From Chloroflexota bacterium (GTDB lineage Bacteria > Chloroflexota > Dehalococcoidia > Lucifugimonadales > G022566795), in contig JADFIF010000008.1 in NCBI GenBank assembly GCA_022566795.1, forward strand, positions 1 through 41,191: a stretch of 41,191 bases of DNA, written 5' to 3'. This document shows, piece after piece, positions 1 through 41,191 of this stretch. The stretch's first letter is position 1, and every line of letters begins with the position of its first letter. Both the position numbers and the translations under genes were made by a program. The notes under the pieces are model-generated. The model saw only the letters and a program-made list of their open reading frames with translations, did no database searches and was not told the origin of the DNA.

Positions 1-1542
1 CGGCTCCATCTCGATCCAAACATCGGCGTACTGGCCGTGACCGCCCGTTTGACGCACCAACCGACCCTGCACCCTGGAGGCCGAGGTTATCGCCTCTCGG
101 TATGCCACGCGCGGCTTCCCGACGTTGCCCTCTACCTTGAACTCGCGCTTCATCCGTTCGATCAGGACCTCGAGGTGAAGCTCGCCCATACCCGAAATTA
201 CGGTCTGACCAGTCTCCGAGTCGTAGGCCACCTTGAAAGTCGGGTCCTCGTCGGAGAGCTTCCCCAGCGCGTCGACCAGCTTATCCTGATCGGCCCGAGC
301 TTTCGGTTCGATGGCCACCGAAACGACCGGCTCAGGGAAGGTGATCGTCTCCAGCACCACGGGTGAGCTGATCGCACAGATAGTATCGCCCGTCACAGTG
401 TCCTTGAGCCCGACCGCGGCCGCGATCTCCCCCGCGCGCACCTCCTCGACCTCTTCGCGATGCTGGGCGTGCATTCGCACGATGCGGCCCAGACGCTCGC
501 GTGTCCCCTTGGAGGAGTTGAGTACCATCGACCCGGTCTTGGCTGTTCCGGAGTACGCCCGGAAGTACACGAGCCTTCCGATGAAGGAGTCGGTCACGGT
601 CTTGAACGCGAGTGCGGCGAAGGGAGCGTCTTCGCTCGGCCCGACCTCGATCTCCTCGCCGCTTTTGGGATCTTTGCCATGTACGGGCGGGACGTCCAGC
701 GGGGAGGGGAGGTAGTCACCTATGGCGTCGAGCAGCGGCTGTATGCCGCGCGTCCGCAGGGCGCTCCCGCATAGCACCGGCACGAGGCTGTATGCTATCG
801 TCGCCTTCCGCAGGGCGCTCTTGATCTCCGCATTGGAGATCTCCGCATCATCTAGGTACTTGACCATCAGCTCATCGTCGGTCTCCGCGATCTTCTCCAC
901 CATCTGGCCTCGGTAGATGCGAAACTCCTCGATGAGCTCCTCCGGCACCGGGCCCTCGGCGGGCGGATCCGACACCTCGTCGGAGAAGACCAGCGACCTC
1001 TCCTCGACGAGATCGATCACCCCTCTGAAGCTGTCCTCGACTCCGACGGGGATCTGGATGGCGACGGGATTGGCCTGAAGCCGGCGGGCTATGCTGTCGA
1101 TGGTACGGTGGAAGTCGGCGCCGACCCTGTCCATCTTGTTGACGAAGCAGATGCGCGGCACGTGGTAGCGGTCTGCCTGCCGCCAAACCGTCTCTGATTG
1201 AGGCTGTACGCCGGCCACCGCGTCGAAGACCACCACGCCGCCGTCCAGTATACGAAGGCTGCGCTCCACCTCGGCGGTGAAGTCGACGTGTCCAGGGGTG
1301 TCGATGATGTTGATGGTGTAGCCGTTCCACGACAACGTCGTTGCGGCAGACGTGATGGTGATGCCCCTTTCCCGCTCTTGGGCCATCCAGTCCAGCGCCG
1401 TAGTACCCTCGTCGACGCCGCCGATCTTGTAGATTTTGCCCCCGAAAAAGAGCACACGCTCGGACACCGTCGTCTTTCCAGCGTCGATGTGCGCGATGAA
1501 CCCGATGTTCCGGGTACATTTCATTGAAGCCTTGGTCGTCAT
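1..1542 (-). CDS. fusA: Elongation factor G (EF-G), 3' part cut off by window edge
   Basis: GTPase that drives ribosomal translocation. It is absent from the ORF track because it has no stop inside the window; the tracked ORFs here are shadows. Read on the minus strand, it shows the G1 loop AHIDAGKTT, the switch region [13 protein letters not shown]3 DTPGH and G4 NKMD, then the start of the later EF-G domains ([15 protein letters not shown]). About 514 codons are present of a family norm near 690-700. The start is uncertain: ATG at 1542 leaves about ten residues before the conserved [15 protein letters not shown], which fits the family. In-frame ATGs also lie at 1572 (8 nt after the rpsG stop) and 1524. 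It is the last visible gene of the str operon and is probably co-transcribed with rpsL and rpsG. Confidence 0.96.
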
Positions 1543-1580
1543 CTCTTTGGCCGCCGGCCCATTGACTCTCATGCCTCGCT

Positions 1581-2051
1581 CTACCAGCGATAGTGGACGA
1601 ACGCCCTGTTGGCCTCCGCCATCCGGTAAAGGTCTTCGCGCCGTCGGACCGCCGCACCCTGACCGCGGGATGCCTCCAGAAGCTCCTGGGCCAGCCGCTC
1701 GGCCATCGGCCGGCCGCTTCGGGCCCTGGCTCCGTTGACGATCCACCGGAGCGAAAGGGCCAGCCTTCGCTCCTGACGTACCTCGATCGGCACCTGATAG
1801 GTGGCGCCGCCCACTCTTCTCGACTTTACCTCGACCATGGGCGTCGCGTTTCGCACCGCCTGCTCGAACACCTCGATGCCGGGCCGGTGCGCCTCGCGCT
1901 CAGCCTGGTCCAGCGCGGTGTAGACGATGCGCTGCGCCACCGTCTTCTTCCCGTTGAGCATCACCTTATTGATAAACTGGCTCAGCTCGCGGTGCTGGAA
2001 CTTCGGGTCGGGAGGTATCTTTCTTTTCTCAGCTCTTCTTCGGCGAGACAT
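1581..2051 (-). CDS. rpsG: 30S ribosomal protein S7
   Basis: Small-subunit protein that nucleates assembly of the 16S rRNA 3' domain and lines the E site. At 156 aa it has the normal bacterial length. Recognisable stretches are the basic N-terminus [10 protein letters not shown], then [11 protein letters not shown], the beta-hairpin segment [16 protein letters not shown], and the C-terminal [13 protein letters not shown]. It starts 8 nt after the rpsL stop and its stop is 8-38 nt before the fusA start candidates, so the three genes form one tight operon. S7 is the autogenous repressor of the str operon in E. coli; whether that applies here cannot be seen. Confidence 0.98.
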
Positions 2052-2059
2052 CGTTGTTT

Positions 2060-2482
2060 CTAGACCAGCCCTGGTGTCTTCTTGGTTCCATACTTGCTTC
2101 GGCCGCGCCTGCGATCGGCCACACCGGCGGTGTCCAGCGCACCGCGAATGATGTGGTATCGAACGCCCGGGAGGTCCCTCACACGGCCCCCCCTCATCAG
2201 CACGACGGAGTGTTCCTGAAGGTTGTGGCCCTCACCTGGAATGTACGCCGTAACCTCCATGCCATTGGTCAGTCGCACCCTCGCCACTTTGCGCAGGGCC
2301 GAGTTGGGCTTCTTAGGTGTCTGGGTCCTGACCTGAATGCAGACCCCCCGCTTTTGCGGAGAGCCCGAGCCTTTGCGGCCTCGGTTCTTCAACGAGTTGA
2401 ACATGTAGCTGAGGGCCGGCGCCTTGTCCTTCCGGCGTCTGGGGTGCCTTCCTTTTCGGACTAGCTGATTCACAGTCGGCAT
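2060..2482 (-). CDS. rpsL: 30S ribosomal protein S12
   Basis: Decoding-centre protein of the 30S subunit. The ORF track extends to 2704, but the true start is the ATG at 2482 ([12 protein letters not shown]). It is preceded by an AGAGG ribosome-binding site about 8 nt upstream and gives a normal 140-aa S12. The conserved [10 protein letters not shown] segment carries the lysine where streptomycin-resistance changes occur. [13 protein letters not shown] carries the aspartate that RimO methylthiolates in other bacteria. First gene of the rpsL-rpsG-fusA operon, transcribed from the consensus promoter at 2552-2580. Confidence 0.98.
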
Positions 2483-2551
2483 ACCACTAACCTCTAACCG
2501 CTTGCTGGAGGACAAGAGATAACCCGCCACCTCTGGAGGCGACAAACGCAA

Positions 2552-2580
2552 ATTATACAAGCGCCACTTCGCCATGTCAA
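2552..2580 (-). promoter_or_regulatory. Perfect sigma-70 consensus promoter of the str operon
   Basis: On the minus strand TTGACA (2580-2575) is followed by exactly 17 nt and then TATAAT (2557-2552). Both boxes match the consensus 12 of 12 and the spacing is optimal. The predicted start of transcription, near 2545, gives a leader of about 60 nt before rpsL. Such a site is expected for a highly expressed ribosomal operon. Confidence 0.93.
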
Positions 2581-2894
2581 CGCCTCTGAGGGGCACCGTG
2601 GGCGTCCTCGGACGCCGGATCACGGGCTCTGCACTCCCGATAGCGGGGGTCGACGGAGCTCCGTCGACCAGTAACGCTTGATCGACTCGGGCAGCGGCTT
2701 CCATACCGTGCTTTGAATGCGCGATACCCCATCTGCCACAGGGTGGAGACAGTGCCGCAGCTCGGCACGCGGCTGACCGGCGGGCGTCATACCGGTTAGA
2801 GAGGGGCCGCCGAGTGGGAAATGGCAGGGTTTTATTCGCTATTGATCCTGGCGAAGATGCCCGAGGAGGTGGAAGGCAACTCCGGCCTGGCCTT
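2581..2894. other. Intergenic stretch upstream of the str promoter
   Basis: About 310 nt between the str promoter and the lipoprotein gene. Only short shadow ORFs occur. I see no RNA gene or convincing terminator; the function, if any, would be upstream promoter sequence. Confidence 0.5.
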
Positions 2895-3848
2895 TTACGG
2901 CTGAGGCTCAGTTATGTAAATTACGCTTGAGGTTGTGCCGCTTTTCGCCAAGTCAAACTGGTGGACTGCGACGTAGTCAAGGTCCGTGGCCACAACGGCT
3001 TGCCAGAACTCGTTGCCTCCGATGACCAAGGTATCGCTCGCTTCTCCCGTTTGGGTCACCACCTGTATCGAAACTGTGGAAGGTACACGGCCCGACGGCG
3101 GAAAAAGCGACAACAAGCCATCCGGGAGGACCGAGGAGAGATCAACGCTGTAGGCAAAGTCCCATTGAGGAACGACCTGATTCTCCACTGAGATCTCTAT
3201 CGTCCCTTCTTCAACAGGTAGCCCCTGCTCACCTATAACGCTGATGAGAACGGCATTCCCAGGTACCGAGGGAACGTTTCTTTGGTTGGAAGGTGCCCGC
3301 TCAGTCGGTTTTGGATAGACGAGCTCAGAGACCTTGCCGGTCTTCCCAAGGTCAAAAGTGTGAGCCGCGACGTAGTCACGATCTGGGTCAACCGCCTCCC
3401 AGAAGTCGTCGTTCCTGACCACCAACGTGTCGCTCCTCTTTCCGTTGAGTGTTACGACCTGTAAGAGCATCTTTGCAAGGTGACGCCTCGGCGGAGGATG
3501 GATGCCCAATAAGCCACCACCGCCGAACGTTGCCAGGTTCACGGAATAGTTGAAGTCTAAATAGTCGAATGCCCCTTCATTTTCGACCGAGACCTCAATA
3601 GTCCCATCTGTCACAGGCTGTCCCTGTTCGTCGACGACATTGATCAGTAGGTTGGCTCCTGGAAAGGACGGGGTGTTTCCTACTGTCGACGATGCAGTTG
3701 TTGGCAGAGATGTCGGACTAGGAACCACAGACGCCTGAGAGCCGCACGCTACGTGGACGAGCGCCAAGGCTAATGCGGCAGCGCCTATGACAAACATATG
3801 TGACCTATCAGATCCGGTGCTCATGACGGGTAGTGTTCGGCGCAGCAT
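2895..3848 (-). CDS. Lipoprotein made of two tandem homologous domains, function unknown
   Basis: 317 aa. The N-terminus has a hydrophobic segment ending in a lipobox-like VHVAC, so the protein is probably exported and lipid-anchored. A Thr/Ser/Pro-rich linker follows. Two copies of one domain then occupy roughly residues 63-180 and 190-314. Shared landmarks are [13 protein letters not shown] / [22 protein letters not shown] / [24 protein letters not shown] / [15 protein letters not shown], and FWEAV...DYVA...FDL / FWQAV...DYVA...FDL. The domain looks like an all-beta extracellular module, but I do not recognise a named family. The start could also be the Met at 3824 or 3797, since no strong ribosome-binding site favours 3848. 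It lies upstream of the str operon on the same strand but is probably independent of it. Confidence 0.85.
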
Positions 3849-3985
3849 TCCATGATCTCAGTTTACTACTGGGTTTGACCCACAAGGAACGGCACCGCGG
3901 CAGTACTTAAGTCGTGTTTGACAAGGACTTTCGTGCCATTCGCCTAGAGGGCTCTGAGCGGCGTCGGCATGGCCTGCAAGGGCGA

Positions 3986-3994
3986 TGATATAAT
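3986..3994 (+). promoter_or_regulatory. Extended -10 box giving a near-leaderless transcript
   Basis: TGATATAAT is a TGn extended -10 with a perfect TATAAT (3989-3994). The ATG at 4002 begins only 7 nt after it, so transcription would start at or within a base or two of the start codon. No good -35 lies 17 nt upstream. A TTGACA at 3918-3923 is too far away to pair with it. Confidence 0.65.
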
Positions 3995-4001
3995 TCCGCC
4001 C

Positions 4002-4988
4002 ATGCTGGTGATCAACCGACGGGAGGTCGAGTCCCTAATCGACCTGGACGAGCTTGTGGACGCCTTGGCGCCCGCGATGGTGGAGCTGAGCGCGGGCACC
4101 GTGTCGCTGCCACCCCGCATCGCCGCCGACGTCCCGGCCAGGTCGGCCTTCGTCGGCGTCATGCCGACCTACCTGCCGTCCTCCGAATCGCTGGCGGTGA
4201 AGCTGGTTAGCGTCTTCCCCCACAACGACGCTCTGGGGCTCGAGAGCCACCATGCGATGATCGCGGTGTTCGACGCGGGCACGGGCGTCGTCGAGGCCGT
4301 CATGGACGGCAGCCATATCACGGCGACGCGGACCGCCGCGGGCTCCGCGCTGGCGACGCGGCTTCTGGCCCGTGGCGACGCACACGTGTTGGCGCTGCTG
4401 GGCACTGGAGTGCAGGCGCGGGCGCATGCGAGGGCAATTCCCCGCGTTCGGCCGGTTCGGGAGATTCGGGTCGCCGGCCGCAATCGGGAAAAGGCAGTGA
4501 CCGTGGCCCGGGAGCTGTCGGACGAGCTCGGCCTCACGGTGGTGGCAGCCGCCTCCTACGAGGACGCCGCTTCGGGCGCAGACATCGTGTGCACGGCGAC
4601 GCACTCCACCGAGCCGGTGCTGCGCTGGCGGTGGCTCCGGGCCGGCGCGCACGTCAACTCGGTCGGGCTGAATCCGGCGGGCAGGGAGCTGGACGATGAT
4701 ACCGTTGCCAACGCGCTGGTGGTCGTCGAGTCGCGCGACTCGGCGCTCGCGCCGCCTCCGGCCGGAGCCAACGACCTGCTATGGCCCATCCGCGACGGGC
4801 GCATCGCCAAGAGCCACGTGCACGCCGAGGTGGGCGAGCTGATATCGGGCGCGAAGCCCGGACGGACCTCGGCAGAGCAGGTGACGCTGTACAAGTCGGT
4901 CGGTGTCGCGGTCCAAGACGCCGTGGCGGCGAGGCTCGTGCTCGAAAAGGCGCGAGGGCGAGGCATGGGGACCGAAGTGGCGCTCTAA
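4002..4988 (+). CDS. Ornithine cyclodeaminase / mu-crystallin family protein
   Basis: NAD(P)-dependent family that includes ornithine cyclodeaminase, alanine dehydrogenase (archaeal type) and ketimine reductases; the substrate here is unknown. The ORF track begins at 3969, but the ATG at 4002 (MLVINRREV) matches the family N-terminus and follows the extended -10 box. Family signatures include LPPR near residue 45, SVFPHNDALGLESHHAMIAVFDAGTG, a Rossmann glycine-rich loop LLGTGVQARAHARAI, and HVNSVG late in the protein. 328 aa, normal length. It stands alone on the plus strand and converges on the tail cassette. Confidence 0.9.
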   Translation: MLVINRREVESLIDLDELVDALAPAMVELSAGTVSLPPRIAADVPARSAFVGVMPTYLPSSESLAVKLVSVFPHNDALGLESHHAMIAVFDAGTGVVEAVMDGSHITATRTAAGSALATRLLARGDAHVLALLGTGVQARAHARAIPRVRPVREIRVAGRNREKAVTVARELSDELGLTVVAAASYEDAASGADIVCTATHSTEPVLRWRWLRAGAHVNSVGLNPAGRELDDDTVANALVVVESRDSALAPPPAGANDLLWPIRDGRIAKSHVHAEVGELISGAKPGRTSAEQVTLYKSVGVAVQDAVAARLVLEKARGRGMGTEVAL

Positions 4989-5141
4989 ACGTCGGCGCGA
5001 GCTGTCCGACGAGTGCCCTCTACGTGCTCCGAGCTCAAGAACGTCTCCGGCTGCCATCGCGGCGCACGAGGCCCTTGGCAGAGCGGAGCCGCCGCTCACG
5101 CGAGGCGAAAGGCTTTCGCACGGCCGGCTACACCGTGGCGG

Positions 5142-5375
5142 CTAGCTCTTTTCAGCGCGGCCTCTCGAGATTGCGCTGCTCAGTTCCGCGGCGATCTCGG
5201 ATTCCCGCCGTGCTGCCAGGCGGATGATGGCCCGGGCCATGAGCTGAAGGCTCTCTTCCAGGCGCGACAGGATGCGCTCCAGGCGAAGCATGAACCACAC
5301 GAGTACGATACCCGCTATACCCGCGTTCACAAACGGCGACAGGTCAATCTGCAACGTCCTACCCTCGCATACCAA
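5142..5375 (-). CDS. Small membrane protein at the end of the tail cassette
   Basis: Up to 77 aa with a single membrane segment (roughly NAGIAGIVLVWFML) followed by a charged, probably coiled helix RLERILSRLEESLQ. It starts with TTG at 5375. A second TTG at 5354, with GAGGG upstream, would give about 70 aa (MQIDLSPFVN). It follows the large tail protein by 23 nt on the same strand, so it is the last gene of the cassette. The size and layout recall the small holin-like or XhlA-like membrane proteins encoded after phage tail genes. With only one membrane segment and no lysin gene nearby, a holin role is only a guess. Confidence 0.6.
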   Translation of the reverse strand: MVCEGRTLQIDLSPFVNAGIAGIVLVWFMLRLERILSRLEESLQLMARAIIRLAARRESEIAAELSSAISRGRAEKS

Positions 5376-5398
5376 CTACTTCTCGACCGATCCCGAAA

Positions 5399-7357
5399 CT
5401 ACACCCCCTCCAGCAACAGCTCGCGGGCGACCCTGGTCCAGCCCTCTCCGACCGTCACCCGGTGCCCCTCTACGAAGAAATCGCCGTCGATGCCCATGTC
5501 GCTGTAGGTGACGGTGACTCGGTCCGAGAAGGTCCGCTGGAGGATGAGCATCAGGTTCGCCCTGGAGCCGTTGGACACGACGACGTTGAGCACGGTCTTC
5601 GGGTCCTTCTTGCGCGCAAGTCTGGAATCGGCGGTGGCCTGCGCCACGGCCACCTCGCGGGTCCACCGGGCCTCGATGCTTTTGACGCGCTGGCCGTAGG
5701 TGCTCTTGCTGGTGGCATCCTCGGCAAGCACCAGCAGCGGGTCGTCGAACAGGAAGGCGTTGAGAGTGCGGAGCTTCAGCAGCGTCAGGTACCCGGCCGT
5801 AGCACCGAACGTTACCCTGATGAGAGTCCCCTTGCCGTTGAAGTCGGCGGTGTTAGGGTGGGTTACGGTCAGCTCGCTGGATATGTCCGTGCCCGAGCCA
5901 TCCTGAGCGGTGTTGGCGTCGTAGTCGGTGTTCTCCAGAGGCGTAAGCTGGCCGGCCACGATGTCGTAGTCCTCGGACTCGGCCAGGAAGTCCTTGGTCT
6001 CGTCTGAGGCAAAGGAGGGCTTCTCCTTCAGGGTCCAGGCGGTCTGGAGGCCTTGGGTCGTCGCGTCCCTGATCCTCACGAACACGACGTTCTCGATGTT
6101 CCCCGCTCCGTCGTCCCACACCAGCTCGGAGAAGAAGGCGTTGGCGCCGTCATTCACCTCCTTTATAGTGGCCTGAGACGCCGTATGGGGCCCTCCACTC
6201 CGGTGGGTCCGGTTCTCCAGGCGCCAGTAGCCGTGTCCGTCGACGTAGGCGAACCCATCCTCCTCGTCTTGGAGACGATGGATCTCATCGGTGGCCTGGA
6301 CACCCCAGATGGGCGGGCTGAACAGGCTGGGCACCAGAGTCGTTCCCGAGTCGAGCTGCCGCGAGCCGGAGTCCACGTCGGCGTAGTCGAGGATATCTCC
6401 CAGGATCTCGTCGGACGTTTGCGGCAGCGGGGAGGCCGAGTAGGTGTACAGCGTCACGCTGGTCAGCCGCTCGAGCTCGTCCAGCGCCCGCAGGTAGCAG
6501 TACTGCGCCGACCTGATTGGCCTGGGATGTATCGAGTCGACCGTGCCGAAGAACATCGACACCCACCCACCGAAGGCGTTCCACGCGTGGTCGGCCTGAT
6601 CGTCGCAGAACAGGCCGTGCCTCGTCGCGGTGGTGTTGAAGGATGAGGTCGTGTCCACGATCTCGGTGCTGTCGACGAAGACGCGGATGGACGTGCCGTG
6701 CAGGACGACTTGCAAGAACCTCTTCGAGGCGCTGGGCCAGGTGTAAGCCGCGCTGGCGACCAGGCTGTCGGCCCCGCCATCGACCTTCCGCACCTCGATG
6801 GCCGAGCCCGTGACCCTCGCGTACAGGTAGTCGCTGGTGGTGGAGAACCGAAAGGCGAGACCTCCACGATCGGCAGAGTCGGTCCCGAGGGTAAAGTCGC
6901 AGCCAAGAGATACGTTGGCGTCGAGGAAGTCGACGGTTGCCACGCAATCGCCGTTACCCTGGGTGCTGTCGGTTTCGACGCCCCCGCCGGCGACGATCTG
7001 AAAGCCGCCGAGGTGCTGGGTCCACGCGAACCCCGAGTCGAGGTCGAGAGTATGAGCTGAAAGCGGCGTTCCGCCGGCGTCGGAGAAGCCGTCGTAGGGG
7101 TACGCCGCACGCACCCACGTCTTGCGGCCAGGCTTCAGATTGCCGCTGAGCGGCGAGGACGTGTTGGGCGGGCTGTACTTGTGGTCGTCATTCCTGAGCT
7201 GAAGCTCGAGGCGTGCCGCCTCCAGGTGGCCGCTGGACAGGTCGCGAAAGTGCTCCAGGGTGAGCCCGAGCACATCCGCCGTCACGTCCTCGTTGGCGTC
7301 GGAGAAGTCGCCATCGTCGTTCCAGTCGACCTGAACCAACCACTTAGCCTGGGCCAC
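5399..7357 (-). CDS. Phage-type tail hub/tip protein with a LamG-like insert
   Basis: 652 aa, GTG start preceded by AGGAGG with 7-nt spacing. The N-terminal 80 residues (VDWNDDGDFSD, then LELQLRNDDHKYSPPN and NLKPGRKTWVRA) match what I recall of siphovirus tail-tip or hub proteins. Residues about 100-275 form an all-beta stretch resembling a concanavalin/LamG lectin fold (LAFRFSTTSDYLYARV, FLQVVLHGTSIRVFVDSTEI). The remainder returns to a baseplate-like part ending in FFVEGHRVTVGEGWTRVARELLLEG. It is the largest gene of the cassette and lies between the tape-measure-like fragment and the small membrane protein. A role in surface binding at the tail tip is inferred. Confidence 0.72.
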   Translation of the reverse strand: MAQAKWLVQVDWNDDGDFSDANEDVTADVLGLTLEHFRDLSSGHLEAARLELQLRNDDHKYSPPNTSSPLSGNLKPGRKTWVRAAYPYDGFSDAGGTPLSAHTLDLDSGFAWTQHLGGFQIVAGGGVETDSTQGNGDCVATVDFLDANVSLGCDFTLGTDSADRGGLAFRFSTTSDYLYARVTGSAIEVRKVDGGADSLVASAAYTWPSASKRFLQVVLHGTSIRVFVDSTEIVDTTSSFNTTATRHGLFCDDQADHAWNAFGGWVSMFFGTVDSIHPRPIRSAQYCYLRALDELERLTSVTLYTYSASPLPQTSDEILGDILDYADVDSGSRQLDSGTTLVPSLFSPPIWGVQATDEIHRLQDEEDGFAYVDGHGYWRLENRTHRSGGPHTASQATIKEVNDGANAFFSELVWDDGAGNIENVVFVRIRDATTQGLQTAWTLKEKPSFASDETKDFLAESEDYDIVAGQLTPLENTDYDANTAQDGSGTDISSELTVTHPNTADFNGKGTLIRVTFGATAGYLTLLKLRTLNAFLFDDPLLVLAEDATSKSTYGQRVKSIEARWTREVAVAQATADSRLARKKDPKTVLNVVVSNGSRANLMLILQRTFSDRVTVTYSDMGIDGDFFVEGHRVTVGEGWTRVARELLLEGV

Positions 7358-7383
7358 TAATTCGCCTCCTGCTGGTGCCTTGT

Positions 7384-7815
7384 CTAGCCACCGACGCCTA
7401 GCCCCCTGCGGCGGTCCTCCGCGAGCAGACGTTTAATCTCCTTCGCCAGCGCTCTGATGGCTCGCTCGTCGTCGAGGAAGATCGTACCGCCCACCAGGTT
7501 GACGTTTACCGTCGAATCACCGGCCAAGCTTGAGGTAGCAGGTCGTGCCGTGGGGATCATCGCCGCGCTCATGGAGGGCCGCCCGCGCACTCGGGCAGAG
7601 GGTGCCTCCGGTGTCGACCCGGCGGTGGGGGCCAACCTCGGGAGGGAACGCAGGGCCGCGTCAGTCTCGGCACGGAGCCGGGTGAGCCGCGCCGACTGCT
7701 CTGGCGCCTCGGCCGCTGGCGGCGCGGATGGCGGAAGCCTTCGCAGGGTTCGCACGACGTTGCCGGCCTCTGCCCGAAGCCGGTTCAACCTCGCAGATGT
7801 TGATTCGCTGCCCAT
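7384..7815 (-). CDS. Tape-measure-like C-terminal protein (short)
   Basis: 143 aa. The N-terminal half holds two similar helical segments (SARLNRLRAEAGNVVRTLRRLPP and SARLTRLRAETDAALRSLPRLAP), separated and followed by Pro/Ala-rich linker. The last 45 residues (STVNVNLVGGTIFLDDERAIRALAKEI) have the form often seen at the extreme C-terminus of phage tape-measure proteins: a beta strand, then a helix that recurs in family members. A normal tape measure is several hundred to thousands of residues; here the long helical body is missing. The ATG follows the upstream gene's TGA by one base, so translation is coupled. It may be a deletion remnant or a genuinely tiny ruler. Confidence 0.55.
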   Translation of the reverse strand: MGSESTSARLNRLRAEAGNVVRTLRRLPPSAPPAAEAPEQSARLTRLRAETDAALRSLPRLAPTAGSTPEAPSARVRGRPSMSAAMIPTARPATSSLAGDSTVNVNLVGGTIFLDDERAIRALAKEIKRLLAEDRRRGLGVGG

Positions 7816-7816
7816 A

Positions 7817-8383
7817 TCAGCCGTGCTCCTCTTCGTTCTCGAAGTTCAACGCTCCGCCGCCTTCGACCGCCCGCGCAACAGCGAGGTAGGTGCCCATGCG
7901 CCGCACGATGTCGGCGGGCGTCTCCTGTAGCCTCTGCCAGCTCCAGCCGGTCGCGGCCATCAGGTGGGCCTCGACGAATGCTGCGGGCACTTGGCCCGAC
8001 ATCAGCGCGGCGAAGAGCTCCTCTGCCTCGGCCCGAAGGCTCCGCGTGGCCAGGTATGGTGCGACGCAACGCTTGAACGCCTCCAGCACGGCGATCAGAT
8101 CTTCAGGGTCTCGCGAGGCGATGGCCTCGACACTGGCGGGCCCTGAAAAGCTCCAGCCCGCAGTGAGGGATACCAGCGCTCGGTCGACCAGTTCGTCGCC
8201 GGCGTCGGACCACTCGCTCAGATGGGCCCATGTAGGCCGGACGAAGATATCCCACCAACCGCCCGAGGGCAGCTCGACTCGATATACCTCGCCCACAGGG
8301 CCGGACGGGTCTGACCGCCCGGCAGACCGCTTCGCCCTGGCTGCCCCGCCGCCAAGCGCCTGTCGGCTCCAGCGAAACCGCAT
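7817..8383 (-). CDS. Putative tail assembly chaperone
   Basis: The tracked ORF begins at 8440, but the ATG at 8383 (MRFRWSRQAL) lies just after the tail-tube stop at 8389 and is preferred; this gives 188 aa. The centre reads like a phage tail assembly protein (YRVELPSGGWWDIFVRPTWAHLSEW, then a helical part). The C-terminal part contains GWSWQRLQETPADIVRRM, a pattern typical of the second chaperone segment next to tape-measure genes. In many phages these two parts are joined by a programmed frameshift; here they lie in one frame. Position between tail tube and tape-measure-like gene supports the call. Confidence 0.6.
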   Translation of the reverse strand: MRFRWSRQALGGGAARAKRSAGRSDPSGPVGEVYRVELPSGGWWDIFVRPTWAHLSEWSDAGDELVDRALVSLTAGWSFSGPASVEAIASRDPEDLIAVLEAFKRCVAPYLATRSLRAEAEELFAALMSGQVPAAFVEAHLMAATGWSWQRLQETPADIVRRMGTYLAVARAVEGGGALNFENEEEHG

Positions 8384-8388
8384 CGCCG

Positions 8389-8814
8389 TTAGTAGGCGCC
8401 TCGCGTGACAGTGCCCTCGACCTGCAGCGTTGCGAGCCACTCGATGAGGTTTCCGACGCGGCTCCTGAGCTCATACAGGCTTACCCAACACGTGCCGGAG
8501 TACTTCACGTCGCCGACGGCAGTCCCCTCCGGTCCGTATTCGAAACTCACGGCGGTCGTGTTGGTCCGCAATGGGCCGAGCACGGCGTCGGGACCTGCTG
8601 TAACGGTGTCGTCGAACAGGCCTCGCAGGTTGACCGTCACATCCTCCAGGCCGGGGATGAACTTCGCGCCTGAGTCTCCCAAGGCTGTGACCTCGTTCAG
8701 CAACCTCGGACCCGGCAGCCCGCGGACCTCCGTCAAGTAGGCCGACAGGTCGCGTGGCAGGTCGGCGGTGTCGTTGATTGAGAACTTGGAGACCTTGGAG
8801 TCGAAAAAGGTCAT
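8389..8814 (-). CDS. Phage-type major tail (tube) protein
   Basis: The ATG at 8814 (MTFFDSKVSKFSIND) has GAGG 6 nt upstream and is preferred over the tracked 8922 start, which would run through the terminator-like hairpin. This gives 141 aa. The order of elements (RDLSAYLTEVRGLPGPR, LGDSGAKFIPGLEDVTVNLRG, SFEYGPEGTAVGDVKYSGTCWVSLYEL) fits the small beta-rich tail tube proteins of siphophages. It is the first gene of a five-gene minus-strand cassette. No capsid, portal, terminase, integrase or endolysin gene is found on either side. Confidence 0.7.
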   Translation of the reverse strand: MTFFDSKVSKFSINDTADLPRDLSAYLTEVRGLPGPRLLNEVTALGDSGAKFIPGLEDVTVNLRGLFDDTVTAGPDAVLGPLRTNTTAVSFEYGPEGTAVGDVKYSGTCWVSLYELRSRVGNLIEWLATLQVEGTVTRGAY

Positions 8815-8853
8815 TGGCAACCTCGTCGCGGCGGGCTTGGCATCGGACCCAAC

Positions 8854-8881
8854 AAAAAAGAGACGGCCCAGAGGGTCCGTC
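8854..8881 (-). terminator. Intrinsic-terminator-like hairpin in the leader of the tail cassette (possible attenuator)
   Basis: On the minus strand GACGGACCC-TCT-GGGCCGTC forms an 8-bp stem with one bulged A and a 3-nt loop. It is followed by TC and a run of six T (8859-8854). It lies between the predicted promoter (8893-8922) and the tail-tube ATG at 8814, so it would stop most transcripts within about 35 nt of their start unless it is overridden. Confidence 0.7.
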
Positions 8882-8892
8882 CCTTCACATTT

Positions 8893-8922
8893 ATGATAGA
8901 ACAAATGTGCGCTATATGTCAA
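8893..8922 (-). promoter_or_regulatory. Predicted promoter of the tail cassette
   Basis: Minus-strand TTGACA (8922-8917), 18-nt spacer, TATCAT (8898-8893): 11 of 12 consensus positions. Transcription would start near 8886, immediately before the terminator-like hairpin. Confidence 0.7.
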
Positions 8923-8961
8923 GGCCCATTTGGAAAACGAGCAGGGCCTTTAATTGTCTCT

Positions 8962-9020
8962 CTTGAGCGAAGCGAAGAGTCTCAGCGCCAACCGGGAAGA
9001 GATGCTTCGCTTCGCTCAAG
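8962..9020. repeat. Perfect 16-bp inverted repeat
   Basis: CTTGAGCGAAGCGAAG (8962-8977) and its exact reverse complement CTTCGCTTCGCTCAAG (9005-9020) enclose a 27-nt loop. The arms have an internal GCGAA repeat. It lies 40 nt upstream of the tail cassette promoter. It could be a dispersed repeat, a protein-binding site or an RNA hairpin; there is no T-run to make it a terminator. Confidence 0.85.
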
Positions 9021-9244
9021 CATGACACATGGTTCCCCGCGACGCACTTTAAGGGCCCTGGGAGAACGGCGGCTGGCCGCCCGGACCCACCCCGGACAGG
9101 GACAATCCTTCGATCTAGCACGCTGCTACAGTCATCGAACGTGCGGAGATGGGAAGCGTCGGACCGCGACGTGACCTTCGGTCCGGTCATACCGAATCCG
9201 CCGCAAGCGCACCTCCGTAGTAGCTAGCGAGGTCCCCTCCAATG

Positions 9245-9304
9245 GGCGGTGCCTGGTTAGTTGGTGGTAGGTTCGGGTGGACGATGCACTAACCAGGCGC
9301 CGCC
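9245..9304 (+). repeat. 17-bp inverted repeat upstream of the PDZ gene
   Basis: GGCGGTGCCTGGTTAGT (9245-9261) faces ACTAACCAGGCGCCGCC (9288-9304) across a 26-nt loop. 16 of 17 positions are Watson-Crick and the last is G-U in RNA, so the transcript would form a fully paired stem. It ends about 48 nt before the GTG start of the PDZ gene. It may be a leader regulatory hairpin, or a terminator with a weak T tract (TCTTTG). Confidence 0.8.
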
Positions 9305-9352
9305 TCTTTGCGTTGTAACGGGCGAAACAATCTTGGAGGGAGGCGGTATCCA

Positions 9353-10438
9353 GTGAAGAGACTGAGTGTGGGGGTAGTAGTGGCCTTGGCCGTGATGGCG
9401 CTGACGGCCGTAATCGCCGCGAACGCCGGGACGACGCAGGCGGACCAGGAACGGCAGGCGGCGCAGGCAGAGGTTCAGCCGAAGCTCGGGGACGGGCGAG
9501 GTGCGGAGGGGTCTGGCCAGGGGTCGGGCTTCAAGCGGAACGCCGCCCCAGAGGATAAGGCTCCATTCATCGGCGTTACTCTCGGCGAGCTGCCGGAGGC
9601 GGAGGCGGATGCGCTCGACATTGCGGGCGGCGTGGTCGTGGGACGCGTGCTAGACGACGGCCCCGCGGCAGGCCTGCTCGCTGCGGGCGACGTGATCGTC
9701 TCGGTGGGCGGTGTAGACGTGCTGACTGCCGTCGACGTCGTCCAAGCGGTCCGTGCGGTCGAGCCGGGCGACACGCTATCGTTCACGGTGGTCCGCGATG
9801 GTGTTACGCTGACCGTCGAAGTCGAGGTCGGCGATCGCCCCCACAGAACCATACGGCGCGCTGGCCGCAAAGCTGGGCCGGGCAACCCCGTGCTGAGCTT
9901 GATCCGGCAGCTCGGCAACAGGCTGGCCAAGGCCGAGATAGTGCTGGAGACCGACGACGGCTTCAAGACGTTCAGGGCCGTGGCCGGCACCTTGAGCGAC
10001 CTGAACGTCGACGAACGCACCTTCACGCTGAATCTGGTCGCCGGTGACGGTTCTGAGGCGATTGAATACACGATCTCCGCCGATACCGTGGTCACGACGA
10101 AGCAGAGAGGCACGCTGGCCGGGTTGAACACAACCGACAGGACGCTGGTCGTGGATGTCGATGGCGACGTGAAGCTCGTTCAACAGGGGTACGTCGACGC
10201 CGGGAAGCACTGGCGCGGCCGGCCCTTCGGCGGCCGAGGCCATAACTTCCGGCCGGGCCCCGGCGCGTTCCCTGACATTCAGCGGCGGCTTCGGAGCATT
10301 CTTCCCAGGCTGGAGGGCGCTGGCTTCGACCTGAGGGCGTTCCTCGAGAGGTCGCATGGCGCCTTCGGTGAGGGCTCCGAGAGCCTAAGCGACACGCTGC
10401 GGGACATTATCGGGTCCGGTGAGGGCACAACGCAGTAA
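9353..10438 (+). CDS. Exported PDZ-domain protein without protease domain
   Basis: The track begins at a TTG at 9308. The GTG at 9353 is preferred because GGAGGGAGG lies just upstream and because it places the signal-like segment VGVVVALAVMALTAVIAANAG at the N-terminus; this gives 361 aa. After an Ala/Gln/Gly-rich linker comes a single PDZ domain (about residues 70-155: FIGVTLGEL, GVVVGRVLDDGPAAGLLAAGDVIVSVGGVDV). Two short beta segments follow (VAGTLSDLNVDERTFTL and RGTLAGLNTTDRTLVVD) that resemble a DUF5666-type fold. The C-terminus is basic and Gly-rich. The HtrA catalytic domain normally found before such a PDZ is absent, so it is more likely a scaffold or sensor than a protease. It is in an operon with the YceI-like gene 5 nt downstream. 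Confidence 0.8.
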   Translation: MKRLSVGVVVALAVMALTAVIAANAGTTQADQERQAAQAEVQPKLGDGRGAEGSGQGSGFKRNAAPEDKAPFIGVTLGELPEAEADALDIAGGVVVGRVLDDGPAAGLLAAGDVIVSVGGVDVLTAVDVVQAVRAVEPGDTLSFTVVRDGVTLTVEVEVGDRPHRTIRRAGRKAGPGNPVLSLIRQLGNRLAKAEIVLETDDGFKTFRAVAGTLSDLNVDERTFTLNLVAGDGSEAIEYTISADTVVTTKQRGTLAGLNTTDRTLVVDVDGDVKLVQQGYVDAGKHWRGRPFGGRGHNFRPGPGAFPDIQRRLRSILPRLEGAGFDLRAFLERSHGAFGEGSESLSDTLRDIIGSGEGTTQ

Positions 10439-10443
10439 GCGGC

Positions 10444-11154
10444 ATGTTTGATGTCTTCAAAAGCCTGAAGCCGCTGCAAATCGGTGTGCTGGTGGCAGTC
10501 CTGTTGGGCGTAGTCGGCGGCACCTACGGCGTCTATACGCTGATCAGCGGCTCGGGGCAGGTAGCTTTGGAAGAGGACCAGCAGTTTGCGCTTCAGGCCC
10601 CGAGCATCGAACGGAAGCCAGGCGACGTAGTAATCGAGTTTGCCGATGGGTCGGTGGCTCGATACCGGGTGAAGGAGGAGCTGGCCAGAGTCAGCGTGCC
10701 GGGCGATGCCGTGGGCGAGACGCCTGACGTGGTCGGCGCGATCGTTTTCAGCGCTGACGGCTCGGTCCAGCCGGGGTCCAAGATCGTGGTCGATCTACGC
10801 ACGCTTCGGAGCGATGAGGCCAGGCGGGATAATTTCCTGCGCCGGAACTCGCTGGAGTCCAACAGATTTCCATTGGCCGAGTTCGTAATACGCGAGGTGT
10901 CGGGGCTGTCCTGGCCGCTGCCCGAAAGCGGCGAGACCGGCTTCCAGCTTCATGGGGACATGACCCTCCACGGAGTGACCGCCCCATTGACGTGGGACGT
11001 CATTGCCAACTTCGGACCCGAGGGCATCACGGGCCGGGCGACCACAAGATTCCAGTTCGGTGACTTCGACATGAGCAAGCCGTCGCTCTTCTTCATCATC
11101 AGTGTGGAAGACGATATGCGACTAGAGGTAGACTTCAAGGCCAATCCGAGCTAG
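10444..11154 (+). CDS. YceI-like domain protein with N-terminal membrane anchor
   Basis: 236 aa. An uncleaved signal or anchor (IGVLVAVLLGVVGGTYGVYTLI) is followed by an extracytoplasmic YceI-type beta-barrel domain. In other members this domain binds polyisoprenoids or amphiphiles. Family features are IVVDLRTLRSDEARRDNFLR, GDMTLHGVTAPLTWDV, and a closing FDMSKPSLF and DDMRLEVDF. The gene starts 5 nt after the PDZ gene and the pair ends at the terminator at 11225, so they probably act together in the cell envelope. The biochemical role is unknown. Confidence 0.85.
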   Translation: MFDVFKSLKPLQIGVLVAVLLGVVGGTYGVYTLISGSGQVALEEDQQFALQAPSIERKPGDVVIEFADGSVARYRVKEELARVSVPGDAVGETPDVVGAIVFSADGSVQPGSKIVVDLRTLRSDEARRDNFLRRNSLESNRFPLAEFVIREVSGLSWPLPESGETGFQLHGDMTLHGVTAPLTWDVIANFGPEGITGRATTRFQFGDFDMSKPSLFFIISVEDDMRLEVDFKANPS

Positions 11155-11224
11155 TTAGCCAAGGCTCCGATTAGCATAAGGTCTCCGCGCCGCGGCTAGG
11201 GAGCAGCCCGGCGCCGGGGGTACT

Positions 11225-11258
11225 AAGGCCCCGCCGAAAGGCGGGGCCTTCCCTTTTG
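11225..11258 (+). terminator. Strong Rho-independent terminator
   Basis: AAGGCCCCGCC-GAAA-GGCGGGGCCTT: an 11-bp perfect stem with a GNRA tetraloop, followed by CCCTTTTG. It lies 70 nt after the YceI-like gene and ends the PDZ-YceI operon. Confidence 0.93.
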
Positions 11259-11366
11259 TGATGCGGCAATGAGCTCGGCATCCGGCCGGCAGCTATACGT
11301 CCAGCGCCAAACCTTCTACAATTCACCCCAAGCCCACGCAGAACAGCTCAGATGCAGGAGTGTCTT

Positions 11367-12047
11367 ATGGGATGGTTTCGCCGCATAAGCACTAGCAGGC
11401 CGGTCCTTCGGCTCATCTACTATGTCTGGGTCGCGTTCCCGTATCCTGTGCGCAAGCCGCTGACGGCTGCTGGCATCTTCGGGGTGCTGGCGATGAAGAA
11501 GGTGGCCGGCGTCAATAGACAGAACAAGCCGACGCCGATGAAGGACCTTGGCAACCTCTCCTTCTGGGGGGTACCCGAGGTCGACATCGATCGCTACTCC
11601 CTCGAGCTGATGGGCGAGATCGACAAGCCGTTACGCCTGTCCCTCGCTGAGCTACGGAACATGGATTCCGAGGAGCGCCCCATCCGCATGGACTGCGTCG
11701 GCGGGTTCCGAAACAACTCGTCGATGAAGGGGGTGCGACTATCCACCCTCTTCGAGAGGGCACAGCCCACCGCTGCCGCCGAGTCCGCAGTCTTTCACTG
11801 CGCCGATGGCTACTACACCACCCATCGCCTCGACGACCTGGCGTCGTCGGATGCCTTCATGGCCTACGAGATCAACGGACAGCAGATCGACCGGTTCGGA
11901 TACCCGCTCAGGCTCGTAGCTCCCGAAACGTACGGATACAAGTGGGCCAAATGGGTGGTCCGAATCGAGCTTGTCACCGGCTTTCCCAAAGGCTACTGGG
12001 AGCAAAAGGGCCTGCCAAGCCGCGGCAGAGTCGGCGATCTGTGGTGA
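11367..12047 (+). CDS. Molybdopterin-dependent oxidoreductase (sulfite oxidase / MsrP type)
   Basis: 226 aa. The ATG at 11367 (MGWFRRIST) has AGGAG 6 nt upstream (11356-11360) and is preferred over the tracked ATG at 11352. The N-terminal 45 residues contain an amphipathic or membrane-like stretch. The oxidoreductase core then follows: YSLELMGEIDKPLRLSLAEL, the Cys segment RMDCVGGFRNN (the cysteine expected to bind molybdenum), FHCADGYYTTHRLDD, and YPLRLVAPETYGYKWAKWV. It lacks a twin-arginine signal and any C-terminal dimerisation domain, so it is a short family member. No haem or membrane partner gene is adjacent. Confidence 0.88.
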   Translation: MGWFRRISTSRPVLRLIYYVWVAFPYPVRKPLTAAGIFGVLAMKKVAGVNRQNKPTPMKDLGNLSFWGVPEVDIDRYSLELMGEIDKPLRLSLAELRNMDSEERPIRMDCVGGFRNNSSMKGVRLSTLFERAQPTAAAESAVFHCADGYYTTHRLDDLASSDAFMAYEINGQQIDRFGYPLRLVAPETYGYKWAKWVVRIELVTGFPKGYWEQKGLPSRGRVGDLW

Positions 12048-12107
12048 CGCGAGGCCTTCAAACTGAGCCAGGGCCACCCTGACCTGTTCCCCGTCCGGCA
12101 GTTAATG

Positions 12108-12113
12108 TATAAT
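12108..12113 (+). promoter_or_regulatory. Predicted -10 box for speD
   Basis: Perfect TATAAT 50 nt upstream of the speD TTG start. No convincing -35 hexamer is seen at 16-18 nt. Confidence 0.5.
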
Positions 12114-12163
12114 TGCTTTTCGTCGATGCCGCACGGGCAATTTTGAGACGGGGGGGCAGGTGA

Positions 12164-12535
12164 TTGAATGCACTAGGTACGCATCTGTTGTTGGATCTGA
12201 AGGAGTGCAACTCGGGGCTTCTGGACGATTTCAGCTTCATCAAAAAGGCGATGTTGGACGCGGCGGGCGAGGCCGGGGCAACCATCGTGGGAGAGAACTT
12301 CCACAAGTTCGATCCGCTTGGAGTCACGGGGATAATCGCCATTGCGGAGTCCCATCTATGTATACATACGTGGCCCGAGCACGCATACGCGGCAGTTGAC
12401 ATATTCACCTGTGGCAGCAACTTCAAGCCCCATAAGGCCGCTGAGCGGATCATCGAGAGCCTGCAGTGTGCGCAGCCCCAAGTCACTGAAGTCCAGCGGG
12501 GCATTATCTCAGAGCTGACAGCATCGTCGGTGTGA
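12164..12535 (+). CDS. speD: S-adenosylmethionine decarboxylase proenzyme
   Basis: Makes decarboxylated SAM, the aminopropyl donor for polyamine synthesis. 123 aa, a normal size for the small bacterial class. The self-cleavage site is AIAES|HLC: Ser63 would become the pyruvoyl group, with His68 in HTWPE and Cys83 in FTCGS. These numbers agree with the well-studied Thermotoga enzyme as I recall it. The start is TTG (12164) after a G-rich region and AGGTGA; the tempting ATG at 12168 hits a stop at once. Its TGA overlaps the next gene's ATG (TGATG), so the two are translationally coupled. Confidence 0.95.
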   Translation: MNALGTHLLLDLKECNSGLLDDFSFIKKAMLDAAGEAGATIVGENFHKFDPLGVTGIIAIAESHLCIHTWPEHAYAAVDIFTCGSNFKPHKAAERIIESLQCAQPQVTEVQRGIISELTASSV

Positions 12536-13467
12536 TGTCGCATCCATCCACCGAACCTCCCGAAGGCCACTGGAACTACGAGAACATTACCCCCGACCTG
12601 ATACAGGCGGAGCGGATCAACCAGGTGCTGTTCAAGGGCACCACGGCCTTCCAGGATGTCCAGATCGTCGACGCGGCCTGCTTTGGCCGCAGCCTTGTGC
12701 TCGACGGCAAGACCCAGTCGACAGAGGTCGACGAGTTCGTCTACCACGAGACGCTGGTCCATCCGAGCTTGCTGGCGCATCCTGCCCCGACGCAGGTCCT
12801 GATCGCCGGGGGCGGCGAGGGCGCCACGGCCCGGGAGGTGCTGGCTCACTCGTCCGTGAAGCGATGCGTCATGGTGGACATCGACAGCGAGGTCGTGAGC
12901 CTCTGCCGTCGGTATCTGCCGAACCACCATCGGGGCGCCTTCGAAGACCAACGGCTGGAGCTGCACCACCGCGACGCCCTGGCCTTCCTTCAGGAGACGC
13001 CCGACCGGTTCGATGTAGCCATCATCGACGTTCCGGACCCGCTGGAGGGCGGCCCTGCGCACGCCCTCTTTACCCAGGAATTCTACCTTCTGCTCAGAGA
13101 CCGCTTGAAGCCGGACGGCCTCATGGTTGCCCAGTCGGGGCCCACGGGCCCCGCCTTCTACCAGCAGTGCTTTTCGGCTGTGACGAAGACCGTGGGCTCG
13201 GTCTTCCCAAAGGTTTCCTACTGCGAGGCCTTCATCCCTTCGTTCGCCTCCACATGGGGATTCGTCATCGGCTCGCTGGGCCCGGACCCGGCCTCGCTCT
13301 CGGCGCAGCAGGTCGACGCGCTGATAGCCGAGCGGGTGAAAGCCCCCTTGCGCTTCTACGACGGCATAACCCACCTCGGCATCTTCTCGGTGCCCAAGTT
13401 CCTGCGCCAAGCCGTCGCCGCGGAGACGCGGGTCATAACCGAGTCAGCCCCGCTCTTCGTCGTCTAG
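12535..13467 (+). CDS. Polyamine aminopropyltransferase, ACL5/thermospermine-synthase-like
   Basis: 310 aa, starting at the ATG in TGATG overlapping the speD stop. It transfers the aminopropyl group made by SpeD to a polyamine. The SAM-binding loop is GGGEGATAREVL (about 92-103), preceded by LDGKTQSTEVDEFVYHE. The active-site region reads DVPDPLEGGPAHALFT (about 165-180), where spermidine synthases usually have DSTDPxGPA or DSSDPxGPA. The segment IPSFASTWGFVIGS also follows the pattern of plant ACL5, a thermospermine synthase, from memory. The product may therefore be thermospermine or another long polyamine rather than spermidine. Calling it speE would be the conservative alternative. Confidence 0.9.
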   Translation: MSHPSTEPPEGHWNYENITPDLIQAERINQVLFKGTTAFQDVQIVDAACFGRSLVLDGKTQSTEVDEFVYHETLVHPSLLAHPAPTQVLIAGGGEGATAREVLAHSSVKRCVMVDIDSEVVSLCRRYLPNHHRGAFEDQRLELHHRDALAFLQETPDRFDVAIIDVPDPLEGGPAHALFTQEFYLLLRDRLKPDGLMVAQSGPTGPAFYQQCFSAVTKTVGSVFPKVSYCEAFIPSFASTWGFVIGSLGPDPASLSAQQVDALIAERVKAPLRFYDGITHLGIFSVPKFLRQAVAAETRVITESAPLFVV

Positions 13468-13591
13468 CCAGTCGCCGTCGCACCATGGACCGCCAACCTG
13501 CGCGCCATTGGGCGGTTCCGGCTGGCTCGGGATACCGCGGCCGGGCCCGCCAACCTCCAAGCCAAGTGAGCGTAACGGCGCCGCCCCCGGT

Positions 13592-13599
13592 GTTATAAT
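13592..13599 (+). promoter_or_regulatory. Extended -10 box for the helicase gene
   Basis: The extended -10 GTTATAAT sits inside GGTGTTATAAT, i.e. TG-T-TATAAT (TATAAT at 13594-13599). The ATG at 13610 lies 10 nt downstream, so the leader would be only about 3-4 nt. No good -35 is present. Confidence 0.6.
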
Positions 13600-13609
13600 C
13601 GCCAAGACG

Positions 13610-15859
13610 ATGGCATCCGATATCCTCGAAGGACTGAACCCCAAGCAGCGCGAAGCCGTCGAGACCATCGACGGCCCCCTGCTGATCGTCGCCGGCCCCG
13701 GCAGCGGCAAGACTCGCGTCATTACGCACCGCATCGCCTACCTGGTGCGGGTCTGCGGAGTGCGGCCGCACCGAATCGCCGCCCTGACCTTCACCAACAA
13801 GGCCGCGCGGGAGATGCGCCTGCGTCTCGGCGAGCTTCTCGGCCTCGCGGTCAAGGACCTGACCGCGGGGACCTTCCACGCCTTTTGCGCCATGATCCTG
13901 CGCCGCGAGGGCGAGACCATCGGTCTCGACCGAGACTTCGCCATCTACGACGACGCCGACCAGGTCGACCTGATCAAGCGCAGCATGAAGGAGCTGGAGA
14001 TCGACCCCAAGCGCTTCGCGCCCAGGGCCGTCCTCTCGGCCATCTCCAGCGCCAAGAGCGAGCTTATCGGAACAGAGGGCTTCGGTCTGCGGCGGGAGAC
14101 CTACTTCGACGAGGTCGTGCTGAGAGTGTACGAGCGCTACCAGGAGCTCTTGGCCCAGAGCTCGGCGGTCGATTTTGACGATCTGCTCTTCAGGACCCAC
14201 TCCCTCTTCGAGCGCTACCCGGAGGTCGCCGACAAGTATCAAAACCGCTACGTCCACTTCATGATAGACGAGTTCCAGGACACCAACGTGGCGCAGTACG
14301 CCATCGCCAGACAGATGACCAAGGCCTACCGCAACCTCTGCGTGGTGGGCGACCCGGACCAGTCTATCTACTCTTGGCGTAACGCCGACATCCGCAACAT
14401 CCTGAGCTTTCAGCAGGACTACCCCGAGTCCAAAGTCATCGCTCTGGAGGAGAACTACCGCTCCACTCAGACCATCCTCGACGCGGCCCGAAAGGTCATC
14501 GTTCCTAACACTCAGCGGGTCGAGAAGGACCTGTGGACCAACAATGGCAAGGGCGTACCCATCGTAGTCAACGAGGGATACAACGAGCAGGAAGAGGCGC
14601 AGTTCGTCGTCAGCGAGATACAGAACCTGACGGGGCAGGGGCTCAAGGGCGGCGGTAAGGCCGGCTGCACCCTGGGCGAGGTAGCCGTCATGTACAGAGT
14701 GAACGCCCAGTCCAGAGCCCTGGAAGAGGCGTGCCTGCGATATGGAATGCCCTACCAGGTCGTCGGCGGCCTCAAGTTCTACCAGCGGCAAGAGGTCAAG
14801 GATGTCGCGGCGTACCTGCGCCTCGTTGCCAATCCCAACGACGACGTCGCCCTGACCAGAGTGGTCAACGTGCCCTCCAGAGGGATAGGCCAACGCACTC
14901 TGGATGAGCTGACCCGGATGGCCCGGGCGGCCGAAACGTCGCTGTTCTCCGCCATCGGCCGGGTGGCCGGCGCCAGGGACGAGGGCACGGAGCTTCCGAT
15001 GACGCCGCGGGCGGCCAGATCGCTGATCGACTTCCGAAGGCTGATCGAGGGGCTGGCCGAGCAGCGCGACTCGGTGGACCTGGTCGAGCTCATCGACCTG
15101 GTACTCGAGCGCTCCGGATACAGGCGCCACCTGGAGGAAGAGGCCGACCGAGGCGAAGAGCGGCTGGAGAACATTCAGGAGTTCCGAAGCGCCGCCCGCG
15201 ACTTCCTGGAGCTGGGAGTCCAGGAGGCTCTGACCGCGTTCCTGGAGAACGTCAGCCTGGTCAGCGACATCGACTCGTTCGAGGAAAGGCCGGACGCCAT
15301 CACGCTGATAACCCTGCATCAGGCGAAGGGGCTCGAGTTTCGCGTGGTGTTCATCGTAGGCATGGAGGAGGGAATCCTGCCTCATCAGCGCTCCATCGAC
15401 AGCGGAGACCCCGCCGAGATGGAAGAGGAGCGACGGCTCTGCTACGTCGGCATTACCCGGGCCAAGGAGCGTCTGTATCTGCTGCGGGCCTTCCGCCGAG
15501 GATTCCGCGGTGGATCGATGCCCAGCATTCCTTCGAGATTTCTCGCCGATATCCCCCAAGACCTGATCGTCGCGCCGCCTCGGCCTGCCGCCAGGGCCAG
15601 CGCCTCCGCCGGCTGGACCCGCGCCGCCACTGCCGCCAGGCGGCGGGGGGAGGACGAGGCAGGTGCGGGCAACGGCGCTACACCAGCGCAGGCTCCCGGC
15701 ATCGCCACGGGCGACAAGGTGCGCCACGCCAAGTTCGGCGACGGCATAGTCATGGCGTGCGACCCGTCCGGCGACGACTATCGGGTGACAGTGGTCTTCG
15801 GCGAGGAGCACGGTATAAAGCGGCTGCTGCTGGGCTTTGCGAACCTCGAGAAGGTTTGA
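13610..15859 (+). CDS. pcrA: ATP-dependent DNA helicase, PcrA/UvrD family
   Basis: 3'-5' superfamily 1 helicase used in nucleotide-excision repair, recombination control and plasmid replication. 749 aa from the ATG at 13610 (MASDILEGLNPKQREAV). The tracked start at 13508 adds a Pro-rich tail unlike the family. Motifs run in order: LNPKQREAV (Q motif), AGPGSGKT (Walker A, about 28-35), TFTNKAAREM (Ia), DEFQDTN (II), VVGDPDQSIYSWRNAD (III), LEENYRST (IV), TLHQAKGLEFRVVF (V) and YVGITRAKERLYL (VI). An Ala/Arg-rich linker leads to the C-terminal Tudor-like domain GDKVRHAKFGDGIV...LLGFANLEKV, which binds RNA polymerase in PcrA. The gene stands alone. Confidence 0.96.
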   Translation: MASDILEGLNPKQREAVETIDGPLLIVAGPGSGKTRVITHRIAYLVRVCGVRPHRIAALTFTNKAAREMRLRLGELLGLAVKDLTAGTFHAFCAMILRREGETIGLDRDFAIYDDADQVDLIKRSMKELEIDPKRFAPRAVLSAISSAKSELIGTEGFGLRRETYFDEVVLRVYERYQELLAQSSAVDFDDLLFRTHSLFERYPEVADKYQNRYVHFMIDEFQDTNVAQYAIARQMTKAYRNLCVVGDPDQSIYSWRNADIRNILSFQQDYPESKVIALEENYRSTQTILDAARKVIVPNTQRVEKDLWTNNGKGVPIVVNEGYNEQEEAQFVVSEIQNLTGQGLKGGGKAGCTLGEVAVMYRVNAQSRALEEACLRYGMPYQVVGGLKFYQRQEVKDVAAYLRLVANPNDDVALTRVVNVPSRGIGQRTLDELTRMARAAETSLFSAIGRVAGARDEGTELPMTPRAARSLIDFRRLIEGLAEQRDSVDLVELIDLVLERSGYRRHLEEEADRGEERLENIQEFRSAARDFLELGVQEALTAFLENVSLVSDIDSFEERPDAITLITLHQAKGLEFRVVFIVGMEEGILPHQRSIDSGDPAEMEEERRLCYVGITRAKERLYLLRAFRRGFRGGSMPSIPSRFLADIPQDLIVAPPRPAARASASAGWTRAATAARRRGEDEAGAGNGATPAQAPGIATGDKVRHAKFGDGIVMACDPSGDDYRVTVVFGEEHGIKRLLLGFANLEKV

Positions 15860-15943
15860 GCCGCTGACTAGCGGGGCGCGACCGGAGGTTTGGCTTGGGG
15901 GCTCGGGAGCAGACAGAAGGGTCGCTCCCGGCGCAAAACTTTC

Positions 15944-15972
15944 TTGACACCAAACGACCCCAATCGTAAACT
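15944..15972 (+). promoter_or_regulatory. Predicted sigma-70 promoter of the MaoC gene pair
   Basis: TTGACA (15944-15949), 17-nt spacer, TAAACT (15967-15972): a perfect -35 and a 4/6 -10 at ideal spacing. The predicted leader to the first ATG is about 127 nt. A CGGGAGC/GCTCCCG hairpin (15904-15930) just upstream may end the helicase transcript. Confidence 0.7.
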
Positions 15973-16105
15973 TGCCAGCGACCTGACCATCCACCAGTGC
16001 CTGCCCAACGACGCGATGGGCTCCAGGCTGAGACCCATACCGTGGGCCTGAAATCGACCTGCGGGGATGGCGACCCCAGCCGCTCAGCACTGTCGAGGAG
16101 TGCCA

Positions 16106-16573
16106 ATGACGCAACAGTCTGCCATTTCCCAGGAGATGCGAGACGGCGTGGGCGTCGAGTCGGATCCTCTCAGCCACAAGGTCGAGTTGGGAGCGATCAT
16201 CAAGTTCGCGGAGGCCATAGGCGATCCGAACCCGATCTTCAACGACGAAGAGGCCGCTCGCAAGACGCGCTACGGCGGTATCGTGGCGCCCCCTACGTTC
16301 CTGCGCTCCATGCGCGCCGGGCCTGCCAAAGTAGAGGTGCGAAGCCCTTACGGCGCAGCCCTCGATGGGGGCAGCGAGTGGGAGTACTTCGAGCCGGCAC
16401 GAGCAGGCGACACCATCACCGTCACGACCAAGGTCGCGGACATCTTCGAGCGGCCCGGCCGGCTCGGCAACATGCTCTTCATCATCAGAGAGACCAGGTA
16501 TATAAACCAGTTTGGCCGGCTTGTGGCCGTCCAGCGGGGCACCGGCATCAGCTATCAGCCGCCGGAAGGGTAG
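16106..16573 (+). CDS. MaoC-like dehydratase, N-terminal (FAS1-type) hotdog subunit
   Basis: 155 aa. The ATG at 16106 follows GAGGAG by 5 nt; the tracked start at 16067 has no such site. Hotdog-fold features are KFAEAIGDPNPIFNDEEAA, YGGIVAPPTFLRSM, and EWEYFEPARAGDTITVTTKVADIFERPGRLG. This is the half of a double-hotdog hydratase that shapes the acyl pocket and lacks the catalytic Asp-His pair. The catalytic half is encoded by the next gene, so together they should form a heterodimeric (R)-specific enoyl-thioester hydratase (HadAB-like arrangement). The acyl substrate is unknown. Confidence 0.85.
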   Translation: MTQQSAISQEMRDGVGVESDPLSHKVELGAIIKFAEAIGDPNPIFNDEEAARKTRYGGIVAPPTFLRSMRAGPAKVEVRSPYGAALDGGSEWEYFEPARAGDTITVTTKVADIFERPGRLGNMLFIIRETRYINQFGRLVAVQRGTGISYQPPEG

Positions 16574-16614
16574 AAGTCAACAGTCACGCAGTGCACCGCC
16601 AGCGGAGGAAGATC

Positions 16615-17046
16615 ATGTCCGAGCAACTTTACTTCGAGGACGTCGAAGAGGGGATGGAGCTGCCGACGGTCGAGAAAAACCCGACGACGCAGCAGCTAGT
16701 GAAGTACGCCGGCGCGTCTGGAGACTACTATCAGATCCACTACGACCAGGAGTTCGCCAAGGCGAACGGACTGCCAAACGTCATCCTGCACGGCGCGCTG
16801 AAGAACGCGTTCCTCGGGCACCTCATGACCAACTGGGTGGGCGAGCACGGGATGCTTAGGAAGCTGAGCGCCCAGTATCGAGGCATGGACGTTCCAGGCA
16901 CTCCCATCTACGCCAAGGGTGTGGTGACCAAGAAGTACGTCGAGAACGGCGAGAACCTCGTCGAGTGCGACATCTGGCTGGAGAATCACAAGGGCGAGAA
17001 GACTACGCCCGGGTCGGCCCTGGTGGCGCTGCCGGCGAAGAAGTAG
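16615..17046 (+). CDS. MaoC-like dehydratase, catalytic hotdog subunit
   Basis: 143 aa. The start is the ATG at 16615 (MSEQLYFEDVEEG), preceded by GGAGG at good spacing. The hydratase signature is clear: YAGASGDYYQIHYDQEFAKANGLPNVILHG, with the catalytic Asp in SGD and the His in IHYD. It lies 41 nt after the N-terminal subunit on the same transcript. It probably adds water across enoyl-CoA or enoyl-ACP double bonds with the partner. The SDR gene 250 nt downstream could supply the next oxidation step, but that link is inference. Confidence 0.88.
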   Translation: MSEQLYFEDVEEGMELPTVEKNPTTQQLVKYAGASGDYYQIHYDQEFAKANGLPNVILHGALKNAFLGHLMTNWVGEHGMLRKLSAQYRGMDVPGTPIYAKGVVTKKYVENGENLVECDIWLENHKGEKTTPGSALVALPAKK

Positions 17047-17166
17047 GCGGCGCGCCCCCCGCTGGCCGACGCCATCTTCGTCAATAGGCTATTTGGTCGC
17101 TATTCCTGCCTGCGACCTCCGCTGTTTTGCCCATGAAGTGACTATCTCAAGACCCCGTCCGGGGAG

Positions 17167-17225
17167 TCCAGAGGGGCTGACCCCTCAGGCAGGGGGTCTG
17201 GGGGACGCGCCCCCAGGAACAAAAA
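17167..17225. repeat. GC-rich hairpin repeat, distant relative of the MITE-like family
   Basis: AGAGGGGCTGACCCCTC is followed by a GGGGGTCTGGGGGACGCGCCCCCAG hairpin. The order of elements (AGAGGGGCT-ACCCCT, then GTCTG...CAG) matches the repeat copy at 31633-31796, but the bases differ. It is followed by GGAACAAAAAAACC, which is not a terminator tail for the plus strand. It lies in the SDR gene's upstream region. Confidence 0.5.
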
Positions 17226-17295
17226 AACCCTGAGGGCGGGCGGGTGGTAATAAGGCATGTGCCTTTTGAGATGGCTTCTAAATCGGGAGTTGCCG

Positions 17296-18063
17296 GTGTC
17301 GGCGCAGCTGTTCGATCTGACCGGTAAAGTCGCAATCGTCACCGGCGGCAACGGCGGCATCGGCCTCGGCATCGCAAAGGGGTTGGCGCGGGCTGGGGCA
17401 GGCGTCGTCGTGGCCGCTCGTAACCGAGAGAAGACGAGCGCCTCCGTGCGAGAGCTTCAACAACTCGGCGGCAGAGCAACCGGAATCTCGACAGATGTTG
17501 CCGACGAGGCGTCGGTGGCGGCGATGGCCAAGGCGGCGGTTGACGAGTTCGGCCGAATCGACATCCTCGTAAACAACGCCGGCATCAGCATCCGCAAGCC
17601 TCCTCAGGATTACACGGCCGACGAGTGGCGCAAGGTCGTCGACGTCAATCTTACGGGCTCGTTTCTGTGCGCGAGAGAGGTATACCCCCACATGGTAGAG
17701 GCCGGTGGAGGTAAGATCATCAACATCGGGTCCATGACGTCCATCTTCGGGAGCGACTGGGTGGCGGCGTACTCCGCCAGCAAGGGTGGGGTGGTCCAGC
17801 TCACCAAGAGCCTCGCCATCGCCTGGGCGAAGGACAACGTCCAGGTCAACGCCATCCTTCCCGGCTGGATACACACCGACCTCACCGCGCCTATCAAGTC
17901 CGATTTCCCCGACCGTTACGACTTCATAAGCGCGCGCATTCCTCTGGGCCGGTGGGGAGAGCCGGGGGAGATGGCGGGCACCGCAGTCTTCCTGGCCAGC
18001 GCTGCCTCAGACTACGTCACCGGAGTTGCCATCCCAGTCGACGGTGGCTACACCGCGTTCTGA
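17296..18063 (+). CDS. Short-chain dehydrogenase/reductase (SDR)
   Basis: 255 aa, NAD(P)-dependent oxidoreductase of the classical SDR family. The GTG at 17296 (MSAQLFDLTGKVAIV) with GGGAG 6 nt upstream is preferred; the tracked ATG at 17257 has no ribosome-binding site. Motifs: nucleotide loop TGGNGGIG (16-23), NNAG, the catalytic serine in NIGSMTS, and YSASK with catalytic Tyr and Lys. It ends with the standard GVAIPVDGGYTAF. It may be a 3-oxoacyl reductase or an alcohol/sugar dehydrogenase; the sequence alone does not decide. Confidence 0.92.
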   Translation: MSAQLFDLTGKVAIVTGGNGGIGLGIAKGLARAGAGVVVAARNREKTSASVRELQQLGGRATGISTDVADEASVAAMAKAAVDEFGRIDILVNNAGISIRKPPQDYTADEWRKVVDVNLTGSFLCAREVYPHMVEAGGGKIINIGSMTSIFGSDWVAAYSASKGGVVQLTKSLAIAWAKDNVQVNAILPGWIHTDLTAPIKSDFPDRYDFISARIPLGRWGEPGEMAGTAVFLASAASDYVTGVAIPVDGGYTAF

Positions 18064-18199
18064 CTCGCCTACGTCGCGGGTTACAACCAGCGCGGCATCG
18101 TCTGCATGCGGGTTGCCACTCAAATGGACTCGCACCTTTCGCCCCGAATTCGCACCTAAGGTGGTGGCGGTGTCGTGCCCGTTGGAAGCAGTGGCGTAG

Positions 18200-18415
18200 C
18201 AGGCTGATGAAAAATGGGGAGTGCAGTCCCGATCCGTCGGGATTGCCAGGAGTCTGAGAGCCTGCCCTGAGCATCGTCGAAGGGGTGTCCCTCAGATACA
18301 AAATTCTTCCCTTTCCTCGCTCGAAAGGGCACCAGAGAGCCTGCCCTGAGCAAAGCCTGTGGTGAGCTTGTCGAACCATCGAAGGGGATAGTCGAAAGAG
18401 TTTTTCAGCACCCTG
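18200..18415 (+). repeat. MITE-like repeat, copy 1
   Basis: 216 bp with imperfect terminal inverted repeats: CAGGCTGATGAAAAA at the left and TTTTTCAGCACCCTG at the right (13 of 15 pair). Inside are a TCCCGATCCGTCGGGA hairpin, a GTCTGAG...CTCAGA pair, and two copies of an AGCCTGCCCTGAGC...GTCGAAGGGG module. Its end lies about 20 nt upstream of the small membrane protein gene. No coding capacity; no target-site duplication recognised. Confidence 0.8.
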
Positions 18416-18435
18416 TTGAGCGAGGAGCGTGAGAG

Positions 18436-18672
18436 ATGGCGAAAAGGGCAACGGGCGGAGGGCGGCGAGGTGGTAGCGCCACTGACCAGCCCGGTTCGAG
18501 GACCTGGGCATTCTCGCTCTTCTGGGCGGCGCTGGTCGTCGGCGTAGCCATCGTGGCCAGCGCCACGATCAACCCGCTGTTCGGCCGCTTCGTCCACTGG
18601 GACTGGATGGCAGGCATTGCTCCAGTCGGGTTCGTGACGATGGCGTTGGCCTTTCGTCGGCGCTGGGTGTGA
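18436..18672 (+). CDS. Small membrane protein between two repeat copies
   Basis: 78 aa with two predicted membrane segments (WAFSLFWAALVVGVAIVASATI and WMAGIAPVGFVTMALAF) and basic ends (MAKRATGGGRRGG; RRRWV). The ATG follows GAGGAG with 8-nt spacing, which supports expression. I recognise no family. The gene lies between MITE-like copies 1 and 2, so it may be mobilised with them or simply flanked by insertions. Confidence 0.6.
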   Translation: MAKRATGGGRRGGSATDQPGSRTWAFSLFWAALVVGVAIVASATINPLFGRFVHWDWMAGIAPVGFVTMALAFRRRWV

Positions 18673-18906
18673 GCAGAGGACCGCGCGCCAAGCGCCAGGG
18701 AGTGAGGCCATAGCCTGTCAACAACCCAGCCTCGGCTCTGGCGTTCTTCCCTCCTCCGAGAGACCAGCCGAGCCCTTTTCGCAAGCCCCCATCCCACCCA
18801 CAGCGCAAGTATTGCGGGCCCGGTGAGCGTGCTGTAACATCGGCCATGCGGACGTTGAGGCCTGAAAGCGGATGGACTGCGACGCAGGGCGTGGCGGGCG
18901 CACTGG
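18673..18906. other. Intergenic stretch without recognisable features
   Basis: Between the small membrane gene and repeat copy 2. I find no promoter, RNA gene or credible ORF in it. Confidence 0.5.
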
Positions 18907-19074
18907 AAAGCTGTAGAAAAACGGGGAGTGCAGATCCCGACAAGTCGGGATTGCCGGGAGTCTGAGAGCCTGCCCTGAGCATCGTCGAAGGGGTGTCCCT
19001 CAGATACAATTCCCCCCCTTTTCACACTCGAAAGGGCGCCAGAGAGATGGTCGTAAGAGTTTTTCGGCGCCCTA
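18907..19074 (+). repeat. MITE-like repeat, copy 2
   Basis: 168 bp in the same orientation as copy 1. Left end AAAGCTGTAGAAAAA, right end TTTTTCGGCGCCCTA. It carries the hairpin TCCCGACAAGTCGGGA, where copy 1 has loop TCCG, and one CCTGCCCTGAGC...GTCGAAGGGG module. It ends 30 nt before the amidohydrolase ATG. Confidence 0.78.
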
Positions 19075-19104
19075 CTAGCAAGCCTGTGTACCGGAGCTGA
19101 TTCC

Positions 19105-20286
19105 ATGGTGGACTTGCTGTTAAAGGGCGGCGAGGTCGTCGACCCCTCCCAGAGCCTTCGCGGCAACCTCGATGTGGCGATAACCGGCGGCGCCATCTCT
19201 CAGGTCGCTCCCGACATCAACGCGGCCGACAGCGCTCGGGTCGTGGATGTCACGGGAAAGCTGGTCGTGCCGGGGCTCATCGACCTGCACTGCCACATCT
19301 ACGACGGGGTCAACCAGACCGGCGTTAGACCGGACCTGGCCGGAGTCCGGTCGGGTGTCACGACGCTGGTAGACGCCGGCAGCGCGGGCTGCTTTACATT
19401 CGGTGGCTTCCCGAGATACGTCGTGCCCGAGGCGAAGACGCGCATCCTCTGCATGCTCCACATCTCGAGGACCGGCCTGAACTACCAGCCCGATCTCTCC
19501 CGACGCGAGGACATAGACGTCGATGAGACCGTCCGCGTGATCGAGTCCAATAAGCCCCTTATTCAGGGAGTGAAGCTGAGGGCGGTTGGGCCCGCCGTGC
19601 CGACCATGGGCATCGAGATGGTTCGGCTGGCCAAACAGGCCGCCAATGGCGGTGGGGTGCGGCTCATGGTCCACATCGGCGATCGCATGGCGCCGGTTGG
19701 CGGCCCGACGCTCACCCGCGAGCTGCTGCCGCTGCTGGAGCGCGGAGACATCATAACCCACCTGTTCAGCGGCAACCCCGGCCGTATTTTGGACGACGCG
19801 GGCAGGGTGCTGCCAGAGCTGATGGACGCCCAGGAGCGTGGCGTCTTCCTCGACACCGCCCACGGACGGCAAAACTTCAGCTTCGATCTTGCGAAAAGGG
19901 CCTTGGACCAAGGCGTGAAGCCTCAGTCCATCAGCACCGATCTGACGATTCCGGGACGGGCCAACACCGTTCACAGCATGACGGAGATGCTGTCGCGCTT
20001 CCTGGCTCTAGGCTTTCCCCTGGAAGACGTTATCCGCATGGCGACCGTGAATCCGGCCTCGGCCCTCGGGATGGATGGTGCTCTCGGCAGCCTGGCGGTT
20101 GGACGCGCCGCCGATGTAACCGTGCTGGAGGAGCACACAGGCGACTGGGTCTTCCACGACACCGAGGGGCAGACGCTTGCCGGCTCCAAGGCGCTCGTCC
20201 CGGTCCTGACGGTCAAAGAAGGCGAAGTCTTCACGCCGGACTGGGGGCCCCGCCCGTGGGGATGGCTCCCCGACACCGCGTCTTAG
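19105..20286 (+). CDS. Amidohydrolase/deacetylase family metallohydrolase
   Basis: 393 aa, ATG with GGAG 8 nt upstream. It belongs to the urease/dihydroorotase-like amidohydrolase superfamily, and the overall pattern resembles the EF0837/AHA_3915 group. Visible features are the N-terminal LLKGGEVVDPSQ, the metal-binding DLHCHIYDG, a lysine in LIQGVKLRAVG (likely carbamylated), metal ligands in MVHIGD and THLFSG, and the late Asp region DTAHGRQNFS...STDLT. The substrate is unknown; acyl-amino acids or cyclic amides are possible. Repeat elements flank it on both sides. Confidence 0.87.
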   Translation: MVDLLLKGGEVVDPSQSLRGNLDVAITGGAISQVAPDINAADSARVVDVTGKLVVPGLIDLHCHIYDGVNQTGVRPDLAGVRSGVTTLVDAGSAGCFTFGGFPRYVVPEAKTRILCMLHISRTGLNYQPDLSRREDIDVDETVRVIESNKPLIQGVKLRAVGPAVPTMGIEMVRLAKQAANGGGVRLMVHIGDRMAPVGGPTLTRELLPLLERGDIITHLFSGNPGRILDDAGRVLPELMDAQERGVFLDTAHGRQNFSFDLAKRALDQGVKPQSISTDLTIPGRANTVHSMTEMLSRFLALGFPLEDVIRMATVNPASALGMDGALGSLAVGRAADVTVLEEHTGDWVFHDTEGQTLAGSKALVPVLTVKEGEVFTPDWGPRPWGWLPDTAS

Positions 20287-20384
20287 CAGAGCGCTGACAA
20301 ACTCTTTTGTTTGGCCCCCCTCTCGACCTGGCGTTCGAGGCATGATTGTGTGGTTCCGCAGAGTCGTGGTTTGAGGTTCAGGGC

Positions 20385-20545
20385 GCTTTGCCTGAGGGAC
20401 ACTCGTTCGGCGACGCTCAGGGCAGGCTCCCTTCGATGGTTCCTCAATCCCTTGCTGCGCTCGAGGACAGGGCTCACCGCAGGCTTTGCTCAGGGCAGGC
20501 TCTCAGACTCCCGGCGATCCCGACTTGTCGGGATTGGCGGGGGTA
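20385..20545 (-). repeat. MITE-like repeat, partial inverted copy (copy 4)
   Basis: Read on the minus strand, it shares the ATCCCGACAAGTCGGGAT hairpin, GCCGGGAGTCTGAGAGCCTGCCCTGAGC, a GGTGAGC module and GTGTCCCTCAG with copies 1 and 2. Terminal inverted repeats are not recognisable, so it is a decayed or rearranged copy. The surrounding gap (20287-20647) holds nothing else I can support. Confidence 0.7.
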
Positions 20546-20647
20546 CTGGGGGATGGTTCGGTGCGTGGCAGATCACGAGTGCGTCCCCAATGCGGGGCAG
20601 ACATTATGACGCAGCTTTCCGCATCAGGTAATAGCTAAGGGGCAGGG

Positions 20648-21334
20648 CTATCCCGCTGACTTTCCCCCCAGCACGGAGTAGACGCGGGGCGCGCGCCGGC
20701 CTAGCCACGACATGAGATGGACGTGAGCCCAAATCACGCCCATCAAGAGGGGCAGGCTTACCAGGTAGCCGCCGGCGACGTCGGCGGGCCAGTGGTCCTT
20801 GTCGATGATTCGCGCGGGTCCCATGGCGATTACGATGATGGCCGGGACGGAAACCATCACGGCGGAAAGCCAGAATCTCGGCAGGTGCCGAGAAGCCAGA
20901 TATGCCAGGAGGCCGAACACCAGCACCGCGTAGACGACATGGCCGCTGGGGTAGCTGCTGGATCCCCTTACCGCAAGAGTCCAGGCCAGGTCGTCCGTCG
21001 GCCTTGGACGATAGGGGAACTCCGCGAGCCTAACCACAAAGGTTAGCCCTCCGGCGACCAGGAGCGTCAGAGCCGCGTAACGGCCCCACGCTCGCCACAC
21101 GATTGGGAGCAGTGCGAAGAAGATCAGAGGGGCCAATCGACCGTCAAGGCCGACACCCAGCGCCTCGGATATGTCGACGGCGACGGGCAGGGGGTCCTCC
21201 GCCAACCACCGTGCGACAGCCAGCTCGCCAGGAAGTAGGTTCGAGCCCTGGACAAGCACCGTGAGGGCCGTCGCCGCACCGGCCAGCGAGACGAACCCAA
21301 GGGCCCACCACCGACTCCGACCGAGAGGGCACAC
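20648..21334 (-). CDS. PAP2-family membrane phosphatase
   Basis: 228 aa, GTG start 3 nt after the aminotransferase stop, so probably coupled. A multi-spanning membrane protein with the three PAP2 motifs: RLAEFPYRPRP (KxxxxxxRP-like, with Arg replacing Lys), SSSYPSGHVVY (PSGH), and ARIIDKDHWPADV (RxxxxxHxxxD). It likely removes phosphate from a lipid phosphate such as undecaprenyl pyrophosphate or phosphatidic acid. The catalytic residues should face outside the membrane. Confidence 0.9.
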   Translation of the reverse strand: MCPLGRSRWWALGFVSLAGAATALTVLVQGSNLLPGELAVARWLAEDPLPVAVDISEALGVGLDGRLAPLIFFALLPIVWRAWGRYAALTLLVAGGLTFVVRLAEFPYRPRPTDDLAWTLAVRGSSSYPSGHVVYAVLVFGLLAYLASRHLPRFWLSAVMVSVPAIIVIAMGPARIIDKDHWPADVAGGYLVSLPLLMGVIWAHVHLMSWLGRRAPRVYSVLGGKSAG

Positions 21335-21337
21335 CTC

Positions 21338-22672
21338 TTATCGAATGCGCTGGGTGACCGTCCGCGTTGCGTTCACAAGGGTGTCCACATCCTCCTCGGT
21401 CGTCAAAGTGTTGAGCGCGCCGGCTGCCCCGGTCTGCAACAGGATGCCTTCGTTGAGAAGCCCGGTGAACAGCGCCTTCTTCATCTGACGGTCCCCGCGG
21501 ATGACCGAGCGGTAGTCGGTGATCTCGTCTGAGGTGAAGTGAATTCCGAACAGCGAGCCGACGCCGGTCACCTGGGCCGGCACGTCGAGCTCGCCGAAAA
21601 CGGCCCGCAGCTTCTCTCGCAGCATCTCGCCAAGGCGGTCGAAGCGTTTGTACACCTCAGGCGTCAGGTGGTTGACCGTGATCTCGCCCGCCACCATGGT
21701 CATCGGGTTGGCGTTGAAGGTCCCGGCGTGGCCAATAACGGCGCCTCCCTCGCTCGGGTCGTAGAGCGCCATTATATCTTCGCGGCCGCCGAAGGCGCCA
21801 ACGGGCATGCCGCCACCGATGATCTTGCCCAGCGCCGTAATGTCCGGCACGACGTCGAAGCGGTCCTGCGCTCCTCCCGGGGCTACCCGGAGACTCTGCA
21901 CCTCGTCGAAGATGAGCAGTATGCCCAGCTCCTCCGTCAGCGCCCGCATGCCTTGCAGGAAGCCGATGTCCGCCGCGAGATACCCGAACGAGGAGGCCAC
22001 GGGCTCCATGATGACGCAGGCGAGCTGGTGGCGGTGCTCCCTGACGATGCGCTCCGTGCCCTCCAGGTCATTGTAGGGCAGCACGATGACGTCCTCGCCG
22101 ACGCTTGGAGGCTGGCCCGGAAACTCCGGGATCGCCGTCGGGCCGCGCGGGTCGAGCTTTTCGGCCGGGGGGTGAACGCTGACCGACGCGTACTCGTGGG
22201 AGCCGTGATATCCGCCCTCGAACTTGGCGATCTTGTGTTTGCCGGTGAATGCTCTGGCGACGCGGATGGCGTTGAGGGTCCCCTCGGTCCCCGAGTTGGT
22301 GAACCTGACGGTGTCCATCGACGGGATCCTGTCGCACAGTATCTTCGCCATGCGGATCTGGGACTCGGTCGGCCCGCTAAAGGCCGTCCCCCTCGACGCC
22401 TGCCCTTGGAGCGCCTCGACGACTTCGGGATGGGCGTGGCCTATGATCAGGCTGGTGGCGTTGATCATGAAGTCGAGGTAGCTATTGCCGTCGACGTCGT
22501 GGATGTAGTGTCCCTGCGCGTGATCTATGAACGTGGGGTAGGGGTCGAAGTACGACGTTCCGCGCGAGCTGCCCCCCGGGAGGTACTGAGTAGCTTGCTC
22601 CTGCAGCGTCTTGGACTTGGGTGTCCTGGTCTGATACTGCTCGATCTCGCGTTGAAGCTGGGCTGACGGCAT
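21338..22672 (-). CDS. Class III aminotransferase, glutamate-1-semialdehyde aminomutase-like
   Basis: 444 aa. The ATG at 22672 (MPSAQLQREIEQY) has AAGGAG 8 nt upstream and is preferred over the tracked 22720. A PLP-dependent fold-type I enzyme: YLPGGSSRGTSYFDPYP, RFTNSGTEGTLNAIRVARAFTGK, YHGSHEYAS, IFDEVQSLR, and TALGKIIGGGMPVGAFGG with the Schiff-base lysine. GSA aminomutases and related omega-aminotransferases share this layout. No other haem genes are nearby, so hemL is not assigned. It is followed by a PAP2 phosphatase with a 3-nt gap. Confidence 0.92.
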   Translation of the reverse strand: MPSAQLQREIEQYQTRTPKSKTLQEQATQYLPGGSSRGTSYFDPYPTFIDHAQGHYIHDVDGNSYLDFMINATSLIIGHAHPEVVEALQGQASRGTAFSGPTESQIRMAKILCDRIPSMDTVRFTNSGTEGTLNAIRVARAFTGKHKIAKFEGGYHGSHEYASVSVHPPAEKLDPRGPTAIPEFPGQPPSVGEDVIVLPYNDLEGTERIVREHRHQLACVIMEPVASSFGYLAADIGFLQGMRALTEELGILLIFDEVQSLRVAPGGAQDRFDVVPDITALGKIIGGGMPVGAFGGREDIMALYDPSEGGAVIGHAGTFNANPMTMVAGEITVNHLTPEVYKRFDRLGEMLREKLRAVFGELDVPAQVTGVGSLFGIHFTSDEITDYRSVIRGDRQMKKALFTGLLNEGILLQTGAAGALNTLTTEEDVDTLVNATRTVTQRIR

Positions 22673-22800
22673 CTCTCGATCTCCTTGGGATACTCGCGCG
22701 CCGAAGCGACGGCTCCGCATAAGCTACATCGACCGTGCACCCGCCGTCAATCGCTGGCGGGATTAGATACGTGACGCACCTTGAGAGACTTGGCCCTCTT

Positions 22801-23205
22801 TCAGACCCGCAGCAAGAGCGTGAGTAGGCCCGCTAGGAAGATATTCAATAACAGGAAGACAAGCGTGGCCTCTGGGCTTACCACAAACGCGTACAGCGTA
22901 TAGAAGTCGCTCCTGCCTTGATTCAGGACGATCTGGGTATCCCCCGTTGACGTAAACACGAAATGCGTCATTTCGTATTTCAGGGTTTCTCCAACCGCTA
23001 AGTTACTTACATCTACTGGAAAAGACACGTGGGTATTGTCTGAAAACTTTATCGCGAACGTTAGGTTGGTGGGTGTGTCCTCTCTTATTCTTTTTATGAA
23101 GAGATGGAATGTGGTGCGAAACGCTTGAAAGTACAGCGGGAAATGAGTCCACCTCCGCAACCACCAGGCCCGGTCGGATGTATATATGGACTTGCGGTAA
23201 CTCAA
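22801..23205 (-). CDS. Unknown protein with C-terminal membrane segment, third gene of a TA island
   Basis: 134 aa, probable TTG start with a poor ribosome-binding site. The N-terminal part is soluble-looking, with aromatic and basic residues (RAWWLRRWTHFPLYFQAF) and a beta-rich centre. The C-terminus is a clear membrane helix (ATLVFLLLNIFLAGLLTLLL). I recognise no family. It begins 37 nt after the PIN-like toxin gene on the same strand and appears to share its lower GC content. It may be part of the toxin-antitoxin operon or an unrelated gene acquired with it. Confidence 0.55.
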   Translation of the reverse strand: MSYRKSIYTSDRAWWLRRWTHFPLYFQAFRTTFHLFIKRIREDTPTNLTFAIKFSDNTHVSFPVDVSNLAVGETLKYEMTHFVFTSTGDTQIVLNQGRSDFYTLYAFVVSPEATLVFLLLNIFLAGLLTLLLRV

Positions 23206-23242
23206 GTCTTCGCGCCGCTGGCAATGTACCGTCCTTGCATAG

Positions 23243-23617
23243 TCAGAGCTTCTTGTCGGTGCGCCCGCGTGGGTAGAGATAATAGGCGAACGGACGAGGC
23301 ACCAACATGTCTATGGTCTCGAACCAATCCATCTTGCCGAGTAGCAGCCTCAGAGTCTTGGGCAAATTCTCCTCACCGCTCGTAAGAAACACGATTCCGA
23401 CTCGTTCACGCACGATTGTATCTCGCTCCTGGGGTACTTCGAGCATTTTCTTGTTACAGCTAAGGACGATCCATGCATGTCTGCCAGCGTGAGTTAACCA
23501 CTGAACGTCTGGCGTGCTAAGCCATCCCTTTTTGGCCAAGGACATCGCTTCAAAGCCAACCAGTTCTAAGGCTTGCGGGATACCTGTACCGATATCCTCG
23601 TCGCACAAGAGAATCAA
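23243..23617 (-). CDS. PIN-like (DUF5615/VapC45-type) putative toxin
   Basis: 124 aa, TTG start overlapping the antitoxin TGA (TTGA). The N-terminal LLCDEDIGTGIPQALELVGFEA matches the start of DUF5615/PIN-like proteins, where acidic residues hold the metal for RNA cleavage. The second conserved acidic position, often in a DxDF-like sequence after a central strand (here IVLSCNKKM), appears to be replaced by Cys/Asn/Lys. Activity is therefore uncertain. The order antitoxin first, toxin second with overlap is typical of VapBC-type modules. Confidence 0.72.
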   Translation of the reverse strand: MILLCDEDIGTGIPQALELVGFEAMSLAKKGWLSTPDVQWLTHAGRHAWIVLSCNKKMLEVPQERDTIVRERVGIVFLTSGEENLPKTLRLLLGKMDWFETIDMLVPRPFAYYLYPRGRTDKKL

Positions 23618-24321
23618 GCAGCGACTCTGTCCGCGTAGCGCAGCACTTGCTCGACGATGGCGGGCTGTAACTGAAGGTCGCTGGCGATGAAGTCAATCAA
23701 CTGGCCACCATCTTTCCAACGTTTGTGAATAGCTCCAACCGTGACCCTCCTATCAGGGATAGTAGGCAGTCCTGCGCTAAACTTAGGGTCGATGACGATC
23801 GGAACCGTACGCCCTACAGGGAACCAACGAGAAACAAGCTCGCGTTCATCGAAGTCGAAGGTTTCAATGGCGGTGACAACATGCCCTGGCAGAGTTAACT
23901 GGCCAGATTCAGGATTCAACACGACGAACTTGCCTCCGGGTTCGGCGGCTTCAAACTCGGCGAGAATGCGCGGGCCATCTGAAGCGAATTTGAGACGCGC
24001 AAATGGGTAATTGGGTTCCCAAGCTCGCCGCGCGTACTCGTGTGCTCTACGCACGCGCTGTAGGCTAATACTCCGCTTTCGGAACTGACCGGCGACATAG
24101 ATTTCGGCCAGTTGTAGAAATGACACTTCAATGTTGCTGTCACGTGGCTGTTCTTTAGGTTCCTCGAAAACTGGAGCCATATGGCTAGTCGGTGTCTCAT
24201 AGCCATATAGCCATCTCCGAACAGTCGAAGACGAGACATGAGCAAGGCGAGCAGCTTCTGGAACTGTGTAGAGGGGACCAGTCCGCCAGCCATTCGAGGC
24301 TAATAGGTTCTCATTAGACAT
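23614..24321 (-). CDS. VapB45-like antitoxin (HTH plus DUF433)
   Basis: 235 aa from the ATG at 24321 (MSNENLLASNGW), with GGAGG about 10 nt upstream; the tracked 24381 start is less likely. A MerR-like helix-turn-helix lies at about 18-40 (YTVPEAARLAHVSSSTVRRWLYG). The C-terminus (about 185-235, RRVTVGAIHKRW...IVEQVLRYADR) is a DUF433-type domain. This pairing is as I recall it for Mycobacterium VapB45, next to a PIN-like partner. It should bind and silence the toxin and repress its own promoter. Base composition looks lower in GC than the neighbours, suggesting acquisition. Confidence 0.78.
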   Translation of the reverse strand: MSNENLLASNGWRTGPLYTVPEAARLAHVSSSTVRRWLYGYETPTSHMAPVFEEPKEQPRDSNIEVSFLQLAEIYVAGQFRKRSISLQRVRRAHEYARRAWEPNYPFARLKFASDGPRILAEFEAAEPGGKFVVLNPESGQLTLPGHVVTAIETFDFDERELVSRWFPVGRTVPIVIDPKFSAGLPTIPDRRVTVGAIHKRWKDGGQLIDFIASDLQLQPAIVEQVLRYADRVAA

Positions 24322-24526
24322 GGCCAAAGTCCCTCCGTGAGTCGCGACGGTCCCCGCAGTCGTCAGCCGGCCTCCCGCCAACTAGCTGAATCGTGCTGAA
24401 CAGTGCACAGAACGTTTGTGCTTTTTCTGCTCCTGAGACATCATACCGGATTTCACCCCGACCGGGTGGATTTCGACTTGCCTCCCAGCGAGTCGGCGGT
24501 AGCGATTGGTCCTCACGCTCACTTGG

Positions 24527-25396
24527 CTAATGGGCCTTCTTCTTGCGAAGCGCCGCCAGCACCTCGTTGAGGCTGCCGGAGCGGAAGCCGTCGAGGTCCA
24601 TCGTCACGTAGGAGTAGCCGATGGACCTGAAGTACTCGGTAACGCGGGTCCGAACGTCCTCTTCGGTCAACGTTATGAAATCCTCGGGCTCGACCTCGAT
24701 GCGTGCGATCGTGTCGTGGTGGCGGACCCTCAGCTGCTTGATGCCGAGCCCGTGCAGAAACTCCTCTGCCTTGGCGATGCGCGTCAGCGCTTCCACCGAC
24801 ACGGGGGTGCCGTACGGGATGCGCGAGGAGAGACACGCCTGCGCTGGCTTGTCCCAGGTCGGGAGGTTCATGTCCCTGGACAGCGAGCGGATCTCCGCCT
24901 TGGAGAGCTCCGCTTCGACCAGAGGGCTACGAACGCCGTACTGCTTGGCCGCCTTCTGGCCGGGCCGGAAGTCGCCAAGGTCGTCCGTGTTCGTGCCGTT
25001 GGCGACCCACGCGAACCTCCCGTCAGCCGTGTAGCGCGCCAGGTGCGTGTAGAGCTCGTCCTTGCAGAAGAAGCAGCGGTTGGGGTCGTTGGCCTGGTAG
25101 TCCTCTCGCTCGACCTCCTGCGTCTCGATGACCTGGTGGTTCAGCCCGATGCGCTCCGCCAGCTCGATGGCTTCGCGTAGCTCGGAGGGCGCCAGGCTCG
25201 GTGACTTGGCGGTGACGGCGAGCGCCTTCGCACCGAGGACGCCGTTTGCGGTCGCGGCCAGAAACGCGCTGTCGACGCCTCCAGAGTACGCGACGATGAC
25301 CGAGCCCATCTCCTCCACGACGGCCCGAAGCGTCTCGAGCTTTTGCCTCGTCTCCGCAGTCGGGGTCTCGATGGATGGCTGGCTATCGGTTGCCAC
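24527..25396 (-). CDS. larE: ATP-dependent sacrificial sulfur transferase LarE
   Basis: 289 aa, GTG start with GGGAGG 6 nt upstream. LarE adenylates a pyridinium carboxylate and donates sulfur from its own cysteine while building the nickel-pincer cofactor of lactate racemase and relatives. Visible: the PP-loop SGGVDSA near residue 40, NRCFFCKDELY, TNTDDLGDFRPG, and KPAQACLSSRIPYG, whose Cys is the sacrificial one in characterised LarE. Neither larA, larB nor larC lies in this window, so partners must be elsewhere or the product serves another purpose. Confidence 0.92.
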   Translation of the reverse strand: MATDSQPSIETPTAETRQKLETLRAVVEEMGSVIVAYSGGVDSAFLAATANGVLGAKALAVTAKSPSLAPSELREAIELAERIGLNHQVIETQEVEREDYQANDPNRCFFCKDELYTHLARYTADGRFAWVANGTNTDDLGDFRPGQKAAKQYGVRSPLVEAELSKAEIRSLSRDMNLPTWDKPAQACLSSRIPYGTPVSVEALTRIAKAEEFLHGLGIKQLRVRHHDTIARIEVEPEDFITLTEEDVRTRVTEYFRSIGYSYVTMDLDGFRSGSLNEVLAALRKKKAH

Positions 25397-25530
25397 GCTC
25401 GCCTCCCGGCTCTTTCTCGCTGGCGCGCGCTCACTGCAGGCGCTAGCGCCGCCCAGCTACTCAAGTCGTCGTCGCGGTACCTTTCGATTGGCCTCGCCTA
25501 TCGCTCATGGTGAGGCCTTCGGCAAGGTCG

Positions 25531-26421
25531 CTACTCGGCCATCATGGCCTCGATGATGGCCCTCATCTCCCCTGCATAGCAGTCGTAGGAGCGGTTCTGA
25601 TACTTCAGGACCCGTTGGGACTCCACCGTATCGTACCAGTCCATCCAGCCGGGCGAGTCGCGATACACCGCTTCATCGGCGGGCGCTCCGACGAAGTCGT
25701 AGAAGTCCGAGGCGTAGTCCCTGCCCCTGCGCTGCCACGTCGGCCCTCCCGCGATGTTGAATACCCTCCCCGCCGCGTCGGGATTCTCGGCCGACGCATA
25801 GAGCGCGTCGACGACATCGTCTCGATGCACCATCTCCACGCGCTGATCGGGTAGGAACGGCCAGGCTTCGGGGGGCTCGAGGAACGCGGGCACCGCGATA
25901 CCCGCTATGCGAAGAATTACGGTCTTCAGGTCCGATGCCAGCACGACTCGCTCCGCGGCTATCTTGCTCTCGGCGTAGATGTCGATGGCGCTCTGGGAGT
26001 GGTCGACACCTATCGGGGGGTCCTCGCAAGAGGTATCGCCGTAGGTGCTTATGGATGAGGGGAAGACCAGCGTCGCGTCGCTGCTTACCTGCTCCAGGGC
26101 CTTGACCATAGTCTCAGTCCCGCCGACGTTCACGTCGAGTGTGCGGTCGCGGTCTCGCTCGCTATTGGGTGGTAGCAGGGCCGCCAGATGCACGATAGCG
26201 CTCACGCCCTCGGCTGCGGCCGCCACCGCGTCGTAGTCGGTCACGTCGCCCTTTACGATCTCGACACCCGTCCGGCCTCCGATGGCTGAGAAATCCATCG
26301 TTGGGAGGTCGAAAACAACGACACTCCGGCCCTCACCCAGGAACCGCTCGGCCAGGCGCACCCCAACGCTGCCCGCGCCGCCCGTAATCAGGACGGGCCC
26401 TTCGGCATCGCTCGGGGTCAC
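25531..26421 (-). CDS. NAD-dependent epimerase/dehydratase (extended SDR)
   Basis: 296 aa, GTG start overlapping the upstream stop by 4 nt (GTGA). Rossmann loop ITGGAGSVG near the N-terminus, HLAALLPP, the catalytic-type YAESK, and VHRDDVVDALY. Family members act on nucleotide sugars or on small carbonyl compounds; the substrate here is unknown. It sits in a minus-strand run with a small unknown protein and a DUF362 protein upstream, and larE 134 nt downstream. Confidence 0.88.
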   Translation of the reverse strand: MTPSDAEGPVLITGGAGSVGVRLAERFLGEGRSVVVFDLPTMDFSAIGGRTGVEIVKGDVTDYDAVAAAAEGVSAIVHLAALLPPNSERDRDRTLDVNVGGTETMVKALEQVSSDATLVFPSSISTYGDTSCEDPPIGVDHSQSAIDIYAESKIAAERVVLASDLKTVILRIAGIAVPAFLEPPEAWPFLPDQRVEMVHRDDVVDALYASAENPDAAGRVFNIAGGPTWQRRGRDYASDFYDFVGAPADEAVYRDSPGWMDWYDTVESQRVLKYQNRSYDCYAGEMRAIIEAMMAE

Positions 26422-26741
26422 GTCAGGGTGGTCCCCTTCATGCCGGCCTTCTCGATGACGTTCTGCGCGCTGCTGATGAGCCGCTGCATCCCCGGTCCAA
26501 AACTATCCCAATCGTCCTTCTCACGCAGCGCCAGCAGGGACTCGGCATCCCGGCTGCATGCGCGGGTCACAGGGATGCTGGGCATCGTCTTGAAGAAGAA
26601 GGTGCCGCTGACTTCGCCAAACTTGGCGACGATCTCGGTAATGGATTCTTCCCATGCCCGGTTCCGAGCACCTAGCCCGTCTGCGATCTTCTCGCAGACG
26701 GCAACGGTCTCATCGAGCATCTCCTGGCCGGATTGCGGCAT
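26418..26741 (-). CDS. Small conserved-looking protein of unknown function
   Basis: 107 aa, ATG with GAGGAG 8 nt upstream. Predicted mainly helical and soluble (ETVAVCEKIADGLGARNRAWEES; DAESLLALREKDDWDSFG). No signal peptide, membrane segment or known motif. It lies between the DUF362 gene (36 nt) and the epimerase (4-nt overlap), so it is translated from the same mRNA. Confidence 0.72.
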   Translation of the reverse strand: MPQSGQEMLDETVAVCEKIADGLGARNRAWEESITEIVAKFGEVSGTFFFKTMPSIPVTRACSRDAESLLALREKDDWDSFGPGMQRLISSAQNVIEKAGMKGTTLT

Positions 26742-26776
26742 GTAGCAGCTCCTCGCTCACGCGCTGATGGCCCACT

Positions 26777-28198
26777 CTAATCGTCGTCGGCGGGGGCTAG
26801 AATCTCCTCCTCGACCTCAGCATGGTAGCCGTTCGTCGAGTGCTCGTAGTGTCGCTTCATGGCCTCGAGATCGACCTCGTCGTTGCGTGCGAACCCCTTG
26901 CCGTCATGTCGGTCGTAGGGGAACGGCGTGAACTTGTCGAAACGGTCTGCGAACCGCTGCCGGCTGGCCCTACGGTCGTACGGGAACCGGTACTTGGCGC
27001 CGTCGGCGGGCTCGACGTCCACCAGCGAGTAGTCGCGGCTCCCCAGCCCGATTTCGTGGCCGGTATTGATACTGGCGACCTCGCTCTGCCCGTGGAACGT
27101 CGCTGCGGCGGCCTCGAACTTGCGGTCGCCGGCGTGGTGTGCCTCCATGAGCTCCGCCGCCGAGCCCAGAATTCCTACAGATTCCTTCGCCTTGTCGACG
27201 CATGCCATGTCAATGGCCACCGCGTCTGTGCTGGCGAACACGCCCAGGTGCGGAACGATGGGGACGTCGGCGTGGTTGGCGCAGTCGCACCGCGGAGACA
27301 CGTCGATGGCCATGTTGATGTAGCCGACCTTGTCCCGCCCCACGGCCTTTTCGACGCCCAGGCAGGCGTCGGCGATGGCAACGTCCACCGCGTCGAAGTT
27401 GATCGGTGGGATGTCGAGTATGCCACGAGGCCCCATGACTCCGAAGCAGCCCAGGCAGGTGGTGCACTTCTCGCGCTCCCACTCCAGCTCGTCGTTCTCG
27501 TTGATGTGATACAGCTTGAAGGGGCAGCAGTCCTCGAGTATCTCCCAGTCGGGAGTCTCAGCCTTGCCCTTGAACGCCTCCGGATGGAAGTTGGCTGCCG
27601 CACCCAGGCCGTAGTTGGGATGGCCGCCCATGTGCACGTTTAGCTTGCCTCGCTTGGACTGGGCGCCGATGCCGAGGTTCTTCAGCGCCCCGCCGATGAC
27701 GCCCATGGCGTGGCCCTTGAAGTGCGTCAGGGCGATGAGGACGTCGGCGGCGGCGATGGCCTGCGCCACGTATGCCTCCTTCAGCAGGTACCCTTCCGGA
27801 AGGTCGACGCGGAAGTCGCTCGTGCCGATGAAGCCGTCGGCGCAGATGAACGGGCAACCCAGCGTCGCCGAGGTGTAGCCATTCCGTTCGGCGGTGAGCA
27901 ATATGTCCAGCTCCGAGGAGCGCGAGCCCCACGGCGAATATGTGGACGTGGTCGTGTCGCAGACGAAGGGCCTGCCGCCCAGCTCCTTGACTCGGTCGGC
28001 CAGCGCTCGGGCGTAGACGGGGCGCAGGTAGGCCGTGTTGTTCCACTCGCCGCAGTGGATTTTGATGGCCACCATGTCGTTCGGCTTGATCATCTTGTCC
28101 AGCTCGGCGGCGTCGAACACCGTCAGCATCTTCGCTACCAGGCTTGTCTCCGTCGACTCCGAGTGGGCGTCCATGTAGTAGACCTTCGACCTAGCCAT
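26777..28198 (-). CDS. DUF362-domain iron-sulfur protein
   Basis: 473 aa from the ATG at 28198 (MARSKVYYMDAH), which has GGAGG 5 nt upstream; the tracked TTG at 28213 is unlikely. The DUF362 core contains MVAIKIHCGEWNNTAYLRP, LIALTHFKGHAMGVIGGALKNLGIG and AIDMACVD. A cysteine cluster REKCTTCLGCFG near the middle, with CCPF just before, suggests an iron-sulfur cluster of 4Fe-4S type, though fewer cysteines are present than in a classical two-cluster ferredoxin. Function is unknown for the family. It is the first gene of a minus-strand cluster with a 107-aa protein and an epimerase. Confidence 0.87.
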   Translation of the reverse strand: MARSKVYYMDAHSESTETSLVAKMLTVFDAAELDKMIKPNDMVAIKIHCGEWNNTAYLRPVYARALADRVKELGGRPFVCDTTTSTYSPWGSRSSELDILLTAERNGYTSATLGCPFICADGFIGTSDFRVDLPEGYLLKEAYVAQAIAAADVLIALTHFKGHAMGVIGGALKNLGIGAQSKRGKLNVHMGGHPNYGLGAAANFHPEAFKGKAETPDWEILEDCCPFKLYHINENDELEWEREKCTTCLGCFGVMGPRGILDIPPINFDAVDVAIADACLGVEKAVGRDKVGYINMAIDVSPRCDCANHADVPIVPHLGVFASTDAVAIDMACVDKAKESVGILGSAAELMEAHHAGDRKFEAAAATFHGQSEVASINTGHEIGLGSRDYSLVDVEPADGAKYRFPYDRRASRQRFADRFDKFTPFPYDRHDGKGFARNDEVDLEAMKRHYEHSTNGYHAEVEEEILAPADDD

Positions 28199-28309
28199 CC
28201 GTGCCTCCCTCAAGATGATGCAGCCCAGTGCTAGCGGCCGTATGACGCGCGACCGTCAGTTTCGCTGGCCGCCGGCGGGCTCAAACCGACGATACGCCAG
28301 AATAGGTCG

Positions 28310-28339
28310 AGAGTAGCATCGAAACTGCCACGTTGTCAA
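28310..28339 (-). promoter_or_regulatory. Predicted promoter of the DUF362 cluster
   Basis: Minus-strand TTGACA (28339-28334), 18-nt spacer, TACTCT (28315-28310). The -35 is perfect and the -10 weak (3/6). A leader of about 105 nt would precede the DUF362 ATG. Confidence 0.5.
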
Positions 28340-28462
28340 TGAGTCGTACACCCTTCGCGCCCGTCTCCCAAGGCGTAGATTCCATTCCTGACCCGTTCCC
28401 GTTAGAATGGTCCCGACCCCGGATTCGAGGTGACTCCGCCCGCCGGCGCGAGGTAGCTGAGC

Positions 28463-29323
28463 ATGAAAGTTGACCGCCTGCCCATGAACCCTATCATCCG
28501 TCCGCACATGGATGGGCGTATGGGGCACAACATCAACGGCCCCTCGCTCATACGGGTGCCGGATTGGCTGCCGAACCCCCTGGGAAAATACTACCTCTAC
28601 TTCGCCCACCACAGGGGCGACTACATTCGGCTTGCTTACGCCGATGAGCTCGGCGGGCCCTGGAAGATGCACGAGCCGGGGACTCTGCGCTTGGAGAGCG
28701 CCCACTGCATCGATCACGTGGCATCGCCCGACATCCACGTCGACGAGGAAAACCGCACGATACGCATGTACTACCACGGGGTGTCCTCCGAGGGCGGGCA
28801 GCGGTCGCACGTGGCCCTGTCCGACGACGGTATCGGCTTCACCGCCCACCCGGAGCCGCTCGGAACCCCTTACTTTCGAGCCTTCACGTGGCGGGGCAGC
28901 CACTACGCCCTGGCTATGCGCGGAATTTTCTTCCGGTCCCCGGACGGACTCCGAGGTTTCGAGACCGGCCCAACTCTATTCTCTCCCCATATGCGCCATC
29001 TGGCGGTGCGGATCGTCGGGGAGACGCTGCACGTCTTCTACTCCAATGCGGGCGATTGCCCGGAGCGAATCCTCCACGCGGCGGTAGAGATGGGAGACGA
29101 TTGGCTGAAGTGGACGGCCTCGGAGCCCGACCTGGTCATCGAGCCCGAAGAATCCTACGAGGGCGCCGCGCTGCCGCTAAAGCCGTCGGTGAGAGGCTTG
29201 GCGCCCGAGCCCGTAAGAGAGCTCCGGGACCCCGCGATATTCGAGGAGGACGGGCAGGTCTATCTGCTATACTCGGTAGCCGGCGAGCAGGGAATAGCGA
29301 TCGCCCGTCTTTCGGGCCCGTAG
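28463..29323 (+). CDS. Five-bladed beta-propeller, glycosidase-like (GH43/GH62/GH32 clan)
   Basis: 286 aa. The repeated blade pattern is visible: GKYYLYFAHHRGDYIRLAYAD, RTIRMYYHGV, HYALAMRGIFFRSPDG, HVFYSNAG, and QVYLLYSVAGEQGIAIARL. Acidic residues at typical positions include SPDIHVDEE and LRDPAIFEEDG. No signal peptide is seen, so it is probably cytoplasmic. Sugar substrate and catalytic competence cannot be judged from this. It lies upstream of an MBL-fold gene on the same strand. Confidence 0.8.
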   Translation: MKVDRLPMNPIIRPHMDGRMGHNINGPSLIRVPDWLPNPLGKYYLYFAHHRGDYIRLAYADELGGPWKMHEPGTLRLESAHCIDHVASPDIHVDEENRTIRMYYHGVSSEGGQRSHVALSDDGIGFTAHPEPLGTPYFRAFTWRGSHYALAMRGIFFRSPDGLRGFETGPTLFSPHMRHLAVRIVGETLHVFYSNAGDCPERILHAAVEMGDDWLKWTASEPDLVIEPEESYEGAALPLKPSVRGLAPEPVRELRDPAIFEEDGQVYLLYSVAGEQGIAIARLSGP

Positions 29324-29400
29324 GCTTGCGGCGAGGCTGACCGCCCAAGGTCGCCCGGGCCCGCTGGAGCCCTCTGGCGGGAGCGCATCGAGGACCTCCA

Positions 29401-30249
29401 ATTTCGGCGCAGAAGGTAACGACACACGTACATCGCGTCACCGTGGGCGAGGGCGCCTTCGTCGGCGTCTACGCGCCCAACGTCTATCTGGTCCTGGGCG
29501 ATGGTAAGGCCGCCTTCATCGACACGGCCTACGGCAAGGACGATGAGGTCAGGGCGCAGCTTGGGGCCTGGGAAGCCCTGGGCAGCCCTCCGGTAGCAGG
29601 CATAATTCTCACGCACCGGCACGGTGACCACATCGGCGGCGCGGTGCGGCTGCACGAGGCGACCGGCGGACCGATTCTTACGAGTTACGAAGAGCGAGCA
29701 GCGGTAGACGCCGGCCTAACAGGCGGCAAGGTCGGCAGGGTTGTCCGGTCCGGCGATACGCTCGACCTGGGCGGCACTACGCTGGAGTTCATTGAGACTC
29801 CCGGCCATACGCTGGGCAGCCTGTGCATCTATCTGCGTGAGGACAGCGTGCTGTTCAGCGGCGACATGATCCTCGGCACGGGGACCACGGTGATCAGTCC
29901 AGACCACGGAGACATGCGCCTGTACATCGAGTCGCTACGCGGGCTGCTGGACTACCACGCGGCCGTCATCGCTCCCGGTCACGGCCCCGAGATTTATGCG
30001 GCCAACGCCAAGATTCAGAGCCTGATAGACCATCGCCTGGACCGGGAAGCCCAGCTCCTGCGCCTCATCGGTGAGGGCAAGCACACCATCGGAGAGCTGT
30101 TTCAGGCCGTATACCCCGAGCTTCATCCCGGGCTCCACGACACGGCTCGCAGTCAGATACGAGCTCATTTGAACAAGCTCGAGCAGGACGGCGGGGTCCA
30201 GATGAACAGGGAAGGGCTCTGGTCTGTCAGAGAAAGTCGCCCATCTTGA
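29401..30249 (+). CDS. MBL-fold metallo-hydrolase (LACTB2/glyoxalase-II-like), possible ATT start
   Basis: The tracked start is GTG at 29443, giving 268 aa but no ribosome-binding site and a clipped first strand. An in-frame ATT at 29401 has GAGGA exactly 6 nt upstream and restores VTTHVHRVTVGEGAFVGVYAPNVYLV, the usual first strands of this fold; no ATG/GTG/TTG lies between the upstream stop and 29443. Metal site: THRHGDHIGG (HxHxDH), TPGHTLGS, SGDMILG and APGHGP. A helical C-terminal part with a winged-helix look (ARSQIRAHLNKLEQDGGV) resembles LACTB2-type members. Substrate unknown. lysA follows 31 nt later. Confidence 0.85.
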   Translation: MSAQKVTTHVHRVTVGEGAFVGVYAPNVYLVLGDGKAAFIDTAYGKDDEVRAQLGAWEALGSPPVAGIILTHRHGDHIGGAVRLHEATGGPILTSYEERAAVDAGLTGGKVGRVVRSGDTLDLGGTTLEFIETPGHTLGSLCIYLREDSVLFSGDMILGTGTTVISPDHGDMRLYIESLRGLLDYHAAVIAPGHGPEIYAANAKIQSLIDHRLDREAQLLRLIGEGKHTIGELFQAVYPELHPGLHDTARSQIRAHLNKLEQDGGVQMNREGLWSVRESRPS

Positions 30250-30280
30250 TACGCGAAGTTGTGCCCTCGAGGAGCCCCCC

Positions 30281-31594
30281 ATGACCTTCCCAAACGCAAG
30301 CCTGTTCCCCGAAACGGCGTCGGTCAACGCCGCCGGTCGCCTGGAGATCGGCGGCTGCGACACGGCCGACCTGGCGGTCGAGTTCGGCACGCCCCTGTAC
30401 CTGTTCGACGAGGATACGCTCAGGGGGATGTGCCGGGAGTTCGTCGGCGAGTTCACGCGGCGATACGATAATACGAGGGTAGCCTACGCCGCCAAGGCGT
30501 TCCTCAATCCGGCCATAGCAATAGTGATCAAAGATGAGGACCTGGCGCTGGACGTCGTGTCGGGCGGCGAGCTGGCGGTGGCTGCCGCGGTGGACTTCCC
30601 GCCCGACCGCGTCTACTTCCACGGCAATAACAAGACTCCAGACGAGCTTCGCATGGCCCTCGACTTCGGCATCGGCCGGGTCGTCGTCGACGGCTTCTCC
30701 GAGCTGCAGCTTCTCGACTCGCTGGCTCGCGAGAAAGGCGTCGTTCAGGACGTGATGCTCCGGCTGTCGCCCGGTGTCGATCCGCACACTCACGCGCATA
30801 CGACGACCGGCACCCTGGACAGCAAGTTCGGAATACCCATAGAGACGGGCGACGCCGCTCGCGCGGTACATGACGCCGTGCGAGCGCCCAACCTCAAACT
30901 GATAGGGCTGCACTTCCATCTCGGCTCGCCGATATTCGAGCTTGAGCCGTACTCGATCGCCATCGACACCGTCCTGACCTTTGCCGCCGAGCTCGTGCGG
31001 GACGGCCTGGAGCTCGAGGAGTTCAGCCCCGGAGGCGGCTTCGCCATCGGCTACGTCACGGAGCAGCCTCCTCCGCCTATCGCCGACTACGCCGAGGTGA
31101 TCACCTCCATGCTGAAGCGGCGATGCGACGACCTTGGCTTGGCGCGTCCCAGACTCGTCGTCGAGCCGGGGCGCTCGATCGTCGGACGCGCCGGAGTCGC
31201 CCTCTACACAGTCGGTGCGATCAAGGATATTCCGGGGGTGCGCAAGTACGTGTCGCTGGACGGAGGCATGGGCGATAACATTCGCCCGGCGCTCTACGGC
31301 GCGGAGTACGAGGCGGTGCTCGCAAACCGCACCTCCGACGGGCCCAAGGAGACGGTCACTCTGGCCGGAAAATTCTGCGAGTCCGGCGATTTCCTCATAC
31401 GAGATATCGCGCTGCCCTCCCTGGCCTCCGGGGACCTTGTGGCCATGCCGTCGTCGGGCGCCTACGCTCCCGCCATGGCAAGCAACTACAACCTGAATCC
31501 TCGGCCCGCCATGGTCATGGTCAAAGACGGCACGGCCCGGCTCATTCGACGGCGCGAGAGCTACAAGGACATGATGCTTTCCGACATCTTCTAA
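30281..31594 (+). CDS. lysA: Diaminopimelate decarboxylase
   Basis: 437 aa, ATG with GAGGAG 6 nt upstream. Last step of lysine biosynthesis: PLP-dependent decarboxylation of meso-diaminopimelate. Fold-type III features: TPLYLFDEDTL, YAAKAF with the PLP lysine (about residue 72), GLHFHLGSPI, SPGGGFAIGY for the phosphate of PLP, EPGRSIVG, and CESGDFL supplying active-site residues from the second subunit. It ends normally. Ornithine or other amino acid decarboxylases of the same fold are possible but less likely from the overall pattern. Confidence 0.93.
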   Translation: MTFPNASLFPETASVNAAGRLEIGGCDTADLAVEFGTPLYLFDEDTLRGMCREFVGEFTRRYDNTRVAYAAKAFLNPAIAIVIKDEDLALDVVSGGELAVAAAVDFPPDRVYFHGNNKTPDELRMALDFGIGRVVVDGFSELQLLDSLAREKGVVQDVMLRLSPGVDPHTHAHTTTGTLDSKFGIPIETGDAARAVHDAVRAPNLKLIGLHFHLGSPIFELEPYSIAIDTVLTFAAELVRDGLELEEFSPGGGFAIGYVTEQPPPPIADYAEVITSMLKRRCDDLGLARPRLVVEPGRSIVGRAGVALYTVGAIKDIPGVRKYVSLDGGMGDNIRPALYGAEYEAVLANRTSDGPKETVTLAGKFCESGDFLIRDIALPSLASGDLVAMPSSGAYAPAMASNYNLNPRPAMVMVKDGTARLIRRRESYKDMMLSDIF

Positions 31595-31632
31595 GCTGGA
31601 CCCACCGTCCCGCGAGGGGAGCTCGTCTATTA

Positions 31633-31796
31633 GCGGCTGCGGAAAAATGGGGAGTGCAGAGGGGCTAAGCCCCTTTGCCGGGAGTCTGAGGGTGTCCCTC
31701 AGACACAAATTCCCCTTTCCTCACTCGAAAGGGCGCCAAAGAGCCTGCCCTGAGCATCGCCGAACGGGATGGTCGAAAGAGCTTTTCAGCGCCCTA
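31633..31796 (+). repeat. MITE-like repeat, copy 3
   Basis: 164 bp. Left end GCGGCTGCGGAAAAA, right end CTTTTCAGCGCCCTA. The first hairpin is AGGGGCTAAGCCCCT, completely different in sequence from the TCCCGA...TCGGGA hairpin of copies 1 and 2 but equally well paired. A second hairpin GTCTGAGGG-TGT-CCCTCAGAC is perfect. One AGCCTGCCCTGAGC module follows. The right end abuts the stop codon of the vanZ-like gene on the other strand. Confidence 0.8.
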
Positions 31797-32264
31797 TCAG
31801 GCCAAACGAGAGGCTCTTCTGTCCCCGACGTGCCGGATCAGCGCGAAGGTGGCCACCAGCGCAGTCAGCGCCAGCGCTGCCCCCAGGAAGTCGTACCCGA
31901 GGTCGATGCTGCTGGCGGTGCGCCCCGGAACGAACGCCTGATGCAGCTCGTCGAGCGCTCCATACCCGGCCGCCACGGCCGCGGCCGTGGCAACCAGCCA
32001 GCGCTGGCGCCATCTGAGGTGCACTGCCAGCACACGGTACGCCAGCACCGCCAGTACCGCGAAGGCCCCGGTGTGGAACCTGAACTCCGCCAGGTCGAAG
32101 CTGTAGGAGTCTGGCACCAGCAGGAACATGAACATGTGCTGCGTCGCCGGCCCCGTGTTGGCCGATGAGCCGGAGCTGCTATATATCAGGGCGCCCCACA
32201 CGACCATCGGCGCCCAATGGAGCAAGAGCGCCACGTAGCTGAGTTGCCGTGCGGTCGATGCCAC
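31797..32264 (-). CDS. VanZ-family membrane protein
   Basis: 155 aa, GTG start with GAGG 6 nt upstream. Several membrane segments and the VanZ signature GALDELHQAFVPGRTASSIDLGYDFLGA. VanZ proteins raise low-level teicoplanin resistance in enterococci; in most bacteria the role is unknown. The TGA stop (31797-31799) touches the end of the MITE-like repeat at 31796, so an insertion may have trimmed or replaced the original 3' end. Confidence 0.88.
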   Translation of the reverse strand: MASTARQLSYVALLLHWAPMVVWGALIYSSSGSSANTGPATQHMFMFLLVPDSYSFDLAEFRFHTGAFAVLAVLAYRVLAVHLRWRQRWLVATAAAVAAGYGALDELHQAFVPGRTASSIDLGYDFLGAALALTALVATFALIRHVGDRRASRLA

Positions 32265-32385
32265 TGCTGCCTCTTCGGACCGAGCCCGGCCCCGTAATTC
32301 GATGAGAGCAGGCAGTCCAGCGGTGCGGCCCGGCGCGCGCCTGCCTTACACCTGAGTGCTGGTGTGGTTCTTCGCCGGCTTCAAC

Positions 32386-32391
32386 TATAAT
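32386..32391 (+). promoter_or_regulatory. Predicted -10 box for the amidase gene
   Basis: Perfect TATAAT 36 nt before the ATG at 32428. The leader contains GAGGG 4 nt before the ATG. No clear -35. Confidence 0.5.
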
Positions 32392-32427
32392 GCGCTGCAT
32401 CACACTCAGCCAGAACACGAGGGTCGC

Positions 32428-33813
32428 ATGGACGAATTTATCTACGGCTCCGCCGCCTCTCTGGCGCTAGCCATTCGGCAAAAGAAAATCTCTGCCGTGG
32501 AGGCTGTCGCGGCATTTCAGGCCCGCATCGGCGAGGTCAACGACAGGCTTAACGCCGTCGTGCAGCACACCGGAGATCGAGCGGAGGCGGAGGCGCAACA
32601 GGCCGACGACGCGTTGGCCCGCGGCGAGATCAGGGGCCCCCTGCATGGCGTGCCAATCACGCTCAAGGACTCCATAGACACGGCCGGCGTGGTGACGACC
32701 GGCGGGACAAAAGGCCGCGCCGGCTTCGTTCCAGACGAGGATTCGGCCGTCGCGTCGCGCCTCCGTGCCGCGGGAGCCATTCTTCTCGGCAAGACGAATA
32801 CTCCCGAGCTGACGCTGGCGGGCGAGACCAACAACCTGATCTACGGCCAGACCAACAACCCATACGATCAATCGCGCACCCCCGGGGGCAGCAGCGGAGG
32901 CGCCGGCGCGATCGTGGCCTCCGGAGGCTCTCCGCTGGACATGGGCAGCGACACGGGAGGAAGTATTCGAATCCCGGCACACTTCTGCGGAATCGCCGGC
33001 CTCAAGCCTACGTCGGGCCGCGTGCCTCGTACCGGGCACATCGTTCCTTACGGACTCGGCGCCATCGACTCGCTGACGCAGATCGGCCCCATGGCCCGGT
33101 TCGTCGAGGACCTGGCGCTGGCTCTGCCCATCATCTCCGGTCCCGACTGGCGCGATCCGGCCATCGTGCCCATGCCGCTGGGCGACCCGGCCGCCGTGCG
33201 GATCGACGGCCTGCGGGTGGCGATGCACACGGATAACGGCGTTCTCGCACCCACCGTCGAGACGATCGAGGTAGTCGAAGCTGCCGCTACGGCGCTTGCG
33301 GCGCTGGGAGTGGCCGTCACCGAGAGGCGTCCCGATGTCCTGAAGATGGTGCCCGATCTCAACGCCAGCGGCGCCGATGGCCGCGCGTGGACCCAGCGAC
33401 TTCTCGACAAGGCCGGTACGACTGAGAAACACCCGTGGCTCCAGCGGCGATTCGACGAGGCCGAGCCCCTCTCGACGGCCGAGTTCACGGCCCTCCTCGA
33501 GAGACTCGACTCGTACCGAAGCGACATGCTCGCCTTTATGGAGAGCTACGACGCCATCTTATGTCCGGCCAGCGCCTTCCCGGCGCCTGAGCACGGAGGT
33601 ACCTTCTCAGAAGGCGCCCGCCACGCCTTCACCTACACCAGCGCGTACAACATGACCGGCTGGCCGGCCGCCGTCGTCAGGGGAGGCACCTCGCCCGAGG
33701 GACTTCCCATCGGCGTCCAGGTCGTGGCGAGGCCGTGGCGCGAAGACGTCGCACTGGCGCTAGCCCAACGCCTGGAGGCCGCCCTGGGCGGCTGGCAGCG
33801 CCCGCCCCTCTAG
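32428..33813 (+). CDS. Amidase signature family enzyme
   Basis: 461 aa from the ATG at 32428 (MDEFIYGSAASLA); the tracked 32356 start would run through the -10 box. The Ser-cisSer-Lys triad is visible: Lys80 in ITLKDS, the cis-serine in TPGGSSGGAG (about 155) and the nucleophile in GSDTGGSIRIP (about 179). These enzymes hydrolyse amides; the same family includes GatA, but no gatB or gatC is nearby and the C-terminus (NMTGWPAAVV...GLPIGVQVVARP) suits a stand-alone amidase. Substrate unknown. A phosphotransferase-like gene begins 4 nt downstream. Confidence 0.92.
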   Translation: MDEFIYGSAASLALAIRQKKISAVEAVAAFQARIGEVNDRLNAVVQHTGDRAEAEAQQADDALARGEIRGPLHGVPITLKDSIDTAGVVTTGGTKGRAGFVPDEDSAVASRLRAAGAILLGKTNTPELTLAGETNNLIYGQTNNPYDQSRTPGGSSGGAGAIVASGGSPLDMGSDTGGSIRIPAHFCGIAGLKPTSGRVPRTGHIVPYGLGAIDSLTQIGPMARFVEDLALALPIISGPDWRDPAIVPMPLGDPAAVRIDGLRVAMHTDNGVLAPTVETIEVVEAAATALAALGVAVTERRPDVLKMVPDLNASGADGRAWTQRLLDKAGTTEKHPWLQRRFDEAEPLSTAEFTALLERLDSYRSDMLAFMESYDAILCPASAFPAPEHGGTFSEGARHAFTYTSAYNMTGWPAAVVRGGTSPEGLPIGVQVVARPWREDVALALAQRLEAALGGWQRPPL

Positions 33814-33817
33814 CCGG

Positions 33818-34732
33818 GTGATCGAGCGTCGCGAGGTCGAGCCCGCGGCCTGGTCTGCGTTTCCGGGGCAGCCCATCCTCGGCATTCGCCAGCTTCCCAA
33901 AGGGTTTGACTTCGAGGCCTACCGGGTAGACCTCGAAGAGTCAGGGCCGGTGGTGTTCCGCGGGCAGCGCGACTTCGTCTCCTCCTACCAGGGCCCGTTC
34001 GACTTCGGACGTGTCCTGCTCGGCGAGGTCCGCTTCTACGAGCGTTTGTCTCAACTGCCGGTGCCAAGGACGCTGCACTTCGAGCCGGACCCGTCGAAGC
34101 TCGGCTTCTCCTACGCTTTCTTCACCTACCTGCCGGGGGCGGCCGATTTCCGACCTGCTCGTCGGCGCGACCCAGCAGGCCAGGGACGGCGTTTTCTTCG
34201 AAGCAGGGCGTCTGCCGGGCCTCGTGCATTCGGAGCCGGTGGAGCACATCGACCGCCTCAGCGACGAGTCCCGCGAGAGCTGGGGCGCATACATGAGGCC
34301 GAGACTGCGCCGGCGACTGGCGCCTCACCAGAGCCGGGGACTCCTAGACTCCGCCGAGACCGAGCTGCTGGTGGGATGGGCTTCGCGGCTGCCGTTGACG
34401 ACGCCTCGGCTGCTGCACATGGACTTTCGTCCGGTGAACCTGCTCGGCGAGGCCGTGGGAGAGTCGATCGAAATCACGGGGGTGGTGGACGCGGCCAATT
34501 GCCTCGCGGGAGACCCGGCGTTCGATCTGGCCCGCCTGGAAGAGGGTCAGGGTCTCGAAGGCGTTACGAGCAGGTAGCCGGCGCCGTAGACCGGCACACG
34601 GACGCATACGGCCTCTACCGGCTGGAAACCGCCGCGCTGCTGGCCAGCGTGTACGAAAATTCGCCCGAAGGCGGCCCCCGACAACGCCGACTGCTAGAGC
34701 TCAAGAACGCGCTGGTGGAGTCTCTGAGATAG
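33818..34732 (+). pseudogene. Aminoglycoside-phosphotransferase-like gene with two compensating frameshifts
   Basis: GTG start 4 nt after the amidase stop. The N-terminus reads sensibly in frame 2 to TYLPG (about 34135), including FRGQRDFVSSYQGPFDFGRVLLGEVRFYERL. The sense then moves to frame 3, where the kinase centre lies: LLHMDFRPVNLLGE (Brenner-type HxDxxxxN) and GVVDAANCLAGDPAFDLA. After about 34570 it returns to frame 2 (RYEQVAGAVDRHTDAYGLYRLE...ALVESLR). One extra G in GGGGG (34135-34139) and one missing base near 34565 would explain this. It could be assembly error or a real broken gene. The tracked 304-aa protein has a nonsense middle. Confidence 0.75.
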
Positions 34733-34787
34733 CCCGCCCCGCGCCTGCGCCTCCGGCTACGGGCCCGCAGCAGCCTGCACACTCTCC

Positions 34788-34793
34788 TATAAT
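34788..34793 (+). promoter_or_regulatory. Predicted -10 box for the rhomboid gene
   Basis: Perfect TATAAT 38 nt before the TTG start at 34831. No convincing -35 hexamer. Confidence 0.5.
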
Positions 34794-34830
34794 AGATTTC
34801 ACACCAGGCTGAGCAAGGAGGCATAGGCGG

Positions 34831-35766
34831 TTGGCGGTGTACTACTTTGGCGGCGGACCCGGATGGCGGGCAGGGGGCTCGTTGCCCGGGACCGGTCGAA
34901 GGCCCGTCGTAACCTACGCTCTGCTGGCGATCAACCTGGTCGTGTGGCTGGCGATGGAGTTCGAGGGCCGCTCCCGAGGGGGCTCGGAGAGTCCCGAGGT
35001 GCTGCTCCAGTTCGGCGCCATGTTCGGACCGCTGATCGCGAGCGGGGAGTACTGGCGTCTCTTCACCGCCATGTTCCTCCACGTCGGGATCCTGCACCTC
35101 GCCTTCAACGCCTTTGGACTGTTGATCTTCGGACGGCTGGTCGAGGGCATATACGGCCCGGTGCGGTTTGCGCTCATCTACCTCCTGGCGGGCCTCTTTG
35201 GCAGCGTCGCCAGCTACCTGCTGAACTCGATCGCCATAGGCGCTGGAGCGAGCGGTGCGATATTTGGCGTGCTCGGGGCTTTGGCCGCTTTCTTCCTGGC
35301 CCGACGCGAGATGCTCGGCGAAATGGGCCGCCAGAACCTCACCGGCCTCGCGGTCATCGCCGCGTTCAACCTCATTTTCGGCTTCACGCAGCCGGGTATA
35401 GACAACTGGGCTCACATGGGAGGGCTGGCGGGAGGCTTCGCCATCGGCATGGCCCTCGCCCCGAACTACCGGCGCGTGGATGACGTCTTCGGACTCGGTG
35501 GTCGGGTGGTTGACGTGAACTCCCTGGCGCGGAGCTTTTGGGTCGTCCCCGTCGCCGTGGTCCTACTGTTCGGTGGCACGGCTCTGGGGAACTCGAGGAT
35601 GCCCGATGCCCAATCGCATATCGAGAGCGCCGAGCGCCACCGGTTGAACGGAGACCGCGAGGCGACGTTGAGGGAGCTCAGAGCAGCCATCGAGGCGGCC
35701 ACCAGGACAGGGGACACCGAGGCGCTGACCAGGGCTCTTGCGGTCCTACGAAGCCTCGGGCGGTAG
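34831..35766 (+). CDS. Rhomboid-family intramembrane serine protease
   Basis: 311 aa, TTG start with AAGGAGG 9 nt upstream. Six to seven membrane segments follow a short N-terminus. Catalytic serine in GASGAIFGVLG and histidine in WAHMGGLAGG form the dyad; the loop-1 WRLFTAMFLHVGILHLAFNA with its asparagine is typical. After the core comes one more membrane segment (FWVVPVAVVLLFGGTAL) and a helical C-terminus resembling a single TPR-like repeat (SAERHRLNGDREATLRELRAAIE). It cleaves membrane proteins within the bilayer; substrates unknown. Confidence 0.93.
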   Translation: MAVYYFGGGPGWRAGGSLPGTGRRPVVTYALLAINLVVWLAMEFEGRSRGGSESPEVLLQFGAMFGPLIASGEYWRLFTAMFLHVGILHLAFNAFGLLIFGRLVEGIYGPVRFALIYLLAGLFGSVASYLLNSIAIGAGASGAIFGVLGALAAFFLARREMLGEMGRQNLTGLAVIAAFNLIFGFTQPGIDNWAHMGGLAGGFAIGMALAPNYRRVDDVFGLGGRVVDVNSLARSFWVVPVAVVLLFGGTALGNSRMPDAQSHIESAERHRLNGDREATLRELRAAIEAATRTGDTEALTRALAVLRSLGR

Positions 35767-35820
35767 ACCCGGCGGATCAGCTCGCCTTGTTAGCCGACTG
35801 ACCGAGAGGGCAAGTAAGGG

Positions 35821-37104
35821 CTAGGCTGTCTTTTGATTTACTGAGGGCATGAGAAGCTTCTCGCCGGCGTTAGTCTCCAACGACACTGGCGCGTTGCCGA
35901 GGATCGCGTCGGCATCCACCAAGCACTTGCCAACGTCGCTCATGCTGGGAAGCTCGTACATCACATCCAGGAGGGTCTGCTCGAGTATCGTGCGCAGCCC
36001 ACGCGCGCCGGTCTTGTGCATGAGTGCGCGTTCGGCCGCCGCGTCGAGAGCCTCCTCGGTAAACTCCAGCTCGACTTTTTCCATGGCGAACAGGGCCTGG
36101 TACTGCTTGATAAACGCGTTCTTAGGCTCTGTGAGGACTTTAATCAGCGCGGCCTTGTCCAGGCTCCTCAGGCTGACAGCCACGGGAAGCCGTCCCACGA
36201 ACTCCGGGATGAAACCATACTCCAGGAGGTCGTCCGCATCGAGGCGTTCCATCACGTCGTCATCCTGAGGGGAGCCGCCCCATCGAGATGACAGCCCGGG
36301 CCGGAAGCCGAGGGAGCGTTTGTCTTTCAGCACCCGCCGCTCGACGATCTCTTGCATCCCTTCGAACGCGCCGCCGCACATGAACAAGATGTTGTCCGTC
36401 TTGATCTGCAGGAAGTCTTGGTGGGGGTGCTTGCGCCCTCCCTGGGGTGGTACGTTGGCAACGCATCCCTCGATTATCTTCAAAAGCGCCTGCTGCACGC
36501 CTTCGCCCGAGACGTCGCGCGTAATGGATGGGTTGGGGCTCTTGCGTGCGATCTTATCGATCTCGTCGATGTAGATTATGCCCTGCTCCGCCTTGGAGAC
36601 GTCGAAGTCGGCCGCCTGTATCAGACGAAGGAGGATGTTCTCGACATCCTCCCCGACGTAGCCCGCCTCTGTGAGCGACGTGGCGTCCGCGATTGCAAAG
36701 GGTACGTCCAGCACCCTCGCCAGGGTCTGCGCCAGGTGGGTCTTGCCCGACCCCGACGGCCCGAGCATGAGTATGTTGGCCTTTTGGAGCTCGACGTCGT
36801 CGTGCCTCTGGTTGGACCAGACGCGCTTGTAGTGGTTGTAGACGGCCACGCTGAGTACCTTTTTGGCCCGCTCCTGGCCAACCACGTACTCCTCGAGGCG
36901 CTCGTAGATCCACTTGGGGTTCAGGCCCTTGCGGACTGCGCTGGAGGCTTCCTTGACCTGAGGGCTCTCTTCCGCAATGATCTGCTCGCACAGCGACACG
37001 CACTCATCGCAGATGAAGACCTTATCCGGCCCGGCGATGAGACGCTTCACCTGCGCCTGCGCCTTGCCGCAGAAAGAGCACTGGTACTCGGCTCGGTCGG
37101 TCAT
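35821..37104 (-). CDS. clpX: ATP-dependent Clp protease ATP-binding subunit ClpX
   Basis: 427 aa. AAA+ unfoldase that feeds ClpP. N-terminal zinc-binding domain with CSFC (9-12) and CDEC (32-35); Walker A GPSGSGKT; pore loop GYVGE; Walker [14 protein letters not shown] loop GGRKHPHQD; and a ClpP-docking LGF loop in [10 protein letters not shown]-terminal arginine-finger/sensor region [10 protein letters not shown]. It lies 32 nt after clpP, in the tig-clpP-clpX order common in bacteria. The ribosome-binding site before the ATG is weak. Confidence 0.97.
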
Positions 37105-37136
37105 CGGACCGCCAACCCCCGTCTACAGGTTCTTAC

Positions 37137-37754
37137 TCAGCTTGCCTCGACGCCGACGCGCGCGGAGGTCAGGATCTCATCGATCAGACCATACTCCTGA
37201 GCCTGTTGCGGGCCGAGGTAGTAGTCGCGGTCGGTATCATGAGCTACTTTCTCGACCGATTGCCCTGTGTGCTCGGCGATAATGCCCCGGATGGTCTCTT
37301 GCTGGCGGATCATCTCTCGTGCCTGGATCTCGATGTCCGACGCTTGGCCCTGTGCGCCCCCAAGCACCTGGTGCATGTGGATGGTCGAGTTCGCCAGCGC
37401 ATACCGTTTTCCCTTCGCTCCCGCGCAAAGTAGCACCGTGCCCATGCTGGCGGCCAGCCCCACGCATATGGTCGACACGTCAGGGCGCACCAACCTCATC
37501 GTATCGTATATCGCCAGGCCTGCGCTGACAACACCTCCGGGACAGTTGACGTAGAGGCTGATGTCCCGCTCCGGGTCTTCGCGGTCGAGGTAGAGTAGCT
37601 GGGCGATGATCGCGTTAGCCACTTGATCGACGATGGGAGACCCGAGAAAGATGATGCGCTCCTTCAGGAGAAGCGAGTAGATATCGTACCCTCGCTCCCC
37701 CCGGGGGCCGCTCTCGACCACCATCGGGATCAGACCTTCAGGTCTGTGGATCAA
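37137..37754 (-). CDS. clpP: ATP-dependent Clp protease proteolytic subunit ClpP
   Basis: 205 aa from a TTG at 37754 ([15 protein letters not shown]). It is preceded by AAGGAGGTGA (37769-37760), the full complement of the 16S 3' end, with AGGAGG 8 nt before the TTG. The tracked start at 37856 lies deep inside tig and would add a MQHQP repeat that is only the other frame of tig's tandem repeat. Catalytic triad: Ser in GLAASMGTV, His in NSTIHMHQ, Asp in HDTDRDYYL. Its start overlaps the end of tig by 17 nt, so translation is coupled. It forms the chambered protease with ClpX. Confidence 0.95.
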
Positions 37755-39138
37755 CTGCGTCACCTCCTTCTGGTGTTGCATCGGCTGGTGTTGCATCGGC
37801 TGGTGTTGCATCGGGTTCATCGTCTGAGGCGTGTTCGGGCTCTTGTCCCTGAGCATTCTCAGAAGCCGCCTCGCCCTTGGCTATTGCGACGAGCCTGTCG
37901 ATGGTCCTTTCGACCAGCAGCGATCGTCGCAGCGAGCCCCTGAGCTCGTCCGAGTCCTCGACTTGAGGGGCCCCTTCACGGGACTCGCTCAGCATCTCGC
38001 TCACTTTTTCTTCGACCTCTTCATCCGACACCGTCATGTCTTCGGCCTCTGCCACCCTGGTCAGCAAAAAGGTACGCTTGAGCCTTCCGATGGCCTCATC
38101 TTGCGTCTCGGTCCGCATCTCCTCGGCGGTCTTGCCCAAGGAGCGCAGATAATCGTCCATCCTAACGTTGATCTGGCTCAGCACCCGCGCCTGGTCGTCC
38201 TGAATGTGCTCGGCCTCATGCTCGACCATCAGCGGCGAGAGCTCTACCTCGGCGCCGTCTACCAGCGCCTGCAGCACCGCGTCTCGGTAGCGTCGATCGG
38301 AGGCTTGCTCGGCCTCGGTGGCGAGCTCTTTGTTTACCTCTTGACGGAGCGCATCCAGGCTCTCGTGTCCATCGCCGACACCTTTGGCGAACTCGTCGTC
38401 GAGCTCGGGGAGGATACGCTCTTTGATCTCGCTCGCCGTCACGGTGAGCCCTACCCGCCCGCCCGCGATAGTCTGGTCCATGAAGTCCGCGGGCAGCTCC
38501 AACTCGAACGCTTTGGCTGAGCCGCTCTCGATCCCCACAAGCTGCTGGGAAAAGCCTGGGAAGGGCCGAGTGCTGTCTTCGTCGACAAAGTAGACGGCGT
38601 TCTGCTCGTTCAGTACTGTCCGGCCGGCGACGGTCCCGACGGCGGCCATCGTAATGAGATCGCCCGCCTGGACTGGCCGGTCCACCGGCTCCCAGGCCGC
38701 CATGCTTTCTCGAAGCTGCTCCAGCCGTTGGTCGACATCCTCCTCCGTGACCTCCACGGGCTCCACCGGAATCCGGATGTCGGTGTACGAGGCGAGGTCG
38801 ATCTTTGGGACGAGAGGAACGGTGGCCTTCAGGGAAAAGGGGCTGATTTCGACGAGCTCGAGCCTCGGAAGACCGGCGGCGTCCAACTCCTGCTCGGAGA
38901 TCGCCCGGTCAGTAACCTCCGGCAGCATCGTGTCCAAGACCTCGTTTATGAGGCCTTCTCGGCCCACCACCTGCTCGACGCGCCAGCGTGGGGCCTTGCC
39001 TTTGCGGAAACCCGGCACCGAGATTCGCTGAACGACCCGCCTGTACCCCCGGTCGAGGTACGGTCCCAAATCATCGTCCTCTAGCTCTATGAGCAGGACG
39101 GTTTGACGGTCCACGACCTCTTCCTGAGTAATTTTCAC
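37738..39138 (-). CDS. tig: Trigger factor
   Basis: 466 aa, GTG start with GGAG 6 nt upstream. Ribosome-associated chaperone for nascent chains. N-terminal ribosome-binding domain with the signature GFRKGKAPR (about 44-52); a diverged FKBP-like middle ([30 protein letters not shown]); and a helical C-terminal arm ([26 protein letters not shown]). The C-terminus ends in an acidic tail with three DATPA repeats encoded by a 15-bp tandem repeat, and overlaps clpP. A 240-nt leader with a hairpin precedes it. Confidence 0.95.
37771..37815 (-). repeat. 15-bp tandem repeat, three copies, in tig 3' end
   Basis: Plus-strand TGGTGTTGCATCGGC repeats three times (last copy ends in G). In the tig frame it encodes DATPA units; the copy number could vary between strains without breaking either tig or clpP, because 15 bp keeps the frame. 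Confidence 0.9.
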
Positions 39139-39240
39139 AGCGGCTCCAGCGAACTCTGCCGAGTCGAGGCATCAGCCCTTATCGGGACTCTGCTCGGAAC
39201 GGTACTCCTACTCACCCGATGCGGCAATGCGCCACACGGA

Positions 39241-39296
39241 AATAAAACGCCCAAACTCCTGCTCCAACGGGAGCGGAACTCAGGCCCTCGGGCGTT
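39241..39296 (-). promoter_or_regulatory. Hairpin with T-rich tail in the tig leader
   Basis: On the minus strand AACGCCC...GGGCGTT (7 bp, 39296-39290 with 39252-39246) encloses a smaller GCTCC-CGTT-GGAGC hairpin and is followed by TTATTTCC. It lies 108 nt before the tig start and after the predicted promoter, so it may be an attenuator or simply a stable leader fold. Confidence 0.45.
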
Positions 39297-39383
39297 CAGG
39301 CCAAGCCTGTAGCCGTTGGTCTCAGAGACACGACCCCACCCGTCGGCATCCAGCGCCTCTGCCCTCGGCAAACGCTCCGTCTG

Positions 39384-39392
39384 ATTATATCA
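39384..39392 (-). promoter_or_regulatory. Extended -10 promoter of tig-clpP-clpX
   Basis: Minus-strand TGATATAAT: perfect TATAAT (39389-39384) with the TGn extension. No clear -35. Transcription would start near 39377, giving a leader of about 240 nt before tig. Confidence 0.6.
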
Positions 39393-39711
39393 CGGGGGGT
39401 GACATGGGAAAAGAATCCGTTCACTCTGGAGCCTCCTTGCTATAGGGGCCTGATGAACGGTGGAGATACTGAGGTTCAGGGCCTTCCGGTGGCCTCGGAC
39501 ACAGACTCCTCTCCTGGCGTAAAAGGGGCCGGATCGGTGGGTCCAACTGCTCTTCAGCCCTCCGCTAGAAGCCCCGCTCTGGTTGAAAGATACGTCTGCT
39601 GCGCCCGTCGATGGGCCAAGGGGAACCCGCGCTGAAAACGGCCACTGGCCACGGGCTGCGGATGGCTTCACGAAGGGCCTCCGGGTGATGTTGCCATCTA
39701 GCTGGGCAAAC
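39393..39711. other. Intergenic stretch without supported genes
   Basis: About 320 nt between the divergent tig promoter and the promoter of the 128-aa membrane protein gene. Overlapping short ORFs on both strands look like chance; I see no tRNA or repeat. Confidence 0.5.
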
Positions 39712-39741
39712 TTGACACGCGCGGCGCTGGTTGGTTACGAT
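39712..39741 (+). promoter_or_regulatory. Predicted promoter for the 128-aa membrane protein
   Basis: TTGACA (39712-39717), 18-nt spacer, TACGAT (39736-39741). Perfect -35, 4/6 -10. A leader of about 40 nt carries GAGGG 6 nt before the ATG. Confidence 0.6.
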
Positions 39742-39786
39742 TCACGGTGACAGTGCCGGATGGACACTCTGATCTGAGGGTCGAGG

Positions 39787-40173
39787 ATGTCGGAGAGGTA
39801 TCAGAGGGAGATCGAGGAGATCCTGGAAGAAGCCGGCGATCTTGTGCCAGCCAAACCCCGCCTCGGAGCGCGACCCGGTTTCTGGCGCCTAATCCGGGCG
39901 TACATTGGCCAGTCTCTCCGCGGCAACCGATGGTCGCTCTCCCCCGGTCGCGTGATGCTCATTGCCGTGTTGTTGCTGTTGGCGGCGCTGGTCCTCCGGG
40001 GCGCGCTGCCGGGTATCGTGGGCCCGCTGGCATGGGCGGGGCTGCTCCTGTTCATCGTCGGTTACGGGCTCTTCTTCGTTAAGCCGCCCAAGATCGAAAA
40101 GCGGTGGCGAGGCCAGACCGTCGAAAGCGGCGGCGAGTCGCTCTGGACGAGACTCCGACGCCGTATGAAATAG
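39787..40173 (+). CDS. Small membrane protein of unknown function
   Basis: 128 aa. An acidic helical N-terminus (SERYQREIEEILEEAGDLVP) precedes two membrane segments (VMLIAVLLLLAALVLRGAL and LAWAGLLLFIVGYGLFFV) and a basic C-terminus (RLRRRMK). ATG with GAGGG upstream and a good promoter. I recognise no characterised family. It is a single-gene unit facing the convergent end of the reductase gene. Confidence 0.75.
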   Translation: MSERYQREIEEILEEAGDLVPAKPRLGARPGFWRLIRAYIGQSLRGNRWSLSPGRVMLIAVLLLLAALVLRGALPGIVGPLAWAGLLLFIVGYGLFFVKPPKIEKRWRGQTVESGGESLWTRLRRRMK

Positions 40174-40302
40174 GCTGGGACGCCGCCACTTCCGCCCGTC
40201 GATAGCACAGCCCCCTGTGCAGCACACGTCCCTCACCGGCCACCCGTAGGTGCGCCGACCGCTCCCTACGCTCCGTCGGCCTCCGCTGTAGATTCCGTCG
40301 GC

Positions 40303-40346
40303 AACAAAAGCAAGAGGGCCTCGCCCCTCGGCAAAGCCCTCTTGCT
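40303..40346 (-). terminator. Rho-independent terminator of the nitrite/sulfite reductase gene
   Basis: AGCAAGAGGGC and GCCCTCTTGCT (40309-40319 and 40336-40346) form an 11-bp perfect stem. Read on the minus strand it is followed by TTTTGTT. It lies just after the reductase stop at 40367. It might also stop plus-strand transcripts, but there is no T-run on that side. Confidence 0.9.
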
Positions 40347-40366
40347 GTCGTTACGCGACTACCGCC

Positions 40367-41191
40367 CTAAACGGCGCACTCGCCCTCGCCGCGCTCCAGC
40401 TTGTAGATGACGGTCTTGTCCCAGTCCATGTAGCTGTCGATGGTCTCGCGGCTGAGCTCTGGGACCTCAGCCAATTCCGCCAAGATGGGCTCGATGCTCT
40501 CGACGCCCACCCGAACGACGAAGTCCTTGAACTGCTCGCCTTCGTTTCGCTCGTCGCGGTAGTGGGAAAGAATCTTCTTCAAGGCGTCTGGCATACGCTT
40601 GGCGGGAACCTTCGTCTTGACCCGCAGACCTATCCGATCGTCTCCGTCGCCGTAGCTTCCGCCGAGGAACAGCTCGTAGGCCGGTACCTGTCCGCCGGGA
40701 CCCTTCATGGCCGCGCCGTGGAATCCGATGTCGGCAATGTGGTGTTGTCCGCAGCCGTTGGGGCAGCCGCTCATCTTCACGTGCATCTGCTGTATCAAAG
40801 GGTCATCGTCCGTGTCGAACTCCGCCAGCGCATCGCCGACTGCCCTTCCAAGACCCATGGACGAGGTAATCCCAAGCTTGCAGCTATCGGTCCCCGGGCA
40901 TGACACCACATCCGACAGCTGATGCGCTCCGCGGTCACCCAGGCCGATCTCGCCCAGCTGCTGCCAAACCTCGTAGAGGGCCTTCTCGGGCACCCATCTC
41001 AACGCCAGGTTCTGCTGATGCGTAATGCGGACGCGGCCCCCCGCGTACTTGCGAGAGAGCGTGGCCAGCTGATGGAACTGCTCACCCTGGATATCCCCGA
41101 GGGGCAGCTTGACCGTCACGGCTCTGTAACCGTCCTGCTTCTGAGGCTCAACGTTGCTGGCCAGCCACCGATCGAATTCAGCATCCTGGCC
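40367..41191 (-). CDS. Ferredoxin-type nitrite/sulfite reductase, C-terminal part (5' end beyond window)
   Basis: 275 codons with the stop; the frame stays open to the window edge (GQDAEFDRWLASN upstream of the tracked start). Siroheme enzyme that reduces nitrite or sulfite by six electrons. Cluster and siroheme ligands are visible: CPGTDSCKLG (Cx5C) and CPNGCGQH (Cx3C). GGRVRITHQQNLALRWV belongs to the substrate/siroheme face. Nitrite and sulfite reductases cannot be told apart from this half. It ends at the terminator at 40303-40346. Confidence 0.92.
   Translation of the reverse strand, partial: GQDAEFDRWLASNVEPQKQDGYRAVTVKLPLGDIQGEQFHQLATLSRKYAGGRVRITHQQNLALRWVPEKALYEVWQQLGEIGLGDRGAHQLSDVVSCPGTDSCKLGITSSMGLGRAVGDALAEFDTDDDPLIQQMHVKMSGCPNGCGQHHIADIGFHGAAMKGPGGQVPAYELFLGGSYGDGDDRIGLRVKTKVPAKRMPDALKKILSHYRDERNEGEQFKDFVVRVGVESIEPILAELAEVPELSRETIDSYMDWDKTVIYKLERGEGECAV

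Follow-up and report, generated by a model that had tools for sequence, protein, structure and literature searches.

The gene transfer agent (GTA) of Caulobacter crescentus is known for antitermination by GafY/GafZ (PMC11150451) and for a LexA-like repressor, RogA (PMC9632790). In Pseudomonas aeruginosa, AlpA provides antitermination in a DNA-damage-linked lysis operon, alpBCDE, and both Q and AlpA have been reported to need a -10-like pause sequence (PMC7969949, PMC9371919). The control of GTAs has so far been worked out in alphaproteobacteria. Our search of the literature revealed no report of a GTA for SAR202/Dehalococcoidia and nothing on promoter-proximal terminators associated with phage tails. 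Here we describe a locus from a Chloroflexota bacterium of the Dehalococcoidia, located in a stretch of 41,191 nucleotides that was analysed as a whole (the window), in which a first-pass annotation had noted a promoter followed directly by a terminator ahead of a tail cassette. The results indicated that the observation is real and conserved and that its interpretation was right in outline, while the setting is larger, namely that of a dispersed GTA-like element, probably SOS-controlled, with terminators in most of its operon leaders. It looks like an undescribed element of this kind with two tiers of control, SOS derepression and read-through of a leader terminator.

Leader and tail cassette in the window

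The features of the leader and of the cassette behind it are as follows.

8917 to 8922, minus strand: -35 element TTGACA
8899 to 8910, minus strand: LexA-type operator GCACATTTGTTC (GNAC-N4-GTTC), within the spacer and directly next to the -10 element
8893 to 8898, minus strand: -10 element TATCAT, after an 18-nt spacer
about 8886, minus strand: predicted transcription start, placed 7 nt past the -10 element
about 8858 to 8885, minus strand: terminator hairpin predicted by folding, with the conserved 5' arm GGGAC(G/A)GACCC, kept in 22 leaders
8854 to 8859, minus strand: T6 tract completing the intrinsic terminator
8389 to 8814, minus strand: first gene, major tail (tube) protein (phrog_10528, E=8e-31)
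7817 to 8440, minus strand: second gene, in the position of a tail assembly chaperone, conserved in 8 genomes
7384 to 7815, minus strand: 143-aa gene in the tape-measure position, role putative
5399 to 7357, minus strand: 652-aa gene, putative distal tail protein
5142 to 5375, minus strand: 77-aa protein with one TM segment, probably holin-like, judging by position and by similar small proteins

The promoter, the hairpin, the T6 tract and the cassette all lie on the minus strand; the first-pass annotation had given no strand. The promoter that it called near-consensus, TTGACA-18-TATCAT, has 11 of the 12 bases of the sigma-70 consensus. The hairpin and six T that it placed right after the start are also present, with the GGGAC stem beginning at about +4, that is, 3 nt past the predicted start. 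The hairpin has the sequence AAGGGACGG-a-CCC-TCT-GGG-CCGTCTCTT and forms 12-13 pairs with a single bulged A, which is the presumed cause of its having been missed by a terminator scan. The hairpin and T6 are followed by 40 nt to the ATG of the tail-tube gene at 8814, with GAGG upstream of this ATG, as claimed for a first gene with its own ribosome-binding site beyond the terminator. The minimum free energy of the leader was -19 kcal/mol (z=-2.4), and 2 of 200 shuffled sequences folded equally well. This was the sole promoter with at least 9 of 12 consensus positions and a terminator no more than 25 nt away in the whole window, while 60 dinucleotide-shuffled windows contained 2 such layouts in total, or about 0.03 expected per window. 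With its GC-rich stem and U-tract, conserved with the pairing kept, the element has the makeup of an intrinsic terminator.

The claim of a tail cassette behind the leader was likewise borne out, as the first gene encodes a phage major tail protein. Its predicted fold resembles the tail tubes of siphophages and monocins and that of the Rhodobacter GTA particle (6tba), the match being modest (mean pLDDT 76; best E 1.7e-3; TM about 0.5-0.6). The true start of the second gene probably lies inside the ORF. The 652-aa gene, which had no match in Pfam or PHROG, is conserved in 8 genomes and is also found in viral contigs. In two of these contigs (L220, L224), about 2.3 kb separates the chaperone-position gene from the 652-aa gene, a space that in the cassette is taken up by the 143-aa gene alone; this comparison of sequences suggests that the tape measure of the cassette has been shortened relative to the viral contigs. 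Counterparts of the 77-aa protein were found in the same place at two other loci (L039:10748-10960, L040:8204-8419), and in G022 the gene of a similar small holin-like protein is preceded by a separate copy of the promoter-terminator module. Host genes flank the cassette, with an ornithine cyclodeaminase gene on one side and a divergent gene for a PDZ protein on the other.

Two further observations concern the surroundings. Immediately upstream of the promoter (window 8942-9060) is a MITE-like repeat of 119 bp, which has the ends CAGGGCCCTTAAA / TTAAAGGCCCTG and matches about 17 more places in the same genome; similar ends, AAAGGCCCT, were noted ahead of the terminase promoters in G033 (L117) and G085 (L132). 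A 12/12 sigma-70 consensus promoter is located at window 2580 (minus strand), near the genes for ribosomal proteins S12/S7.

The leader and its promoter type in relatives and at sister operons

Related loci were found in metagenome-assembled genomes of Dehalococcoidia/SAR202, and the same promoter and hairpin lie upstream of the orthologous tail genes in G055, G089, G090, G010, G039, G084 and G087. The first-pass annotation had proposed that relatives be compared for a conserved hairpin and covariation. In the 22 leaders compared, all from the same order (Dehalococcoidia/SAR202), the hairpin was kept, stem positions 3 and 5 were invariant, and position 6 showed compensatory pair changes (GC in 12 leaders, AT in 7, TG in 2 and GT in 1), as read from a pair table based on single-sequence folds of each leader, which is not an independent covariation test. 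A U-tract (six or more T among the 10 nt past the stem) was present in 20/22 leaders. Two terminase leaders were without a convincing one, with a weak tract in G033 and a stem but no U-tract in G022. The tail leader of G033 has a different hairpin with no T-run, and that of G030 has no hairpin. The existence of leaders without a hairpin or a U-tract means that the terminator is dispensable in some lineages. A GGGTCC stretch that follows the window terminator and is complementary in sequence to the 5' arm was also considered and found not to be conserved in relatives.

A covariance model of the hairpin was searched over 16 genomes, and the same module was found before terminase (L083, L092, L094), portal (L100) and holin-like (L089) genes located at other chromosomal places. 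The genome of the window itself has a head cluster on another contig (C2, L145), comprising terminase, protease, HK97-type capsid, head-tail adaptor and tail terminator, with room for a portal gene between terminase and protease, as in G090. The terminase begins 167 bp from the contig end, and its leader is not visible. The protease-capsid promoter is of the same type as that of the window, TTGACA..GAACGCATGTAC..TATTAT (L145:3055), and is followed by a strong terminator of different sequence (AAGCCCCCGA..TCGGGGGCTTTT). This arrangement is common to 7 relatives, 6 of them with a similar U-tailed hairpin and one (G033) with a stem without a T-run; in two capsid leaders (L172, L176) the promoter has no terminator behind it. 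The promoter-terminator module also occurs in a viral contig (L218), between the tail-terminator and tail-tube genes. As far as sequences can tell, two unrelated types of predicted leader terminator thus stand behind one promoter type at several operons. One genome, G010, contains six terminase copies (G010:C1; L125 and five further sites), and six SOS-type promoter sites of the same type adjoin them.

The spacer of the window promoter contains the motif GNACNNNNGTTC, which also precedes lexA, recA and dinB. The box was found before lexA, dinB and a DNA-repair radical SAM gene in relatives, with the latter two genes identified by reading the sequence, and upstream of recA in the genome of the window. 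Among phage-operon promoters, 35 of which were tabulated, the pattern GNAC-N4-GT(T/G/A)C lies in the spacer/-10 region. In Gram-positive bacteria, the LexA motif is GAAC-N4-GTTC (PMC3323433), and a box of this type overlapping the promoter is common to lexA, recA and dinB, as in a regulon. Because the spacer motif is shared with these three genes, the leader promoter is probably controlled by LexA/SOS, with LexA predicted to bind the box. The spacer element is accounted for by LexA, leaving no separate antiterminator site. LexA was present in 11/11 relatives scanned and was not found in the 85%-complete assembly to which the window belongs, where a weak LexA Pfam match proved to be HrcA by sequence. 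The promoter-terminator layout of the first-pass annotation is thus conserved, before a tail cassette and before other phage-type operons; what the annotation had missed is the probable layer of SOS repression, given by the LexA-type box in the spacer.

Some additional observations were made on SOS-type sites. The lexA gene and the tail cassette are on one contig in G090 (L049, G090:C208), and the tail cassette of G010 is divergent from recA (L039). SOS-type promoters are massively repeated in some relatives, with 114 sites in G010 (including L178, L189, L207 and L039:3484), 201 in G022 (L192, L201) and 43 in G039 (L179, L199); the reversed pattern gave 0 sites. The copies in G010 stand at the head of a conserved repeat longer than 300 bp in which no gene is evident. 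A gene for a small zinc-ribbon protein is also located behind an SOS-type box (L193, L205).

A dispersed element probably inherited with its host

In the genome of the window, no replication or integration genes were found beside the terminase, protease, capsid, adaptor and tail-terminator genes. The terminase-portal, capsid and tail genes of G087 and G084 are at separate chromosomal places, whereas the head and tail genes of related viral contigs are contiguous. The capsid gene was single-copy in 12 of the 14 genomes searched, present as two fragments in G086 and absent in G031. Capsid and terminase are co-inherited with lexA: pairwise distances track those of the host LexA for the capsid (r=0.93, Mantel p 0.0005) and for the terminase (r=0.84, Mantel p 0.0035), and the tail tube follows LexA weakly (r=0.27, p=0.075). 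Host neighbour genes are shared in some relatives. These distances point to long-term vertical inheritance with the host for capsid and terminase, with a weak signal for the tail tube. We also considered a tailocin, which has tails without capsid or packaging genes, and rejected it, as the same genome has head and packaging genes and the capsid operon has the same promoter type. The window cassette looks like one piece of a dispersed GTA-like system that would produce particles, a setting that the first-pass annotation had missed.

Proposed passage of the terminator and comparison with known systems

For the control region of this dispersed GTA-like element, we propose an SOS-controlled promoter with a leader terminator that would be passed by means of a trans-acting antiterminator, a reading to which we give about an even chance. 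In the first tier, LexA on the spacer box would keep the promoter off until DNA damage occurs. In the second, polymerase would run into the intrinsic terminator (+1 to about +35) and would by default release an RNA of about 35-40 nt, so that only read-through complexes would get to the tail genes. Polymerase would then become terminator-resistant at all operons together through a trans-acting factor that joins it at the promoter or in the early elongation complex. That the sister operons mostly have the same promoter type and leader terminators of two unrelated sequences suggests such a common factor, and turning on the particle probably takes a second step past the terminator. By analogy with GafZ, AlpA and Q, a trans-acting antiterminator is our best guess. 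Counting against it, no candidate turned up among the SOS-linked genes encountered. A NusG paralog (LoaP/RfaH type) was rejected, since most carriers have one NusG and paralogs also occur in non-carriers; so was the SOS-linked zinc-ribbon protein, whose family is present in 215/247 genomes of the order and is not specific. In addition, none of the 8 tail leaders has a -10-like sigma-pause sequence in the first transcribed bases.

The main rival is that the terminator passively filters leak, cutting basal expression of the costly structural genes by a fixed factor, with incomplete termination sufficing after SOS and no antiterminator involved. The lack of an antiterminator candidate is in keeping with this, partial read-through from so strong a promoter (11/12) could be enough, and a damping element that can be tuned would fit with the U-tract or hairpin having been lost in some lineages. 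However, a weaker promoter would achieve the same, and the long-conserved 5' arm, together with two unrelated terminator types at several operons, suggests regulated read-through; we consider a passive filter possible, if rather unlikely. The terminator might instead be an insulator that blocks read-through from host genes into the phage operons, with transcripts from the operons' own promoters escaping it owing to its closeness to the start. The operons are indeed embedded in host DNA, and in viral contig L218 the module comes directly after the tail-terminator gene. Nevertheless, the window, G010 (with recA) and several further loci have a divergent gene on the upstream side, which leaves no incoming transcription, and the promoter lies upstream of the terminator, not after it; insulation is therefore improbable.

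We judge it just as improbable that the hairpin is mainly a 5' mRNA element, acting in stability or as the site of an RNA-binding protein, rather than a terminator. The U-tract has been kept in 20/22 leaders although the genomes are mostly GC-rich, and the unrelated hairpin of the capsid operons is also mostly U-tailed; these facts outweigh the stronger sequence conservation of the 5' arm (GGGACRGACCC) relative to the 3' arm, the terminase stem without a U-tract in G022 and the different tail stem without a T-run in G033. Classical attenuation, in which a ribosome or a ligand or leader RNA turns the terminator off, shares only the general promoter-terminator-gene layout with this locus. The onset of the stem at +2 to +10 leaves no room for a leader ORF or an aptamer, the leader folds at best 16-25 kcal/mol less stably once the terminator is excluded, and an Rfam scan of the window gave no match. 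With the stem at this position and no competing fold, a leader peptide or a riboswitch is unlikely, and we hold classical attenuation in general to be highly improbable. Thus, of the two options named in the first-pass annotation, an attenuator or a system needing an antiterminator, the former does not fit a stem at the first nucleotides, and the latter remains the best guess, although unproven.

Taking SOS control and antitermination together, we put forward tentatively, as a possibility rather than an expectation, that this is a new GTA lineage in Dehalococcoidia, divided among several chromosomal operons, which DNA damage would set off jointly and in which a new, sigma-pause-independent antiterminator acting on the early complex would control passage of the leader terminators. 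A dispersed system of phage origin in these marine bacteria, driven by SOS and gated by terminators, would add an independent example of gene transfer by a domesticated virus in connection with DNA damage, and the repeated leaders offer a ready assay for finding a new antiterminator.

As in the Rhodobacter capsulatus GTA (6tba), phage-type head and tail genes are chromosomal, and the tail tube of that particle is among the fold matches of the tail tube here; in contrast, the lineage is that of Dehalococcoidia, no GTA-specific sequence match was found, the promoters are directly of SOS type, and the gene in the tape-measure position is much shortened. Lambdoid late control by Q similarly has a terminator soon after the promoter of the late structural genes, but here the terminator is far closer (+1 to +35), there is no pause element, and the operons are dispersed. 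The AlpA system shares a DNA-damage-linked promoter, an element in the -35/-10 spacer and an intrinsic terminator shortly downstream (26-54 nt past the start in that system), and there one regulator serves more than one operon, as proposed here; unlike in that system, a -10-like pause sequence is missing from 8/8 leaders and the spacer box is LexA-type. The Caulobacter GTA is also a domesticated phage cluster that combines a LexA-like repressor with terminator read-through and has a regulatory element between -10 and -35. Its terminator comes after the first gene of one main cluster, whereas here there are several scattered operons, most of them with the terminator ahead of the first gene; and RogA represses activators, whereas the LexA-type box described here is in the structural promoters themselves.
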